From Lacrimispora saccharolytica (lineage in GTDB: Bacteria; Bacillota; Clostridia; Lachnospirales; Lachnospiraceae), in contig JADYUL010000003.1 in the NCBI GenBank assembly GCA_021531795.1, forward strand, positions 186,001 through 250,000: DNA of 64,000 nt, read 5' to 3'. The translations under genes and the position numbers were made by a program. The notes under the pieces are model-generated. The model was not told the origin of the DNA. It made no database searches and was given only the letters and a program-made list of their open reading frames with translations. Below are positions 1 to 64,000 of the stretch, piece after piece. Numbering within the stretch: position 1 is the stretch's first letter; each line of letters opens with the position of its first letter.

Positions 1-2
1 AG

Positions 3-827
3 CCTGTGAAATTCGTGGACTGGATCAGATGGAAGCTGGGCGATGCGATCGCTTCCGACTACATGATTCCGTACAATACGAAGATGTTTGCCAATAACCT
101 GAATGAGCTTGGCACCTACTGGCTTGAGAAGCTTCCCAATGTGAGCTACGAGGAGACTCTTGCTTCCTGCAGGGAAAAGCATGCGCAGGGTTCGCAGCCC
201 GGGCATGCAGAATTCTATTATCCCAAGAAATACGGCTATGGAGAGGTGTGGCTGAGAATGGGTGCGTCACTTGGTGATGCACTGATCTGCGGCGTTGCTG
301 TTAAGTCTGTGGATTCCATAAACAAGGTGGTTACACTGGAGGATGGAACTGAGATAGAGGCTGAGCTCATCATAACTACCATTCCATGGAACAGCTTTGA
401 ATTAGTCTGGGCACCGAACAGGATAAAGGATGCAATCTCAAAGCTTAAGTCCACCTCGGTTAACATAACATACAGACCAAAGACGTTGGATACCGAGGCA
501 CAGTGGATATACTATCCGTCACTTGACCTGGACTATCACAGAATCTTAGTACGGAGCAATTTTGCCATAGGCTCTAAGGGATACTGGGAGGAGTGCAGAA
601 GTGACAGATTCAAGGAGGCTGAGGGCGACGTGACCTTCAGGATGGACTATGCCTATCCGCTCAACACGATTCAGAAAGTGGATGCTATTGCGAAGGTGCT
701 TGATTTCGCGGCCAAGAGTCATATAATCGGGCTTGGCAGATGGGGCGAGCACAATCATTACAATTCGGACGTGACTGTGGACAGGGCGCTGAAATTGGCT
801 GCGAGCCTTGTGGAGGGCAGCAGGTGA
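3..827 (+). CDS. UDP-galactopyranose mutase / protoporphyrinogen-oxidase-like flavoprotein, C-terminal part
   Basis: The reading frame is open to the left edge, so the N-terminal FAD-binding part lies outside the window; about 275 residues remain. The text YMIPYNTKMFANNLNEL is the hallmark stretch after the FAD domain of UDP-galactopyranose-mutase-like amine oxidases (PYN-K-W/F), and the C-terminal GLGRWGEHNHYNSD resembles the FAD-contacting end of that family. Known family members isomerise UDP-galactopyranose to the furanose form or are sugar-linked flavin oxidoreductases. Next to membrane glycosyltransferase and UDP-sugar genes, a role in envelope glycan precursor supply is inferred. It ends 19 bp before the next gene and is probably co-transcribed with it. 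The exact substrate cannot be told from this fragment. Confidence 0.7.
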   Translation, partial: PVKFVDWIRWKLGDAIASDYMIPYNTKMFANNLNELGTYWLEKLPNVSYEETLASCREKHAQGSQPGHAEFYYPKKYGYGEVWLRMGASLGDALICGVAVKSVDSINKVVTLEDGTEIEAELIITTIPWNSFELVWAPNRIKDAISKLKSTSVNITYRPKTLDTEAQWIYYPSLDLDYHRILVRSNFAIGSKGYWEECRSDRFKEAEGDVTFRMDYAYPLNTIQKVDAIAKVLDFAAKSHIIGLGRWGEHNHYNSDVTVDRALKLAASLVEGSR

Positions 828-846
828 TTGCGAGGTGACATAGATA

Positions 847-3099
847 ATGATGGGAACTAAGAAGGGCTCCGAGGGAGGAGCCCATCGTTTTGCCGTAAAA
901 AACGGCGGTTATTCATATATAAGGATAATCTTTGGCGTGATTGTGGCGATAATTACCGGTCTGCTCGTGTGGATGCTGAGTAAGCCCGCCTTGCAGAGCG
1001 TGAATACCGAAGCGTTGCTCCCGAAGATTGATCCAAGGCCGGTATATACTGAGATTCATGACGGGGATACCCTTGAGGTCAGCTTTTTGCCTGAAAAGGA
1101 TATGACAGTCAGAGGGCTTGAACTTCTAGTGGTCAACACTGAGGGCGATAATGACGCGGTGATGAAGGTATCTGTCAGGGACTCGGAAGGTGCGACTCTG
1201 CACTCAGGTGATGTTGCAGCCGGCGATCTAAGCGTCGGAGAGTGGACAAAGGTAGATGTCGACATGGTGTTTGCGGCAGGTGAGACGATCACGATTTCCT
1301 TTACCGCGCATGGTTTTGAGCCGTATTTCATGACTGTTCAGGGTTATACACCCGGAATCTCACTTGGCTTTGATGTGCTCAAGGCTGAGACCCTGAGATA
1401 TGGTGACATCTTCTATTACTCCACTGCGCTCGTGATCCTGTTTGGTTGTGCACTTGTATTTGTGATCCTGTTTGGGTTTAATCGTGTGGGAAGTGCGCTA
1501 TCAAAGCTTCGTATCACAGACAGGGAGCGCAAGATGGCGGGTGAACTCTTCCTTGTGCTGATATTTGCTACCATTTCACTTATGATAATCAGGGATGCTT
1601 ATATAGATGGAGTTTACATAACAGCGGATTCTGACGGCTATTTACGTGAAGCCGTGAATCTGGTTGCGGGTAACGGCTTTGCTTACGACGGCCTGGCGGG
1701 ATACAGAAGCTGGTTTGCCAACTGGCCAATAGTATACCCTGCGATGATAGCGGCGGTGATGGCCTGCACGGGCTTCAACGCCTATCTTGCAAGCAAGGTT
1801 GTGGCGATCATCATCCTGGCATTAATAATCCTTGTGCTCAGAGCCTTTTTTGGCAAAAGTGCGTGGATTTACTCTCTTGCCTTATTCAATACGGGCATCG
1901 TGATGATATTCTATCATACCTGGAGTGAGATACCGTTTATCCTGTTTATGCTGATCTTTGCTCTTTCTCTTGGCAGGGTCGTATCAGAAGAGGATCCGTC
2001 AGTATGCATGTATGTGGTGCTTGCAATCTCGGGAACGTTGTGCTTCCTCACCAGATATTTCGGAATCTTCCTATGGGTTGTTGCCGGAATCTACTGGCTA
2101 ATAATGTTGGTTAACGAAGTGAGTAAGTCAAAGGAAAATCACATTGTCGGAAGGATTATTGAGACACTTAAGAATAAATCGAAACTGACAAAGAAGCTGA
2201 TAGGACTTGCCCTGTCGGCTGTGATAAGCGTATCGGTGTACATCTTCTATCTTATCATGAATAAGATTAAGAACGGTGCACCCACGGGAGTAAGCCGAAG
2301 CGACTGGTGGGATGATTATCACACACTAACGGATGATCTTATTAATAGTATTATTACAGAGATATTCAATGCGCTGACCCTTGATGTTCCGGCAAACATT
2401 GCCGGTCTCGATGTCAATCTCAAGGTGTGGGTCATTATTGCGGTGGATATTCTGCTTGTTACAGTAATATTAAACGTGCTTAAGAAAAACAGGGCTGAGA
2501 ATAAAACAGAATGGCTCTTTCATCCGGGAATGGTACTGATTGTAACAGCTATTGTTTATTATGCGATGTTTATTGTGATCAGGTACCGATCAAGCATGGA
2601 TACATTCTATTTCAGATTCTTCGCACCGGCCACCCTGCTATTGGTGCTGGGATTGATCTGCATTATTTTGGAAGAACGCAGAGGGATCGGGACGGCAGCC
2701 TGCATCCTTGCGAGTGTTGCAGTGCTCGCTCTTTTTACGGATTGTATGGGCGATATAGAGACGTCGGGTGGCGATAGCATGTACGAGATATGCGCTGCTG
2801 AATGGGACGTGGCGTATCGTGATGTACCTGAACGCAGTGTGGTTATCTGGAGTGGGCTGGATTACAGGAGTACGTGGTATAGACCGGATGTAGTCGGTGG
2901 ACAGCTGTATGAGGATGATACCATGGAAACGCTTCGTGAGAGATATTATGGCTCCGAATATATGTGTATAAGTACGGAATATGTGGATGCGATTCTTACA
3001 GAGGGCAATTATGCTGAGGAAATAAAAGATAAGATACGTGAAGCGAGCGCGGAGAATATGAATACTTCGGGTGACTATATAGTAATTAAGTTGAGGTGA
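847..3099 (+). CDS. GT-C fold (GT39/ArnT-like) membrane glycosyltransferase
   Basis: 750 residues. Residues about 25-45 form a membrane anchor, followed by a roughly 130-residue soluble beta-rich domain (residues 55-180), then about ten hydrophobic segments, and a soluble C-terminal tail (residues 640-750). After the first membrane segment of the second block comes an acidic loop, TADSDGYLREAVNL, in the place of the D/E-rich catalytic motif of GT-C enzymes that use polyprenyl-phosphate sugars. The start is one of two adjacent ATGs (847 or 850) after an AGGTGA site. The inserted extracytoplasmic domain before the catalytic loop is unusual for ArnT/PMT proteins. The GT2 enzyme at 3829-4776 could make the lipid-linked donor and the paired small transporters at 20.7-21.4 kb could flip it; that link is inference. 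The acceptor is unknown. Confidence 0.7.
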   Translation: MMGTKKGSEGGAHRFAVKNGGYSYIRIIFGVIVAIITGLLVWMLSKPALQSVNTEALLPKIDPRPVYTEIHDGDTLEVSFLPEKDMTVRGLELLVVNTEGDNDAVMKVSVRDSEGATLHSGDVAAGDLSVGEWTKVDVDMVFAAGETITISFTAHGFEPYFMTVQGYTPGISLGFDVLKAETLRYGDIFYYSTALVILFGCALVFVILFGFNRVGSALSKLRITDRERKMAGELFLVLIFATISLMIIRDAYIDGVYITADSDGYLREAVNLVAGNGFAYDGLAGYRSWFANWPIVYPAMIAAVMACTGFNAYLASKVVAIIILALIILVLRAFFGKSAWIYSLALFNTGIVMIFYHTWSEIPFILFMLIFALSLGRVVSEEDPSVCMYVVLAISGTLCFLTRYFGIFLWVVAGIYWLIMLVNEVSKSKENHIVGRIIETLKNKSKLTKKLIGLALSAVISVSVYIFYLIMNKIKNGAPTGVSRSDWWDDYHTLTDDLINSIITEIFNALTLDVPANIAGLDVNLKVWVIIAVDILLVTVILNVLKKNRAENKTEWLFHPGMVLIVTAIVYYAMFIVIRYRSSMDTFYFRFFAPATLLLVLGLICIILEERRGIGTAACILASVAVLALFTDCMGDIETSGGDSMYEICAAEWDVAYRDVPERSVVIWSGLDYRSTWYRPDVVGGQLYEDDTMETLRERYYGSEYMCISTEYVDAILTEGNYAEEIKDKIREASAENMNTSGDYIVIKLR

Positions 3100-3103
3100 G
3101 AAG

Positions 3104-3769
3104 ATGTTCAAGGTTGTAATGTTTGATTTGGATGGAACACTGATAGACAGTTCAGAGGGAGTGACCAAGTCGGCGCAGTTTGCGCTGAAGCACTATGGAA
3201 TAGAGGAGGATGACCTTCAGAAGCTGACTTATTTCATAGGGCCTCCGCTGACCTATACCTTTGGGAAGAGATACGGATTCAGTGAAGAGCAGGCTAACGA
3301 GGCTGTGGAGGTATTCAGAAGCAGATACAATGTGAAGGGATTCCTTGAGTGCTGCCTGTATCCGCATGTGAAGGAGTGTCTGATAGAACTTAGAGAAGAA
3401 GGATACCTGGTTGCATTGGCGACTTCCAAGCCCGAGACGACTTCAATTAAGATTCTTAAAAACCTTGGAGTGCTGGAGCTCTTTGACGAGATATCGGGAG
3501 CATCCATGGACGGAAAGGTCGAAACCAAGGAGGATGTGCTTGTGCAGCTCTTTGACAGGCTGGATAAGAACCACGGGATTAAGGACAGAAGCTCAATGGT
3601 GCTTGTTGGTGACACAATGTTTGATGTTGAGGGGGCAGCAGCCTTCGGTATACCCACTCTGGCTGTAAGCTTCGGCTTTGGTGATGTGGATGAGATGATG
3701 AAGGCCGGTGCCATCGGTGTAGTGGATGACATGTTAAAGATTCCGGAATTCCTTAAGAACGCAGATTAA
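3104..3769 (+). CDS. HAD-superfamily phosphatase (phosphoglycolate phosphatase-like)
   Basis: 221 residues, the usual length for the Gph/PGP branch of HAD hydrolases. Motif I is FDLDGTLID (nucleophile D8, acid D10), motif II is ATSKPE, and motif III/IV is VGDTMFDVEGAAAFGIPT. The cap region between motifs I and II is helical (type C1). It probably removes phosphate from a small phosphorylated metabolite; which one cannot be read from sequence. It starts 4 bp after the glycosyltransferase stop with a GAGGTGAG site, so it sits in the same operon, and a bidirectional terminator follows directly. Confidence 0.85.
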   Translation: MFKVVMFDLDGTLIDSSEGVTKSAQFALKHYGIEEDDLQKLTYFIGPPLTYTFGKRYGFSEEQANEAVEVFRSRYNVKGFLECCLYPHVKECLIELREEGYLVALATSKPETTSIKILKNLGVLELFDEISGASMDGKVETKEDVLVQLFDRLDKNHGIKDRSSMVLVGDTMFDVEGAAAFGIPTLAVSFGFGDVDEMMKAGAIGVVDDMLKIPEFLKNAD

Positions 3770-3779
3770 CGTAAAAATA

Positions 3780-3817
3780 GCGCCTCACTCGCATGTAGCG
3801 GGTGGGGCGCTTGTTAT
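3780..3817. terminator. Bidirectional Rho-independent terminator
   Basis: A 13-bp stem (3780-3792 with 3798-3810, two G-T pairs) with a 5-nt loop, followed by a T-rich tail on the + strand and preceded by an A-rich run on the other. It lies between the convergent HAD gene and the GT2 gene and can serve both. Confidence 0.85.
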
Positions 3818-3828
3818 TCTGATATCTT

Positions 3829-4776
3829 TTATTTCTCGCTGTCCTCTCCGAAATGTCTGTACAGCATATTCAGATCCATCTCGAATTCCTTGCGGTTCTT
3901 CTGAGCGATGTTTTGCAGAATCATGCCTGAGAAGAAGCTCTGTACTGCAGCCAGTGCCACGAAGCCGCATACAATGAGTGTCGGGAACTTGGCTACCAGT
4001 CCTGTATGCATGTAATCAAGCAGTACGGGAACGAAGAAGCCCACGCTCACTGCCATAAGCAGAAGAGAGAGTATCCCAAAGAAGCCAAACGGCTTGTATT
4101 CTCTGTAAAGTCTTATGATTGTCATAATGACCTTGATGCCGTCTGAATAGGTATTGAGCTTACTCTCAGAGCCTTCGGGTCTGTCACGGTACTCTACAAT
4201 CACGTTCTCCACCTGCATATTGTTGCTGACAGCATGGATGGTCATCTCTGTCTCAATCTCGAAGCCCTTGCTCATAACGGGGAAGGTTTTTACGAACTGA
4301 TAAGAGAATGCCCTGAAGCCTGTCATAATATCCTTAATATCGCAGCTGAACAGCTGATTAATGCTGCCGCGTACGATACTGTTGCCGAAATTATGGAAAG
4401 GACGCTTGTTCTCGGTAAAATATGTCGAACTCAGTCTGTCACCAACTACCATATCGGCGTTGTGATTGAGCACCTTGTCCACCATCTCGCCCGCAAACTC
4501 CATCGGATAGGTATCATCGCCGTCCACCATAATGTAGCTCTCGGCGTCAATCTCCCTGAACATTCTCCGGATAACATTACCCTTGCCCTGCATATATTCA
4601 TGCTTGATTACGGCGCCGGCTTCTTTAGCTATCTCCACGGTTCTGTCGGTTGAATTGTTATCATATACATATATCGTCGACTCCGGCAGTGCTGCTTTAG
4701 CGTCCCTAACAACCTTACCGATAGTTTTCTCCTCGTTGTAACAAGGTATCAATACAGCGATCTTATCCATATCCAT
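3829..4776 (-). CDS. Polyprenyl-phosphate glycosyltransferase, GT family 2 (DPM1/GtrB-like)
   Basis: 315 residues. The N-terminal 225 residues are a GT-A domain: IAVLIPCYNEEKTI at the start, YDNNSTDRT for nucleotide binding, and the metal-binding VDGDDTYP (D85-D88). The C-terminal part holds two strong membrane segments (about 235-255 and 270-292) and an amphipathic basic/acidic tail, the layout of GtrB/DPM1-type enzymes that move a sugar from a nucleotide to undecaprenyl phosphate. GGAAGG precedes the start. It points against its neighbours and has its own transcription unit. It is a reasonable source of the lipid-linked sugar for GT-C enzymes such as the one at 847; this pairing is inferred from context. 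Confidence 0.85.
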   Translation of the reverse strand: MDMDKIAVLIPCYNEEKTIGKVVRDAKAALPESTIYVYDNNSTDRTVEIAKEAGAVIKHEYMQGKGNVIRRMFREIDAESYIMVDGDDTYPMEFAGEMVDKVLNHNADMVVGDRLSSTYFTENKRPFHNFGNSIVRGSINQLFSCDIKDIMTGFRAFSYQFVKTFPVMSKGFEIETEMTIHAVSNNMQVENVIVEYRDRPEGSESKLNTYSDGIKVIMTIIRLYREYKPFGFFGILSLLLMAVSVGFFVPVLLDYMHTGLVAKFPTLIVCGFVALAAVQSFFSGMILQNIAQKNRKEFEMDLNMLYRHFGEDSEK

Positions 4777-4910
4777 ATTCCTTCCAATTAATATTCTACA
4801 TCAAATTATATCCCATAACTTATAAACAATTCAATGGGCAAAGCGCTCAGCGCGCTCAAAGATACTTTGAATAGAATTTGTACAGAATTACTAATAATTA
4901 TTGCGCTAAT

Positions 4911-4952
4911 TTATCACATGTGATAAGATGGGAACATCAAAAGGCATATAAT
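4911..4952 (+). promoter_or_regulatory. Candidate operator and -10 box of the XRE/UDP-sugar dehydrogenase gene
   Basis: TTATCACATGTGATAA (4911-4926) is a perfect 16-bp palindrome, and a perfect TATAAT lies at 4947-4952. With a standard spacer the -35 hexamer would fall at 4924-4929, overlapping the right end of the palindrome. A repressor bound there would block the polymerase. The downstream gene itself carries an N-terminal XRE helix-turn-helix, so autoregulation is a plausible reading. The rest of the gap from 4777 to 5047 is AT-rich with no gene. Confidence 0.5.
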
Positions 4953-5047
4953 AATGATACAAATGGTAACATTGATAGACATCTGATAGCATATATGAAT
5001 TAAAATCAAGTAAAATCAAGTAATTCATCAACGAAAGGATCGCAGAA

Positions 5048-6526
5048 ATGAAGAAATTATCGTCCCAGGCAATGATCAATACCGTTATTAACAGAAGGAA
5101 GGCACTTAAGCTTACACAGGCGGACTTAAGCAAGCGTACAGGCATCAACCGTTCCATGATCGGTCGTCTCGAAAACGGTGAATATATCCCGTCAATCGAG
5201 CAGCTGCAGAGCCTTGGCGAGGTTCTTGGCTTCGAAGTGACCGACCTCTTCACTGATGAGTCAGTCGTTATGAGCGACTCTAAGAAGCCCATCGGCAGGA
5301 AATACAACATCGCCGTTGCCGGTACAGGATATGTGGGAATGTCTATCGCCACCCTTCTTGCACAGCACAACCACGTTACCGCGGTTGACATCGTGCCTGA
5401 GAAGGTTGATATGATCAATAAACGAATCTCGCCCATACAGGATGATTATATAGAGAAGTATCTTGCGGAAAAAGAGCTCGACCTGACAGCTACGCTTGAC
5501 GGTGAGAGCGCATACCGCGATGCTGACTTTGTCGTAATCGCAGCACCTACCAACTACGATTCCAAGAAGAATTTCTTCGACTGCTCAGCTGTTGAGGCAG
5601 TAATCGAACTGGTTCTCAAGGTCAACCCGGATGCCATGATGGTCATCAAGTCAACCATTCCGGTAGGCTACACAGCTTTAGTCCGCGAGAAGTACCGCAC
5701 GGACAATATCATCTTCTCACCCGAGTTCCTGCGTGAATCCAAGGCCCTCTACGACAATCTCTATCCGTCGCGAATAATCGTTTCCTGTGATGATTCCACA
5801 AGGGCAAAAGCGAAAGAATTTGCTTCGCTCCTAAATCAGGGTGCCATCAAAGAAGATGTTCCGATTCTGTTCATGGGCTATACCGAGGCGGAGGCAGTAA
5901 AACTTTTTGCTAACACCTATCTGGCTCTTCGAGTATCCTACTTCAATGAATTGGATACCTATGCTGAGAGCAAGGGACTTAATACCAAGGAAATCATTGA
6001 CGGAGTATGTCTGGATCCAAGAATCGGTACACATTACAACAATCCTTCCTTCGGATATGGCGGCTATTGTCTGCCAAAGGATACCAAGCAGCTGCTTGCC
6101 AACTTCCAGGATGTTCCGCAGAATATGATGACGGCCATCGTTGATTCCAACAGAACCAGAAAGGACTTCATAGCCGACAGAGTGCTTGAGATTGCAGGCG
6201 CTTATACAGCCAACAGCAGCTGGGATATCAGTCAGGAGAAGGAAGTAATTGTCGGTGTATACAGACTGACAATGAAGAGCAACTCAGATAATTTCAGACA
6301 GTCATCGATCCAGGGTGTCATGAAGAGGATCAAGGCGAAGGGTGCGACAGTTGTTATCTACGAGCCCACACTTCCTGCGGGTTCTTCGTTCTATGGCAGC
6401 AGAGTCATCGGAGATCTTAAGGAATTCAAAGCAATAAGCCAGGCAATCATAGCCAACCGTTATGACTGCAACCTGGACGATGTAGCAGATAAGGTATACA
6501 CAAGAGACATTTTCAAGAGAGACTAA
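5048..6526 (+). CDS. XRE helix-turn-helix fused to UDP-glucose 6-dehydrogenase
   Basis: 492 residues. Residues 12-66 are a Cro/C1-type helix-turn-helix ([18 protein letters not shown], then [15 protein letters not shown]), followed by a linker and, from residue 86, a complete UDP-sugar dehydrogenase of about 405 residues: Rossmann AGTGYVG (91-97), the APTNYD loop, [15 protein letters not shown], and the catalytic cysteine C341 in [10 protein letters not shown]. The enzyme oxidises UDP-glucose (or a related UDP-hexose) to the uronate with two NAD+. The reading frame is continuous and GAAAGGATCGCAGAA precedes the ATG, so the fusion is not an artefact of a missed stop. It is followed 3 bp later by the UDP-glucuronate epimerase, which fits a UDP-glucuronate product. 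Fusing a DNA-binding domain to the enzyme suggests a substrate-sensing autoregulator (inference). Confidence 0.9.
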
Positions 6527-6529
6527 CAT

Positions 6530-7615
6530 ATGAAAGAAATCAATTTATCCGGAAAAACAGTGTTCATAACAGGTGTAGCGGGATTTATCGGAAGCAACCT
6601 TGCCCTGGAATTGCTCAAAACGGTGCCTAAGATCACTGTTGTCGGCCTTGATAACATGAATGATTATTATGACGTAAACATCAAGGAATGGCGACTTAAG
6701 GAAATAGAGAAGCTGGCATCTGAGAAGAGTCAGTGCTCGTACTTTTGCATTAAAGGGGATCTGGCAGATAAGGAGACGGTGGATAAGATATTTGCTGAAT
6801 ATGAGCCGGATATTGTGGTGAATCTGGCGGCACAGGCAGGTGTCAGATATTCAATTACCAACCCGGATTCATACATTCAGTCGAATCTGATCGGCTTCTA
6901 CAATGTGCTGGAGGCATGCAGGCATTCGTACGACGGCGGCAAGAAGGGCGTGGAGCATCTGGTGTATGCGTCCTCATCGTCGGTGTATGGTACGAATAAG
7001 AAGGTGCCGTACAGCACGGAGGACAGGGTGGACAATCCGGTGTCGCTGTATGCGGCGACGAAGAAGAGCAATGAGCTTATGGCGCACAGCTATGCGAAGC
7101 TTTACAATATTCCGTCAACGGGACTCAGGTTTTTCACGGTGTATGGCCCGGCCGGCAGACCGGATATGGCATATTTTGGATTTACGAACAAGCTGCTTCA
7201 CGGTGAGAAGATCCAGATATTCAACTATGGCAACTGTAAGAGGGATTTCACCTATATAGACGATATTGTTGAGGGCGTGAAGCGGGTGATGAGCAAGGCT
7301 CCCGACAGGAAGAACGGAGAGGATGGGCTTCCGATCCCGCCTTATTCGATCTACAACATCGGAAATAACAATCCCGAGAATCTGCTTGATTTCGTGAGCA
7401 TACTTCAGGAGGAGTTGATTGCGGCGGGAGTGCTTCCCGCAGACTATGACTTCGAGACGCACAAGGAGCTGGTGCCCATGCAGCCCGGCGATGTGCCTGT
7501 GACCTACGCTGACACCTCAGGCTTAGAGCGTGACTTTGGCTTCAAGCCATCCACAAGCCTTCGCGACGGCCTCCGCGCCTTTGCTAAGTGGTATAAGGAA
7601 TTCTATGGGGTGTGA
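6530..7615 (+). CDS. UDP-glucuronate 4-epimerase-type SDR epimerase
   Basis: 361 residues, extended short-chain dehydrogenase. NAD-binding motif GVAGFIGSN at residues 15-23, NDYYDVNIKEWRL typical of the CapI/GAE branch (UDP-GlcA 4-epimerase), catalytic YAATKKSNE (Y-x-x-x-K) and the RFFTVYGPAGRPDMA stretch. It would convert UDP-glucuronate to UDP-galacturonate in the cytoplasm for polysaccharide synthesis. It starts 3 bp after the dehydrogenase that should make its substrate, so the two form a metabolic pair in one operon. Nothing unusual in the protein; the gene is followed by repeat DNA instead of a further gene. Confidence 0.88.
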   Translation: MKEINLSGKTVFITGVAGFIGSNLALELLKTVPKITVVGLDNMNDYYDVNIKEWRLKEIEKLASEKSQCSYFCIKGDLADKETVDKIFAEYEPDIVVNLAAQAGVRYSITNPDSYIQSNLIGFYNVLEACRHSYDGGKKGVEHLVYASSSSVYGTNKKVPYSTEDRVDNPVSLYAATKKSNELMAHSYAKLYNIPSTGLRFFTVYGPAGRPDMAYFGFTNKLLHGEKIQIFNYGNCKRDFTYIDDIVEGVKRVMSKAPDRKNGEDGLPIPPYSIYNIGNNNPENLLDFVSILQEELIAAGVLPADYDFETHKELVPMQPGDVPVTYADTSGLERDFGFKPSTSLRDGLRAFAKWYKEFYGV

Positions 7616-7982
7616 GGGAAAATTATATGTCCTTTACTATGATTTGCGCGGAGATCCGCTTGGAGTTTGAAGTGTGTGGCAACGCGGGTTGCTTAATTTG
7701 ATATGTTTGAAGGAGATGATACATCGGAATTGCCTATTTTTGTGGAGTTCCGATGTATTTCACTATGATTCGCGCGGCGATTCGCTTGGAGCTTGAAGTG
7801 TGTGGCAACGCGGGTTGCTTAAATTGATGGATTTTGGGTATTTTTGAGGGGTGGATACATCGGGATTGCTTGTTTTTGTGGACTTCCGATGTATTTCACT
7901 ATGATTCGCGCGGAGGCTCGCTTGGAGTTTGAGGTGTGTGGCAACGCGGGTTGCTTAATTTGATATATGTTTGAAGGAGATG

Positions 7983-8375
7983 ATACATCGGAATTGCCAT
8001 TAATTGCAGGGTTCCGATGTATTCTTTTTTTAGATACATCGGAATCTGATATTTTTGTTGAATCCCGATGTATCCGGAATATATAGTTTTGGAACATACA
8101 TCGGAAATGCCACCATTTAGGGCCTTTCCGATGTATTATTGCCCTGGTTTCAGTAGGCGATACATCGGGATTAAGATTTCAATGCCCATCCCGATGTACG
8201 GAGTCTCAAATCTATCTATAATATACATCGGGATGGGCTAATATAGTCTATTTCCGATGTATCGCCAAAAATTGCCAAAACAAAATACATCGGAATTCAT
8301 CAATTCATAGCTATCCCGATGTATCAAAATCCAGCATACATCGGAAACCCAAGTTTTCTTCCAATCCCGATGTAT
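7983..8375. repeat. Seven-unit palindrome array A
   Basis: Seven 40-41 bp units in a row. Gaps between them are 11, 22, 23, 23, 22 and 11 bp, so arms face each other at about one or two DNA helical turns. The arms are nearly constant while each interior has its own sequence. The unit at 8160 ends in GATGTAC, not GATGTAT, and this variant is kept in every copy of that unit in the window. Confidence 0.92.
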
Positions 8376-8440
8376 TCATATTAATTTTCCACGATTCTAC
8401 CTGCCATCTCTCGCAGTATACTCCCGCGCAAGTCAACCTC

Positions 8441-8498
8441 AATTAATTTCCCGCGATGCTACCTATACTCCCTCGCAGCCTATCCCCGCGCGAGCAGG
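8441..8498 (+). repeat. Repeat module R (best of three copies in locus 1)
   Basis: Copies at about 8380-8432, 8441-8498 and 8983-9039, and in reverse orientation at 39438-39494, 39504-39556, 39615-39671 and 40105-40160. It opens with AATTAATTTCCCGCGAT and ends in CTCCCGCGCAAG or a close variant. CCGCGCAA is the complement of TTGCGCGG in module L, so L and R give a cassette short inverted ends. Confidence 0.85.
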
Positions 8499-8501
8499 TC
8501 T

Positions 8502-8570
8502 CACTATGATTTGCGCGGAGATTCGCTTGGAGTTTGAGGTGTGTGGCAACGCGGGTTGCTTAATTTGATA
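8502..8570 (+). repeat. Repeat module L (best of four copies in locus 1)
   Basis: Copies at 7636-7702, 7762-7828, 7897-7965 and 8502-8570, and in reverse orientation at 40033-40100 and 40221-40288. Each starts near ACTATGATT, carries TGCGCGG, then GTGTGTGGCAACGCGGGTTG with a GCAAC/GTTGC stem, and ends in GCTTAATTTGAT. It always lies on the same side of the palindromic units. Confidence 0.85.
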
Positions 8571-8585
8571 TGTTTGAAGGAGATG

Positions 8586-8978
8586 ATACATCGGAATTGC
8601 CATTATTTGCAGGGTTCCGATGTATTCTTCTTTTTGATACATCGGAATCTGATATTCTTGTTGAATCCCGATGTATCTGGAATATATAGTTTTGGACCAT
8701 ACATCGGAAATGCCACCATTTAGGGCCTTTCCGATGTATTATTGCCCTAGTTTCAGTAGGCGATACATCGGGATTAAGATTTCAATGCCCATCCCGATGT
8801 ACGGAGTCTCAAATCTACATATAATATACATCGGGATGGGCTAATATAGTCTATTTCCGATGTATCGCCAAAAATTGCCAAAACAAAATACATCGGAAAT
8901 AATCAATTCATAGCTATCCCGATGTATCAAAAACCAGCATACATCGGAATTCCAGGTTTTCTTCCAATCCCGATGTAT
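8586..8978. repeat. Seven-unit palindrome array B, direct duplicate of array A
   Basis: Unit by unit, this repeats array A at a constant offset of 603 bp (8586-7983, 8637-8034, 8699-8096, through 8939-8336), with only a few substitutions. The duplicated segment includes the preceding L module (7897 and 8502; a 2-bp indel separates L from the array). It is a recent tandem duplication of a whole L-array-R cassette. Confidence 0.92.
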
Positions 8979-9301
8979 TCCATTTAATTTCCCGCGATTC
9001 TACTTCTATTCCCTCGCAGCCTACTCCCGCGCAAGCAGGCAAAAACAAACAAAATACATCGGAAATCATCAATTCATAGCCATCCCGATGTATCGCCCAA
9101 AATTGCCAAAACAAAATACATCGAACCCCATCAATTCATCGCCATCCCGATGTATCAAAACCCAGCATACATCGGAAACTCACAAAAGTACCTTCGCGCA
9201 TAAGAGTATAAGCATAAGAGTATATTCATCAAAATGTAGTAGTTTCTGTCAAGATGTGGTATGCTTAAGATAATTATGGGGTTATATACCCCAAATTGTA
9301 G

Positions 9302-12300
9302 ATGCTAACAGAATTCAACATGAAAAAGTATATTTTTGAAGAAATTATGAAATTAATGCTGACAACAAATCCAAGAAAGAAGGCGAACATAAGGCGGCTT
9401 CTGGCAGGAGCCCTCGCCGCCATGCTTATGCTGTCGCCGATGATGGCATACGCGGACACTGACAAGCCGGCGATTAAGACCTCCAACTATGTCATAAGCG
9501 ATATGAGTGATGCAAGAAATGCGTTGGAGACTCTTGCAAGGAAGGCGCCGATCAACGCCTGCATATACTTAAAGGAGAGCTACACTATTAGGGAGGAAGC
9601 AGACCCTTACAGTGCAAGTGTAGCAACCCTTGCCAGCGGTCAGTCGGTTAACATAACATCGGTAGACGCCGACGAAGGCAGAAACATCTGGTACAAGGTC
9701 ACTGTCGGCACAGCCGTGGGTACATATACCGGCTATGCTGAGCGTGAATTCGTTGCCTGCGCCGATGCCCGCTTCGTGGAGTGGGCGGACAAATATATAA
9801 CCACCACCGGACGCGAGGAGGTGGCATCGACCACCAACTGCGAGGATATCGAGATGTTCCCCGAGGAGTACAAGGACAAACTCTACGCCCTCAAGAAGGC
9901 ACATCCCGAATGGATTTTTGTCAAAACCGCTACGAACTTAGACTGGAGTAAGTCCGTATCTGCAGAGGGTAAGGGCGATATCAGTCTGATTTATACCAAG
10001 GGAAGTCCGACTTCATATATAGAGGCATCATACGGAGACAACGTATGGAGTTACGCTTCTGATGGAATAATCGCCTACTACATGGATCCCCGCAATTTCC
10101 TGACCGAGGAGCAGATATTCCAGTTCGAGCAGCTAAGCTACAATTCCGAGTATCATACGGAGAACTCCGTTCAGAAGATTCTTAACGGTACCTTCATGGA
10201 AGGCAACGTAGAAGGCACAAGCACAAGATATGCTACAGCCTTCATGAATTATGGCGCCCAATATAAGGTGAGCCCCATTATGCAAGCTGCAAGAGTTTAC
10301 TCTGAGCAGGGAAAGAACGGCTCAACCCTGATTTCAGGTACATATCCGGGATATGAGAATCTCTATAATTATTACAACGTCAAAGCAAGCGGTGCGACCC
10401 AGAAGGAGTGCATCATCAACGGTCTTACCTATGCGCGTGAGAAGGGTTGGAATACCAGGCTCAAGGCCCTCGAGGGCGGAGCCTCATTCCTGTCCTCCAA
10501 CTACATTTCAAAGGGTCAGGACACCTATTATTTCCAGAAGTTCAACGTGTCGAGCACTTATTATGCGCCCTACACTCACCAGTATATGCAGGATATTTCT
10601 GCAGCCAGAAAAAACGCCACCTCCAACTATAAGAGTTACAGCAACAGTGGCTTAACTAAGGGAACGTCCTTTGTCTTCCGTATCCCCGTATACAACAATA
10701 TGCCCTCAGGCACCTGCAATAAGCCTGATGTCAGGGACTCTTTAAGTCTTGATATCACTACGGTTGAGAACCTGCCGGTTGACGGAAGTGCTGTAATAAG
10801 AACACTGATAAACGGCGGAAGTAACTTGAATTATGATGTCAGCTTCAGATCCGACAACACCTCAGTAGCAGAGGTAAGCGAGCAGGGCGTGATTACAGGC
10901 AAGAAGCCCGGCAAGGCAACCATCACAGTAAGCGCCGATGGCATCAATTCGGCAACCTGTGCGGTAAATGTCATCAAGGCAGATATTTCCGTGGACGATG
11001 CTGCCCTTGAGCCTATTGATATTACCTACGACCCGAACAGGACTCTGAAGGACATTGAGCTTCCCGACGGCTACAGCTTCGCAAATCCCGATACGGTTCC
11101 GACCGTAACCAACGAAGGCTACACGGTAAATTATGCTCCTGATGAGAGCAAATACAATTCAATTTCAATGAACGTGACCATCAATGTGGCTAAGGCAACC
11201 GTAAGTGCAGATGACCTCACCATTCCGAGCGACCTTGAATGCAACGTATCAACTGAGCTTTCATCCATCCCTCTTCCCGAGAATTATTCATGGGTAGACG
11301 GCGGAAGCATAGTTTCATCAAGGGCGGGCGTCTACACCTACAAGGCAAATTACTGCCCTGACTATGACAACTATGAGGTCCTTAAGGACATTGAGATATC
11401 GGTTAAGGTTAACTGCGTTGAACATAACTTCAGCGACTGGTCAATTTCCGGCAATGTGAAGACCAGACATTGTCTTAATTGTGATGCGTCCGAGACGCTA
11501 GACATCGTGGATGAGGTCGATGATGACGACTGTCTGACTAACGGCCACGACATGGTGGACGGTGTCTGCTCAAGATGCGGCTACAAGGAGCCGACGGTTG
11601 ATGAGCACATCCATTCCTACACGGAATCCGGAGACACAGCTACCTGCGAGGAGGACGGTCAGAAGACCTTCACCTGCTCGTGCGGCGATTCCTACAACGA
11701 GCCGTCCAAGGCGAAGGGACACAGTTATCTGAACGGTGTCTGCGAGAACTGTGGTGCTTCAATTAAGGTTACCCCCGCAATTACAGCGATTCCTTCAACC
11801 ATTCCGGAAAAAACGCCCTCGCCATCGGTAGCACCGACCAACAAGCCGGCAGCAACTGAGGCGGTGACCCCGGATGTAACCAAGACTCCCAGTCCAACAG
11901 TTACTAATACCCCGACACCGACAAGCACACCTACCAAGGCACCGACACCGACGCCAACCCCAAGTAAGGCGGCAGTACCGGAAATAACAAAATTGGTAAC
12001 CCCGACACCGACGCCAACTCCAAGCAAGCCGGCAATACCGGAGATAACAAAGTTGGTAACCCCAACACCGACGATGGCTCCAAGTAAGCCGGCAGTACCG
12101 GAGATAACAAAATTGGTAACCCCGACACCTACGCCAACCCCAAGTAAGGCGGCAGTACCGGAGATAACAAAGTTGGTAACTCCGACGCCGACGCCAACCC
12201 CAAGTAAGGCGGCAGTACCGGAGATAACTAAGTTAGTAACCCCGACGCCTGTAGTAACCAAGGCGCCAAGTCCGACAAGTGCGCCGACAAGTGCGCCTAC

Positions 12301-13255
12301 CAAGGTGCTGACACCGACAAGTGCGCCCACAAGTGCGCCTACAACGGCCGGTGAAAATGACAATAATAACAACACAGGAAATACGACAAGTGCAGCTGGC
12401 AGCACCGGCACCATAGCATTGCCTACAATAGTTCCGCTTCCTTCAACAGATAACGGCAATCAGGCAATCGGCGCAATAGGCATAACCGGCAACACAATAG
12501 ACGTAAACGGTAACGAAACAGAAATACAGACAGATGAATATGGAAGCACGGGCGAAAACAATAGTAGCACCGGCGAAAACAATAGTAGCACGGGCGAAAA
12601 CAATAGTAGCACGGGCGAAAACAATGGCAGCGAAGCAGGCAGCTCAAATGTCACAGTTAAGCCTGTGATAGAGCTTGAGGATAATACGGTGATCACCGGA
12701 GAAACCCTTACCAATATGGGAATCTCAGGTGAGGTTGAGCTTAAGCTTGATAATGGAGTAACCTGGGATATCGACCTTACGGGAACAGATATGGCTGCAC
12801 TAAGTATCGACCTTCAGGTAGACATAGGCAGTGCCGAGATTCCGGACGAAGTGATCGGTAAGCTCAACTGTGATGAATATATGCTTATGAGTCTGTCACA
12901 TGACGGAGAATTCGGTTTCAAGGTTAAGCTTTCGGTTCCTGTTCCCGAATCAGAGCAGGGCAGATATGCGAACCTCTATTATTACAACCCTGTGACAAGG
13001 AAGACTGAGCTTGTGGATTCGGTTCTTGTAGCAGACAGCATGGCAACCTTTAGCATGAGCCATGCTTCCGACTATGTCATCACCTACACCGACAAGCAGC
13101 AGGTTGTCGGCAATGGCTTGAATGTCATGATGATTATACTGATCATACTGATCGTTGTGGTAGGCTTGGGAGTTCTTGGCTTCCTGCTGTGGAAGCTCAG
13201 AGCCATTCCGATAGATAATGATTACTTTGATGAAGAGGACAACTCTCTGACCTAA
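9302..13255 (+). CDS. Large secreted glucosaminidase-like surface protein with C-terminal membrane anchor
   Basis: Up to 1,317 residues; starts at 9302, 9320 or 9350 are possible and none has a strong ribosome site. Residues about 24-51 are a signal peptide (basic stretch, hydrophobic core, AYAD). Then come an SH3-like domain (about 86-150), a glucosaminidase-like lytic domain (about 250-450; VSPIMQAARVYSEQGKNGS, GYENLYNYYNV), a Big_2 Ig-like domain (about 496-560), further Ig-like modules (to 706), Cys-rich zinc-ribbon-like pairs such as CSRCG and CENCG (710-820), a Thr/Pro linker with tandem repeats (830-1016), a Gly/Asn/Ser repeat (1080-1110), a C-terminal beta domain (1117-1263), a membrane segment (1272-1296) and a short cytoplasmic tail. 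It probably cuts or binds peptidoglycan from the membrane outward. The C-terminal beta domain recurs in the giant protein at 58138. The MBOAT gene follows 9 bp later. Confidence 0.82.
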   Translation: MLTEFNMKKYIFEEIMKLMLTTNPRKKANIRRLLAGALAAMLMLSPMMAYADTDKPAIKTSNYVISDMSDARNALETLARKAPINACIYLKESYTIREEADPYSASVATLASGQSVNITSVDADEGRNIWYKVTVGTAVGTYTGYAEREFVACADARFVEWADKYITTTGREEVASTTNCEDIEMFPEEYKDKLYALKKAHPEWIFVKTATNLDWSKSVSAEGKGDISLIYTKGSPTSYIEASYGDNVWSYASDGIIAYYMDPRNFLTEEQIFQFEQLSYNSEYHTENSVQKILNGTFMEGNVEGTSTRYATAFMNYGAQYKVSPIMQAARVYSEQGKNGSTLISGTYPGYENLYNYYNVKASGATQKECIINGLTYAREKGWNTRLKALEGGASFLSSNYISKGQDTYYFQKFNVSSTYYAPYTHQYMQDISAARKNATSNYKSYSNSGLTKGTSFVFRIPVYNNMPSGTCNKPDVRDSLSLDITTVENLPVDGSAVIRTLINGGSNLNYDVSFRSDNTSVAEVSEQGVITGKKPGKATITVSADGINSATCAVNVIKADISVDDAALEPIDITYDPNRTLKDIELPDGYSFANPDTVPTVTNEGYTVNYAPDESKYNSISMNVTINVAKATVSADDLTIPSDLECNVSTELSSIPLPENYSWVDGGSIVSSRAGVYTYKANYCPDYDNYEVLKDIEISVKVNCVEHNFSDWSISGNVKTRHCLNCDASETLDIVDEVDDDDCLTNGHDMVDGVCSRCGYKEPTVDEHIHSYTESGDTATCEEDGQKTFTCSCGDSYNEPSKAKGHSYLNGVCENCGASIKVTPAITAIPSTIPEKTPSPSVAPTNKPAATEAVTPDVTKTPSPTVTNTPTPTSTPTKAPTPTPTPSKAAVPEITKLVTPTPTPTPSKPAIPEITKLVTPTPTMAPSKPAVPEITKLVTPTPTPTPSKAAVPEITKLVTPTPTPTPSKAAVPEITKLVTPTPVVTKAPSPTSAPTSAPTKVLTPTSAPTSAPTTAGENDNNNNTGNTTSAAGSTGTIALPTIVPLPSTDNGNQAIGAIGITGNTIDVNGNETEIQTDEYGSTGENNSSTGENNSSTGENNSSTGENNGSEAGSSNVTVKPVIELEDNTVITGETLTNMGISGEVELKLDNGVTWDIDLTGTDMAALSIDLQVDIGSAEIPDEVIGKLNCDEYMLMSLSHDGEFGFKVKLSVPVPESEQGRYANLYYYNPVTRKTELVDSVLVADSMATFSMSHASDYVITYTDKQQVVGNGLNVMMIILIILIVVVGLGVLGFLLWKLRAIPIDNDYFDEEDNSLT
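11941..12240 (+). repeat. 60-bp tandem repeat, five copies, inside the surface protein
   Basis: Five in-frame copies with an exact 60-bp period encode a 20-residue Pro/Thr unit containing TPTPSKAAVPEITKLV. Copies differ at a few codons (AIPEITK, TMAPSKPA). This is a cell-wall-spanning linker type of sequence and is prone to copy-number change. Confidence 0.9.
12545..12628 (+). repeat. 21-bp tandem repeat, four copies, inside the surface protein
   Basis: Four in-frame 21-bp units encode STGENNS (last copy STGENNG). They form a flexible polar linker just before the C-terminal beta domain. Confidence 0.9.
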
Positions 13256-13264
13256 GGGGGCAAT

Positions 13265-14722
13265 ATGTTATTCAACTCATACATCTTCATATTGCTCTTC
13301 CTGCCTCTGGTTCTGATATCCTTCTACACCTTGAAGGGCAGGAGCCGGAGGGCCTGCAAGGTCGTACTGGTGCTCATGAGTCTCTGGTTCTATGGCTACT
13401 TCAACCTTAGCTACCTGTGGATCATGCTCTTCTCTATTGTAGTGAACTACGCATTCTACCTGTGGATTTGCCGAAGCAGCTACAGACGTCGGGTCTTATC
13501 GCTTGGTATCGCGATGAACTTAGGCCTGCTCTTTTACTACAAGTACTTTGACTTCTTTATAGACAATTGCAACGCACTTTTTAATCTTAATGTGCCGCTT
13601 AAACACATAGTCCTGCCGCTTGGAATCAGCTTCTTTACCTTTCAGCAGATAGGCTTTCTTACAGATACCTATAGGGGCAAAACCGCGAGAACTGACTTCA
13701 TCGATTACGCCCTGTTTGTGTCCTTCTTCCCGCAGCTGGTAGCAGGACCGATAGTGGAATACGAAGAGATGATGCCGCAGTTTAGACAGATAGGCAGGAA
13801 GATTACAGAGCAGGAGTTTGCCTCGTCTCTCTTCATGTTTATCATGGGCCTTGTTAAGAAGGTACTAATAGCCGATACCTTTGGAATTGCTGTGGACTGG
13901 GCATTCGATGCGGTTAATTACGGAATCAATTCCACGGAGGCTCTGCTTGCGATTCTTTTCTATACGCTTCAGCTGTATTTTGATTTCAGCGGATACTGCG
14001 ATATGGCGATAGGACTTGCAGGTATGCTTGGAATCAGGCTTCCGGTAAACTTTGACTCGCCCTATAAAGCGGTACACATAATAGATTTCTGGAAGAGGTG
14101 GCATATCACCCTAAACAGATTCTTTATGAAGAATATATATATTCCGTTAGGTGGCAATAGGAAGGGCAAGGTGAGGATGTATGTTAATCTTGCTGTTGTA
14201 TTCCTGCTTAGCGGTATCTGGCACGGTGCCGGATGGAATTACATCCTCTGGGGTGTTATGCATGGTGCTCTGTACATTATTACCAGATTCGTACTTGAGC
14301 ATACCGGTGAGTGGCATAAGATATCCAAGGCTGTTTCAAGGATATTCACCTTCGTATTTGTTGCGATAGCCTGGACTTATTTCAGGGCTCCCGATATAGC
14401 GACCGGAACGGAGATGCTTAGGACAGTGCTAAAGCATGACTTTCATTTGGTTGCCTCACCCATGTATGAGGCCTTTAACTTAGGAGAACTGTGGTATGTA
14501 CTAAAGCTTACACACTTAGCCTCTACTTCCCTCGGTCCTTATATATGTATGTTTGGCTTCATAATCGCAAGCCTGCTTACAGTAAACCTTGCACCGAACA
14601 GTAAGGCACTGTCTGTGAAGTGCAGATACGGAATACCTTCGGCAGCAGTTCTTGCCTGTCTGTTGGTATGGTGTGTAGTTTCCCTGTCAGGAGTCAGTAC
14701 CTTCCTGTATTTTAATTTTTAA
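13265..14722 (+). CDS. MBOAT-family O-acyltransferase (DltB/AlgI/PatA-like)
   Basis: 485 residues with about ten membrane segments, normal for the family. The opening LFNSYIFILLFLPLVLISFY and the motif SGIWHGAGWNYILWGVMHG, with histidines H320 and H333, are diagnostic of membrane-bound O-acyltransferases that pass acyl groups across the membrane to polysaccharide or teichoic acid. AAGGGGG lies just before the ATG. The following DltD-like gene encodes the usual extracytoplasmic partner, and SGNH and acyltransferase-3 genes further down the operon support a polymer-acylation role. The acceptor polymer is not identified. Confidence 0.93.
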   Translation: MLFNSYIFILLFLPLVLISFYTLKGRSRRACKVVLVLMSLWFYGYFNLSYLWIMLFSIVVNYAFYLWICRSSYRRRVLSLGIAMNLGLLFYYKYFDFFIDNCNALFNLNVPLKHIVLPLGISFFTFQQIGFLTDTYRGKTARTDFIDYALFVSFFPQLVAGPIVEYEEMMPQFRQIGRKITEQEFASSLFMFIMGLVKKVLIADTFGIAVDWAFDAVNYGINSTEALLAILFYTLQLYFDFSGYCDMAIGLAGMLGIRLPVNFDSPYKAVHIIDFWKRWHITLNRFFMKNIYIPLGGNRKGKVRMYVNLAVVFLLSGIWHGAGWNYILWGVMHGALYIITRFVLEHTGEWHKISKAVSRIFTFVFVAIAWTYFRAPDIATGTEMLRTVLKHDFHLVASPMYEAFNLGELWYVLKLTHLASTSLGPYICMFGFIIASLLTVNLAPNSKALSVKCRYGIPSAAVLACLLVWCVVSLSGVSTFLYFNF

Positions 14723-14727
14723 CCGGT

Positions 14728-15765
14728 ATGAAGCGATTTTTCCTTACCCTGACAGTAATCGCAACTGTGGGGCTTGTGGGCTTTGCCTCAATAATTGCAT
14801 ATGTGGACCCGTTCTTTCATTATCACAAGCCGATTGAGGGCTTTCCCTATGTTGTGGATGATCAGGTGGATATGAATCCGGGACTTGCCAGGAATATGGA
14901 CTACGACGGAGTGCTGCTGGGCTCATCCATGACGGTGAACTTCACGGCGTCGAGCTTTGAGCGTGATATGGGTCTTAAGCTGCAGAAGCTTTCCTACAAC
15001 GGAGCCTACCCCAGAGATCAGTACAATATCATGGAGCAGGTGTTTGAGTATCATCCGTCGGTTAAGAGAGTGTTTCTGGGGATAGATGAGCTGAATTATT
15101 CGGCTGATGTGAATGAAACAAAATATCCGGTGACGGACTATCTGTATGATAATAATCCGGTCAATGATGTGAAGTATCTGCTCAACAAGGATGTGATGCT
15201 TGATTATGTGTTAAAGCCTCTGGTGGACAGGAGCGATGCCACGGACTGGGATATGATATATCCGATGTGGTGGAAGCCTGAGCATTATAATCTTGCCAAT
15301 GTGAGGCTGTATTATACTCCGGCTGAGGAGATAAAAGATACGACACCGCTCGAAGAATATATTGCGGGTATTGAGAAAAATCTGGATACTAATATTATTC
15401 CTTTTATTGAGGAGCATCCGGATACTGAGTTCACGATATTTTACCCGCCCTACAGTATTCTCTACTGGTATGATGCCAAGAGAACGGAGGATGTGGATAT
15501 CATTGTCGGTAAGCTTAGGTTTATTACGGAGAGGCTGCTTGCTTTCGACAATGTGGAGGTATATCTCTTCAGCGGGGATGAGGAAATAATAACGAACTTC
15601 GACAACTATGCCGATTATACTCATTACAGCACGGCTGTGTGCGATTATATGGTGAACTGTTTTGCGACAGGTGAGCATCGAATAGATTATTCGAATTATG
15701 AGTCAGAGCTTGAGGCATTAAGAGAGCTGGCGCTAAATTATCCATACGAGGATATTGATTTATGA
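14728..15765 (+). CDS. DltD/AlgJ-like SGNH-fold partner of the MBOAT protein
   Basis: 345 residues with one N-terminal membrane anchor (about 4-24) and an extracytoplasmic domain. VLLGSSMT at about 63-70 matches block I of SGNH/DltD proteins (serine in G-S-S), and the C-terminal NYADYTHYS supplies the Asp-x-x-His-type block V. DltD-like and AlgJ-like proteins act after MBOAT enzymes to finish acyl transfer outside the cell. It lies 5 bp after the MBOAT gene and overlaps the next gene by ATGA, so translational coupling is likely. The assignment rests on motifs and context. Confidence 0.75.
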   Translation: MKRFFLTLTVIATVGLVGFASIIAYVDPFFHYHKPIEGFPYVVDDQVDMNPGLARNMDYDGVLLGSSMTVNFTASSFERDMGLKLQKLSYNGAYPRDQYNIMEQVFEYHPSVKRVFLGIDELNYSADVNETKYPVTDYLYDNNPVNDVKYLLNKDVMLDYVLKPLVDRSDATDWDMIYPMWWKPEHYNLANVRLYYTPAEEIKDTTPLEEYIAGIEKNLDTNIIPFIEEHPDTEFTIFYPPYSILYWYDAKRTEDVDIIVGKLRFITERLLAFDNVEVYLFSGDEEIITNFDNYADYTHYSTAVCDYMVNCFATGEHRIDYSNYESELEALRELALNYPYEDIDL

Positions 15766-16829
15766 TTATTTCTGTACTGTTGTTAATTCTATTACTTGTA
15801 GTGGTTCCCCTCTTCGTGGGACTGATTCCGGGATATTTCATCCGTTCGCCCAGGCGCAGCTTGCCGACGATATATATCTGCGGTTTTCTCTCCTGTATGG
15901 CATTGTTCCAGATAGTATGCGTGCCGGTGGTGCTGACCAAACCGCATGAATTCAGTCTGGTGGTGGTGATATATTCCTGTGTGCTCGCGGCGTTGTCAAT
16001 TGTGGGAATCACACTCGCAGTTGTGGAACGGAAACTTAACGGCAACAGGTACGCCGAGGTATACAAGCTTGACAGGGTGGTCTCTAAGGATGAGATAGTG
16101 ATGTGGATACTGGCTATACTTGTCATCTTTATCCAGATGGTGATGGCCTTCGTTACGCAGTGCTTCGACGGAGATGACGCCTACTATGTGGTTCAGTCGC
16201 TGCTTACGGTCGAGACGGATACCATGTACAGCATTAAGCCCTACACAGGTCTGTCTACGTCACTTGACTTAAGACATGCACTGGCGACCATGCCCATGTG
16301 GGTGGCATATCTAAGTCGCATTTCAGGCATGCATCCGACGATTATCAGTCATAGCTGTCTGGGAGTCGTACTGATCCCTCTGCTTTATATGATTTATTAT
16401 CAGTGTGGCAGGCTGTTATTCAGGAAGGATATCAGAAGACTTCCGATATTCTTAATATTTGTTTCAATACTTTATGTATTCGGTAATGTTAGTATATATA
16501 CCAATGAGACCTTCATGATGACCAGAACCTGGCAGGGCAAGGCCATTCTTGCCAATATCTGCATTCTTGCAGTGACCTGGCTGGTGCTTGAGATATATGA
16601 TTATGAGAATGAAGGCAAGGAGATGAGGATAGGCTACTGGGTGACACTGACGGTAACCAATGTGGTTGCAGCCATGTGTTCAACGTCAAGCATCTTCCTG
16701 ATAGGACTGTTAATCGGTATAGTCGGAGCGGTTATGACTGTGCACAAGAAGGATGTTCAGGTTGCACTGAGGCTATTGGTTACCTGTGTACCGCTGTTAA
16801 TATATGCAGGCATCTTCCTCATGGTATAA
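15762..16829 (+). CDS. Multi-pass membrane protein (DUF6077-like), N-terminal part
   Basis: 355 residues with about ten hydrophobic segments. It begins in an ATGA overlap with the DltD-like gene. I recall this type (FDGDDAYYVVQS, TRTWQGKAILAN) as the DUF6077 family of Firmicutes, of unknown function, near surface-glycan genes; its acidic loop GDDAYYV recalls GT-C proteins. Full-length relatives, as I remember them, are longer (around 500-700 residues) and continue into a region like that encoded by the next frame (16885-17709). The two frames are separated by 55 bp with stops in all three frames. It may therefore be the first half of a broken gene. Confidence 0.6.
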   Translation: MIISVLLLILLLVVVPLFVGLIPGYFIRSPRRSLPTIYICGFLSCMALFQIVCVPVVLTKPHEFSLVVVIYSCVLAALSIVGITLAVVERKLNGNRYAEVYKLDRVVSKDEIVMWILAILVIFIQMVMAFVTQCFDGDDAYYVVQSLLTVETDTMYSIKPYTGLSTSLDLRHALATMPMWVAYLSRISGMHPTIISHSCLGVVLIPLLYMIYYQCGRLLFRKDIRRLPIFLIFVSILYVFGNVSIYTNETFMMTRTWQGKAILANICILAVTWLVLEIYDYENEGKEMRIGYWVTLTVTNVVAAMCSTSSIFLIGLLIGIVGAVMTVHKKDVQVALRLLVTCVPLLIYAGIFLMV

Positions 16830-16884
16830 GCTTGTGAAAATGAAATTACTACGTGAATCATTGTAATTAGGAATTGACTGATTT

Positions 16885-17709
16885 ATGACAGAGACACTTG
16901 AAATCTTAAAAGCATATAACGGAACGGGATATTACGGAATGCTCTTCATAGCATCCCTGCTGTATCTGTACTTTACCGAGGAGGACACACATACCAAGAA
17001 AATACTTGTTATTGTGCCCACCGTAATACAGATACTGTTCTTAATTCCGTATTTCTATATGATATACAACAAGCTGGATGAGGGAACCTATTACAGACTG
17101 CTCTGGCTGCTTCCCACCACTTTGGTTATCGCATATACGGCCTGCAAGATCATCGATACTCATACGAGACTCGGTGTTATTGTCATGGCTGTAATACTTG
17201 CGCTGTCAGGCACAATAGTATATGCGGGAAGCAATGTCTCCATAGCAGAGAATGAATACAATCTTCCGGATGAGGTTATCGAGCTTGCGGATATGGTGAA
17301 ACCGGATGAAGGCAGAGAGAGGGTATGGGCAGCCTTCCCTCCTTTACTTGTTCACTATGTCAGACAGTATACAACCGATATCATGCTGCCCTTTGGAAGG
17401 GACAGTCTGGTAGATCATTGGAATGCTCCGATGAACCCGCTCTTTGACCTCTATATGGAGCCGACCATGGATGCGGCCAAGCTCAGTGAGTATGCCACCA
17501 AATATTACTGCAATTATGTAATAGTTGAGAAGAGTAAGAAGGTTATAGGCGACATTGAGGCCAATAACTTCGAATATGTCGGAGAAACGGCTAATTATAC
17601 CGTATATCAAAATATGCTGGTACCGTTCTGGGACGATACTGATGAGGTTGTTAACTTCTATTCGTTCACGGATGAACTCTACGGCACCGGCAATACTTCG
17701 GAGGAATAA
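16885..17709 (+). CDS. Membrane protein, probable C-terminal part of the DUF6077-like protein
   Basis: 274 residues: about four hydrophobic segments (to residue 120) and then a soluble domain, presumably extracytoplasmic, including ERVWAAFPPLLVHYVRQYTTDIMLPFGRD. It lacks a signal or a recognisable start motif and has only a weak AGGA upstream at about 12 nt. It looks like the C-terminal continuation of the preceding frame; joined, the two give about 629 residues. Either a frameshift plus a small lesion split one gene, or the two act as separate chains. Function unknown. Confidence 0.5.
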   Translation: MTETLEILKAYNGTGYYGMLFIASLLYLYFTEEDTHTKKILVIVPTVIQILFLIPYFYMIYNKLDEGTYYRLLWLLPTTLVIAYTACKIIDTHTRLGVIVMAVILALSGTIVYAGSNVSIAENEYNLPDEVIELADMVKPDEGRERVWAAFPPLLVHYVRQYTTDIMLPFGRDSLVDHWNAPMNPLFDLYMEPTMDAAKLSEYATKYYCNYVIVEKSKKVIGDIEANNFEYVGETANYTVYQNMLVPFWDDTDEVVNFYSFTDELYGTGNTSEE

Positions 17710-17716
17710 ATATAAT

Positions 17717-18604
17717 ATGTGGATTGCTAATAACTGGAAGGATTATGAGGTGATAGATACCTCTGACGGTGAGAAGTTAGAGAGGTGGGGTGATTATATC
17801 CTCAGGCGTCCCGACCCACAGGTAATATGGAATACTGAGAAGACTAATCCTTTATGGAAAAAATACAATGGTCATTATCACAGGAGCAAATCAGGCGGCG
17901 GTGAATGGGAAGGCAGGAATCTGCCCGAGGAATGGCAGATAGGATATGGGGACTTAAGATTTAATCTTAAGCCGTTTAGCTTCAAGCATACAGGACTCTT
18001 CCCTGAGCAGGCTGTCAATTGGGACTGGTTTGGCAACATCATTCGCCGGGAGATAGCATCGGGTAAGAGAAAAAAAGGAGAGATTAAGGTATTAAACCTC
18101 TTTGCATATACGGGTGGAGCCACACTTTCAGCGCTTAATGCGGGAGCCATGGTCACTCATGTGGATGCATCCAAGGGTATGGTCGGATGGGCCAAGGAAA
18201 ATGCTGCTGCGTCCGCGCTATCTGACAGACCGGTCAGGTGGCTTGTGGATGACTGTGTTAAGTTTGTGGAGCGTGAGATAAGACGAGGCAACAAGTATGA
18301 TGCCATCATCATGGATCCGCCCTCATACGGCAGAGGCCCTAAGGGTGAGACCTGGAAGATAGAAGAGAGTATCTATCCATTTATTGAACTTACGACCAAT
18401 ATACTGAGTGAGTCCCCGCTGTTTTTCCTTATCAATTCATATACGACGGGACTACAGCCGGCGGTATTAAGCTATATGATGAATATGACCATCGTTAGCA
18501 AATTCGGCGGAAGGGTTGTGTCGGACGAGATAGGTCTGCCCGTTAAGGATACGGGTTTGATATTGCCCTGCGGCGCTTCCGGAAGATGGGAGAGAGTATT
18601 ATGA
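17717..18604 (+). CDS. Class I SAM-dependent methyltransferase (RlmI-like)
   Basis: 295 residues from the ATG at 17717; an upstream in-frame start at 17555 lies inside the preceding gene and is not favoured. SAM-binding motif VLNLFAYTGGATLSALNAGA, acidic residue in VTHVDASKGMV, and a DPPSYGRG catalytic motif of the N/D-PPY/F type used by RNA-modifying enzymes such as RlmI. It lacks an obvious N-terminal PUA domain, but the first 90 residues are long enough for a small binding domain. It most likely methylates rRNA. It seems a housekeeping gene carried in the surface-glycan operon, with ATGA overlap to the next gene. Confidence 0.8.
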   Translation: MWIANNWKDYEVIDTSDGEKLERWGDYILRRPDPQVIWNTEKTNPLWKKYNGHYHRSKSGGGEWEGRNLPEEWQIGYGDLRFNLKPFSFKHTGLFPEQAVNWDWFGNIIRREIASGKRKKGEIKVLNLFAYTGGATLSALNAGAMVTHVDASKGMVGWAKENAAASALSDRPVRWLVDDCVKFVEREIRRGNKYDAIIMDPPSYGRGPKGETWKIEESIYPFIELTTNILSESPLFFLINSYTTGLQPAVLSYMMNMTIVSKFGGRVVSDEIGLPVKDTGLILPCGASGRWERVL

Positions 18605-19527
18605 AAAAGGAACTTATAATCCAGATAGTGATAGGCTTTGTAGCGCTGCTTCTGGTGGTATTTATGGTGGTAAAGGTAGTTAATTGGAACAGGGGTAAGG
18701 ATTCCGACTACAATCCGGATGAGAACAATACGGAATTCGACGTTGAACCGACGGACTACATTCAGCCGCTCAGTGCAGAGCAGATAGCGGGCAAGGTAGA
18801 TGATGGTGTTACTACCTTCCTCTGTATAGGTAACAGCCCTTTTGCGGATAACTACAGCAATAATAATCTGGCCGCGGCTCTTGGCGAGGTATATGACGCA
18901 ACGGTAATTAATGCAGGAATTGCAGGCTCCTATATCACTCAGAAGAATGCGGAAGTCAGCCCGGATTATATTGAGGATGGAGTCAGCTTATATCAGATGG
19001 CAGCAGCCATAGGAAGCGGTGACTTCTCAACCGTTAAGGCAACGGCAGAGAGTATGGGAGATGAAGCTAAGGCAGCAGTCAGTGCTCTTGAGAATACAGA
19101 CTTTACCAAGGTTGATGCGATTTTTATAATGTATAATCTTGAGGATTATGCGGACCACAGACCCTTAGGAAGTGAGTCTGTAGAGGATGTGACCTGTATA
19201 TACGGTGCGGTGTTTAAGTCGATTCAGATGATTCAGGAGGCATATCCGTACATCAAGGTGATCATGCTTTCGCAGCCGGCAGGCGGAATTACCATAGATG
19301 ATTTCTACGTGGACGGCGATAAGCATGATATCGGATGCGGAACGCTGACGGATTATGTGATATTTGAGACACAGGCAGTGGCATCCAGGGGTGCCTGCTT
19401 CGTGGACGTATATTACGGTGCGATAAATATTGATCAGAGGGATAAATATCTCTATGATGATTATCATATTAATGATGATGGGGCCATGTCGATAGCAAGA
19501 CGTGTGAAGAAACTGGGGGCATATTAG
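18601..19527 (+). CDS. Membrane-anchored SGNH/GDSL-type hydrolase
   Basis: 308 residues from the ATG at 18601, chosen because it forms an ATGA overlap with the methyltransferase stop. An N-terminal membrane anchor (about 5-25) is followed by an extracytoplasmic domain. FLCIGNSPFADNY is a block I-like stretch (nucleophile serine in G-N-S), NAGIAGSYI block II, and DDYHINDDGAMSIARRV block V (Asp-x-His). It probably removes or transfers acyl groups on a surface glycan, consistent with the MBOAT and acyltransferase-3 neighbours. Confidence 0.78.
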   Translation: MKKELIIQIVIGFVALLLVVFMVVKVVNWNRGKDSDYNPDENNTEFDVEPTDYIQPLSAEQIAGKVDDGVTTFLCIGNSPFADNYSNNNLAAALGEVYDATVINAGIAGSYITQKNAEVSPDYIEDGVSLYQMAAAIGSGDFSTVKATAESMGDEAKAAVSALENTDFTKVDAIFIMYNLEDYADHRPLGSESVEDVTCIYGAVFKSIQMIQEAYPYIKVIMLSQPAGGITIDDFYVDGDKHDIGCGTLTDYVIFETQAVASRGACFVDVYYGAINIDQRDKYLYDDYHINDDGAMSIARRVKKLGAY

Positions 19528-19529
19528 GT

Positions 19530-20615
19530 ATGAAACAGAGAGATGAACAGTTCACAATATTGTCGGCGTTAGCTATGCTCCTGGTTATCCTGGGGCATAT
19601 CAACTGGGATATCCTGGGTAAAAGTCCGCTTCTGCCGTATTATTCCTATCACGTGATGATATTCGTGTTCATCTCGGGTTATTTCTTCAAGCCTGAAGCC
19701 ACTGATAAGATGTTGGAATACATCTGGAGAAAGTTTAAGAAGCTGATGGTTCCGTATTTCATATGGAATGCAGTCTACGGACTGCTCGCCTGGGGACTTA
19801 GGTTCCTTGAGTTTGAGATCGGAGGCGACTTCAATCTCTATAATCTTTTCCTGGCGCCTTTTATGGGCGGACACCAGTTTATGTTTAATGCGGCGGCATG
19901 GTTTGTTCCCGCGCTTTTCTTGTTTGAGGTGGTTAACATAATAATTGTCAAGGTGCTAAAGATCCTGCACTTTGACAATGAATATATACTGGCAGCGGTC
20001 TATATTTTCGCGGGTGTGCTTGTGGTGGCGCTTGCCATGCGCGGTAGTGTGTATGATTATTACAAGATTCCGGGAAGGATGATGATGATGGCGCCGGCCT
20101 TCGCGCTGGGCAGACTCTATAAGATTAAGATTAAGCAGTATGACACGATGCCGTCGGTTATCTATATTCCGGTGGTGGTACTGTTAAGCTTCGTTATGGT
20201 AAGGACTCATCCGGGGCTCAATTACAGTGCGGTTTGGGTGACGGGCTTTACCTCAACGGTGTTCACTCCGATTGTGACAATGATACTCGGAATTGCCTTC
20301 TGGCTCAGGATATCGAAGTTACTGTATATGCTTCTTAGTAAGATTGGCGGAGAGGTCAGACGCTTTGTTCTTCGTATGGGAAGCAATACCTATGCCATTA
20401 TGATGCACCAGCTTCTTGGCTTCTTTTTCGTGAACACGATCTATGCGATCATGCGATATCTCAATGTCGGCTTTGTGAGGCTGTTTGACATGAGCGCATA
20501 TCATAGCGATATTTATTACACCTTTGAGCCGGGCGGTGAGATATGGAAGCTTGTTTATGTATTTGCGGGTATTGCGATTCCGCTCATGATTCAGCGCGCG
20601 TGCGAGAAGGAATAG
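19530..20615 (+). CDS. Acyltransferase family 3 (OafA/NolL-type) membrane protein
   Basis: 361 residues, about ten membrane segments, the usual length for the acyltransferase-3 family without a fused SGNH domain. The conserved early histidine sits in LLVILGHINWD, followed by FIFISGYFF-like text and KLMVPYFIWN, all typical. Family members transfer acetyl or other acyl groups from the cytosol onto exported sugars. Here the separate SGNH protein 3 bp upstream could be its extracytoplasmic partner, replacing the fused domain of other members. Confidence 0.9.
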   Translation: MKQRDEQFTILSALAMLLVILGHINWDILGKSPLLPYYSYHVMIFVFISGYFFKPEATDKMLEYIWRKFKKLMVPYFIWNAVYGLLAWGLRFLEFEIGGDFNLYNLFLAPFMGGHQFMFNAAAWFVPALFLFEVVNIIIVKVLKILHFDNEYILAAVYIFAGVLVVALAMRGSVYDYYKIPGRMMMMAPAFALGRLYKIKIKQYDTMPSVIYIPVVVLLSFVMVRTHPGLNYSAVWVTGFTSTVFTPIVTMILGIAFWLRISKLLYMLLSKIGGEVRRFVLRMGSNTYAIMMHQLLGFFFVNTIYAIMRYLNVGFVRLFDMSAYHSDIYYTFEPGGEIWKLVYVFAGIAIPLMIQRACEKE

Positions 20616-20667
20616 TGATAGTTAGAAGCAGGGAAGGATATAAGAACGCCGGACAAAGATAAAACGA

Positions 20668-21036
20668 ATGAAGAATATAAATACAATGGATAAGATCAAA
20701 ATTAAGAATATAATACTGCTCCAACTCATAGTAATCATCTATACCATCAATTCCATAATCGGCAAGCTCAGTGCCGGTGAGGAATTCATGAGTATGAGAT
20801 TCATTCTGTTCTATGTGGCAGAGGTGGGTGTGCTGGGAATCTATGCCCTGCTCTGGCAGCAGATGATTAAGAGATTCGACTTGTCAATCGCCTATGCCAA
20901 CAGAGCCATGGCCCTCATCTGGTCGGCAGTCTGGGCAGTTGTGATATTCCATGAGAGCTTAAGTATTAAGAATATCATCGGCATACTGCTTGTAATAGCC
21001 GGAACTGTCGTGGTGAATACGGAGGCGACTTCATGA
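20668..21036 (+). CDS. Small EamA/SMR-like membrane protein, first of a pair
   Basis: 122 residues with four hydrophobic segments. GIYALLWQQMIKRFDLSIAYANRAMALIWSAVWAVVIFHESLS and GILLVIAGTVVV are typical of half-size EamA/SMR proteins. It overlaps the next, similar-sized gene by ATGA. Such unequal pairs (ArnE/ArnF type) form heterodimers; in envelope-glycan clusters they are thought to flip undecaprenyl-phosphate-linked sugars. Given the GT2 and GT-C genes in this window this is the favoured role, though a drug-efflux role is not excluded. Confidence 0.75.
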   Translation: MKNINTMDKIKIKNIILLQLIVIIYTINSIIGKLSAGEEFMSMRFILFYVAEVGVLGIYALLWQQMIKRFDLSIAYANRAMALIWSAVWAVVIFHESLSIKNIIGILLVIAGTVVVNTEATS

Positions 21037-21368
21037 ATATGTATTTTGGAATTCTGATAATAGGAGTTACGGTCGCTTCTTTCTCGCAGATACTGCTCAA
21101 AATTGGCGCCAACAGACCGCATGTAAGCCTGATTCGCGACTATCTCAACGTCCCCGTAATCTGCGGCTATGTCCTAATGGCCTTAAGTGTAGTCTGCTCA
21201 ATGATAGCCTTCAGAGGACTTGATTATATGAGCGTACCGCTCATGGATGCACTGGGCTTTGTCCTGGTGCCGATACTCAGCAGACTGTTCTTCAGGGAAG
21301 GCTTCACAGTCAGGAAAACAGCCGGCATCGCATTAATCGTCGCCGGCATGATAGTGTACTATTTATAG
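21033..21368 (+). CDS. Small EamA/SMR-like membrane protein, second of a pair
   Basis: 111 residues, four membrane segments: FGILIIGVTVASFSQILLKIGA at the start and LFFREGFTVRKTAGIALIVAGMIVYYL at the end, both typical of SMR/EamA halves. It starts inside the stop of its partner and its own end overlaps the trmB gene on the other strand by 6 bp, so no terminator separates them. Confidence 0.78.
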   Translation: MNMYFGILIIGVTVASFSQILLKIGANRPHVSLIRDYLNVPVICGYVLMALSVVCSMIAFRGLDYMSVPLMDALGFVLVPILSRLFFREGFTVRKTAGIALIVAGMIVYYL

Positions 21369-22004
21369 TCTGCGGATAATATATTTACAGATGGGATTGC
21401 CGATTGAAGAGAAACGCTCCTCATACTCGGTCATTATGTTCCCTTCCATCATTTCACTGTCATTATGCAGGTCGAAGGTGTGCTTCACGAGAGAGAAACC
21501 GCCGGCCTCGACCTCCTCAAGAGCGAAATCAAACAGCGCTCTGTTGTCGGTCTTAAACTCAATCTCCCCATCAGGTACAAGAATCTTATGGAACTTTTCA
21601 AGGAAGCGTCTGGACGGCAGGCGCCTCTTGGCATGTCTGTCCTTGGGCCAGGGATCCGAGAAATTAAGATAAATCCTGTCAACCTCGCCCTCAGCGAAGC
21701 ATTCATCAATCTTCACGGCATCCATCAGAATAAACTTAAGGTTGTCAAGCGTACGCTCCTCCATCTTCTGGGTAGCACGAAGCAGCACGCTCGAATACAT
21801 CTCAATCCCGATATAATTAATATCCGGATGCGCCTCTGCCATATCCATTATGAAGCGTCCCTTGCCCATGCCGACCTCAATGTGTATGGGATTATTTTGT
21901 GGGAAAAGCGCTCTCCACTTACCCTTACTCTCCTCGGGGTTCTGTACCACGAATCTGTTGGCTGCAATTGTCTCTTCGGCACCCTTAATATGTCTGAGTC
22001 TCAT
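21363..22004 (-). CDS. trmB: tRNA (guanine-N7-)-methyltransferase
   Basis: 213 residues, the typical TrmB size. SAM-binding IHIEVGMGKGRFIMDMA (about 41-57), acidic YIGIEMYSSVLLRA, and the strongly conserved LNFSDPWPKDRHAKRRL (about 117-133), where the aspartate is catalytic. It makes m7G at position 46 of tRNA variable loops. It is transcribed against the glycan operon. Confidence 0.95.
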   Translation of the reverse strand: MRLRHIKGAEETIAANRFVVQNPEESKGKWRALFPQNNPIHIEVGMGKGRFIMDMAEAHPDINYIGIEMYSSVLLRATQKMEERTLDNLKFILMDAVKIDECFAEGEVDRIYLNFSDPWPKDRHAKRRLPSRRFLEKFHKILVPDGEIEFKTDNRALFDFALEEVEAGGFSLVKHTFDLHNDSEMMEGNIMTEYEERFSSIGNPICKYIIRRL

Positions 22005-22113
22005 AGATTTCCTGTTCTCCTGATAATATTACTAAAGTCAAAAAATATGTACCGTTCTATATTACAGACATTTGGTCTATCGGTAAAGTGGCAAATATGG
22101 TATTCTATAATTT

Positions 22114-22770
22114 ATGAAGAAATGTAATTACTGCAATATTTATATAAGCGGCAAAAGGAATCACTGCCCCCTGTGCAACAACGCCCTTGAGGGTGAGGCA
22201 ACCTCGCCCCACTGGCCGGGAATGAAGAGACTAAGGCTTAAGGGCTTCATATACAAGCTTCAGGCCTTCCTGGTGCTGGCTACGATAATTATCTGTCTGG
22301 CTCTGGATTTCCTTATGGATGTCAGGGGTGAGCGCCATTGGAGCATCGTTGTACTTATATGGGGACTAGGAATAGAGGGCATGGTCAGACATTTTATCAG
22401 ACGCAGACTATCTGCAGCTGCGATCATTACCGATATTGCGCTTGCCATAACGGTACTCTTGCTGATTACAGGCAGACTGCTTGACTTTTTATACCCGATT
22501 GCAACCTATGTTGCACCCTATACCATAGCAGCACTGCTGCTTACGAACCTGATTCTTGCGCTGATTGATAAGAAGGGTAATGCACTGGTATATCTGCTGG
22601 GCAATATACTTATGGGAATGATTCCCTATGTGATATACAAGCTTATGAAAATGGCGGTTCCGCTTAGTTGGACCATCTGTCTGACGGTGAGCATAGTTGT
22701 GCTCCTGGGAATATGTATATTCAGAGGCAGAAGTGTGAAATCGGAGCTTGAGAAGAGATTAAATATGTGA
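22114..22770 (+). CDS. Zinc-ribbon membrane protein (DUF6320-like)
   Basis: 218 residues. The N-terminus KKCNYCNIYISGKRNHCPLC (residues 2-21) is a two-pair zinc ribbon, then about six hydrophobic segments. I recall this as the DUF6320 family, usually next to the condensation-like acyltransferase found here 13 bp downstream. No ribosome site is visible before the ATG, and a TATAAT (22106-22111) lies almost on it, so the real transcript start is unclear. Function unknown; a role as a membrane partner of the acyltransferase is inferred from conserved pairing. Confidence 0.7.
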   Translation: MKKCNYCNIYISGKRNHCPLCNNALEGEATSPHWPGMKRLRLKGFIYKLQAFLVLATIIICLALDFLMDVRGERHWSIVVLIWGLGIEGMVRHFIRRRLSAAAIITDIALAITVLLLITGRLLDFLYPIATYVAPYTIAALLLTNLILALIDKKGNALVYLLGNILMGMIPYVIYKLMKMAVPLSWTICLTVSIVVLLGICIFRGRSVKSELEKRLNM

Positions 22771-22782
22771 TCGGATGGAATT

Positions 22783-24045
22783 ATGGCAGAGGATTGGTAT
22801 AGAGTAGACAATGTCGCCAAGGTATTCCTTGCGGCACATAATAACAGAGATACCAGGGTAATGAGAGTGAGTGCTACCCTGAATGAAGAGATAGATGAGC
22901 AGCTGTTAAACGAGGCTCTCGGTATCACAATTAAGAGCAGACCGGAGTTCCAGGTAAGAATCAGGAGAGGCTTCTTCTGGCATTACATGGAGCAGACTGA
23001 CCATGTGCCGGTGGCTGTTAAGGAGAGCGGCAGACCCTGTCCGATTCTCTATGGACGCAACTTCAGAGGCGTACTTCATTATAAGGTATCTTATTATGAG
23101 AATCGCATAAATATTGACATATTCCATGCAATAGCAGATGGAACGGGCGCCCTGTCCTTCCTAAAGCTTCTGGTATTTAATTACCTGAGACTGTCTCATC
23201 CGGGTGAGCTGAATGACCTGGTGATAGACTCTTCAGCAAGTGTGGACGACAGATATAAGAACAGCTTCGTACAGTTCTGTGAGAAGACTGAAAGAGCAAT
23301 ACCCAAGCGAATCTTAAACAAGAAGAGCAAGGCGTACCATATTCAGTCGGGCAAGCTGCCCTTTGACCAGCTTCAGTTTATGGAAGTTCATATGCCTGCA
23401 AGCGGAGTATTAAGCAAAGCCAAGGAGCTTAAGGTATCCATGACCAGCTTCCTCGGTGCAACGCTGATGATGGCGATCAATGCAGACAGACCCTACATGC
23501 TTCGAAGCAAGCCAATCACTATCTCGCTGCCTGTCAACCTTAGGAACTACTATCCGTCTGATACCATGCGCAACTTCTTCAACAACGTGGATGTGACGCA
23601 TGTCTTTGACGGCAGTGAGACAATAGAGAGTCTCTCTAAAGAATTCGAAGTTAAGTTTAAGGAAAAGCTGACTCCGGAGAAGATTCAGGAGCAGATGGAC
23701 AGATACCAGAGTATTGAGAGAATAGGACTTACCAGGGTCACGCCGCTTGCTATTAAACAGATTGTAGTTAAAGCCTTTCAGAAGAGTGAGAACGGCAGGG
23801 TAACGGCGGTGCTTTCCAACCTTGGCAGGGTAGAACTGCCTGAGGAGATGAGACCGTATGTTAAGGAGATCTCTGACTTCTGTGCCACCAACAAACTCTT
23901 CATTACGGTTACAAGTCTTGATGATGACCTGGTACTCGGCATTGCCAATGCATATAGCAATACAGGAGTAATCAGCCGCTTCATCTCGGGAATAAGACCT
24001 GATGAGGGTGACGTGATCCTTCACAGCACGGAGGTATACAGATAA
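22783..24045 (+). CDS. Condensation-domain-like acyltransferase (alcohol acetyltransferase family)
   Basis: 420 residues. NIDIFHAIADGTGALSFLKLL contains the H-x-x-x-D-type catalytic motif (HAIADG) of the CoA-dependent acyltransferase/condensation superfamily (PapA5, alcohol acetyltransferases). The SITISLPVNLRNYYPSDTMRNFFN stretch fits the second half-domain. It should join an acyl group to an alcohol or amine. It is coupled to the zinc-ribbon membrane protein upstream and HAD phosphatase downstream. Its substrate is not known. Confidence 0.78.
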   Translation: MAEDWYRVDNVAKVFLAAHNNRDTRVMRVSATLNEEIDEQLLNEALGITIKSRPEFQVRIRRGFFWHYMEQTDHVPVAVKESGRPCPILYGRNFRGVLHYKVSYYENRINIDIFHAIADGTGALSFLKLLVFNYLRLSHPGELNDLVIDSSASVDDRYKNSFVQFCEKTERAIPKRILNKKSKAYHIQSGKLPFDQLQFMEVHMPASGVLSKAKELKVSMTSFLGATLMMAINADRPYMLRSKPITISLPVNLRNYYPSDTMRNFFNNVDVTHVFDGSETIESLSKEFEVKFKEKLTPEKIQEQMDRYQSIERIGLTRVTPLAIKQIVVKAFQKSENGRVTAVLSNLGRVELPEEMRPYVKEISDFCATNKLFITVTSLDDDLVLGIANAYSNTGVISRFISGIRPDEGDVILHSTEVYR

Positions 24046-24046
24046 T

Positions 24047-24682
24047 ATGAACAGATATGACGGAATAATATTTGATGTTGACGGTACCATATGGGATTCC
24101 ACTCCTACGGTTACGGAAGCCTGGAACAGGGCATTGTCTAATGCAGGATATTCAGAAAGAGTAACCGCAGACAGGCTTAAAGGGTTGTTTGGCCTTCCCA
24201 TGGACGACATCATTCATGATATTCTGCCCGATTCGGACAGAAAAGAAAGAGATGAGGTGGGCGCGCTCTGCTATAAATATGAGCATGAATATGTAAGTGA
24301 GAAGGGTGCAAAGGTCTATGAGGGCTTAGGAGAGGCGCTGAGTATACTCAGTGAACGTTATCCACTCTTCGTTGTAAGCAACTGTCAGGCGGGCTATATT
24401 GAACTTATGCTTGAGAAGACAGGCTTCGGTAAATATTTCAAGGACCATGTCTGCCCCGGTGATACCAATCTGCTTAAGGCAGAGAATATCCTGCTTATAG
24501 CAGAACGTAACGGTCTTAAGAATCCAATCTATGTAGGAGATACCCACATGGATGAGGAGGCCTGTGTTAAGGCAGGAGTTCCTATTGTATTCGCTTCATA
24601 CGGATTTGGTAAGGTTGAGAAGCCTGATTTTATAATAGATTCTCCGATGGATTTGGTTAAAGTATTTGGTTTTGAGGATTGA
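24047..24682 (+). CDS. HAD-superfamily phosphatase (phosphoglycolate phosphatase-like)
   Basis: 211 residues. Motif I FDVDGTIWDS (D10, D12), motif II VVSNCQAGY, motif III lysine region LKAENI, motif IV GDTHMDEEACVKAGVP. It is a C1-capped HAD enzyme and a paralog-type relative of the one at 3104. It begins 1 bp after the acyltransferase stop, and the lipoprotein gene start follows 37 bp after it. Substrate unknown. Confidence 0.85.
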   Translation: MNRYDGIIFDVDGTIWDSTPTVTEAWNRALSNAGYSERVTADRLKGLFGLPMDDIIHDILPDSDRKERDEVGALCYKYEHEYVSEKGAKVYEGLGEALSILSERYPLFVVSNCQAGYIELMLEKTGFGKYFKDHVCPGDTNLLKAENILLIAERNGLKNPIYVGDTHMDEEACVKAGVPIVFASYGFGKVEKPDFIIDSPMDLVKVFGFED

Positions 24683-24719
24683 TGACATTATAGGAGCACA
24701 CAGGGAGAGGAAAGAAATT

Positions 24720-26636
24720 ATGAGAAAGAAAATGTCAGTTCTCGCGTTTTTGCTATTATCTGCTTATGTTCTTGCAGGTTGTGGCAGTAAGAATGAGGCC
24801 GCACCTAAAGAGGAGACACCTGCTTTGAAGACAGAGACGGAGGCCTCAGTTGAGCCGACGAAGGAGCTTGATGAAGAGGAGACTGTGAAGGATGCGGGAA
24901 TCAGTGTAGTTGAGACGGGCTTTAGTGCTGAGATTCCGGATAGCGTGAATGCATCGCCTGTAATCGTCGGTGAGAAGGGAGTGTACTTCATCGGTGAGAA
25001 CAGGGTTATCATTATGGATTCGGAGACAGATGATGCCCGTACCCTCTGGGAAGGCGAACGTGTAGACGGATGGGATGAGATGAATGCTACGACAGGAGGC
25101 AAGGGAATACTGCTTAAGGATAATCTCTACTTCCTTAACACCTATTATGTGAAGAACGAAGATGGCTTCACGGTGCCGAACTATGCACTCGTAAGGTTAA
25201 GCTCGGACGGAAGCGAGTCGGAGGTAGTGTATAACTACGGTGAGGAATACGCTAACTACAACATGTACTTTACAGACGGCAAACTCTATGTGGATGCGAG
25301 CGGAGTGGGAGACCTAATCACAATAGACGCAGACGGCAGGGTGGCAGATATTACTGACAGCTCTTTGGCGTCTTCATCTGTTGCAGTACCGGATGATTAC
25401 CGTATGGTTACATATGTGAATAACGGCAATCAGACAGCTTTTCCGGATGACACGATCAAGAATAACGGGAAGATGGTGCTGATCAATCAGGATTATGAAT
25501 ATGTCCTGTATGATAAGGATGGTTCGACCAGTCTGCTTGGCGGTGAGGTGAGCTCATATTATAACGGCAAGCTGTTAATCAACAAGAATACGGATGACTA
25601 CAGCGGATACGATTACGGAATTGTGGACATGAAGAGCGGTGAATACACCTATCTGTGCTATTCGGACAATATATTCAGCATCGTTGCCATGGATGATGAT
25701 TATGTGTATACCTCAGAGGATGCACAAGACGGCAGGTCCACCGTATACAATAAGATAAACTTAAAGAGCGGCAAGATAGATATGCTGCTTGATAAGCAGT
25801 ACTCAGAGGATTCGTCCGATGTCTATGTAAACGGCACCATGCCCTGCGTTCTTGATGGTAAGCTCTACACGATAACAAGTGAGAACTATGCCATGTATAA
25901 TGAGATAATTGACCTGTCGACCAAGGAAGAGACTGTAAGCGGCGAGGCATACTATGATTCCGGAATCGGTCAGGTGGGTAAGCTTGAGAGGTTCACCGAG
26001 GAATATACTGCCCCGGACGGAACCGTGCTCATGACGGTGAAGGCAGAGGTCCTGAAAGTATCGGACAGATATGCAGGCGCAGCTAAGATCAATGCTGCCA
26101 TGAGCGAGGTACTTGACAACCTATCCGATCACGATGCCGACAGGCAGGAGGCCATGACCTGGTATGAGGATGCGGGTGAAGATAATCCATGGTTCCCGAG
26201 CTATAGCTTTGATACTGAGGTGAGTAAGATCACTTATCTTGATGAAAAAGTGCTCGGCTTTGAGATGAATGGCTATGATTATTACGGAGGAGCTCACGGA
26301 ATGCCTTCGAAGACCAACTACCTGTTTGATCTGGAGACGGGTGAGAGGCTGACCCTGGGAGACCTTGTAACGGTTTCGGAAGAGGAACTGGATTCAATCG
26401 TAATAGATGCATATAAGAATAACGGAGAGTGGGAATACTACTGGGAGGAATCCGAGAATACCATAGCGGAAGGCATAAGCTATGAGACGACGGACTTCAC
26501 GGTAACTGAGGATGGCCTCAAGTTCTACTTCCATCCTTATGCACTGGCAAGCTACGCACAGGGCTTCACCTATGCGACGGTGCCCTATGATAAGCTTGGA
26601 ATCAGCTATCCGTTAAAGAATTATGCAACAAAATAA
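24720..26636 (+). CDS. Lipoprotein with beta-propeller-like region and C-terminal DUF3298/RsiV-type domain
   Basis: 638 residues from the ATG at 24720, which has GGAGAGGAAAG upstream; an in-frame start at 24666 lies in the preceding gene. The signal ends in a lipobox, AYVLAGCGSK, so it is anchored by lipid to the outer face of the membrane. An acidic linker follows, then repeated beta-strand text (residues about 65-430) of the DUF5050/propeller kind. The last 200 residues (NGYDYYGGAHGMPSKTNYLFDLETGERLTL, FYFHPYALASYAQG) match the DUF3298/RsiV C-terminal domain, which in B. subtilis RsiV binds lysozyme. A sensor or binding role outside the cell is inferred. Confidence 0.78.
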   Translation: MRKKMSVLAFLLLSAYVLAGCGSKNEAAPKEETPALKTETEASVEPTKELDEEETVKDAGISVVETGFSAEIPDSVNASPVIVGEKGVYFIGENRVIIMDSETDDARTLWEGERVDGWDEMNATTGGKGILLKDNLYFLNTYYVKNEDGFTVPNYALVRLSSDGSESEVVYNYGEEYANYNMYFTDGKLYVDASGVGDLITIDADGRVADITDSSLASSSVAVPDDYRMVTYVNNGNQTAFPDDTIKNNGKMVLINQDYEYVLYDKDGSTSLLGGEVSSYYNGKLLINKNTDDYSGYDYGIVDMKSGEYTYLCYSDNIFSIVAMDDDYVYTSEDAQDGRSTVYNKINLKSGKIDMLLDKQYSEDSSDVYVNGTMPCVLDGKLYTITSENYAMYNEIIDLSTKEETVSGEAYYDSGIGQVGKLERFTEEYTAPDGTVLMTVKAEVLKVSDRYAGAAKINAAMSEVLDNLSDHDADRQEAMTWYEDAGEDNPWFPSYSFDTEVSKITYLDEKVLGFEMNGYDYYGGAHGMPSKTNYLFDLETGERLTLGDLVTVSEEELDSIVIDAYKNNGEWEYYWEESENTIAEGISYETTDFTVTEDGLKFYFHPYALASYAQGFTYATVPYDKLGISYPLKNYATK

Positions 26637-26661
26637 AATAGATACTATACAAAGAAAAATT

Positions 26662-26729
26662 TCTGTGATATATTAGGCTCAGAAAGTGCGCCACCGATTG
26701 CGCACCAGTAAATACGCCTATTTCACAGA
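26662..26729 (+). promoter_or_regulatory. Nested stem-loop in the leader of the nucleotidyltransferase gene
   Basis: TCTGTGA (26662-26668) pairs with TCACAGA (26723-26729), and within it GTGCGC (26686-26691) pairs with GCGCAC (26700-26705) around an 8-nt loop. No T tract follows, so it is not a plain terminator. The ribosome site AGGAGGA is 30 bp beyond. It may be a regulatory leader, but no known riboswitch class is recognised. Confidence 0.3.
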
Positions 26730-26763
26730 TCTTCAGATGCAGGAAAACAGCAGGAGGAAGACT

Positions 26764-27675
26764 ATGAACAGACCTACATTGGTGATATTGGCGGCAGGTA
26801 TGGGAAGCAGATACGGAGGACTCAAGCAGATTGACCCGGTTGACGAGCAGGGACATAAGATTATTGATTTCTCCATTTATGATGCCAAGCAGGCAGGCTT
26901 CGAGAAGGTCGTATTCATTATAAAGCATGCAATTTATGAAGACTTCAAGGAGATGGTCGGCGACCCCATATCAAAGCATATGGAAGTGGAATATGTATTC
27001 CAGGAGCTTGAGGACGTACCGGAGGGCTTTATCATTCCCGAAGACAGAGTAAAGCCATGGGGAACAACACATGCGCTTATGTGCTGTAAGGATGTGATTG
27101 ATGCTCCATTCATGGTAATCAATTCCGATGACTATTACGGAAGAGATGCATACAAGGTTATGTATGATTTCCTGACAGCAACTGCTTCGGATGAGAGCGC
27201 TTATGCGATGGTCGCATACGAGCTTGGCAAGACCCTGACAGAGCAGGGAAGCGTTACCAGAGGAGTATGCAATGCGGATGATAAGGGATATCTCAGTCAC
27301 ATAGTTGAGCAGAAGAACCTTATCAAGACCGAAAGCGGTGCGGCATACTCGGATGACGGTGAGAACTTCGCTCCCATAGATGTGCTTACTCCCGTATCAA
27401 TGAATATGTGGGGCTTTAAGAAAAGCGTATTTGATGAATTCGGCAAATGCCTGACCGATTTCTTCGCTAATAAGGTGAAGGACAATCCTCTTAAGTCAGA
27501 ATGTCTTATTCCGACAGAGGTTGACGGACTTATCAAGTCCGGTAAAGCTACGGTTAAGATGCTGAGTTCAAGTGATAAGTGGTTCGGCGTTACCTACAAG
27601 GAGGATAAACCTCATGTGGTTGCCGCAATCAAGGAACTCAAGGATAGCGGAATGTATCCTGAGAAATTATGGTAG
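26764..27675 (+). CDS. Sugar-phosphate nucleotidyltransferase-like protein
   Basis: 303 residues from the ATG at 26764, which has a perfect AGGAGGA; a longer in-frame start at 26686 has none. N-terminal VILAAGMGSRYGGLKQ is the NTP-binding signature of nucleotidyltransferases, and FMVINSDDYYGRDAY carries the metal-binding aspartates. The rest matches a family often annotated simply as nucleotidyltransferase in Firmicutes. It lies 45 bp before galE, so it probably activates a hexose-1-phosphate in the same pathway. It is not a canonical GalU. Confidence 0.8.
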   Translation: MNRPTLVILAAGMGSRYGGLKQIDPVDEQGHKIIDFSIYDAKQAGFEKVVFIIKHAIYEDFKEMVGDPISKHMEVEYVFQELEDVPEGFIIPEDRVKPWGTTHALMCCKDVIDAPFMVINSDDYYGRDAYKVMYDFLTATASDESAYAMVAYELGKTLTEQGSVTRGVCNADDKGYLSHIVEQKNLIKTESGAAYSDDGENFAPIDVLTPVSMNMWGFKKSVFDEFGKCLTDFFANKVKDNPLKSECLIPTEVDGLIKSGKATVKMLSSSDKWFGVTYKEDKPHVVAAIKELKDSGMYPEKLW

Positions 27676-27720
27676 AATCCCATCAGGGTTAAGAGTGGGA
27701 TTGTGTAACAGGAGGTTAAT

Positions 27721-28737
27721 ATGTCAATACTGGTAACAGGTGGAGTTGGATTTATCGGAAGCCATACAGTGGTTGAGCTTCAGAACGCCGGATATGACGT
27801 TGTTGTGCTTGATAATCTGTGCAATGCCAATCCCAAGGTTCTTGACAGGATCGAAGCAATTACAGGCAAGAAGGTGCCCTTCTATCAGGCAGATATCAGA
27901 GACAGAGAGGCGCTTAATGAGATATTTGATAAGGAGAGCATAGATTCGGTTATTCACTTTGCCGGACTTAAGGCGGTAGGTGAGTCTGTGCAGAAGCCTC
28001 TGGAGTACTATGACAACAATATTTCAGGTACTCTCGTGCTTGTGGATGTAATGAGACAGCATGGATGCAAGAATATCATCTTCTCATCTTCAGCAACGGT
28101 TTATGGAGATCCTGCCTTTGTTCCGATCACAGAGGAGTGTCCTAAGGGAGTATGTACCAACCCTTACGGCTGGACCAAGTCAATGCTTGAGCAGATACTG
28201 TCAGATATTCAGAAGGCTGATAATGAGTGGAATGTGGTTCTTCTCAGATACTTCAATCCCATCGGTGCCCACAAGTCCGGCACTATCGGCGAGAATCCTA
28301 ACGGTATCCCCAACAATCTGATGCCCTATATCACACAGGTAGCCGTAGGCAAGAGAGAAGAACTTGGAGTATTCGGTGACGATTATGATACACCGGACGG
28401 AACAGGTGTAAGAGATTACATCCATGTAGTTGACCTGGCTCTTGGCCATGTTAAGGCACTTAAGAAGATAGAGGAGAAGGCCGGACTCAAGATATATAAT
28501 CTCGGAACCGGCTGCGGATACAGTGTTCTTGATGTGGTTCACAACTTCGAGAAGGCGAGCAAGGTAAAGATTCCGTATTCTATCAAGCCCAGACGTGCAG
28601 GCGATATTGCTACCTGCTATGCAGATGCATCTAAGGCAAAGGAAGAGCTTGGCTGGGAGGCACAGTATGGTATTCTTGAGATGTGCGAAGATTCATGGAG
28701 ATGGCAGAAGAACAATCCGAACGGATATGATGACTAA
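27721..28737 (+). CDS. galE: UDP-glucose 4-epimerase
   Basis: 338 residues, identical in length to typical bacterial Gal[15 protein letters not shown] binds [13 protein letters not shown] supplies the catalytic serine/threonine, and [14 protein letters not shown] holds the Y-x-x-x-K pair. [29 protein letters not shown] is characteristic of true GalE. It interconverts UDP-glucose and UDP-galactose, and so feeds the UDP-sugar-using genes of the window. GGAGG precedes the start. A strong terminator follows. Confidence 0.96.
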
Positions 28738-28752
28738 TGTGAATCATTACAG

Positions 28753-28780
28753 GCACCCGGTTTTATTCCGGGTGCTTTTT
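28753..28780 (+). terminator. Rho-independent terminator after galE
   Basis: GCACCCGG (28753-28760) and CCGGGTGC (28768-28775) form an 8-bp stem with a 7-nt loop and are followed by five T residues. Confidence 0.92.
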
Positions 28781-28881
28781 AATTTGGCAAGAGTGTGTAT
28801 TTGTGTTAGAATATAGTTTGGCTTTTTGTGTAAGCAGATTGTCGAGGGGGTAAATTATAGAAGTATGGGGTTTTCGTTAAG

Positions 28882-29532
28882 ATGACAGATGATAAGAGAG
28901 ATCCGATAGAGAACTGGAATGAGGTGCTGCTCATATACAGATCGGCACTTAAGGAGATCAACACCAAACTGGAGATCCTCAATGATGAGTTCCAGCACGT
29001 ACACAGATATAATCCGATAGAGCATATCAAGTCCAGGATCAAGACCAGTGAAAGCATAGTTAAGAAACTTAAGAGAAAGGGATATGAGTCTACCATTGAG
29101 AACATGGTGGAATATGTGGATGATATTGCCGGGATAAGGATTATATGCTCATTCACCTCAGATATCTATCAGATAGCTGAAATGCTGGCCAATCAGAATG
29201 ACATAAAGATATTGTCGGTTAAGGACTATATCAAGAATCCTAAGGAAAGCGGATACAAGAGCTATCACATGATAGTCACCATTCCCATCTTCTTGTCGGA
29301 CAGACGGGTTGATGCCAAGGTGGAGATTCAGATAAGAACGGTTGCCATGGACTTCTGGGCCAGTCTTGAGCACAAGATACACTATAAGTTTGAGGGTAAT
29401 GCTCCGGAGCATATCAAGGAAGAACTTGTGGAATGTGCGCACATGGTATCAGATCTGGATGCCAGGATGCTATCGCTTAATGAGGAAATCAGGGCTATTG
29501 CCGGAGACAAGGTAGACAGTTGGAAGTTCTGA
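28882..29532 (+). CDS. Small alarmone synthetase / GTP pyrophosphokinase (RelQ/YjbM-like)
   Basis: 216 residues with only a RelA/SpoT synthetase domain and no HD hydrolase or TGS region. DDIAGIRIICSFTSDIY, KESGYKSYHMIV and VEIQIRTVAMDFWASLEHKIHYK are the conserved synthetase motifs. It should make (p)ppGpp from ATP and GTP or GDP, as in the stringent response. The start has only a poor ribosome site (a GGGGG about 30 nt upstream). It appears to be transcribed alone. Confidence 0.92.
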   Translation: MTDDKRDPIENWNEVLLIYRSALKEINTKLEILNDEFQHVHRYNPIEHIKSRIKTSESIVKKLKRKGYESTIENMVEYVDDIAGIRIICSFTSDIYQIAEMLANQNDIKILSVKDYIKNPKESGYKSYHMIVTIPIFLSDRRVDAKVEIQIRTVAMDFWASLEHKIHYKFEGNAPEHIKEELVECAHMVSDLDARMLSLNEEIRAIAGDKVDSWKF

Positions 29533-29606
29533 CACAGAAAAGTTCCTCAAAAATGAGGAGTGCCCAGACACCTTACGGCGCCTGGGCTATTATGAAAAAT
29601 TGTCTA

Positions 29607-29684
29607 AAACTCTGTTTGCTATGTTCTTAATTATATTCACCATATATGAACAAATTATGAACAGAGTTTGAACATATAGTGAAT
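29607..29684 (+). promoter_or_regulatory. Interleaved inverted repeats before the small coiled-coil gene
   Basis: AAACTCTGTT (29607-29616) is complementary to AACAGAGTTT (29660-29669). A second pair, ATTCACCATATATGAAC (29635-29651) and GAACATATAGTGAAT (29670-29684), is interleaved with the first, with one mismatch/bulge. The two pairings cannot both form as simple hairpins. The gene at 29706 starts 22 bp later. Operator or alternating RNA structure are both possible. Confidence 0.35.
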
Positions 29685-29705
29685 TTCTACAAAAGGGAGG
29701 CCTAT

Positions 29706-30236
29706 ATGGAGGTTATTATTGATAAACTTGCACAAAGAATGAATGGTTCTGAGAAAAATAATACCCCATCAAGGGATAGCAGGTATGATGATATTCTAAG
29801 AGATATGAGGAAGCTCAATCTTAAGAATCTGGAATCCGCTGACAGGTTAAGTGAGATTGTCAGCCGCAATGAGGACAGTAGTATTAAGCTGGGGGAGCTT
29901 GTCGATATGGGTATAGAGAATAATCTTAGAAAATCGGAAGAATTGAGTAAGCAGCAGGTTCAGGAGATCCTGGATGGTACTGCTGAGCTCGTACATAATG
30001 AGAATGTAAAAGTATATTGCAACATCAAGCAGAATATGAAGAATGAGCTTGATACACTTAAGAGCGATATTACCTGTAAAATAAAGGATGCGATAGACAG
30101 CAGTACATCCGTGGCAGAAGAGAAGGCACCTGTTAAGCAAAAAAATACCTTCTTAAATGTTATGAGTATACTTATCTTTATCGGAGTGCTTGCTGACATT
30201 GCGCTTCGTGTCCTTGAGATATTGGGAATTCTATGA
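29706..30236 (+). CDS. Small coiled-coil protein with C-terminal membrane anchor
   Basis: 176 residues from the ATG at 29706 (GGGAGG upstream). Residues 1-145 are charged and helical with heptad-like spacing (KNLESADRLSEIVSRNEDSSIKLGELV), and residues about 150-174 form one membrane segment (FLNVMSILIFIGVLADIALRVLEILGIL). I do not recognise a family. It overlaps the M23 peptidase gene by 4 bp, so the two are translationally coupled; a supporting role in envelope assembly is inferred. Confidence 0.6.
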   Translation: MEVIIDKLAQRMNGSEKNNTPSRDSRYDDILRDMRKLNLKNLESADRLSEIVSRNEDSSIKLGELVDMGIENNLRKSEELSKQQVQEILDGTAELVHNENVKVYCNIKQNMKNELDTLKSDITCKIKDAIDSSTSVAEEKAPVKQKNTFLNVMSILIFIGVLADIALRVLEILGIL

Positions 30237-31813
30237 GGAAAATAAGGCTGAGCAGACATGTGAGGGTCTCCTTTATTAAGTCTGCTATTCTTGTAATACT
30301 TTTGAATATTTTGTTCATTCCTCCGTTTGTGAAGTATGAGCCGGATGGTGACAATCTCTTCGTTCTGTATTTAAACGGTGAAGAGGTCGGTACGGTCGGC
30401 AGTCTCGACAGAGTCAATGAGATTATAGCGGATGCCAGAAGAGCAGTCGGCAGGGACAGTGACTCAATTGTCTATTTAGAGTCCGACTTAAGCTATGATG
30501 CTAGGAGGGCGCTTTTTGCCAAAGTAGACTCTGAGCGTACGGTAAGGGACAACATGGCGAGAGTGATGCGCAGTGACGCCTATGAGGTGCTGCAGTCCTG
30601 TTACACCATGAGGATAGGTGATATCACCGTGAATCTGCCCGATTCGGATTCGGTACGCGAGGTTCTCCAGGCGGCGCTTGATGCTTATGATACCAAGGGA
30701 CAGTACAAGGCGGAGCTTGTGGTTGACCCCAACAGAGAGCTCAATGCACTGACTGTAAGTGTTGTTACCGATGAGGAGGCCAAGGAGAAGGCAGGGCAGG
30801 CACCCGTTTGGAATGCGGGAATTGCTGCGGTTATTTCCGAGGCTATGGAGGCTGAGGACGAGACTGAGGATGACGGTCTCTCCTTCGATGATTATGAATA
30901 CGGAATAACCGGTATGGTATTCGACGACAATATTGAAATTGTGGAGAGCTACCTTACCGAGGATCAGTTGAGCACCGTGGATGAGGCTATCGAAGAGGTG
31001 GTGTCATTCAAGGAGGTTAACACGATATATGAAGTTCAGGATGGGGATACTCTGTCTGAGATTGCGATGAAGACACAGGTTCCCATGGAGAAGATCGTAG
31101 AACTCAATGAAAACCTTGAGGACACCAATTCCATGATCCGCTCGGGCGATGAGCTTGTGGTTACTACCACTGCGCCGCCCATTACCGTGGAACGTGTGGA
31201 GAGACAGTATATTGAGGAATACTATGATGCAGAGATTCAGTATGTGGACAACGATGAGTGGTACACATATGAGCAGGTGACTCTGCAGCAGCCTTCCTGC
31301 GGAAGAAGAAATATTGTGGCTGATATTACTTATGAGAATGATAAGGAGATCGGTCGTGAGATAGTAAAGGAAGAGGTTCTGGTTGAGGCGGTTCCCAAGA
31401 TCGTGGAGCGTGGTACCAAGATACCTCCGACATATATTAAGCCACTGTCGGGCGGCAGACTCTCAAGCGGCTTCGGTGGACGTAAGGCGCCGACCAAGGG
31501 AGCATCAACAAATCATAAGGGTATTGATTGGGCTACACCTATTGGTACCGCAATCTATGCCTCAAGTGGTGGAACGGTAACAAAAGCAGGCTGGGGAAGC
31601 GGATATGGATATGTTATCTATATCAAGCATCCTGACGGCAGGGAGACCAGGTACGGTCACTTAAGTAAAGTGCTGGTATCTCCGGGTCAGTCTGTAAAGC
31701 AGGGGCAGAAGATAGCCCTGAGCGGTAATACCGGTAGAAGTACGGGACCGCACCTCCATTTCGAGATAAGAATTAACGGAGTTGCAGTAAACCCTCTGAA
31801 ATACTTGAATTAG
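30233..31813 (+). CDS. Membrane-anchored peptidoglycan endopeptidase: LysM, G5 and M23 domains
   Basis: 526 residues. A membrane anchor at about 15-35, a spacer of 220 residues, LysM (about 263-312; YEVQDGDTLSEIAMKTQVPMEKIVELN), G5 (about 315-395; VERQYIEEYYDAEIQYVDND), and a C-terminal M23 peptidase (about 410-526) with zinc ligands in NHKGIDWATP (H-x-x-x-D) and GPHLHFEI (H-x-H). It should cut peptide cross-links outside the cell and be needed for growth or division. The domain order matches Firmicute cell-wall endopeptidases. Start codon overlaps the preceding stop. Confidence 0.93.
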   Translation: MRKIRLSRHVRVSFIKSAILVILLNILFIPPFVKYEPDGDNLFVLYLNGEEVGTVGSLDRVNEIIADARRAVGRDSDSIVYLESDLSYDARRALFAKVDSERTVRDNMARVMRSDAYEVLQSCYTMRIGDITVNLPDSDSVREVLQAALDAYDTKGQYKAELVVDPNRELNALTVSVVTDEEAKEKAGQAPVWNAGIAAVISEAMEAEDETEDDGLSFDDYEYGITGMVFDDNIEIVESYLTEDQLSTVDEAIEEVVSFKEVNTIYEVQDGDTLSEIAMKTQVPMEKIVELNENLEDTNSMIRSGDELVVTTTAPPITVERVERQYIEEYYDAEIQYVDNDEWYTYEQVTLQQPSCGRRNIVADITYENDKEIGREIVKEEVLVEAVPKIVERGTKIPPTYIKPLSGGRLSSGFGGRKAPTKGASTNHKGIDWATPIGTAIYASSGGTVTKAGWGSGYGYVIYIKHPDGRETRYGHLSKVLVSPGQSVKQGQKIALSGNTGRSTGPHLHFEIRINGVAVNPLKYLN

Positions 31814-31834
31814 TCGTATAGCGAATGATATAAT
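31805..31834 (+). promoter_or_regulatory. Promoter of murA
   Basis: TTGAAT (31805-31810) and TATAAT (31829-31834) are 18 bp apart. The -35 hexamer overlaps the end of the M23 gene. The murA ATG follows 68 bp after the -10 box. Confidence 0.6.
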
Positions 31835-31901
31835 AGTTCAGATAGGTTGATATAAAATGTAAGGGGATAAAATAATCAACTTAAGGATTTGAGGACTAAT
31901 A

Positions 31902-33197
31902 ATGGAACAGTACGCAATCAAGGGCGGCAACGCCCTTGTTGGAGAGGTTGAGATCGGCGGCGCCAAGAATGCGGCATTGGGTATTCTTGCTGCGTCACTT
32001 ATGACCGATGAAACAGTATTAATAGACAATCTGCCAGATGTTCGGGACATCAATGTTATGATCCAGGCGATGGAGAGCATTGGTGTAGTAGTAGAGAGAA
32101 TCGACCGTCATACGGTGAAGGTCAATGGTGGAAGCACTCATTCGACCGTTGTTGACGGGGATTATATCAAGAAAATCAGAGCATCCTACTATCTGGTGGG
32201 AGCATTGCTCGGTAAATACAGTTCGGCAGAGGTTAAGCTTCCCGGTGGATGCAACATCGGTACCCGTGCCATAGACCAGCACCTGAAGGGGTTCAGGGCG
32301 CTCGGTGCAAGGGATGCCGGCGTGTCGGGTGGAATGATAGTGGCTCATGCAGATCATCTGAAGGGCGCACATATCTACCTCGATATGGTTACTGTCGGAG
32401 CAACCATCAATCTGATGCTTGCGGCAGTAATGGCAGAAGGCCAGACTACCATTGAGAACGCAGCGAAGGAGCCGCACGTCGTAGACGTTGCCAACTTCCT
32501 AAACTGTATGGGAGCCTCTATAAAAGGTGCGGGAACTGACGTAATCAGAATCCGTGGTGTAGCGGGATTACATGGTACGGAGTATACGATCATTCCGGAC
32601 CAGATCGAGGCAGGAACCTTCATGTTCGCTGCAGCAGTTACCAAGGGCGATGTTACGGTAAAGAATGTCATCCCCAAGCATTTGGAGTCAATCACATCAA
32701 AGCTTGTGGAGATTGGCTGTGAGGTTGAAGAGAGCGATGATGCGGTAAGAGTGGTTGCGAGCAAGCCTCTTCTGCACACTCATGTTAAAACACTTCCTTA
32801 TCCGGGTTTCCCGACAGATATGCAGCCGCAGATTACGGTGGCACTCGGACTTGCAGAAGGAACAAGTATTGTAACGGAGAGTATCTTCGAGAACAGATTT
32901 AAATATGTTGAAGAGCTGGTAAGAATGGGCGCCGGCATCAAGGTAGAAGGCAATACCGCCATTATTGAGGGAGTTAAGGGCTATACGGGCGCAGGCATTA
33001 CTGCACCTGATCTGAGAGCCGGAGCGGCGTTAGTGCTTGCTGCTCTTGCGGCTGATGGAGTGAGCTCGGTGGACGACATCAAATATATTGAGCGTGGATA
33101 TGAAGACTTCCATCTGAAGCTTCAGTCTCTGGGGGCAGAGATAGAGAAGGTGGAGTCTGAGAGAGAATTGCAGAAGTTCAGACTTCGTGTGGGTTGA
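31902..33197 (+). CDS. murA: UDP-N-acetylglucosamine 1-carboxyvinyltransferase
   Basis: 431 residues. GGNALVGEVEIGGAKNAALGILAAS at the start, ASYYLVGALLGKYSSAEVKLPGGCNIGTRAIDQH with the active-site cysteine in GGC, and AGTFMFAAAVTKGDV, PGFPTDMQPQ and ERGYEDF, all diagnostic. It is the first committed step of peptidoglycan synthesis: UDP-GlcNAc plus phosphoenolpyruvate. It is fosfomycin-sensitive by virtue of the retained cysteine (expected from family knowledge). It is preceded by its own promoter and GAGG site. Confidence 0.96.
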   Translation: MEQYAIKGGNALVGEVEIGGAKNAALGILAASLMTDETVLIDNLPDVRDINVMIQAMESIGVVVERIDRHTVKVNGGSTHSTVVDGDYIKKIRASYYLVGALLGKYSSAEVKLPGGCNIGTRAIDQHLKGFRALGARDAGVSGGMIVAHADHLKGAHIYLDMVTVGATINLMLAAVMAEGQTTIENAAKEPHVVDVANFLNCMGASIKGAGTDVIRIRGVAGLHGTEYTIIPDQIEAGTFMFAAAVTKGDVTVKNVIPKHLESITSKLVEIGCEVEESDDAVRVVASKPLLHTHVKTLPYPGFPTDMQPQITVALGLAEGTSIVTESIFENRFKYVEELVRMGAGIKVEGNTAIIEGVKGYTGAGITAPDLRAGAALVLAALAADGVSSVDDIKYIERGYEDFHLKLQSLGAEIEKVESERELQKFRLRVG

Positions 33198-33235
33198 TAA
33201 AAGGCTACATTAATTAGCACACTTATAGGGGAAAA

Positions 33236-34306
33236 ATGGGAAAGATGAATGTCAACAAGCTTCTTCCGGGCATGGTTCTTGGAACCGATGTCTACAACAT
33301 GAACGATCAGTTAATACTTCCGGAAGGATTGGTACTTAACGAGAGGGCGATAGAGAAGCTTAAGTTTTATGATATTAATTACGTTAATATCAAGGATGCA
33401 GATCCATCAATAGAAGAAGAGGAAGAAGAAGGCTCATATGCAGCCAGACTGCGTGCTACACCTGAATTCAAGCAGTTCAAACAGGAATTTGAACAGGCTG
33501 TCGGAGAGATGAGCAGAATGGTTACCGACGTGGTGCTTAGGAATGCTCCTCTTGATTCTGAGAAACTGGTATCGGATGCACTCCGTATGCTTCATCCGCC
33601 GACGGGCGATATCAATGTGTTTGATATGGTGCATAATATGCGCGCCTATGACGATATCACCTTTGCTCATAGCATGAATGTGGGACTCATCTGCAATGTA
33701 TTCGCAGGATGGATGGGATTCAATGAGGAGGAGCAGCGTCTGGCAACAGAGTGCGGTATCCTTCATGATATAGGTAAGCTCAAGATATCCGAGTCTATCA
33801 TCAAGAAGCCGAAGAAGTTGACGGAGGCTGAATATCTCGTGGTTAAGACTCATCCGACTGAAGGTTACAAGATACTTCAGAGATATGACGTAAGCGAGCA
33901 TGTGAAGAATGCGGCACTTATGCATCATGAGAGAGCAGACGGTTCGGGCTATCCTCTCGGACTTGTCAGCAATCAGATAGATAAGTACGCCAAGATGGTT
34001 GCCATTGCCGATGTGTATGAGGCGATGACCGCAACCAGGAATTATCGAGGCAGTTTGTGTCCTTTCACTGTAATAGAAGCCTTCGAGGAAGAAGGACTGC
34101 AGAAGTACGACACCCAGATGATAATGACCTTCCTTGAGAACATTGTTAACACCTACATGCTTAACAGAGTAGGCCTAAGCAACGGTATGTCGGGAGATAT
34201 CATCTTCATCAACAAGCAGAGGCTGTCACGTCCTGTTGTTAAGTGCGGTAATGATTATATCGATCTGTCCAAAGAGAAAGATGTAAGAATCGATAAGCTC
34301 TTATAA
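33236..34306 (+). CDS. HD-GYP domain protein, probable cyclic-di-nucleotide phosphodiesterase
   Basis: 356 residues. The N-terminus KMNVNKLLPGMVLGTDVYNMNDQLILPEGLVL is the usual N-terminal DUF3391-like strand region; residues 125-320 are the HD-GYP domain, with HDIGK at about 177-181 and HHERADGSGYPLGL at about 230-243, including the GYP triplet. Such proteins degrade cyclic di-GMP to GMP. A conserved metal-binding set is visible. AGGGG precedes the ATG. The gene ends in a terminator upstream of the SAM riboswitch. Confidence 0.92.
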   Translation: MGKMNVNKLLPGMVLGTDVYNMNDQLILPEGLVLNERAIEKLKFYDINYVNIKDADPSIEEEEEEGSYAARLRATPEFKQFKQEFEQAVGEMSRMVTDVVLRNAPLDSEKLVSDALRMLHPPTGDINVFDMVHNMRAYDDITFAHSMNVGLICNVFAGWMGFNEEEQRLATECGILHDIGKLKISESIIKKPKKLTEAEYLVVKTHPTEGYKILQRYDVSEHVKNAALMHHERADGSGYPLGLVSNQIDKYAKMVAIADVYEAMTATRNYRGSLCPFTVIEAFEEEGLQKYDTQMIMTFLENIVNTYMLNRVGLSNGMSGDIIFINKQRLSRPVVKCGNDYIDLSKEKDVRIDKLL

Positions 34307-34323
34307 TGAAATGTTTAGTATAT

Positions 34324-34362
34324 ATCGGGAATTCGTATAAAACGGATTCCCGATTGTTTTTT
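34324..34362 (+). terminator. Rho-independent terminator after the HD-GYP gene
   Basis: ATCGGGAAT (34324-34332) pairs with ATTCCCGAT (34346-34354), then a TGTTTTTT tail. Confidence 0.88.
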
Positions 34363-34382
34363 GCTAAATACAACTAATTCCC

Positions 34383-34411
34383 TTGACATGTGTCGGCACA
34401 TATTGTATCTT
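34383..34411 (+). promoter_or_regulatory. Promoter of the SAM riboswitch-metK unit
   Basis: TTGACA (34383-34388), 17-bp spacer, TATCTT (34406-34411). The riboswitch begins about 30 bp downstream, as expected. Confidence 0.75.
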
Positions 34412-34443
34412 AGTTCGTGGAAAATTAAATCACTGTGTAGATA

Positions 34444-34617
34444 CTCTTATTCAGAGTGGTGGAGGTACATAGGACCTGTGAAGCCACGGCAACCCCAGAC
34501 CGGTAGGTAGGAAGGTGCCAACCTGAGCAACATCTTATTCAAATCGAATAAGTACTATTGAACAATAAGAGGATTTGAGATATATGTCGAGTCCGCTTAT
34601 TCACAGCGGATTTTTTT
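34444..34617 (+). promoter_or_regulatory. SAM-I (S-box) riboswitch with terminator, controlling metK
   Basis: The P1 strands are CTCTTATT (34444-34451) and AATAAGAG (34564-34571). Between them lie AGAGTGGTGGAGG, CTGTGAAGCCACGGCAACC and AAGGTGCCAACCTGAGCAA, the core S-box sequences, and a hairpin CTTATTC/GAATAAG. The expression platform is the stem TCCGC (34592-34596) / GCGGA (34606-34610) followed by seven T residues. High S-adenosylmethionine should stabilise P1 and end transcription before metK. Confidence 0.95.
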
Positions 34618-34679
34618 ATTCCCTTAACCACATGTTTGAACTGTCATATACGACAGCTTCGCTTATGAAAGGAGAATAT

Positions 34680-35864
34680 ATGAGCGAGAAGAAGATTTTC
34701 ACATCTGAGTCAGTAACAGAAGGACATCCCGACAAAGTCTGCGATATGGTGTCAGACGCCATCCTTGATGCATGCTTCGAGCAGGATCCCATGAGCCGTG
34801 TAGCCTGCGAGACAGCCAGCTGTACAGGCTTTGTTCTTGTAACAGGAGAGATTACTACCAATGCGCAGCTTGATATCCCCGCAATCGTACGCAAGACCGT
34901 AACAGAGATCGGCTACGATGACGGTAAGAAGGGCCTTGACGGCAATTCCTGTGCTGTATTTGTAGCCCTTGACAAGCAGTCTGCAGACATCGCAATGGGC
35001 GTAGACAAGGCCTTAGAGGCTAAGTCAGGTGAGCTTAGGGACGACCTTGATACAGGTGCCGGCGATCAGGGTATGATGTTCGGTTATGCTACCAACGAGA
35101 CTGATTCATATATGCCTTATTCAATCGACCTTGCACACAAGCTTGCACTAAAGCTTACTGAGGTTAGAAAGAACGAAACACTTAAGTATCTCCGTCCCGA
35201 CGGTAAGACCCAGGTATCTGTAGAATATGATGAGAATGATAAGCCTGTAAGACTTGAGGCAGTCGTTCTGTCTACACAGCATGATGAGGATGTAACCCAG
35301 GAGCAGATTCATGAGGATATCAAGAAGTATGTATTTGAGCCTGTACTTCCCAAGGAGCTTATCGATGACAAGACCAAGTTCTTCATAAATCCTACAGGAA
35401 GATTCGTAATCGGTGGTCCTCACGGTGATGCAGGTCTCACAGGACGTAAGATTATCGTTGATACCTACGGTGGAATGGCACGTCACGGCGGCGGCGCTTT
35501 CTCAGGAAAGGACTGCACCAAGGTAGACCGTTCAGCTGCATACGCAGCAAGATATGTTGCCAAGAACATTGTAGCAGCAGGCCTCGCAGACAAGTGTGAG
35601 ATTCAGCTCTCATATGCGATCGGTGTTGCGGTTCCCACATCAGTACGTGTGGATACCTTCAATACAGGTAAGCTTAGCGATGAGAAGCTCGTAGAGATCG
35701 TAAGAGATAACTTCGACCTTCGTCCCGCAGGCATTATCAAGATGCTTGACCTTCGTCGTCCCATCTACAAGCAGACAGCTGCTTACGGTCACTTCGGACG
35801 CAATGACCTTGACCTTCCCTGGGAGAAGACAGACAAGGCAAATGACTTAAAGAAGTATCTCTAA
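34680..35864 (+). CDS. metK: S-adenosylmethionine synthetase
   Basis: 394 residues from the ATG at 34680 (AAAGGAG upstream); an in-frame extension to 34575 runs through the riboswitch and is not coding. [40 protein letters not shown] and [20 protein letters not shown]-like text ([14 protein letters not shown]) and the C-terminal [14 protein letters not shown] are diagnostic. It forms S-adenosylmethionine from methionine and ATP. Controlled by the SAM riboswitch directly upstream. Confidence 0.97.
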
Positions 35865-35892
35865 AATAAGTCAATTCATATTAGGACATATA

Positions 35893-35921
35893 AAAGTGCG
35901 GTAATTTACCGCACTTTTTTT
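35893..35921 (+). terminator. Rho-independent terminator after metK
   Basis: AAAGTGCGGTA (35893-35903) pairs with TACCGCACTTT (35907-35917) and runs into a T tract. Confidence 0.92.
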
Positions 35922-35975
35922 GTGAAATAAAGCCTCGCTGTGATATAATTATTAGCACATTCAAGGAGAGAAACA

Positions 35976-38900
35976 ATGGCTTTTGTACACCTTCACACAC
36001 ATACCGAGTTCAGTCTGCTGGACGGCTCGAACAAGATAACCGAATATGTTAAGAGAGTAAAGGAACTGGGTATGAACAGTGCCGCAATTACCGACCACGG
36101 CGTTATGTACGGAGCCATCGACTTCTATAAGGCCTGTGTTAAGGAAGGCATCAAGCCTGTCATTGGCTGCGAGGTATATGTTGCTCCGGGTTCGAGATTT
36201 GACAAGGAATCCAATGCAAGCGAGGACAGGTATAACCACTTAGTCCTGCTTGCGGAGAATGACCTGGGCTACGCCAACTTATGCAAAATCGTGAGCCGCG
36301 GTTTTACGGAGGGTTTCTACTATAAACCAAGAATTGACAAAGAGGTATTAAGAGAGTTCCACGAGGGCATAATTGCACTCTCAGCCTGTCTTGCAGGCGA
36401 GATTCCCACTCTCATACTTAAAGGCCTCGATGCAGAGGCCAAGAAAGCGATTCTTGAATACGAAGAGATATTCGGCGAGGGCAATTTTTACCTGGAATTG
36501 CAGGACCACGGCTATAAGGAACAGCAGACCGTCAACGCCAAGCTCATTCACTTCGCGCAAGACTTAGGGATTGGGCTTGTGGCGACCAACGATGTTCACT
36601 ATACCTATGCGGAGGATGTGGAGAGTCACGATATTCTGCTGTGTATCCAGACCGGCAAAAAGGTGACGGATGAGAACAGGATGCGCTATGAGGGCGGTCA
36701 GTTCTACGTGAAGAGCGAAGAGGAGATGCGAAAAATCTTTAAGTTTGCTCCGGAGGCTCTGGACAACACCCAGGCTATTGCCGACAGGTGTAACGTGACG
36801 ATCGAGTTCGGCAATACGAAGCTGCCGCATTTTGACGTTCCGGAAGGTTATGATTCGTGGAGCTATCTTAATAAGTTGTGCGAGGACGGATTAAAGGAGA
36901 GGTATCCTGACTGCGATAAGACTATTAGTGAGAGGCTAAAGTATGAGCTTGACGTCATCAGACGAATGGGATATGTTGACTACTTCCTCATCGTGTGGGA
37001 TTTCATAAACTATGCGAGAAAGAAAGATATTCCGGTCGGTCCCGGCAGGGGCTCGGCTGCGGGAAGTCTGGTATCCTACTGCCTTCATATAACAAATATT
37101 GACCCGATTAAGTACGACCTGCTCTTTGAGAGATTCCTGAATCCGGAGCGAGTGTCGATGCCCGATATTGATATAGATTTCTGCGTTAAGAGGCGCCAGG
37201 AAGTAATAGATTATGTGTCGGAGAAATACGGCAGGGAGAAGGTGGTTCAGATCGTAACCTTCGGAACCATGGCTGCCAAGGGCGTGATCAAGGACGTTGG
37301 TCGTGCGCTTGACCTGCCCTATTCTTACACAGATGCCATCTCCAAGATGATTCCGTCTGAGCTTAATATTACGTTAGATCGCGCCATGGAGCTCAATGCG
37401 GAACTGAGGCTTAAGTATGAGCAGGATGATGAATTACACAATCTTATAGATATATGCAGGAAACTGGAGGGTCTGCCAAGGCATACCTCGATGCATGCTG
37501 CGGGAGTGGTCATCTGTCCCAAGGCTGCAGATGAATTCGTGCCTTTGTCGCGCGGCTCTGACGGCTCTATTACGACCCAGTATATCATGACGACCCTGGA
37601 GGAGCTGGGTCTGCTTAAGATGGACTTCCTTGGTCTTCGTAACCTGACTGTCATCAAGGATACCGTGGATTCGATATATAAGCGGACCGGCAAGAGGATA
37701 GATGTTGATAAGCTTGATTATGATGACAAGGCAGTGCTTGCATCACTTGGCACCGGCCACACTGAAGGTATATTCCAGCTTGAGAGTGCCGGCATGCGCT
37801 CCTTCATGAAGGAACTTAAGCCGCAGTCACTCGAGGATGTCATAGCAGGAATCTCACTCTTCAGACCGGGTCCTATGGAATTCATTCCCAAATACATAGC
37901 GGGCAAGAATACCGCCGACTCGGTAACCTATCCCACGAAGGAGCTTGAGCCCATACTGTCTCCTACCTACGGATGTATCGTCTACCAGGAACAGGTAATG
38001 CAGATAGTGCGCTCGCTTGCAGGCTATTCCATGGGTGAAGCCGATAATATCCGCCGTGCCATGAGCAAGAAGAAGCAGTATGTCATCGATGCCGGAAGGG
38101 AAGATTTCGTACACGGCAACAAGGAGAAGAATATCGACGGCTGTGTGAACAGACATATTGATGAGAAGGTGGCTAACGAAATCTATGATTCCATGACCGA
38201 TTTCGCGAAGTATGCCTTCAACAAGTCTCATGCGGCCTGCTATGCCGTAGTTGCATATCAGACAGCATGGCTTAAATATTACTATCCGCTGGAATTCATG
38301 GCAGCCCTCATGACCTCGGTTATTGACAATCCGGGCAAGACCTCGGAATATATCATGGCCTGTAAGTCAATGGGGATTAAGATTCTGCCGCCGGATGTTA
38401 ACTCCGGAGAGGCCGATTTTGCGGTAGCAGACAATGCCATAAGATACGCCCTGACAGCGATTAAGGGTGTGGGACGCAATGTCATCGACAATATCGCCAA
38501 GGAGAGGGAGTTGTACGGTCCCTACAGGAATCTGGAGGACTTCATTACCCGAAACATGAGCAAGGAGCTAAATAAGAGGGTGGTGGAGAGCCTGATCAAG
38601 GCGGGTGCGCTCGATGGCTTCGGTGCGACCAGGAAGCAGTGTATCAGTGTCTATGCGGATATCATGGACAAGATTCAGGGAGATCTTAAGAACAACATGC
38701 CGGGGCAGATGACGCTCTTTGACATTGTGGATGAGAGCGAGAAGGCGCAGTTTGAGATCAAGATGCCGAATGTGGGTGAGTATCCCAAGGAGCTGAAGCT
38801 GTCTTTCGAGAAGAGTGTACTCGGAATCTATGTAAGCGGTCATCCTCTGGAGGAGTACGAGGAACTGTGGCGCAAGAATATTACCAATGTGACCTCGGAC

Positions 38901-39422
38901 CTCTACTATGATGAAGAGACCGGCTCCATGCGTGTAAAAGACGGCAGCAGTGTCACTCTGGGTGGTATCATAACCGACAGAACCATAAAGTATACGAATA
39001 ATGCCAAGACCATGGCCTTCATGACCATCGAGGACCTGGCAGGAAGTATAGAATGTATTGTATTCCCCAAGGTGTACGAAAGATGTGCGAATGTGATAAA
39101 TCCGGACAGCAAGGTGTTCGTGAGAGGCAGGGTCTCTGCGGAGGATGAAGCCAACGGCAAACTCATCATCGATACGATCACACCTTTCGAGGAAATCAGT
39201 CGCAGACTCTGGCTTCGATTCGACACCAAGGAGGCTTACGACCTGGTAAGCGACGAGCTAAATGATATTATTCGTGAATCTGACGGCCGCGACATCGTGG
39301 TAATCTACATCGTGGAGGGCAAGCTCAAGAAGGAGCTTCCACGCAGTATGACAGTTAACGGCAGCGCACTCGCAGACGCCCTGAGCGCCCGCTTCGGCGC
39401 CGACAACGTGAAGTTGGTGTAG
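35976..39422 (+). CDS. dnaE: DNA polymerase III subunit alpha
   Basis: 1,148 residues, normal for a DnaE1-type replicase subunit. N-terminal PHP domain ([30 protein letters not shown]), polymerase core with [15 protein letters not shown] and the catalytic [13 protein letters not shown] at about residue 391-403, [29 protein letters not shown]-like text, a helix-hairpin-helix region ([14 protein letters not shown]) and an OB-fold (about 1000-1080). It copies chromosomal DNA with the beta clamp. AAGGAGAG precedes the ATG. It ends at the start of repeat locus 2. Confidence 0.97.
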   Translation: [1148 protein letters not shown]

Positions 39423-39437
39423 GAATTATTCTTTTGT

Positions 39438-40288
39438 CTGCTCGCGCGGGAGTATACTACGAGGGGATGTAGGTATATTCGCGGGAAATTAAATTGAGGT
39501 TGACTTGCGCGGGAGTATACTACGAGTGAGTATAGGTAACATCGCGGGAAATTAATTGGAATACATCGGGATTGCTATAAATTGTCGGATTCCGATGTAT
39601 TTTGTTTGTTTTGTCTGCTTGCGCGGGGATAGACTGCGAGGGAGTATAGGTAGCATCGCGGGAAATTAATTGAAATACATCGGGATTGGAAGAAATTGTT
39701 GGATTCCGATGTATTATGTTTTGGCAATTTTTGGCGATACATCGGAACTGGTCTATATTGGCCCATCCCGATGTATATTGTAGATAGATTTGAGCCTCCG
39801 TACATCGGGATGGGAATTGAAATCTCAATCCCGATGTATCGCCTACTGAAACCAGAGTAACAATACATCGGAAAGGCCCTAGATCGGGAATTTCCGATGT
39901 ATGTTACAAAAACAATACATTCCAGATACATCGGGATTCAACAAAGATACCAGATTCCGATGTATCCAAAAAAAGAATACATCGGAACTCCACAAAAGCA
40001 GGTAATCCCGATGTATCTCCCCCTCCAAATCTATCAGATTAAGCAACCCGCGTTGCCACATACATCAAACTCCAAGCAAATCTCCGCGCAAATCATAGTG
40101 AGGCCTGCTTGCGCGGGAGTATACTACGAGCGAGTATAGGTAGCATCGTGGGAAATTAAATATAATACATCAAGAGCCGGGATGAACTTGAATTCCCAAT
40201 GTATCCATCCCTCGAAATTTATCAAATTAAGCAACCCGCGTTGCCACACACTTCAAACTCAAAGCGAATCTCCGCGCAAATCATAGTG
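39438..40288. repeat. Palindromic-unit repeat locus 2, inverted relative to locus 1
   Basis: The same three parts as locus 1, read on the other strand. Order on the + strand: R, R, unit 39561-39600, R, six units (39675-39714, 39737-39776, 39800-39839, 39863-39902, 39926-39965, 39977-40016), L, R, one degenerate unit 40165-40204, L. Reverse-complemented, these units match, in order, the units at 7719, 8034, 8096, 8160, 8223, then 8336 and 8285. It fills the whole dnaE-pfkA gap up to 40288. No gene is seen in it. Confidence 0.92.
39675..40016. repeat. Six-unit palindrome array in locus 2
   Basis: Gaps between the 40-bp units are 22, 23, 23, 23 and 11 bp, the same spacing series as in locus 1 read backwards. 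Comparing each unit with its locus 1 counterpart by hand, arms are almost identical while interiors carry most differences. Confidence 0.9.
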
Positions 40289-40318
40289 AAACCCATCGAA
40301 ACTCCAAAAGCATAGATA

Positions 40319-40347
40319 TTGCCAAGAGTTGAGATATTGATTACAAT
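40319..40347 (+). promoter_or_regulatory. Candidate promoter of pfkA
   Basis: TTGCCA (40319-40324), 17-bp spacer, TACAAT (40342-40347). This places a set of tandem repeats in the 5-prime leader. Confidence 0.6.
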
Positions 40348-40352
40348 AATAA

Positions 40353-40451
40353 CGACCGAGATTGTGCGTATCATGCCGGCCGGGGCGACCGAGATTGTGC
40401 GTATCATATCGGCCAAGGTGACCGAGATTATAGATATCAGGACGGTTAGAT
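40353..40451 (+). repeat. Three tandem 33-bp repeats in the pfkA leader
   Basis: CGACCGAGATTGTGCGTATC starts at 40353 and 40386, and a diverged copy (TGACCGAGATTATAGATATC) at 40419; the spacing is exactly 33 bp. They lie between the promoter and the ribosome site. A 33-bp period is a multiple of three, but the only frame through them runs into pfkA out of phase and looks non-coding. Confidence 0.85.
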
Positions 40452-40461
40452 GGAGAATATT

Positions 40462-41457
40462 ATGGGAAAAGAGATTAAGAAGATTGGTGTGCTTACAAGC
40501 GGTGGTGATGCACCGGGAATGAATGCTGCTATAAGAGCTGTTGTTCGTAAGGCTATATCTAATGGCGTCGAGGTTGTCGGCGTTAAGAAGGGATACATGG
40601 GACTGCTTAATAATGAAATAGTTCCGATGGATGCCCACAGTGTTTCGGATATAATTCAGAGAGGCGGTACAATCCTTGGTACAGCCAGATGTAAAGAATT
40701 CACTACAGAGGAAGGTCAGGCTCAGGGAGCGGAGATCTGCAGACAGAATGGAATTGATGGTATGGTTGTCATCGGTGGAGACGGATCATACAGAGGAGCA
40801 CAGGCTTTGAGCAAGCATGGAATCAATACAATCGGTCTGCCCGGAACAATAGACCTTGATATTTCATGTACCGATTATACGATCGGCTTCGATACTGCGA
40901 TTAATACTGCAATGGAAGCTATTGATAAGGTTAGAGATACATCTTCTTCTCATGAGAGATGCAGTATCATAGAGGTTATGGGAAGAAATGCCGGATATAT
41001 TGCGCTTTGGTGTGGTGTTGCCAACGGTGCTGAGGACATTCTGCTTCCGGAAAAATATGACTTCAATGAGCAGAAGATAATCAACAATATTATTGCTAAC
41101 CGTAAGAGGGGCAAGACTCATCACCTTATTGTTAATGCTGAGGGCATTGGTCATTCGACATCAATGGCAAGAAGAATTGAGGCTGCTACAGGCATAGAGA
41201 CCAGAGCTACTATCTTAGGTTACATGCAACGTGGTGGTAATCCAACCTGCCGCGACAGATATTTTGCTTCGATCATGGGAGCTCTTGCAGCAGACATTCT
41301 CTGTGAAGGCAAGACCAACAGGGTAATTGCGTACAAGAATGGAGAGTTTGTGGACTATGATATTGATGAGGCACTTGCTATGCAGAAGTCCATTTCCGAT
41401 TATGAGTATGATGTAAGCCTTGCGCTTTCCAGATCAAGAATGGAAATCGGCAAATAA
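40462..41457 (+). CDS. pfkA: ATP-dependent 6-phosphofructokinase
   Basis: 331 residues from the ATG at 40462, which has GGAG ten bases upstream; 40450 is an alternative. KKIGVLTSGGDAPGMNAAIRAVVRK, IGGDGSYRGAQALS (the G-D-G-S form of ATP-using enzymes) and GTIDLDISCTDYTIGFDTA with the catalytic aspartate. In E. coli the matching triplet is D-N-D; here it is D-L-D. It phosphorylates fructose 6-phosphate, the main control step of glycolysis. It stands alone behind repeat locus 2. Confidence 0.95.
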   Translation: MGKEIKKIGVLTSGGDAPGMNAAIRAVVRKAISNGVEVVGVKKGYMGLLNNEIVPMDAHSVSDIIQRGGTILGTARCKEFTTEEGQAQGAEICRQNGIDGMVVIGGDGSYRGAQALSKHGINTIGLPGTIDLDISCTDYTIGFDTAINTAMEAIDKVRDTSSSHERCSIIEVMGRNAGYIALWCGVANGAEDILLPEKYDFNEQKIINNIIANRKRGKTHHLIVNAEGIGHSTSMARRIEAATGIETRATILGYMQRGGNPTCRDRYFASIMGALAADILCEGKTNRVIAYKNGEFVDYDIDEALAMQKSISDYEYDVSLALSRSRMEIGK

Positions 41458-41526
41458 TCAGGAATTTGTTTAAAAATTCTCAAACTCACACTTCTGCTTG
41501 CCAGAATGCAGTTTTGGAGGTTGGAT

Positions 41527-42462
41527 ATGCTGACTAATGCTAAGATTAAAGAAATACAGAAGCTGACAGAAAAGAGTAAGGCTCGCCGAGAGGCGGGCCT
41601 CTTTGTCATAGAGGGACCACGGATGTTTATTGAAACACCTCTGGAATGGATAGAGGAAATCTATGTGACGCAGAGATTCTTGGACAACGCTGATTCTGGA
41701 TTGTTGGGCATGACCGAGGGACCCTCGGTAGATGGCGACTCAACTGAGTCCACTCCAACCGTGCCAATCTCAGCCTCGCCAATCTCAGCCACGTCAGCCT
41801 CTACCACCGGAAGTGTGGAGAATAGTCATTCTGATCACAGTACCTCCATTCGGGCCTCCGAGATGATAACATGGATGAACCATGAGGTTGTCACTGAAGA
41901 GCAGATGAAGAAACTCACCGACACAGTAACTCCGCAAGGCATACTTTGCGTCGTCAGACAACCGTCCTATACAGTGGAAGACATCATCAACCACCCGGGA
42001 CACAGACTCCTAATGATACTTGAGGATATCCAGGATCCGGGCAACCTGGGCACGATATTCCGCACCGCAGAGGGTGCCGGCGCATCCGGCATAATCATGA
42101 CGAAGGGCTGCGCCGACCTCTTCAACCCCAAGGTCGTCCGCTCCACCATGGGTTCCATCTACAGGGTGCCCTTCTTCGTTACTGATGATATCGAGCAAAC
42201 AATCAGTTTGGTAAAAAACGCCCAGATTGAGGTTTTCGCCGCCCATCTTAAGGGTGAGCACTTCTACGATGAGATAGAATATAAGGATGCAGCTTTCCTA
42301 ATCGGCAACGAGGGCAGAGGGCTTAAGGATTCCACAGCATCCCTTGCCGACACATATATCAAGATTCCAATGTCAGGTGAGCTGGAGAGCTTAAATGCCT
42401 CAATGGCAGCAGGAATACTAATGTATGAGCACAACCGCCAAATAAGAACCGGCCATCGATGA
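41527..42462 (+). CDS. SpoU/TrmH-family RNA 2-prime-O-methyltransferase with a low-complexity insert
   Basis: 311 residues from the ATG at 41527 (TGGAGG upstream). The N-terminal substrate-binding domain (KIKEIQKLTEKSKARREAGLFVIEGPRMF) and C-terminal SPOUT knot (ILEDIQDPGNLGTIFRTAEGAG, LIGNEGRGL, IPMSGELESLNASMAAGILMYE) are complete, so it should methylate a ribose in rRNA. Residues about 55-110 are an added Ser/Thr/Pro-rich stretch (TPTVPISASPISATSASTTGS) that the family does not usually have; it falls inside the N-terminal domain. Confidence 0.88.
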   Translation: MLTNAKIKEIQKLTEKSKARREAGLFVIEGPRMFIETPLEWIEEIYVTQRFLDNADSGLLGMTEGPSVDGDSTESTPTVPISASPISATSASTTGSVENSHSDHSTSIRASEMITWMNHEVVTEEQMKKLTDTVTPQGILCVVRQPSYTVEDIINHPGHRLLMILEDIQDPGNLGTIFRTAEGAGASGIIMTKGCADLFNPKVVRSTMGSIYRVPFFVTDDIEQTISLVKNAQIEVFAAHLKGEHFYDEIEYKDAAFLIGNEGRGLKDSTASLADTYIKIPMSGELESLNASMAAGILMYEHNRQIRTGHR

Positions 42463-42527
42463 ACAGATTGACTTCCGGATCATCCTATGGAAGACGTACA
42501 TACTTATCCTTGTAAGAATGCGCAAAT

Positions 42528-42556
42528 TTGACAAGATTAACATAATTTGTTAAGAT
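42528..42556 (+). promoter_or_regulatory. Promoter of the SleB-like hydrolase gene
   Basis: TTGACA (42528-42533), 17-bp spacer, TAAGAT (42551-42556), 36 bp before the ATG at 42593. Confidence 0.7.
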
Positions 42557-42592
42557 TGCTTAATAATTCAGATTTTGTTTGATGGAGAAAGT

Positions 42593-43696
42593 ATGAATTC
42601 CGCAAAAAGAAGGATTCTACGGGGTCTTGGCAGGATATTTATGGGGGCTGCCATTATCACTGTAGCTAAGTCGAGCAGCATACAGGCTGCTTCCAATCAT
42701 TCTCTGGCCGAGTTCAATGCGGGTGCAGCAACGGTGCTTGACTGCATGGACAGAGAGGTGGACGTGGCAGCGTTTCACCAGCCATCTAAACAGAGCGTGG
42801 ATGACGGAGACGGGGAATCAGGCGATCCCGATTCCGAGATGTCCAATCTCGTGATGGCTAATGTTCACAATTCTCTTAACGTAAGAGAAGAGCCCGATGA
42901 GGACTCTGCGAAGGTCGGATATATGTATGCCGATTGTGGTGGAGAGATTCTCGAGAAAAAGGGAGATTGGACTAAAATTAAATCAGGTAATCTGGTAGGC
43001 TGGTGCAGTAATGAGTACCTGCTTATGGGAGAGGAAGCCAAGGAACTGGCTTCCAGCGTTGGAATTACTCTTGCGACTGTCAAAGCTGATGCGCTGAGGG
43101 TTCGTAAGGAGCCGTCGGAGGCTTCGGGCATCTGGGGATTGGTAGCAAAAGGAGATTCCATTGAAGCAATCGTTGATGATTCGAATGAGGATTGGGTAGC
43201 CATTGACTTCGAGGGCGAAGAAGGTTACATCTCGGCTGAGTTCGTGGATATCAATTTCTCTGTGGACAACGGAGAGACTCTGGAGGAAATCAAGGAGAGG
43301 GAGCGCAAGGAGAAGGAAGAGAAGGCGAAGCTTATCGCCAACTTAGGTCCTGTTGCGGTCGGGGCTACTGATGAGCAGCTCTTGGCATCGCTTGTATATT
43401 GTGAATCCGGTAATCAGACCTATGAGGGAATGCTTGCGGTTGCAAGTGTTGTTATGAACAGAGTAAGATCTGCAGCATATCCCAATACCATATCCGGTGT
43501 AATCTATGCTTCGGGTCAGTTCACCCCTGCGCTTAACGGTAAGGTGGCAGCACAGCTTAGCATAGGTGTCCCGCAGCCATGTTTGCAGGCAGCTAAGGAA
43601 GCAATATCCGGTAAGACCAATATCGGAACGGCTACGCACTTCAGGCGCTGGACCGGTCAGGAAGGAATCGTTATCGGAGCTCATGTATTTTACTAA
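42593..43696 (+). CDS. Secreted cell-wall hydrolase: two SH3-like domains and a SleB-type domain
   Basis: 367 residues from the ATG at 42593 (GGAGAAA upstream). A signal-like N-terminus (RRILRGLGRIFMGAAIITVAK, then SIQAAS), two bacterial SH3 domains (about 82-140 and 155-215; SLNVREEPDEDSAKVGYMY and ALRVRKEPSEASGIWGLV), a Lys/Glu linker, and a Hydrolase_2/SleB domain (about 255-367) with LASLVYCESGNQTYEGMLAVASVVMNRV. SleB-type enzymes are lytic transglycosylases of spore cortex or cell wall. It follows its own promoter. Confidence 0.9.
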   Translation: MNSAKRRILRGLGRIFMGAAIITVAKSSSIQAASNHSLAEFNAGAATVLDCMDREVDVAAFHQPSKQSVDDGDGESGDPDSEMSNLVMANVHNSLNVREEPDEDSAKVGYMYADCGGEILEKKGDWTKIKSGNLVGWCSNEYLLMGEEAKELASSVGITLATVKADALRVRKEPSEASGIWGLVAKGDSIEAIVDDSNEDWVAIDFEGEEGYISAEFVDINFSVDNGETLEEIKERERKEKEEKAKLIANLGPVAVGATDEQLLASLVYCESGNQTYEGMLAVASVVMNRVRSAAYPNTISGVIYASGQFTPALNGKVAAQLSIGVPQPCLQAAKEAISGKTNIGTATHFRRWTGQEGIVIGAHVFY

Positions 43697-43780
43697 GCCT
43701 TAGGGGATGCCGACACATTATCGGCGTATCATCAATCTAAGGCAAAATTCTTGAGAAAAAGTGCATAATATAGTAATATC

Positions 43781-43808
43781 AAAGGGTGAGCAGGTCTCAC
43801 CCTTTTTT
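43781..43808 (+). terminator. Rho-independent terminator between the SleB-like gene and argF
   Basis: AAAGGGTGAG (43781-43790) pairs with CTCACCCTTT (43796-43805) and is followed by a T run. A second long hairpin without T run lies upstream (GCCTTAG 43698-43704 with CTAAGGC 43737-43743). Since the argF start is 55 bp further, an attenuator role is possible. Confidence 0.85.
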
Positions 43809-43859
43809 GATTATGGGCAATATAATACATTAATACAGTGGATACAAATGGAGGGAGAC

Positions 43860-44855
43860 ATGAATCTAAAGGGCCGACACTTTCTTAAACTGCTTGATTA
43901 CACACCGGAAGAGATAGAATATCTTGTGAATCTGGCGGCAGACCTTAAATATATGAAGAAGAAGGGCGTACTCGTGGATAAGCTACGCGGCAAGAATGTG
44001 GCACTCATCTTCGAGAAGACCAGTACCAGAACCAGATGCTCCTTCGAGGTGGCAGCTCACGATCTTGGTATGGGAACTACCTACCTTGACCCCAAGAGCA
44101 GCCAGATAGGCAAGAAGGAGAGCATCGCAGATACTGCAAGAGTTCTCGGAAGAATGTTTGATGGTATTGAATACAGAGGTTTCGGTCAGGAGATAGTGGA
44201 GGAGCTTGCCAGGTACGCAGGCGTTCCCGTGTGGAACGGACTGACCAACGAATTCCATCCGACACAGATGATAGCGGATCTTTTGACAATTAAGGAGCAC
44301 CTGGGCAGGATCAAGGGTGTTCGTGTGGTATATATGGGCGATGCCAGATACAATATGGCCAATTCCTGGATGGTGACCTGCGCCAAGATGGGCATGCACC
44401 TGACACTCTGTTCCAACGAGAAGTACTTCCCGGAGGAGGGATTGGTACAGACCTGCAAGGAAATCGCAGCTACCACAGGAGGCAGCATAACCCTCACCAC
44501 CGACCCGATAGAGGGCACGAGGAATCAGGATGTGGTGTACACCGATGTATGGGTATCAATGGGTGAGCCTGACGAAGCCTGGAGTGAGAGAATCGCAGAA
44601 CTCTCGCCATACCAGGTCAACGCCGCTGTAATGGAGCGTGCGGGAGAGGGAGCCATCTTCATGCATTGCCTGCCTGCTTTCCATGACCTTAAGACCGAGA
44701 TAGGCCGGGAAAAGGGCGAGCAATTCGGTTTCAGTGAGCTCGAAGTTACAGATGAGGTATTCGAGAGCAGTCAGTCAGTCGTATTCGACGAAGCTGAGAA
44801 CAGAATGCACACAATTAAGGCTATTATGGCAGCAACAATGGGAGCATTTGAATAA
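43860..44855 (+). CDS. argF: Ornithine carbamoyltransferase
   Basis: 331 residues from the ATG at 43860; in-frame upstream codons to 43761 run through the terminator and are not used. [20 protein letters not shown] binds carbamoyl phosphate, [15 protein letters not shown] and [12 protein letters not shown] form the ornithine side, and [10 protein letters not shown] the catalytic C-L-P. It makes citrulline in arginine synthesis or works backward in arginine fermentation. Its stop is followed at once by birA. Confidence 0.94.
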
Positions 44856-45680
44856 ATGGGATACATGGTGCGTGACACTAAGTTAATAGGACGCGATGTT
44901 ATCTGGGTGAAGGAGACTGATTCCACCAATAACATGATGAAGCGCCTGATTACAGATGAGACTACTCTTGAGGCAGAGCCCGGATATGGAACCATATATG
45001 AGGGCAAGGCTAATGAAGGTCTGATGATAGTCTCTGATTATCAGAGAAGCGGCAGAGGGAGGAGCGGTCACGACTGGGTAGCACCACCGGGCAGCTGTGT
45101 GGCAATATCCGTACTGCTTAAGCCTGATATCGCAGATGATAAGGTTCATGCAATAACGCTTATTGCAGCTATGGCAGTGGTTCGTGCCATTGAGAAGCTC
45201 TCAGGACTGCGTCCGGATATAAAATGGCCAAACGACGTTATATCAGGCGGCAAGAAGATTAGCGGAATCCTCACGGAGATGTTAGTAAAAAACGGAGAGA
45301 AGAACGTTATTGTAGGAGTGGGCATCAACCTAAGTCAGAGCGATTTTCCCGGTGAATTGGCAGACAAGGCGACATCGATAAGGCTCGAGACCGGCAGGGA
45401 ATACATGGCGGAAGAGGTGGTGGAGCACTTCGCGAGGGCGTTTGAGGAGTATTATTTGAAGTTCATGAGAACCTGTAATATGACGCTGCTCATGGATGAG
45501 TACGAGAGCAGGCTGATTAATCGCGGCGCCGAGGTGCGCGTGATGGACCCGGCGGGAGAATATTCGGGTGTGGCGAAGGGCATTAACGAGTCCGGAGCAC
45601 TCATTGTTGACACAGGTGTCGGAATCAGGGTTGTAGATGCAGGCGAGGTGAGCGTGCGTGGCATCTATGGATATGTATAA
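44856..45680 (+). CDS. birA: Biotin-[acetyl-CoA carboxylase] ligase, without repressor domain
   Basis: 274 residues. VKETDSTNNMMKRL, GRGRSGHDWVAPPGSC (biotinyl-AMP loop) and IKWPNDVISGGKKISGILTEM are the conserved ligase motifs, and the C-terminal SH3-like domain (about 225-274) is present. The N-terminal helix-turn-helix of bifunctional BirA is missing, so it should not act as a repressor. It attaches biotin to carboxylase carriers. Its ATG is directly adjacent to the argF stop. Confidence 0.93.
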   Translation: MGYMVRDTKLIGRDVIWVKETDSTNNMMKRLITDETTLEAEPGYGTIYEGKANEGLMIVSDYQRSGRGRSGHDWVAPPGSCVAISVLLKPDIADDKVHAITLIAAMAVVRAIEKLSGLRPDIKWPNDVISGGKKISGILTEMLVKNGEKNVIVGVGINLSQSDFPGELADKATSIRLETGREYMAEEVVEHFARAFEEYYLKFMRTCNMTLLMDEYESRLINRGAEVRVMDPAGEYSGVAKGINESGALIVDTGVGIRVVDAGEVSVRGIYGYV

Positions 45681-45689
45681 GGTAATAAT

Positions 45690-46028
45690 ATGGATAAATG
45701 TGAGGTAGTGCTCTGCGGAGCCAATGCCTATGAGCAGAAATACTATTTTAACAGGGATTTTGACAAGATTCCGGAATCCATCAAGGAGGAGCTGCATATC
45801 ATCTGCGTGCTCTTCACTGAGGAGGTGGGCGGAATCTTCACGATGGGCTTTAACGGGGACGGAGAGCTCATTATGACGACGCAGGCTTCTGACGAGGACT
45901 ATCTGTACGATGACATAGGAGCAGGGCTACTCATCAACAAGATTCGCACGACGCGCCAGGAACTCTTAGAGAGTCTGTCGCTGTTCTATAGAGTATTTAT
46001 GGGAGAAAGAAATGATACTTGTAGTTGA
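45690..46028 (+). CDS. Small conserved protein (DUF6145-like)
   Basis: 112 residues, soluble. I recall proteins of this type ([38 protein letters not shown]) as the DUF6145 family, found between birA and coaX in Lachnospiraceae. No motif suggests an activity. It overlaps coaX by 17 bp. Its conserved position suggests a link with biotin or CoA metabolism, but this is inference only. Confidence 0.7.
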
Positions 46029-46788
46029 TGTGGGAAATACTAATATAACATACGGAGTGTTCGATGGGGATGAGCTGGTCTCAACCTTCAGAATGATGAG
46101 CAAGACTCCGAGGACTTCGGATGAATACGGCATCATGATACGTGAGATGCTGAAAAAGAATGATATCGACAGGCAGGAGATCGAGGGAATCTGTGTGGCG
46201 AGCGTTGTGCCGAATATTATGCACTCCCTGCTGAGCGGACTGTCAAAGTATGTGAATGAGAGTATACTGACGGTCGGTGCCGGTACGAAGACGGGGATCA
46301 AGATTATCACCGAGGCACCTAAGGAGATTGGTCCCGACAGAATAGTTGATGCCGTGGGAGCATATGTGAAGTATGGCGGACCGATTCTGGTGCTCGATTT
46401 TGGTACGGCTACGACCTATGACTATATCACTGAGAAGGGCGAATTTGCTGCAGGAATCACTGCTCCGGGCTTAAGAATCAGTGCCAAGGCACTCTGGGAG
46501 GATACTGCGAAGCTTCCGGAGATTGAGATCAAGAAACCTAAGAGTATCATGGCGCAGGAGACCATAAGCAGTATGCAGGCCGGACTCGTGTACGGTCAGA
46601 TTGGTCAGACAGAGTACATAATTAATCAGGTCAAGAAGGAATCGGGCAGGGAGGATCTCAAGGTGGTGGCCACAGGCGGACTGGGCAGAATCATCGCTGA
46701 CGAGACCGACATGATTCAGGTGTACGACCCGATGCTTACATTAGAGGGTCTTAAGTTCATTTATGAAAAAAACAGGAAGAAGTCGTGA
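46012..46788 (+). CDS. coaX: Type III pantothenate kinase
   Basis: 258 residues. [20 protein letters not shown] is the phosphate-1 motif, [15 protein letters not shown] the second, and [15 protein letters not shown] and [22 protein letters not shown] are typical of CoaX. It phosphorylates pantothenate, the first step of coenzyme A synthesis, needs a monovalent cation and is not feedback-inhibited by CoA (family knowledge). The dusB start overlaps its stop. Confidence 0.95.
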
Positions 46789-47765
46789 TAAATAATTACA
46801 TCCATCCTCTTAGCATAGGAGGAGTTACACTCAAAAACAATATTATACTTGCACCAATGGCAGGGGTTACAGACCTGCCATTTCGCTTATTATGCGCCCG
46901 TTACGGTTCGGCACTGCAGTGCATGGAGATGGTGAGTGCCAAGGCGATAATGTATAACAATAAGAACACGGAGGCACTGCTTGAGATTCATCCCGATGAA
47001 ATGCCGGTGTCACTGCAGCTGTTTGGTTCCGACCCCGAGATTATGGCCGCCCAGGCCCACAGAATCGAGGAGCGTCCCTTCGCCATTCTGGACATCAACA
47101 TGGGCTGTCCGGTCCCAAAGGTGGTCAACAACAACGAGGGCTCAGCGCTCATGAAGAACGGCAAGCTGGTCGGAGAGATAGTGGAGTCCATAGTCAAAGC
47201 AATAGACAAGCCGGTGACCGTCAAGATCAGGAAGGGCTTTGATGATGAGCATGTCAATGCGTGTGAAATCGCTCATATCGCCCAGGAGTCAGGTGCATCT
47301 GCGATAACTGTCCATGGAAGAACCAGAGAACAGTATTATGCCGGGGAAGCTGACTGGGACATAATAGCAAGCGTAAAGCAGGCAGTGAATATACCGGTTA
47401 TCGGTAACGGCGATGTGAGATGTGGCAAGGATGCCAAACGAATGCTTGAAAGTACAGGCTGTGACGGAGTGGCAATAGGTCGAGCCGTCAGAGGCAATCC
47501 CTTCCTCTTCAGAGAGGTTATTCATTACCTTGAGACGGGCGAGGAACTACCACCGCCAAGCAGGGAAGAGAAGGTAAGTGTGATCTTAGAGCATGCAGAG
47601 CTGTCATATAAATATAAGGGTGAGTATACCGCCGTCAGGGAGATGCGCAAGGCTATAGGCTGGTACAGCGCAGGAATAAAGGGCGGTGCCAAGCTTCGTG
47701 GCAGGATCAATGAGATGGAGACCATGGAGGACCTAAAAGAGGTTGTGAAGTGCTTCATGGCCTAG
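46785..47765 (+). CDS. dusB: tRNA-dihydrouridine synthase (DusB type)
   Basis: 326 residues, starting with GTG in a GTGA overlap with coa[21 protein letters not shown] binds [26 protein letters not shown] carries the catalytic cysteine, and [18 protein letters not shown] and [13 protein letters not shown] are the FMN-phosphate motifs. It reduces uridine to dihydrouridine in tRNA. Confidence 0.95.
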
Positions 47766-47796
47766 ATGACAATTCATAATATGATAGGGGATTAAT

Positions 47797-48798
47797 ATGA
47801 TTACAGTCAGTGTATGCATGATAGTGAAGAATGAGGAAGAACGGTTATGCGCCTGCCTTGACAGTCTTCGCGATTTTGCTGATGAAATAATAATAGTGGA
47901 TACGGGGTCAACTGATAATACGAAGGAGCTCGCCCTTAGGTACACCGACAAGGTCTTTGATTATGAGTGGACGGGCAGCTTCGCCGATGCACGCAATTAC
48001 TGCTTTGGCAAGGCGACGTGTGACTATATCTACACGGCGGATGCGGACGAGACGCTGGATAATGAGAATCAGGCCAAGCTTCGCGCACTCAAGGAAGTGA
48101 TGGATGAGAAGGTTGATATCGTGCAGATGTATTACTGCAATCAGCTGGAGAACAATACCATCTACAGCTTCGACAGGGAGCTTAGACCGAAGCTGTATAA
48201 GAGGGTCCGCGGGTTCGAATTCGAGGGTGAGATTCATGAGATGGTGAGACTTGAACCCAGGGTTATTGAGCTTGATATCGATATTATCCACAAGCCGGGA
48301 ATAGGTCATGCATCAAGGGACTTAAAGGCTTTCGAGAGATTGGCAGAGCGTGAAGGCAACGATGGAATGCCTAAAATAATGGATGAGAGACTGGAGCACA
48401 TCTACGCCAAGGAGCTGGTGATCGCGGGTGAATATGAGAACTATGAGCCGGGGTACAAATACTTCTCTAGGGTGGCTGAGCTTGACTACATTGGCATGGA
48501 GAGACTGGGAATTGCCATCAATATGGCTGCGATCTGTGCCGCCAGACGAGGAGATAATATCGGCTTCATGAAGTATGCCCTGAGGGCTGCGGCCGGCAAT
48601 ATTATGACGAGTGAGCTTGCCTGTGAACTTGGCGCCTATTACGAGTCCATGCATGACATAAACGAGGCCTGCATGTGGTATTACAACGCCTTGAGAGAAT
48701 GTGAGCCTGCCATGGATATTAATTATGGGGCAAAAGTGCCCGTCGAGGCCATGGAGAGACTTGGGATGGATGCGACAATTTATCTTGACAGAGAGTGA
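47797..48798 (+). CDS. Glycosyltransferase family 2 with C-terminal helical region
   Basis: 333 residues. VSVCMIVKNEEERLCACLDSL, IIIVDTGSTDNT and YIYTADADETLD (D-x-D-x-D metal site) form a GT2 domain like that of SunS and other protein or lipid glycosyltransferases. Residues 190-333 are helical and may hold tetratricopeptide-like repeats. No membrane segment. Its acceptor is not clear. GGGGATTAAT precedes the ATG and it is transcribed with dusB. Confidence 0.85.
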   Translation: MITVSVCMIVKNEEERLCACLDSLRDFADEIIIVDTGSTDNTKELALRYTDKVFDYEWTGSFADARNYCFGKATCDYIYTADADETLDNENQAKLRALKEVMDEKVDIVQMYYCNQLENNTIYSFDRELRPKLYKRVRGFEFEGEIHEMVRLEPRVIELDIDIIHKPGIGHASRDLKAFERLAEREGNDGMPKIMDERLEHIYAKELVIAGEYENYEPGYKYFSRVAELDYIGMERLGIAINMAAICAARRGDNIGFMKYALRAAAGNIMTSELACELGAYYESMHDINEACMWYYNALRECEPAMDINYGAKVPVEAMERLGMDATIYLDRE

Positions 48799-48865
48799 TA
48801 ATTGCCATATAATATGCAAGGTTTAGTGGCGCAAAAAGTGCGTAAATATATAAAAGGAGAACAAG

Positions 48866-49354
48866 ATGGAAGCAAAGAAGAATATTCTTACCTACGAAGG
48901 CCTGAAGAAATACGAGGAAGAGCTTGAAGATCTGAAGGTCAACAAGCGTCGTGAGAATGCTGAGAAACTGAAGGAAGCCAGAGCACAGGGTGACCTCTCA
49001 GAGAATGCTGAATATGATGCTGCCAAGGATGAGCAGAGAGACATCCAGGCCAGGATCGAAGAGTTAGAGAAGATTCTTAAGAATGCGGAAGTCGTTGATG
49101 AGGACGAGGTAGACCTTGAGAAGATCAATATCGGATGCCGCGTCAGAATATTTGATGTCAGCTACAATGAAGAGCTGGAGTACAAGATTGTAGGTTCAAC
49201 CGAGGCTAACAGCCTTAAGGGCAAGATCAGCAATGAGTCACCTGTAGGAAGGGCATTGATCGGTGCCAAGGTTGGTGATGTTGTTGATGTTGAGACACCC
49301 GGTGGAATGGCTCAGTACAAGGTGTTGGAGATCCAGAGATCACAGGTAAAGTAA
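48866..49354 (+). CDS. greA: Transcription elongation factor GreA
   Basis: 162 residues, normal for GreA. The N-terminal coiled coil ([40 protein letters not shown]) contains the acidic tip, and the FKBP-like C-terminal domain ends in [22 protein letters not shown]. It rescues backtracked RNA polymerase by stimulating transcript cleavage. A good AAGGAG precedes the ATG. lysS follows. Confidence 0.97.
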
Positions 49355-49373
49355 TCAGTTAGGAAAGTGTTGT

Positions 49374-49410
49374 CGCGTTTCCCTGAACCTGAGCGGCTCG
49401 GGGAGGCGCG
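49374..49410 (+). promoter_or_regulatory. GC-rich hairpin between greA and lysS
   Basis: CGCGTTTCCCTGA (49374-49386) can pair with TCGGGGAGGCGCG (49398-49410), 13 consecutive pairs counting G-T. Only a weak T-rich stretch follows, so it is a poor terminator; attenuation of greA-lysS readthrough is possible. Confidence 0.4.
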
Positions 49411-49435
49411 ATTATTGTATAAGGAGATAATATAC

Positions 49436-51046
49436 ATGGGCGAGAATAACAGGAATCAGGCAGTGGAGCCGGATCTTAATCAGATAAGAAAGAATAAGAG
49501 AGAGAAGCTTGCTAATCTTCAGGCAGCAGGCAAGGATCCTTTTGTAATAACCAAGTATGACCAGACACATCATTCTGTTGATGCTAAGAATGAGTATGTG
49601 GAGCATGAGAAGGAACTAATCGGTGACAGGGCAGAGGTTAATGTTGAGGGTCTTGATGAGGCAGCAGCTAAGGAAGCATTAAGCAATGATTACAACGAGA
49701 GACGTGCAATTATGGATGCTTCACCCATTAATGTCAGTATCGCCGGACGTATAATGCTTAAGCGAGTAATGGGGAAGGCCTCTTTTGCCAATGTATCTGA
49801 CCTCAAGGGGGATGTACAGGTATATGTGTCAAGAGATTCGCTCGGTGAGGAAGCCTATGCAGACTTCAAGAAGTATGACGTAGGTGACATCATCGGTGTT
49901 AAGGGATATATGTTCCGTACACAGAAGGGTGAGATATCGGTTCATGCGGTTGAGACAGTGCTGCTCAGTAAGAACCTGCAGCCGCTTCCTGAGAAGTTCC
50001 ACGGAATGACCAATACGGACCTTCGTTACCGTCAGAGATATGTGGATCTCATAATGAATCCGGATGTTAAGGATACCTTTGTAAAGAGAAGCAAGATTAT
50101 CGCCGCTATCAGGCGTTACCTGGACGGCCAGGGCTTCATGGAGGTGGAGACACCCATGCTTGTGGCTAATGCAGGCGGTGCTGCAGCAAGGCCCTTCATG
50201 ACTCATTTCAATGCATTGGATGAGGACCTGAACCTGCGTATCTCACTGGAGCTCTACCTTAAGAGACTGATCGTCGGCGGACTTGAGAAGGTATTTGAGA
50301 TTGGTAGAGTATTCCGTAACGAAGGACTGGATACCAGACACAATCCCGAGTTCACACTTATGGAGTTATATCAGGCATATACCGATTATTACGGTATGAT
50401 GGACCTGACTGAGAATATGTTCAGATACGTGGCACAGGAGGTGCTGGGTACAACCAAGTTCATGTATGGAGACATCGAGCTTGATTTCGGCAAGCCTTTC
50501 GAGAGAATCACCATGATTGAAGCTGTCAAGAAGTATGCGGGAGTGGACTTTGATACAGTTCCCGACACAGAAGCAGCCAAGAAACTGGCAGACGAGAGAG
50601 ATATCCACTACGAGCCCTATCATACCAAGGGAGATATCATCAATCTATTCTTCGAGGAATATGTAGAGGAACACCTGATCCAGCCTACATTTGTCATGGA
50701 TCATCCGGTTGAGATATCACCTCTTACCAAGAGAAAGCCTGACAGACCTGACCTGGTAGAGAGATTCGAGCTCTTCATCAATACCTGGGAGATGTGTAAT
50801 GCATACTCTGAGCTCAATGACCCCATTGACCAGAGAGAGCGCTTCAAGGCGCAGGATGCTGCAGCGGCAGCAGGTGACGAAGAGGCTAACCACACAGATG
50901 AGGACTTCCTTAATGCCCTTGAGGTTGGTATGGCACCTACAGGCGGTATCGGCTACGGTATCGACAGACTGACTATGCTGCTGACTGATAGCGCGGCAAT
51001 TAGGGATGTGCTGTTGTTCCCGACGATGAAGTCATTAGACAAGTAA
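49436..51046 (+). CDS. lysS: Lysyl-tRNA synthetase, class II
   Basis: 536 residues from the ATG at 49436 (AAGGAG upstream); the in-frame start at 49367 lies in the hairpin region. OB-fold anticodon-binding domain (about 90-190; VSIAGRIMLKRVMGKASFANV), class II motif 1 (GFMEVETPML), motif 2 (RVFRNEGLDTRHNPEFTLMELYQA) and motif 3 (GGIGYGIDRLTMLLTDS). It charges tRNA-Lys. It is the last chromosomal housekeeping gene before the mobile-element-like segment. Confidence 0.96.
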   Translation: MGENNRNQAVEPDLNQIRKNKREKLANLQAAGKDPFVITKYDQTHHSVDAKNEYVEHEKELIGDRAEVNVEGLDEAAAKEALSNDYNERRAIMDASPINVSIAGRIMLKRVMGKASFANVSDLKGDVQVYVSRDSLGEEAYADFKKYDVGDIIGVKGYMFRTQKGEISVHAVETVLLSKNLQPLPEKFHGMTNTDLRYRQRYVDLIMNPDVKDTFVKRSKIIAAIRRYLDGQGFMEVETPMLVANAGGAAARPFMTHFNALDEDLNLRISLELYLKRLIVGGLEKVFEIGRVFRNEGLDTRHNPEFTLMELYQAYTDYYGMMDLTENMFRYVAQEVLGTTKFMYGDIELDFGKPFERITMIEAVKKYAGVDFDTVPDTEAAKKLADERDIHYEPYHTKGDIINLFFEEYVEEHLIQPTFVMDHPVEISPLTKRKPDRPDLVERFELFINTWEMCNAYSELNDPIDQRERFKAQDAAAAAGDEEANHTDEDFLNALEVGMAPTGGIGYGIDRLTMLLTDSAAIRDVLLFPTMKSLDK

Positions 51047-51087
51047 TATGCAGTGTTCATGAGGCTTCCAAGCCTTGAAAATACTGA

Positions 51088-51156
51088 ATTTTGACCCATT
51101 TTGACCTACTATTCAGGCCAGCAGAAAATAGCAAAAGTGCAACTTTAGTGCAACTT
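51088..51156. repeat. Short tandem repeats at the chromosome/mobile-element boundary
   Basis: ATTTTGACCC/ATTTTGACCT (51088-51097, 51098-51107) and AGTGCAACTT twice (51136-51145, 51147-51156; 11-bp period). The region from 51047 to 51300 has no gene. Composition and gene content change here, so an attachment site of an integrated element is possible; no integrase is in view. Confidence 0.4.
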
Positions 51157-51245
51157 ATTTGAGAAAAATATGGCACATAAAGGAACAAAAAGGAAAAGTT
51201 CACTTAGAATTGAATAGGGTACTTTACACTGATTTAATGTAAATT

Positions 51246-51289
51246 AGGACACTTTCTTTAATTGAAAAATTAGAGAAGTGTCCTTTTTT
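51246..51289 (+). terminator. Rho-independent terminator downstream of lysS
   Basis: AGGACACTT (51246-51254) pairs with AAGTGTCCT (51276-51284) and is followed by a T run. The loop region is AT-rich. Confidence 0.85.
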
Positions 51290-51323
51290 GTTATGGTCAA
51301 ATCTTAGGAAAGGAGAGAAGTCC

Positions 51324-51407
51324 ATGAAAAGTACAGCGATAGGAGCAGGCGATGGGTGCGTAGTCTCTGGCAAAAATAAAGCCAGGGAGGAAAGGAAAGA
51401 TGGTTAA
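51324..51407 (+). CDS. Possible 27-residue leader peptide
   Basis: A short frame starts at an ATG with AAGGAGAG 8 bp upstream and reads MKSTAIGAGDGCVVSGKN, ending in EERKDG. It overlaps the next gene start by 8 bp. The good ribosome site and coupling support translation, but the length gives little coding evidence. No known family. Confidence 0.35.
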   Translation: MKSTAIGAGDGCVVSGKNKAREERKDG

Positions 51408-51585
51408 AATCAGATTGCAAGGAACTACGAATGAAATTAAGAGAATGAGAAGAGTAATTGAAAGAAATCGTAGCTTATTAGTAGTAAGCACATCAGAAGT
51501 GTTTCCCAATAAGGGTACAAAGAAATATTTCAGACAATACATGGATATTAGTTTTGATCCTGTAAAGAAAGAAATGGCACAGTAG
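51400..51585 (+). CDS. Small DUF3970-like protein of mobile elements
   Basis: 61 residues. MVKIRLQGTTNEIKRMRRVIE and the C-terminal YFRQYMDISFD match what I know as the DUF3970 family, short beta-alpha proteins carried by plasmids and conjugative elements of Firmicutes. AAAGGAAAG lies before the ATG. It precedes ParA by 19 bp. Function unknown. Confidence 0.65.
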   Translation: MVKIRLQGTTNEIKRMRRVIERNRSLLVVSTSEVFPNKGTKKYFRQYMDISFDPVKKEMAQ

Positions 51586-51604
51586 AAAAAGGAGATTAGA
51601 GACT

Positions 51605-52411
51605 ATGAGAGAAAACATCGCTAAGAATTTATGTAAGGTAATTGCACTGGCAAATCAAAAAGGAGGAGTAGCAAAAAGTTTTACTACGGCAAGTTTGGCA
51701 GTTGGACTTGTAAACTCAGGTAACAGAGTATTGGTAATTGATAATGATCCTCAGGGCCATGCATCCAGATGTCTTGGAGTTAGGAAACCGGAAAAAACCA
51801 TTTATGACATAATGGAAAAACTGGTTAAGGGAGAAGAGATTACACCTAATGACTGTATGGAATGTATTGTTACCACAGATGAAGGTGTTGATTTGCTCCC
51901 GGCTAATGTCAAATACGCAATGATGGAGCTTGAAATGTCTAGTGCTATGAGTAGAGAACATCTGCTGAATGAGTTTGTTGTAATGCAAAGACCATTTTAT
52001 GATTTCATATTGATTGACTGTCCACCAAATGTAGGTTTGTTCGTATTAAATGCACTAACCGCATCTGATAGCGTATTAATTCCTGTAAAGCTTGAGGATT
52101 TGTCCATTGATGGATTACAACAGTTGATTCAGACAATTGGAATGGCTAAGAGAAGACTTAATTACAATCTCGAAATAGAAGGTATTTTATTTACTATTGT
52201 TGAGACTAATACAGTCCTTGCAAGGAATTCAATAGAAGCAATTAGAGAAGCCTATGGCGAACATGTCCATATATACGATTTTGTAATACCTAAATCAGTC
52301 AAGGCTGCAGAATGCCCGGGTTCTGGTACCAGCATTTATAAGTATGATCCAAATGGAAAAGTTGCAAAGGCATATGAGGTACTGACTAAGGAGGTGCTTT
52401 CAAATGTGTAA
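51605..52411 (+). CDS. ParA-type partition ATPase
   Basis: 268 residues. ALANQKGGVAKSFTTASLAVGL is the deviant Walker A (KGGVAKS where most have KGGVGKT), VIDNDPQGHASR the A-prime motif, and LIDCPPNVG the Walker B. It should move the element's DNA with ParB. The A and S in the Walker A are a minor departure. It overlaps ParB by 8 bp. An AAAAGGAG site precedes it. Best explained as part of a plasmid or integrative conjugative element; chromosomal Soj is less likely because no oriC genes are near. Confidence 0.9.
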   Translation: MRENIAKNLCKVIALANQKGGVAKSFTTASLAVGLVNSGNRVLVIDNDPQGHASRCLGVRKPEKTIYDIMEKLVKGEEITPNDCMECIVTTDEGVDLLPANVKYAMMELEMSSAMSREHLLNEFVVMQRPFYDFILIDCPPNVGLFVLNALTASDSVLIPVKLEDLSIDGLQQLIQTIGMAKRRLNYNLEIEGILFTIVETNTVLARNSIEAIREAYGEHVHIYDFVIPKSVKAAECPGSGTSIYKYDPNGKVAKAYEVLTKEVLSNV

Positions 52412-53321
52412 AAGGGCAGGAATAGAACTGGATGATTTTGAAGCATTATTTGGAGAAAACAGTGGTGGCATCAATGAAATGATGCCATCTACAAAGAAGA
52501 GAGATAAATCACAATATCCGATTGCTGACATAAAGATTGATATGATTGATGGATTTCCAAACCATCCATTTAGGGTTGTTGATGACGAGGAAATGGCACA
52601 ATTAATTGAGAACATTTCTGAGTATGGAGTAATGCATCCGGTTATTGTAAGAAAAGTTGGCGACAGATATCAGATGATATCCGGTCACAGAAGATTATTT
52701 GCGAGTAAAAAGGCAAATAAAGAAACTATTCCTGCAAGGATAATGGAGCTTTCTGATGATGATGCAGCAATCATTATGGCTGATGCGAACTTTTTGCAGA
52801 GGACAGAAATAAAACCCTCCGAAAAAGCCAAGGCATATCGAATAAAGTATGATGCTTCAAAGAGACAGGGCAAGAAAGGTATGGGAAGAAGCTTTGACGA
52901 AATAGGTGAAGCAGCAGGAGAAAGCGGAAGGACTGTACAAAGATTTATTCGTTTGTCTTATCTTTCTGATGAACTATTAGAACTTGTTGATTCCGGAAAG
53001 ATAGGCATTGTTCAGGGTGTAGATATATCATTCATAAATGATGAATATCAGAAGTTTGTGTTTGATGCGGTAATAAAAACCGGGGTTAATATGAGCAAGG
53101 AGCAGTCCGCCAAGATAAAAGAATACGGATTAAATGGTAAGCTGATACCGGAAATGGTATGTCTCATATTAACGGAAAAGAAAGAGAAGAAAAGAACATT
53201 CTCAATAAAGGCTGAGAAACTGAATGAGTATTTCTCAGATGATTATAGCGACACAGATATTGAGAAGATTATTTTGGAGTTACTTGATGGTTGGAAGAGG
53301 GCAGGTGAGAAGCGTGACTGA
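52404..53321 (+). CDS. ParB-type partition/centromere-binding protein
   Basis: 305 residues. HPFRVVDDEEMAQLIENISEYGVMHPVIVRKVG and YQMISGHRRLFASKKANKETIPARIM are the ParB N-terminal CTPase region (GHRR), and the centre (GRSFDEIGEAAGESGRTVQRFIRL) is the helix-turn-helix. It binds the element's centromere site. A strong AAGGAGG lies in the ParA 3-prime end. Its stop overlaps the next gene. Confidence 0.9.
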   Translation: MCKRAGIELDDFEALFGENSGGINEMMPSTKKRDKSQYPIADIKIDMIDGFPNHPFRVVDDEEMAQLIENISEYGVMHPVIVRKVGDRYQMISGHRRLFASKKANKETIPARIMELSDDDAAIIMADANFLQRTEIKPSEKAKAYRIKYDASKRQGKKGMGRSFDEIGEAAGESGRTVQRFIRLSYLSDELLELVDSGKIGIVQGVDISFINDEYQKFVFDAVIKTGVNMSKEQSAKIKEYGLNGKLIPEMVCLILTEKKEKKRTFSIKAEKLNEYFSDDYSDTDIEKIILELLDGWKRAGEKRD

Positions 53322-54483
53322 CGGATTTTTTCGAAGTAAAAAAGGATTTACTGTAGTTCAAAATGAGATTACCAGAGACCGTGATATCTCGCTTAAGGCT
53401 AAAGGCTTGTATCTTGTGATACAAGCCAACATCACTATGCCTGATAAGAGATGGCGCAAAGAAGACTTTAAGTCGATGACATGTGAAGGTAAAAAAGCCT
53501 TTGACGGTGCATGGAACGAATTAAAGGAAGCTGGATATCTTAAGGTTCATATGTATTCGAATGGTGTTACATGGACTGTTGAATATGAATTGCTTGATGA
53601 ACCGGCTGCAGGAGCACATACCTTTTATTACAATTCAAAGGGTGAACTCACGAAGACAAATCTTGAAAGAGCGGCTTCGAAATCCATAAATGTCGGTTCA
53701 GATGTGGAAAATGATGAAGAAAACCCTGAAAAGGAAGAGAATTTCCGTATACCCCCTTTCGGTAGTAACGGAAACGGTAGTAACGGAAACCGGTATAACG
53801 GAAATGGTTACAATGGTAACGGATATAACGGTGATGGTAGCAACGGAAATGGGGGTAACAATAATAAAGACTTAATTACAAATCCTAATATCAAAGACTC
53901 AGATATAAATACTTCTATCAAATCCTATCCTCAAACAAGTAAAGAGACTTTGGAAAGCCAAAATAAGATTGATGGAGTGATTGATGCAAACAATCAATAC
54001 ATGGAAGTCATAAAGGAAAATATTAAGTATGACGAGCTGATGCACTGGTTTGATCCTGAGGTTAGACAGAGATATGACGAACTATATCAGATTATCTGTG
54101 ATGTTGTATGTGTACCAAGGTCAACTATTAGAGTTAATGGTAAAGATTATCCTTATGAACTAGTCAAATCACAGTTTCTTAAGCTTAAAAAGGAGCATGT
54201 TGAATATGTCGCTAATAGTATGAAAACAAATCTTGGCGAGGTAAAGAACATAAGGTCATATCTGATTACAGCTTTATACAATGCTCCATCCACTTATTGT
54301 AACTATGTGGCTCAGGCATACAGAACTGAAAATCAGACAGAATATGAGTCTGAGTATGATGTGGAGAATAAAAGAGAGATGGAATACATGAAGAGCCTGC
54401 GCGAGTCGAATCCGGAAGGTTATAAAGTATACATAGCAGGTAAGATTGAAAAAAGGAAAGCTGAAGGTAAATGGATTGTATGA
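53314..54483 (+). CDS. Replication/helix-turn-helix protein with DUF6017-like C-terminus
   Basis: About 389 residues if the GTG at 53314, overlapping the ParB stop, is the start; GTG at 53305 is an alternative. The N-terminal 100 residues (FTVVQNEITRDRDISLKAKGLYLVIQANI) form a winged-helix domain of the DnaD/RepA-like kind found in element replication genes. A linker of Gly/Asn/Tyr repeats (about residues 145-180) follows. Residues about 255-350 (YDELMHWFDPEVRQRYDELY, YCNYVAQAYRTE) match what I recall as DUF6017. Such genes sit beside parAB on conjugative elements of gut Firmicutes. Confidence 0.72.
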   Translation: MTDGFFRSKKGFTVVQNEITRDRDISLKAKGLYLVIQANITMPDKRWRKEDFKSMTCEGKKAFDGAWNELKEAGYLKVHMYSNGVTWTVEYELLDEPAAGAHTFYYNSKGELTKTNLERAASKSINVGSDVENDEENPEKEENFRIPPFGSNGNGSNGNRYNGNGYNGNGYNGDGSNGNGGNNNKDLITNPNIKDSDINTSIKSYPQTSKETLESQNKIDGVIDANNQYMEVIKENIKYDELMHWFDPEVRQRYDELYQIICDVVCVPRSTIRVNGKDYPYELVKSQFLKLKKEHVEYVANSMKTNLGEVKNIRSYLITALYNAPSTYCNYVAQAYRTENQTEYESEYDVENKREMEYMKSLRESNPEGYKVYIAGKIEKRKAEGKWIV

Positions 54484-54776
54484 GACTATTATTGAATACA
54501 CTTCAACTTGTAATAATATCTTTATGGGGAATTACCTGCTACTGTATCTGCAATAATGATAATGGATTTAATGTATTTCTATTTTGGATATTAATGGGAT
54601 TTCCGTTTGGATTTGGCAAGATAAGAGCAATACTTATTCCAAAGAGGCTTGGGTTGGCCGGTGAACTTGGAGTGTTTGCCCTTGATGCCATATTAGCAGG
54701 TCTTATCGGCGGGGTGTTTCTTTTAAGGAAAATAGTCACGATTATCCTTGATTACATAAAGCTATTTGTGAAATAA
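54480..54776 (+). CDS. Small membrane protein (DUF6050-like)
   Basis: 98 residues from the ATG at 54480, which forms an ATGA overlap with the preceding gene (54471 is an alternative). Three hydrophobic segments; FWILMGFPFGFGKIRAILIPKRLGLAGELGVFALDAILAGLIGGVFL. I recall this as the DUF6050 family of mobile elements. A terminator follows. Confidence 0.6.
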   Translation: MRLLLNTLQLVIISLWGITCYCICNNDNGFNVFLFWILMGFPFGFGKIRAILIPKRLGLAGELGVFALDAILAGLIGGVFLLRKIVTIILDYIKLFVK

Positions 54777-54804
54777 GAAATAAGTTTATATATACAGCGA
54801 AATG

Positions 54805-54847
54805 AGCAGTTGATTTTTTTAAAATAAAGGTCAGCTGCTTTTTTTAT
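54805..54847 (+). terminator. Rho-independent terminator after the DUF6050-like gene
   Basis: AGCAGTTGA (54805-54813) pairs with TCAGCTGCT (54831-54839; one G-T pair) and is followed by a T run. Confidence 0.88.
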
Positions 54848-54860
54848 TGAAATAAACTTA

Positions 54861-54875
54861 TGGACACTGTGTCCA
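54861..54875. promoter_or_regulatory. Palindrome TGGACACTGTGTCCA upstream of pcfB
   Basis: A perfect 7-bp inverted repeat around one base, 24 bp before the likely pcfB start. It could be a regulator-binding site for the transfer genes. Confidence 0.4.
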
Positions 54876-54898
54876 CAAGTGAAGAAAGGATGGAGAAG

Positions 54899-55396
54899 AT
54901 GAATGATGAATTAAATCATGAGGTTGCCAGTAAGACTGTGGCACTTACATTCAGAGCCGCAAGGCTTACTAAGGAGACTCTCGAAAAGGCATTAAAGAAA
55001 TACCTTGAGAGTAGGGAACATAAGAAAGGTCAGGCTGAACCAAAGCATGGCAAGATGAAGCTTGATGAATTAGTTGTACAGGGACAGGGTGCGACTGCAA
55101 TTGAGGTAACAGATAATAACATCAAGTCATTTGAAAGAATTGCAAAGAAATACAATGTTGATTTTGCAGTTAAGAAGGATAAAACTGTACAACCACCAAA
55201 GTATATGGTGTTTTTCAAGGCAAAAGATACAGATGTTCTTTCGCAGGCTTTCAAAGAATTTGTCAAAGTAAATGAGAAGCAGAAAGCAAAAGCATCGGTA
55301 AGAAGTAAACTTAAGAACTACATGAAACAGGTTGCGCAGAATAAGAACAGAGAAAGAACCAGGGATAAACAAAAGAGCAGAGGACAGAGTCTGTAA
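54899..55396 (+). CDS. PcfB-family conjugation accessory protein
   Basis: 165 residues from the ATG at 54899; upstream starts at 54860 and 54890 are possible, but 54860 begins inside the palindrome. NHEVASKTVALTFRAARLTKETLEKALKKYL and DDFAV-like text in FERIAKKYNVDFAVKKDKTVQPPKYMVFFKAKDTDVLSQAF match the PcfB/DUF3801 family, known from enterococcal pCF10 transfer genes beside the coupling protein. A basic tail (KNRERTRDKQKSR) may bind DNA. It overlaps the truncated coupling-protein gene. Confidence 0.82.
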   Translation: MNDELNHEVASKTVALTFRAARLTKETLEKALKKYLESREHKKGQAEPKHGKMKLDELVVQGQGATAIEVTDNNIKSFERIAKKYNVDFAVKKDKTVQPPKYMVFFKAKDTDVLSQAFKEFVKVNEKQKAKASVRSKLKNYMKQVAQNKNRERTRDKQKSRGQSL

Positions 55397-55728
55397 TGGC
55401 TAGTATTATTGAGGGCATTGCAAAGGATATAAAGAACATACCAAAGACCATTAAGGGTAAAACGAAATCCCTGGAACCCAAGAAGGTTATCCTTAAGGTC
55501 CTGCCGTATGTGATATTTGGATATGTTGCAGATAAGTTTTATTTTGGCTATCGAATAACGGAAGGTAGCGATGCTCTTAACAGATTGATGGATTCGCTGG
55601 CAAGTAACGTTGCATTTGCTAATCCATTGCCAAGCATTTATCCAAAGGATCTTCTTGTCGGTACTGTTAGTGGACTCGTTATTACAAACACCATCACTTC
55701 GGAAGTGATTTCATGGAGCCAAAGATGA
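55396..55728 (+). pseudogene. Truncated VirD4-like coupling protein, N-terminal stub
   Basis: 110 residues where about 600 are expected. KVLPYVIFGYVADKFYFGYRITEGSDALNRLMDSLASNVAFANPLPSIYPKDLLVGTVSGLVI matches the two-helix N-terminal membrane region of VirD4/TraG-type coupling proteins of Firmicute conjugative elements. After about residue 92 the similarity ends, the frame runs through foreign text (TITSEVISWSQR) and stops. The Walker motifs of the ATPase are absent. Its start follows pcfB in the normal order of such operons. The break coincides with a HIRAN fragment in another frame (see next entry). Confidence 0.75.
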
Positions 55729-55955
55729 AGGTAAAGTTAACAAAGGAACCGGATAATGAATTCGATAAGGAGGCAATTAAGGTAGAAATGGATGGTCTCG
55801 GACTAGTAGGTTATGTGGCAAACAGCCCCTATACAGTTAAGGGCGAGAGTATGAGTGCCGGCAGGCTTTATGATAAAATCGGAGATTCGGCAGAGGGAAT
55901 TATTCTTTATGTGACTGAGCATGGAATTATCTGCTATGTAAACGAGGAGGAATAA
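55713..55955 (+). CDS. HIRAN-domain protein, probably lacking its N-terminus
   Basis: 80 residues from the first ATG. VKLTKEPDNEFDKEAIKVEMDGLGLVGYVANSPYTV fits a HIRAN fold, which binds DNA 3-prime ends in larger proteins. The frame upstream of the ATG, back to a stop at 55668, reads WTRYYKHHHFGSDFMEPKM, which looks like more of the HIRAN start (TRYY...GSDF) without an initiator. It is likely that a deletion joined the coupling-protein stub to the body of a HIRAN gene at about 55,670-55,690. Whether it is expressed from the internal ATG is unknown. Confidence 0.65.
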   Translation: MEPKMKVKLTKEPDNEFDKEAIKVEMDGLGLVGYVANSPYTVKGESMSAGRLYDKIGDSAEGIILYVTEHGIICYVNEEE

Positions 55956-55958
55956 ATT

Positions 55959-56111
55959 ATGCCGGGACTTTTTGGCGATATGTTTGACTTTAATCATGAT
56001 GGGAAACTTGATTCCTTTGAGAGTGGAGCTGAGTTTATGTTCTTTAAGGACGTGGTAATGAAAGATACTGATAAGGAATCAGAAACCGATGATGAAGATT
56101 CTGAGGATTGA
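55959..56111 (+). CDS. 50-residue EF-hand-like microprotein
   Basis: A 51-codon frame with GAGGAGG upstream. The text FDFNHDGKLDSFESGAEF carries an EF-hand-like calcium loop (D-x-N-x-D-G-x-x-D). The tail is very acidic (ESETDDEDSED). It starts 3 bp after the HIRAN gene. I recall short EF-hand proteins of this form (FDFNxDGKLD) next to HIRAN genes in Lachnospiraceae. Calcium binding is inferred from the motif. Confidence 0.6.
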   Translation: MPGLFGDMFDFNHDGKLDSFESGAEFMFFKDVVMKDTDKESETDDEDSED

Positions 56112-56327
56112 ACAAAAACGGATGATTAGAATGGGCAACAATTGAAGAGGTAAGGAGAGGTAAGGAACCTTACCTAGCAGGAGTTTGACAAGTTAACAAA
56201 CATTCTATGTGTCAGGCACAAATAAATGGAACAGTTCTATATGGTTTTCCAATATTTCAATTTTTGAATCAGAGAAAAATAACTTAAGAACATAGAGAAA
56301 AGTATGTGTTTATGGTATAATGAAGTC

Positions 56328-56435
56328 CATATTTCAATATTCGAGAGACAGTCGGTTAGTCCACCCGATTGAATCTCATAATTAATTCCATGAAAAAACC
56401 GAATGTACTCCACAAGGGTGCAGGCGGTTTTTTTG
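56328..56435 (+). ncRNA. Candidate small RNA with its own promoter and terminator
   Basis: An extended -10 (TGG-TATAAT, 56313-56321) lies about 7 bp before the proposed start. A first hairpin GAGAC..TCTC with inner stem AGTCGG/CCGATT (56345-56378) follows, then a second long hairpin (56394-56432) with outer AAAAACCG/CGGTTTTT and inner TGTACTCC/GGGTGCA, ending in a T run. No good ORF is present. It lies in the 480-bp gap between the EF-hand gene and the XRE gene. Size about 108 nt. No known RNA family was recognised. Confidence 0.5.
56394..56435 (+). terminator. Rho-independent terminator of the candidate small RNA
   Basis: AAAAACCG (56394-56401) pairs with CGGTTTTT (56425-56432) and the loop itself has a second stem; a T run follows. 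Confidence 0.85.
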
Positions 56436-56481
56436 TATCTTTCTTAAGTAAAATAACGGTAAAATAACTTCTTATCTTATA

Positions 56482-56549
56482 TTTACTCTAAATAATTAGA
56501 GTAAAACACTACAAATACTCGCAATTTTTTCCGAACGAATAATACTCTA
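56482..56549. promoter_or_regulatory. Operator-like inverted repeat upstream of the XRE gene
   Basis: TTTACTCTA (56482-56490) and TAGAGTAAA (56497-56505) are perfect inverted 9-bp arms with a 6-bp gap. A further half-site ACTCTA lies at 56544-56549, just before the TATACT-like -10 region and 40 bp before the start codon. It is consistent with dimer binding by the XRE protein. Confidence 0.5.
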
Positions 56550-56591
56550 AAATATTGGTATATACTAATCCAAAAAGAAGGAGCATATGCC

Positions 56592-56936
56592 ATGACAAAC
56601 GAAGAGTTACTGTGTCGTTTGGAGAGTATTCTAAAGGAAAGAGGGATGACTCTTTATGAACTTCAGAAGCAATCAAGAGAGGAAGTAATAAAGGGAAGCA
56701 CGTTTTATTCGATGTTTGAGAAGAGATCTGCTGTAAAGATCGAATACATCTGTGAATTTTGCAGGGTACTTGATATATCAGTAGCGCAGCTTATTGATGA
56801 AAAAAACAGTAAGAAATATCTTACGCCAGTTCAGATTGAACTGCTTGAAGAGTTTGAAGGATTGGATGATGCCATGATTAGAAGGATAATACCGATGGTT
56901 AAGGGCATAATCTTTTCAGAAAAGAGTAGACAATAA
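56592..56936 (+). CDS. XRE-family transcriptional regulator
   Basis: 114 residues. The N-terminal 70 residues form a Cro/C1 helix-turn-helix (LESILKERGMTLYELQKQSREEVIKGSTFYSMF, then CEFCRVLDISVAQLI). The C-terminal part (LTPVQIELLEEFEGLDDAMIRRIIPMVKGII) may mediate dimer formation. AAGAAGGAG precedes the ATG. The inverted repeat upstream suggests autoregulation. Followed by a terminator, so monocistronic. Confidence 0.85.
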   Translation: MTNEELLCRLESILKERGMTLYELQKQSREEVIKGSTFYSMFEKRSAVKIEYICEFCRVLDISVAQLIDEKNSKKYLTPVQIELLEEFEGLDDAMIRRIIPMVKGIIFSEKSRQ

Positions 56937-56979
56937 ACCGGTGAGTCGGATGAATAATTCGATACACCGGTTTTCTTTT
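56935..56979 (+). terminator. Rho-independent terminator after the XRE gene
   Basis: AAACCGGTG (56935-56943) pairs with CACCGGTTT (56965-56973), then a pyrimidine-rich T run. Confidence 0.9.
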
Positions 56980-57035
56980 TTTGATTTATGAAGCACTTAA
57001 GGTTTAACTGATAATGAATGCAGAAGTAATGAGTA

Positions 57036-57071
57036 AAAAAATGCTCCCCTGGGAGTTCGGGCACGGGGAGC
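57036..57071 (-). terminator. Rho-independent terminator for the LytTR gene (minus strand)
   Basis: On the minus strand GCTCCCC (57065-57071) pairs with GGGGAGC (57043-57049), followed by a T run (57036-57041 as A on the + strand). It lies 80 bp after the LytTR stop. Confidence 0.85.
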
Positions 57072-57148
57072 ACATAGAAATTAAGCATTTTGGTATTTTC
57101 AAAGTGTATTAATTTCTTGGAAGGGGGTTCGGAATGGTAAGCATATTC

Positions 57149-57850
57149 CTAATTTGGCACAAGCACACAGGCGCAAAACCCGGGTTTAGGCTGATAGCAG
57201 TAGATAGTAAGATTTTTGTTAATTTCCGGACTGTAATCAGAAAGTGTACGATTTGAACCATTCAAAGCTACATCGGCATAAGCAACAAGCCACTTTCTGT
57301 CGCCGTTTTTAAACACCTCATAAAAAGAACGGTTTAGCATCTTTTCAATAGGGATGCCCTCCACCATTTCCATTTGTTTGTTGCAGTAGCGGAAAATAAA
57401 GTCAACCCCGTGGCCGTTTTCATCAAAGGTAAGTTCAATTACACAGTATGCAACGGGCATATTGTTTAAGATGTCGCATTTATCAAGAAAACTAAGCGGT
57501 AAAAGGTTTTCCACCTTAGCATTCTTTACATCCTGTTCCATTTCCTTCTTAAGTTTCCTGTGGGTACTTAAGTATCTTGTTCTGCCCTGAAAAGTCTTTC
57601 CATCAATCATTGTGTACACGCCGTCATGGCTTATGTTTAGTATCTTGTCACGGCGTACAATGGCATTTCTTGTAATGGAAATAAAATCATCTTTTGGAAG
57701 AAATGCAAGCACTTCCCTAAAGGGAGTTTGTGTTGAAACCTCAATACCGGGATCCTTGCAAACAATGGTTTTTCTGCCATGATGATAAATATATAGTATT
57801 TTCTCAATTTCTATGTCATTTCTTTTAAAAAATCTGTTAAGGTCAGCCAT
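57149..57850 (-). CDS. LytTR DNA-binding domain fused to a PAS-like domain
   Basis: 233 residues. The N-terminal part (about 10-105; EKILYIYHHGRKTIVCKDPG, VLAFLPKDDFISITRNAIVRRDKILNISHDGVYTMIDGKTFQGRTRY) is a LytTR DNA-binding domain, without a receiver domain. Residues about 115-230 (MPVAYCVIELTFDENGHGVDFIFRYCNKQMEMVEGIPIEKMLNRSFYEVF) are PAS-like. The order LytTR-PAS, with DNA binding first, differs from the common receiver-LytTR layout. It points away from the giant adhesin, with a 287-bp divergent region between, and probably controls it. Confidence 0.85.
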   Translation of the reverse strand: MADLNRFFKRNDIEIEKILYIYHHGRKTIVCKDPGIEVSTQTPFREVLAFLPKDDFISITRNAIVRRDKILNISHDGVYTMIDGKTFQGRTRYLSTHRKLKKEMEQDVKNAKVENLLPLSFLDKCDILNNMPVAYCVIELTFDENGHGVDFIFRYCNKQMEMVEGIPIEKMLNRSFYEVFKNGDRKWLVAYADVALNGSNRTLSDYSPEINKNLTIYCYQPKPGFCACVLVPN

Positions 57851-57874
57851 AAATTTCCCTTCTTAGCACATTAA

Positions 57875-57890
57875 TAATATGCGCATATTA
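57875..57890. promoter_or_regulatory. 16-bp perfect palindrome between the LytTR and adhesin genes
   Basis: TAATATGCGCATATTA, 24 bp upstream of the LytTR start. The rest of the gap (57851-58137) is AT-rich. A possible LytTR-type direct repeat, GTT cores at 58028 and 58049 (21 bp apart), lies nearer the adhesin. Nothing else was seen in this gap. Confidence 0.4.
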
Positions 57891-58137
57891 CCATTATGTT
57901 GCTTAAAATACAAGGTATAACGGGAAGATGTAACGATTTAATTGCATTTAAGACATAAAATTTTACAAAAGAGACCTAAAAGCACGATAAGGCACCCACG
58001 GGCAATGTATTTCTTGTATTTTATGCCGTTTTATTGTATGATAAATTAGTTAAAGTGTAACATTTCGGATGATGAAAAGCATCGTAAACATATGATGCGG
58101 GGATAAAATATTCCCATATTGAACGGAGGAAATTGCA

Positions 58138-61100
58138 ATGGAAAAATTCTGCGTGAAAGGATATTTAAAAAGAAGCGTGAAGCGAGCGCTTTCTATCCTT
58201 TTGTGTGCATGTATGATTGGAACGATGATTCCGATTACAGCAAGGGCAGAGACAGAAGGAACTTCTATGCCTTCAAACGGTGAGGTAACATGTACCTGCG
58301 CTAACCTTTGTAAAGAAGATAAAGTAAACTCAGACTGCCCGGTCTGTGGGGCAGAAGAAGCTGATTTAAGTAAGTGCACAGGTAAGGCACAGTCTGAAAA
58401 TAATGAAAATCAGCTGAATACCGGTGAGAGTGAAGAGGCAAAAAACGAAACAGAATTAACAATCACTGCATGGGAGTGGATTGATGAAGAAGAATTAATA
58501 AATCCTGAAACCGGAATACTGGCTCTTCCTTTTGCAAATGAGGAAACCCCGGCATTCTTTGATGATGTTGTGGCATTACTGCCAACACAGATTCAGGCAA
58601 CGGTAGTAAATGAAGATGATATCGAAGCAGAAGCTGCATCGGAGACCATCACTCTGGGAGACTGGTCATGCGAGGAGTATCCAAAAGAAGGTGCATATAG
58701 TGGCAGCTATACCTTTGCTGCAGCTTTGCCTGAAGGCTATGTGCTTTCTTATGAAGCTAAGGCACTTAACGTTTTGGTGGAGCTTGGCGGAGCGCAGATG
58801 TTGAATATTACCGGCGTTAGCTACCTCTCCTGTGATGAAACTGGCACAAACTGGACGGAAAAGACCTGCAACGATGCTATCGAAGTGACAAGCGAAGTTA
58901 CCACATGGGGAACTAGTGGAAACGAAACTTGGTATGTGGTGCAGGGTGATGTGGAAATCAATCAAGACAATCAAGATATCGAAGTTTTTGGAAATGTTCA
59001 CTTGATTCTGACGGATGAAAGTAGTCTAGATGTTCGAGGAAGCATTCTTGTGCGAGAGTCCCAATACAGCAGTCTTACTATCTATGGACAGTCGACACCG
59101 GAGGTGGATAAAGAAGGTTACTTGACTAGCAACACGGGCAAGCTCAAAGTTAGTGGAAAAACAAAAAATTTTAGTGGAATTGGTGGTGGAGGCGTAATTG
59201 GTAAAAGAAGTAATGCAGGATCCATTACTATTAATGGCGGCATTATCTACGCCACCGGGGGATCATATGGCGCCGGCATCGGCGGCGGTGATCTTGGAAA
59301 TGGTGGCACCATTACGATAAACGGCGGTATGGTTACTGCCACCGGGGGAGCACAAGGAGCCGGCATCGGTGGCGGGGCTGGCGGCGCCGGAGGCAATATT
59401 ATTATCAATGGTGGATCCATCAACGCCAAAGGCGGATTTTGGGCAGCGGGCATTGGTGGAGGTACATCGGGAAAAGGTGGAACCATAAATATTAATGGTG
59501 GTGACATCAAAGCAACTGGCGATGAGGACAGTGCAGGAATAGGTGGTAGCCATGGAGATACCGGAACTTCCGCCGGAGATATTTTCATAAGCGGTGGTAC
59601 GATAACGGCTACAGGAGGACGGAGAGGAGCTGGCATCGGTAGTGGATATCAAAATAATGAAGGCGGTAAAATTATCATAAGCGGCGGTACGGTCACAGCT
59701 ATAGGTGGTGATAAATCAAAAGGTATCGGTTTTTCCAATAATAGTCCTGACAATACCATTACCATAAGCGGCGGAACAGTAACTGCAACCGGTTCAGGCG
59801 GAGGAGCAGGAATCGGCGGCGGCAATAATGGCTCCGGTTCAGGCATCACCATGAATGGTGATGTCGTACTCTACACTAGTTCTATTAACGGCGAGCATAC
59901 CTTCAGTAAAGGTGTGATTTATGATGGCGTGACGGTATCCGATAATGCCGGCTCCTATACACTAACAGGCGGTGTAGGAACAGTATATGGTAATCCAAAT
60001 GTCAGTGGATTTACAGAGCCTAGGAACTCAATACTTGGAACGAATCTTGCAGATACAGATTGCATAACCGTTACAGTTCCTGATGTGGATTACACTGGGG
60101 CAGAGGCTTTACCTACTGCGACTGTAACAGTAAATAAAATTGCTCTGAGTAAGACACTGGTGCAGGATACGGATTATACGGTGTCTGTCAGCGATGAAAA
60201 TAAAACTAACGCAGGAGCAAAGACGGCAACCATCACAGCAGTGACAAACAGCGGAAACGTGGGAGAGACTACTGGGTCATTCAATATAAAGCCTGTAGAG
60301 CTGTCTGCTGAAAAAATTGAGATGACCCTGTCCGGAATACCTGAGGCGGGTTACGTCTATGACAATGCTGCAAAGGAGCCTGTGCCGGTGGTTACATGGA
60401 AACGGGCTGATGGCAGTAAATATACGCTGATAAAAGATACGGACTATACAGTATTGTATTCAAATAATACGAATGCTTATGAACTTCTCTCCGGAAACGA
60501 GGGCTATGAAGCTGACAAAGCACCTACAGTTAAGATTACAGCAAAAGAAGGCGGAAACTTTACCGGTTCAAGGTCGATGAATTTCAAGATCTACCCTGCA
60601 GATATGCCTGGATTCACGATTACGCCATACAGTGGCAGTTATGACGGTATAAATCATGATGTTGTTAGTATCACGCCCAAAGATGGATTTTCGGATTACA
60701 CAGTCTATTACAGCACAGATAATAAAGCAACATGGTCTACCACCGTGCCGACCATAACCGATGCCGGTATGCTAGATTACTATGTAAAGGCTACCAAGGC
60801 AAATTATAAGGATTGGATTTCGGAGAAGCAGACTGCTAAGGTTACGCCGGTGGCACTGGCTTCTTCCATGATGTCATTCAATGACACGAATCACTATTAT
60901 ACCGGACAGGAAGTCAAGCCGGAGATCACCGTAAAGGACAGCAACAGGACGCTTGTGCCCGGCACAGACTATACGGTATCCTATACAAACAATACATCGG
61001 TATCTGCGGAAGACAGTAAGGCCAAGGTTACCATTACCGCTGCAAACGGAAATTATACAGGTTCGGCAAGTGCTGAATTTAGCATTGCGTATGCACAGGA

Positions 61101-64000
61101 GACGTATCTGGATTACTGTACTGTTTCCGGTACGGAAGGGAAAGACGGCTGGTATTCCTCCGATGTCACGATTCAGAATAAGGCGGATATAAACTCTTTA
61201 TGGGGTGCACTGCAATTTTCAGGCAGTCCTACAGGAGCCTTTGCAGACAGCTATATCGTGAGCACAGAAGGTAAAAACAATACCACCATCTGGTTTAAGC
61301 AGACAACAACCGGATATATTGGTTCTCAAGATAAGGAAATCAAAATCGACAAGACTGCACCTACCTGGACGGAAAACGGCTGCGGAATCAGCGTGAAGGA
61401 AAACTGGTGGAAGAAACTGGTAAATACCATTTCCTTTGATCTGTTCTATAAAGATGCGACGGTGGATGTGAAGGTATGCGCGAAGGATAACTTAAGTGGT
61501 ATTGATGCATATTACTATTATGTGGATAATTCCGGCAGTACGGCTGTAAAGACAAAAGAGGAATTGGATGCATTGGTTAACGCATTTACCAAGTATCCTG
61601 TTGATTCATCTGCTTCACCGCTTACCGGGACTAAGACACTGACGAGCCTCAGTAATGAAGGAAACTACGTGGTTTATGCTTACGCAGTGGATATGGCTGG
61701 TAACAGGAGCGATTATGTCTGCTCAGACGGCGTGGTACTTGATCGGACTGCCCCGACAATCAGTGGCATTACGGTACCAAGCAAGAGTGATCTGACACTG
61801 ACGGATACCAGTGCAAAGATCAGCTTTACCGGAAGTGAAGCTGGAATCTGTTTCTATATGATAAGTGAGGTTGCACCGGATTCAATTGATAGCTTTGCAA
61901 CTTCAAGCGAGAATAGCCAGGGAATGACTGTTTGGACCGCAAAAGAGGGTGTGTCTTCTGTAGAAATGGCAACAGAAGCAAAGCAGATCACATTAAGTAG
62001 CTTAAGTCCGAATACGACATATACCTTGTATCTGGCGGCAGTGGACAAGGCAGGCAACAGCACCGCTACAGTCCATAGGCAGAGATTTACGACCTGTAAA
62101 ACTATGCCGGTAGTTACGAAGCAACCAACCATCAGCGGAACCTACGGCCAGACAGTGGCAGATATGACGCTGACCGATGGCGTGGCAAAGGTTGGAAGCG
62201 AAGAGATTACAGGTACATGGGCGGTGACTGACAGCAACAAGGCAAATGTTCCGGCTGTGGGAATAAAAGATACCTATCAGGTAACCTTTACTCCGGCGGA
62301 TACCTATGGAGACATCTATGACACTGTGATCGTCCTTGTGAATCCGACGGTAAGTAAGCGAGTAATCACCGTGACGGCAGACGATAAGACGAAGACTTAT
62401 GGACAGGCAAACCCGGCGTTTACCTTTGCAATCACAGAAGGTACATTGGTAGGCACTGACACAAAAGAAGATCTTGGCATCACATTAACCTGCGTAGCAA
62501 ATGAAAACTCTCCTGTAAAAGCAGGCGGTTATGCGATTACCGGCACTTCAAACAGTGCTAACTATCATGTAACCGTGATCCCGGGTGTACTGACCATTAC
62601 AAAGGCAACACCTGTGATTACTGCAACGACTGGACATACCAAGACCTATGGAGATATCAAGTTCTTCCTGGATGCGACGGACGACAGCGCTGAGGCGAGC
62701 TTACAGTATGAGGTGACCGAAAGCAAGGATACAAGCGCTAGTCCAGTGAAAAAGGATGCCATTGTAACTGTTGACGCAAGAGGCTATGTGACCATTACGG
62801 GAACAGGAATTGCAAAGATTACCGCTTCCCTTCCGGAAACGACAAATTACAACGCAGTAAGCATGGATATTACAATAATGGTAGATAAGGCAGCCAATGC
62901 CCCGAATATGCCGGGAACAAGCATTAATGCATCAAATAGATGTAATACAGTAGGAGATGTGCCGTTACCTAGTGGCTGGGTATGGCAGGAGTCATGCAGG
63001 GATAAGAAACTTACAACAACCATATCAGGGCCAGGGGGAATCCCAGTAGAAACACTAGTATCAGCGACTGCAGAGTATATTGGAGCAGACAAGGCAAACT
63101 ATATAAATACTACTGTAACTGTCAGCATCACAAGGTCTGCATGCGATCATATTGCAGGAGATGTCCTATATACCGGAAATGGCGAACAGGCTCCGACCTG
63201 TACCACAGACGGACTGGGACACAGAGAGTGTACGGTCTGTGGCGCAACCATCGAGTCCGGAATCGTCGTGAAGGCAGCACATAAATTTAGCAGCGCATGG
63301 ATCATCGATGTAGCGGCTACCACAACTTCAGAGGGAAGCAAGAGCCATCATTGCAGTGTTTGTGGTGAGAAGAATGATGTGACCGTTATTCCTAAGCTTG
63401 TCATCAGCGGTGGTGGCGATAGTGGTAATGCGGGTGATAGTTCAGATAACGATGGTGACAATAATGACAGTGGTAACACAGGAAACATTACGGATTTAGG
63501 AATTGGAAATATTACTAAGCCAACGATAAAACCGATAGTGATACCGGGTTCATTTACACAGGAAATAAATCTATCACCTGGAATCGGAAATAATATTAAA
63601 CCGGCTACAAATACTGAAAATAATATCGAGGAACCTTTTATTAAGGGTGAAAACGGTAAAGAAGGCTGGGATGTAATCCGTGATGAAGTAGATCAGGTGA
63701 AGGATGGTGATACAGTTACCGTAGATATGAATGGTGCCGCAGTTGTACCAAGTGATGTTCTTAGTGAAATCAAAGGAAAAGACGTTACTATTGTATTCGA
63801 TATGGGTAATGGAATCACATGGAGCGTTAACGGACAAAGTATTACGGGTGATGCAATTGGTGATATTGACTTTAGTGTAAAGACTAATACTAATTCCATC
63901 CCGGTAGATATAATTAATAACATAACCGGTGAGCGATACAGTAAGCAGATAAGCCTGTCGTATGATGGAGAATTTGGATTTACTGCAGTGCTTTCCATCA
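58138..64000 (+). CDS. Giant secreted surface adhesin, 3-prime end outside the window
   Basis: The frame from the ATG at 58138 (ACGGAGG 8 bp upstream) has no stop to the last base, giving at least 1,954 residues. Signal peptide 1-36 (SILLCACMIGTMIP-like core, TARAE). Cys module CTCANLCKED...CPVCGAEEADLSKC (about 52-81). A Gly-rich beta-solenoid of about nine repeats (340-578; TINGGxxxATGG, GAGIGGG). Ig-like/fibronectin-like modules (about 640-1320), an MBG-like module (about 1335-1490; DDKTKTYGQANPAFTF, GVLTITKAT), Cys pairs CTVCG and CSVCG (about 1667-1755), an Asp/Asn/Gly linker, then the start of a C-terminal beta domain (1835 on) also seen in the 9302 protein. Probably an adhesin anchored at its unseen C-terminus. 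Regulated, by position, by the divergent LytTR-PAS protein. Confidence 0.88.
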   Translation, partial: MEKFCVKGYLKRSVKRALSILLCACMIGTMIPITARAETEGTSMPSNGEVTCTCANLCKEDKVNSDCPVCGAEEADLSKCTGKAQSENNENQLNTGESEEAKNETELTITAWEWIDEEELINPETGILALPFANEETPAFFDDVVALLPTQIQATVVNEDDIEAEAASETITLGDWSCEEYPKEGAYSGSYTFAAALPEGYVLSYEAKALNVLVELGGAQMLNITGVSYLSCDETGTNWTEKTCNDAIEVTSEVTTWGTSGNETWYVVQGDVEINQDNQDIEVFGNVHLILTDESSLDVRGSILVRESQYSSLTIYGQSTPEVDKEGYLTSNTGKLKVSGKTKNFSGIGGGGVIGKRSNAGSITINGGIIYATGGSYGAGIGGGDLGNGGTITINGGMVTATGGAQGAGIGGGAGGAGGNIIINGGSINAKGGFWAAGIGGGTSGKGGTININGGDIKATGDEDSAGIGGSHGDTGTSAGDIFISGGTITATGGRRGAGIGSGYQNNEGGKIIISGGTVTAIGGDKSKGIGFSNNSPDNTITISGGTVTATGSGGGAGIGGGNNGSGSGITMNGDVVLYTSSINGEHTFSKGVIYDGVTVSDNAGSYTLTGGVGTVYGNPNVSGFTEPRNSILGTNLADTDCITVTVPDVDYTGAEALPTATVTVNKIALSKTLVQDTDYTVSVSDENKTNAGAKTATITAVTNSGNVGETTGSFNIKPVELSAEKIEMTLSGIPEAGYVYDNAAKEPVPVVTWKRADGSKYTLIKDTDYTVLYSNNTNAYELLSGNEGYEADKAPTVKITAKEGGNFTGSRSMNFKIYPADMPGFTITPYSGSYDGINHDVVSITPKDGFSDYTVYYSTDNKATWSTTVPTITDAGMLDYYVKATKANYKDWISEKQTAKVTPVALASSMMSFNDTNHYYTGQEVKPEITVKDSNRTLVPGTDYTVSYTNNTSVSAEDSKAKVTITAANGNYTGSASAEFSIAYAQETYLDYCTVSGTEGKDGWYSSDVTIQNKADINSLWGALQFSGSPTGAFADSYIVSTEGKNNTTIWFKQTTTGYIGSQDKEIKIDKTAPTWTENGCGISVKENWWKKLVNTISFDLFYKDATVDVKVCAKDNLSGIDAYYYYVDNSGSTAVKTKEELDALVNAFTKYPVDSSASPLTGTKTLTSLSNEGNYVVYAYAVDMAGNRSDYVCSDGVVLDRTAPTISGITVPSKSDLTLTDTSAKISFTGSEAGICFYMISEVAPDSIDSFATSSENSQGMTVWTAKEGVSSVEMATEAKQITLSSLSPNTTYTLYLAAVDKAGNSTATVHRQRFTTCKTMPVVTKQPTISGTYGQTVADMTLTDGVAKVGSEEITGTWAVTDSNKANVPAVGIKDTYQVTFTPADTYGDIYDTVIVLVNPTVSKRVITVTADDKTKTYGQANPAFTFAITEGTLVGTDTKEDLGITLTCVANENSPVKAGGYAITGTSNSANYHVTVIPGVLTITKATPVITATTGHTKTYGDIKFFLDATDDSAEASLQYEVTESKDTSASPVKKDAIVTVDARGYVTITGTGIAKITASLPETTNYNAVSMDITIMVDKAANAPNMPGTSINASNRCNTVGDVPLPSGWVWQESCRDKKLTTTISGPGGIPVETLVSATAEYIGADKANYINTTVTVSITRSACDHIAGDVLYTGNGEQAPTCTTDGLGHRECTVCGATIESGIVVKAAHKFSSAWIIDVAATTTSEGSKSHHCSVCGEKNDVTVIPKLVISGGGDSGNAGDSSDNDGDNNDSGNTGNITDLGIGNITKPTIKPIVIPGSFTQEINLSPGIGNNIKPATNTENNIEEPFIKGENGKEGWDVIRDEVDQVKDGDTVTVDMNGAAVVPSDVLSEIKGKDVTIVFDMGNGITWSVNGQSITGDAIGDIDFSVKTNTNSIPVDIINNITGERYSKQISLSYDGEFGFTAVLSI

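Follow-up and report, generated by a model that had tools for sequence, protein, structure and literature searches.

The window, by which we mean the whole 64,000-nt stretch of DNA that was analysed, contains an array of palindromic units between positions 7719 and 9155. Eighteen units were counted there (16 of 40 bp and two of 41 bp), in agreement with the figure of about 18 given in a preliminary description of the locus. The arms had been taken to be 12 bp long; ATACATCGGRAT and ATYCCGATGTAT are near-perfect at positions 1–9 but looser at positions 10–12. Over the nine plus nine arm bases, 15 units have no mismatch and three have one (those starting at 8160, 8763 and 9116). Gaps within runs measure 11, 22 or 23 bp, as had been claimed, and those between runs 75, 88, 96 and 210 bp. 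The window has 49 copies of the sequence ATACATCGG, where 100 shuffles averaged 0.51. The features are as follows.

7636..7718, plus strand: left flanking module (L) preceding a unit
7719..7758, no strand: unit A, 40 bp
7855..7894, no strand: unit A, 40 bp
7983..8375, no strand: first seven-unit run, with units at 7983–8022, 8034–8073, 8096–8136, 8160–8199, 8223–8262, 8285–8324 and 8336–8375, and gaps, in order, of 11, 22, 23, 23, 22 and 11 bp
8378..8498, plus strand: pair of right flanking modules (R), homologous to L in inverted orientation
8586..8978, no strand: second seven-unit run, 603 bp downstream of the first, with units at 8586–8625, 8637–8676, 8699–8739, 8763–8802, 8826–8865, 8888–8927 and 8939–8978
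9054..9155, no strand: two F-type units, 9054–9093 and 9116–9155
9167..9175, no strand: lone half-site ATACATCGG at the array end
39561..40016, no strand: second array of the window, seven units, element reversed
40165..40204, no strand: degenerate unit with three arm mismatches

Other copies of L precede the units at 7855 and 7983 and lie at about 8503–8585, and a third R module is found at 8981–9039. The range first assigned to the repeats, 7719–9175, does hold an array but misses the one at 39561–40016, which sits between a dnaE-like gene (35976–39422) and a pfkA-like gene (40450–41457); gene names are readings of translations unless a family search is stated. Treating the 18 units as independent repeats also needs correction. 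The series A-11-B-22/23-C-23-D-23-E-22-F-11-G is a single element that recurs in the genome, mostly with the same unit order, and the two A-to-G copies at this locus, 603 bp apart, represent a tandem duplication. Directly upstream of the pfkA-like gene, at about 40353–40445, there is in addition a short tandem repeat with a unit of roughly 33 bp (GACCGAGATTGTGCGTATCAT...). No Rfam family covers the units at the gathering score, so one finding that would have refuted the preliminary description, a named non-coding RNA family, did not materialize. The Rfam search returned only a SAM riboswitch for the window (34444–34571), and only 6S RNA for seven related loci. The riboswitch is directly 5' of an ORF at 34575 that resembles S-adenosylmethionine synthetase.

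Across the 2.15 Mb genome there are 133 exact units (perfect 9-bp arms), and a 416-base query located arrays only on contigs C4, C11, C22, C23, C25, C27 and C28. When up to three mismatches were allowed over the 18 arm bases, the stretches around these arrays together with the window gave 177 candidates, 167 of them exactly 40 bp long and 130 with perfect arms; a small number of the weakest stand alone and could be chance matches. At most three of the 133 exact units lie elsewhere, the other 130 being within the examined stretches or the window. Once candidates with three mismatches were dropped and a run was defined as two or more units, 23 intergenic runs remained. Seven types of unit interior can be distinguished, and most runs read A-11-B-23-C-23-D-23-E-22-F-11-G or part of it; a left module of 85 bp is repeated ahead of A, and a right module of 75 bp lies behind F or G. 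The runs at C11:351407, C11:364310, C25:129569 and C28:34170 depart from the standard order, and some of the unit-type labels assigned to the runs are uncertain. At four contig breaks (C4:1, C11:1, C25:129877 and C28:83618) arrays stop beside a common sequence around GGTGTAAATT, possibly an insertion sequence that entered array spacers.

The consensus L and R modules align as inverted homologues with a score of 39, reached by none of 2000 shuffles (maximum 35), and for this reason the element looks like a MITE. As to the terminal inverted repeats expected of a MITE, the inverted homology is that of the consensus modules, and several arrays lack one or both of these. A palindrome spanning the whole element is supported for the L and R modules and not for most unit interiors, those of units C and E showing inner complementarity. 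It is likely, although no parent transposase was identified, that in this genome the arrays spread in a MITE-like manner with inverted end modules; such spread is compatible with the main reading given below. PMC4596501 describes BrickBuilt, a MITE of Porphyromonas gingivalis, as an intergenic element of 19 copies in which leader and tail modules with inverted ends surround a repeat array. An intergenic array between inverted end modules is what is seen here too; the BrickBuilt repeats, however, are 23-nt tandem repeats without spacers, whereas ours are palindromes set apart by spacers, conserved in the arms and drifting in the interiors.

A rival explanation is that these are selfish repeats, of the REP/BIME or MITE type, that lie between genes and have no host function; a transposase or recombinase would need the arms, and the spacing would be inherited from a few parents. 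The copies with the same unit order, the inverted end modules L and R, the intergenic placement and the tandem duplication in the window are all in keeping with such repeats. On the whole evidence, including that given below, we regard this explanation as unlikely though still a serious possibility.

Constraint on the arms was measured in an alignment of 17 array cores (units A–F), picked by BLAST similarity over the whole array and not over the arms. For the six units, 102 of the 108 arm columns are invariant, with a mean pi of 0.008; the corresponding values are 0.24 for the interiors (97 columns), 0.21 for the spacers (106 columns) and 0.09 for positions 10–12. The Mann-Whitney p is 1e-26, which is only nominal because columns are not independent. 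The arms are thus the most conserved part of these cores, and a lack of arm conservation, the other finding that would have refuted the preliminary description, is not observed. Arms are retained even where interiors are poorly recognisable, with no mismatch in the four units at C25:129569 and one in the six units at C28:34170; this retention after interior drift is not what selfish repeats would lead one to expect. Within this genome the arms are about 25-fold less variable than the spacers, which also disfavours neutral tandem arrays, considered further below.

The spacers drift in sequence while their lengths are nearly fixed. Between confidently labelled neighbours, the AB spacer is 11 bp in 15 of 15 cases, CD is 23 bp in 17 of 17 and DE is 23 bp in 20 of 20; BC is 23 bp in 16 of 18 and 22 bp in the other two; and EF is 22 bp in 12 of 13, the remaining one being 32 bp. 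This increase of 10 bp is the sole large length change in the aligned cores. Uncertain neighbours, including one with a gap of 19 bp, were omitted from the counts, and one 24-bp gap was seen under another label pair.

The arms of this genome are largely confined to it. The pattern TACATCGG...CCGATGTA was found in one of 20 genomes of the genus, namely this one. In 397 genomes of the family, ACATCGGR...YCCGATGT had 162 occurrences here; 16 other genomes had one or two each, and the reversed control was matched in two genomes. A pattern of three half-sites, which allowed spacings of 43–68 bp, matched 12 other genomes (control, two). Three of these, from three other genera, hold small arrays with ACATCG arms: G208 has five units (spacings 62, 62, 62 and 62 bp), G148 four (61, 62 and 61 bp) and G060 two arrays (62, 83, 63 and 63 bp; 61, 62, 84, 63 and 64 bp). 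Several units of these arrays have diverged arms. The other nine genomes were taken as chance, each having a single match of length 56–66 and not 67–69. A 22-letter form of the unit, searched in one genome per named species (84,980 species, our own genome possibly excluded), gave three records, from Lachnospiraceae bacterium RUI286, Lachnospiraceae bacterium NK4A179 and a Holophagae MAG; the matches in the last two are single or paired hairpins, without arrays. Lone ACATCGG palindromes elsewhere were rejected as members, since nine of the 14 loci inspected overlap an ORF predicted by a simple caller (one of only 72 codons) and several of the others resemble terminators.

Other species of the genus carry arrays with other arms. 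An array finder blind to arm sequence, applied to 200 kb of the sister species G014, identified 37-bp units with TACGGAA...TTCCGTA arms (class 2). In the 20 genomes these number 22 in G014, 21 in G019, 17 in G015, seven in G008 and one each in G011 and G013; none was found in the other 14, this genome included, and the reversed control matched twice in G009 and once in G011. Class 3 units, of 32 bp with AGTCCTA...TAGGACT arms, number 11 in G018, seven in G005 and one in G006, with none in the other 17 genomes; the control matched once each in G004, G008 and G018 and twice in G009. G002 has an array of 31–32-bp units with AGCCTAC...GTAGGCT arms at 52–53 bp spacing. Seven of the 20 species thus contain at least seven units of exactly one of the three arm classes. 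The finder returned no arrays from 636 kb of shuffled sequence, nor from partial samples of G001, G003, G004, G006, G009, G011, G012 and G013 (36–100 kb each) and G005 (103 kb); as G005 has arrays elsewhere, a blank sample cannot be read as a lack of arrays.

Two arrays are orthologous, each occupying the same place in a pair of species, as under vertical inheritance. The first, upstream of a gyrB-like gene, is common to G008 and G019, where 56 of 56 arm positions and 194 of 203 others are identical (p 0.21, not significant alone). In the second, common to G018 and G005, the values are 48 of 48 and 165 of 195 (p 0.001). Pooling of both pairs gives 104 of 104 arm positions against 359 of 398 for the rest (Fisher p 0.0001). 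This count omits one 33-bp unit of G018, in which, by eye, one of 12 arm bases differs and there is a 1-bp gap; with that unit, the G018/G005 arms are identical at 59 of 60 positions (p 0.0025). Sharing in place runs against selfish repeats; the species restriction of the arms of the present genome is in their favour.

Centre-to-centre spacings in this genome fall at 51, 62–64, 113–116 and 125–126 bp, with single values of 59, 72, 128 and 136 bp; a further seven spacings reach at least 140 bp (166, 176, 182, 187, 250, 250 and 251 bp; six distinct values). Class 2 spacings are 64, 73–75, 83–86 and 137–138 bp (42 spacings), class 3 spacings are 53 bp in 28 of 30 cases and 54 bp in two, and those of the other genera are 61–64 and 83–84 bp. 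The class 2 and class 3 search patterns left the spacing free. For 11 pooled short classes the phasing statistic R at a period of 10.5 bp is 0.890, a value attained by none of 50,000 uniform random sets; with G148 omitted (10 classes) it is 0.899, reached by two of 50,000. Adding the long and odd values (26 classes) lowers R to 0.787, and including all spacings above 140 bp (32 classes) to 0.690, again with no random set in 50,000 reaching either value; the best period for the largest set is 10.45 bp. At a period of 11 bp the values are 0.90, 0.68 and 0.55 for the pooled short, 26 and 32 classes, respectively. The short spacings alone therefore do not fix the period; it takes the larger sets to tell 10.5 from 11. 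The 59-bp spacing, which corresponds to a 19-bp gap, is out of phase by −0.41 turn. For the six distinct values above 140 bp the deviation from a whole number of turns is 0.21–0.32 turn, so that phasing, good for spacings of up to about 140 bp, is weak for longer ones.

The pooling of spacing classes was our choice, and the classes are not independent, as arrays grow by tandem duplication and some spacings are sums of others (137 = 74 + 63). Taken alone, the window locus is weak evidence for phasing, because its gap series is mostly inherited from one parent element. The near-whole-turn spacing claimed for it is nevertheless seen in ten further genomes (G002, G005, G008, G014, G015, G018, G019, G060, G148 and G208). 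Steps of about one turn within a single arm class (64, 74 and 84 bp) are not explained by the spread of selfish repeats alone. Neutral tandem arrays, in which slippage duplicates a monomer of fixed length and regular spacing arises without function, find some support in the class 3 and G015 arrays, which resemble tandem repeats with constant monomers. That the monomer lengths of arrays with different arms cluster near whole turns speaks, however, against them, and together with the low arm variability here it makes this explanation very improbable.

The same data bear on whether the units act as RNA, that is, as transcribed terminators, mRNA stabilisers or protein-binding RNA arrays. Each unit could form a stem of 9–12 bp; symmetric arm changes occur in G060 (ACAGCGG/CCGCTGT) and G208 (GCATCGG/CCGATGC), and other family members have single ACATCGG hairpins beside T runs. 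Whole-turn spacing is, however, not expected from RNA linkers, nor are near-fixed spacer lengths where the spacer sequence drifts. As the preliminary description had pointed out, A-C and G-T arm mismatches both occur: at position 10 of class 1 units, types B, F and G have A.C as consensus and types A and E have G.T, so that both pairs are consensus in different unit types, which also tells against hairpins. In 59 class 2 units, positions 1–7 are nearly invariant and uninformative for a pairing test, while pairing exceeds shuffling at position 8 (46 of 59, z 4.2) and position 9 (45 of 59, z 3.4). This excess, like the inner complementarity of units C and E, would suit hairpins; at position 8 the units of G015, all of them C...G, contribute to it, and 13 of the 59 units have G-G or C-C at that position. 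Positions 10–16 show no consistent pairing excess (z −2.3 to 2.1). The test does not discriminate between a dimer site and a short hairpin, and it lends no support to a longer hairpin, except in units C and E. A terminator scan found one against 1.5 expected, but it admitted loops of 3–8 bases only and cannot judge these units. With no Rfam match over the units, and with arrays in all gene orientations, a role as RNA hairpins appears improbable.

Placement of the 23 runs was assessed by eye from a simple ORF caller. In 19 cases there is a called gene on both sides, in tandem (11), convergent (five) or divergent (three) orientation. The neighbours are unrelated genes, and operators for one gene family were rejected on the ground that the adjoining genes differ (by eye, without a family search). 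Coding repeats were rejected as well: short ORFs cross the arrays, yet spacings of 51, 62, 63, 74, 85 and 53 bp break any single frame. The pfkA-like gene is present in 19 relatives, at one of whose loci no upstream sequence was available, and in 18 of 18 others no array was found upstream of it (1.3–1.4 kb each; class 2 and class 3 both zero); one isolated class 1-like match (up to two mismatches) was seen, in L122. The distance from the last long open frame to this gene is 47–118 bp in 17 relatives and 270 bp in one, compared with about 1 kb of intergenic DNA here. This absence upstream of pfkA is again as selfish repeats would have it. Phage, plasmid and viral collections gave no match to the arrays.

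A chromosome-domain reading was not retained, as the 23 runs lie on seven contigs that comprise 1,204,110 of 2,148,134 bases and cannot be ordered. The gene rpmH is 412 bp from the start of contig C27, which has one array, and a search for dif-like sites gave one match with two mismatches against three control matches; the arrays are therefore not placed with respect to origin or terminus. A full dnaA was not found by the PF00308 profile (only a 41.6-bit match on C22) despite 99.8% completeness, and given the proximity of rpmH to a contig end it may fall in an assembly gap.

The closest known kinds of element are REP/BIME clusters and MITEs with internal repeats. According to PMC2817692 and PMC3733652, REP/BIME are extragenic palindromic units of 20–40 bp, present in more than 100 copies and forming regularly spaced, protein-binding clusters; the word Firmicutes does not occur in the main text of either paper. 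With 133 exact intergenic units in partly regular clusters, the element resembles them and meets the criterion of more than 100 palindromes, but it differs in its symmetric arms and in near-whole-turn spacing across several arm classes. The REP end tags GTAG and CGTC are absent from 330 class 1 ends (up to one arm mismatch) and 118 class 2 ends, class 3 ends not having been counted. Nor is a RAYT flanked by units: the 3.3 kb examined at the RAYT-like gene holds no unit, only one lone half-site inside a neighbouring ORF. This gene (255 aa) is flanked by its own inverted repeats GGGGACGTTTCTTC, unrelated to the units. Membership of REP/BIME therefore fails on the end tag and on the RAYT association, and both failures weigh against selfish repeats of that type. 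As mobilisers, the longer of the two Y1 transposase genes was rejected for its unrelated terminal repeats and the lack of any unit beside it, and the second (part of an IS200/IS605-like pair), about 3.7 kb from the C23 array, for the absence of units in the locus read. The RAYT-like tyrosine transposase itself (L137, G000:C24:71771 region; ORF 1099–1866, minus strand), whose inverted repeat begins GGGGACGTTTCTTCTGCCACGG, resembles the TIR-flanked transposases (TIRYT) described in PMC3733652.

A literature search gave nothing recognised as this layout, in line with the preliminary description, which knew of no named element of the kind; most subscription papers were outside its reach. The CRISPR criterion of unique spacers is not met, as interiors and spacers are homologous between arrays and in conserved order. 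Sites such as parS, matS and centromere-like arrays are palindromic or repeated, several per chromosome, and bound cooperatively; the present clusters differ in having many closely phased units each. No match to a parS consensus, with up to three mismatches allowed, was found in the window.

Conserved arms, free interiors, near-fixed spacer lengths and near-whole-turn spacing together fit a double-stranded DNA platform, and the spacing data favour such a platform, serving a cooperative protein, over RNA hairpins. The preliminary view that DNA binding is at least as likely as RNA hairpins gains support from the near-whole-turn spacing beyond the locus, in the absence of binding data. We consider it slightly more probable than its negation that the arrays are paired half-sites on double-stranded DNA for a cooperative, sequence-specific protein, forming a protein–DNA complex between genes. 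The arms would be read by this protein, none having been identified and none being known to us, and neighbouring units would be bound cooperatively on one helix face to give an extended complex. Between species, arms and protein are inferred to change together. As to use, local organisation of the chromosome, in which DNA between genes would be condensed, bridged or insulated, is the likeliest, without direct evidence for it. A wider form is put forward only tentatively, as it may well not hold: a class of nucleoprotein platforms on the chromosomes of this genus, built of helix-locked palindromic double half-sites. Each species would use a single arm sequence and the genus as a whole three or more, and the DNA-binding protein that recognises them would bind cooperatively, change fast and serve to organise the DNA between genes. 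The poor fit of the long spacings slightly lowers both of these readings and slightly raises that of selfish repeats.

If the platform reading is correct, close relatives have at least twice replaced the sequence by which a genome-wide DNA platform is recognised, without altering its geometry. The arrays would then be a natural system for the co-change of a DNA-binding protein and its many sites, and would represent a chromosome-organising repeat of a new kind, from a bacterial family that is common in the gut and the rumen. It follows as a prediction from the spacing rule that changes of 10 bp are tolerated and changes of 5 bp are not.

As for the surroundings of class 2 arrays, one is located downstream of an EF-Tu-like gene in each of G014 (L218) and G015 (L225), with different unit numbers and spacings, and the 6S RNA match (L226, 3799–3983) is about 1.3 kb from a G015 array.
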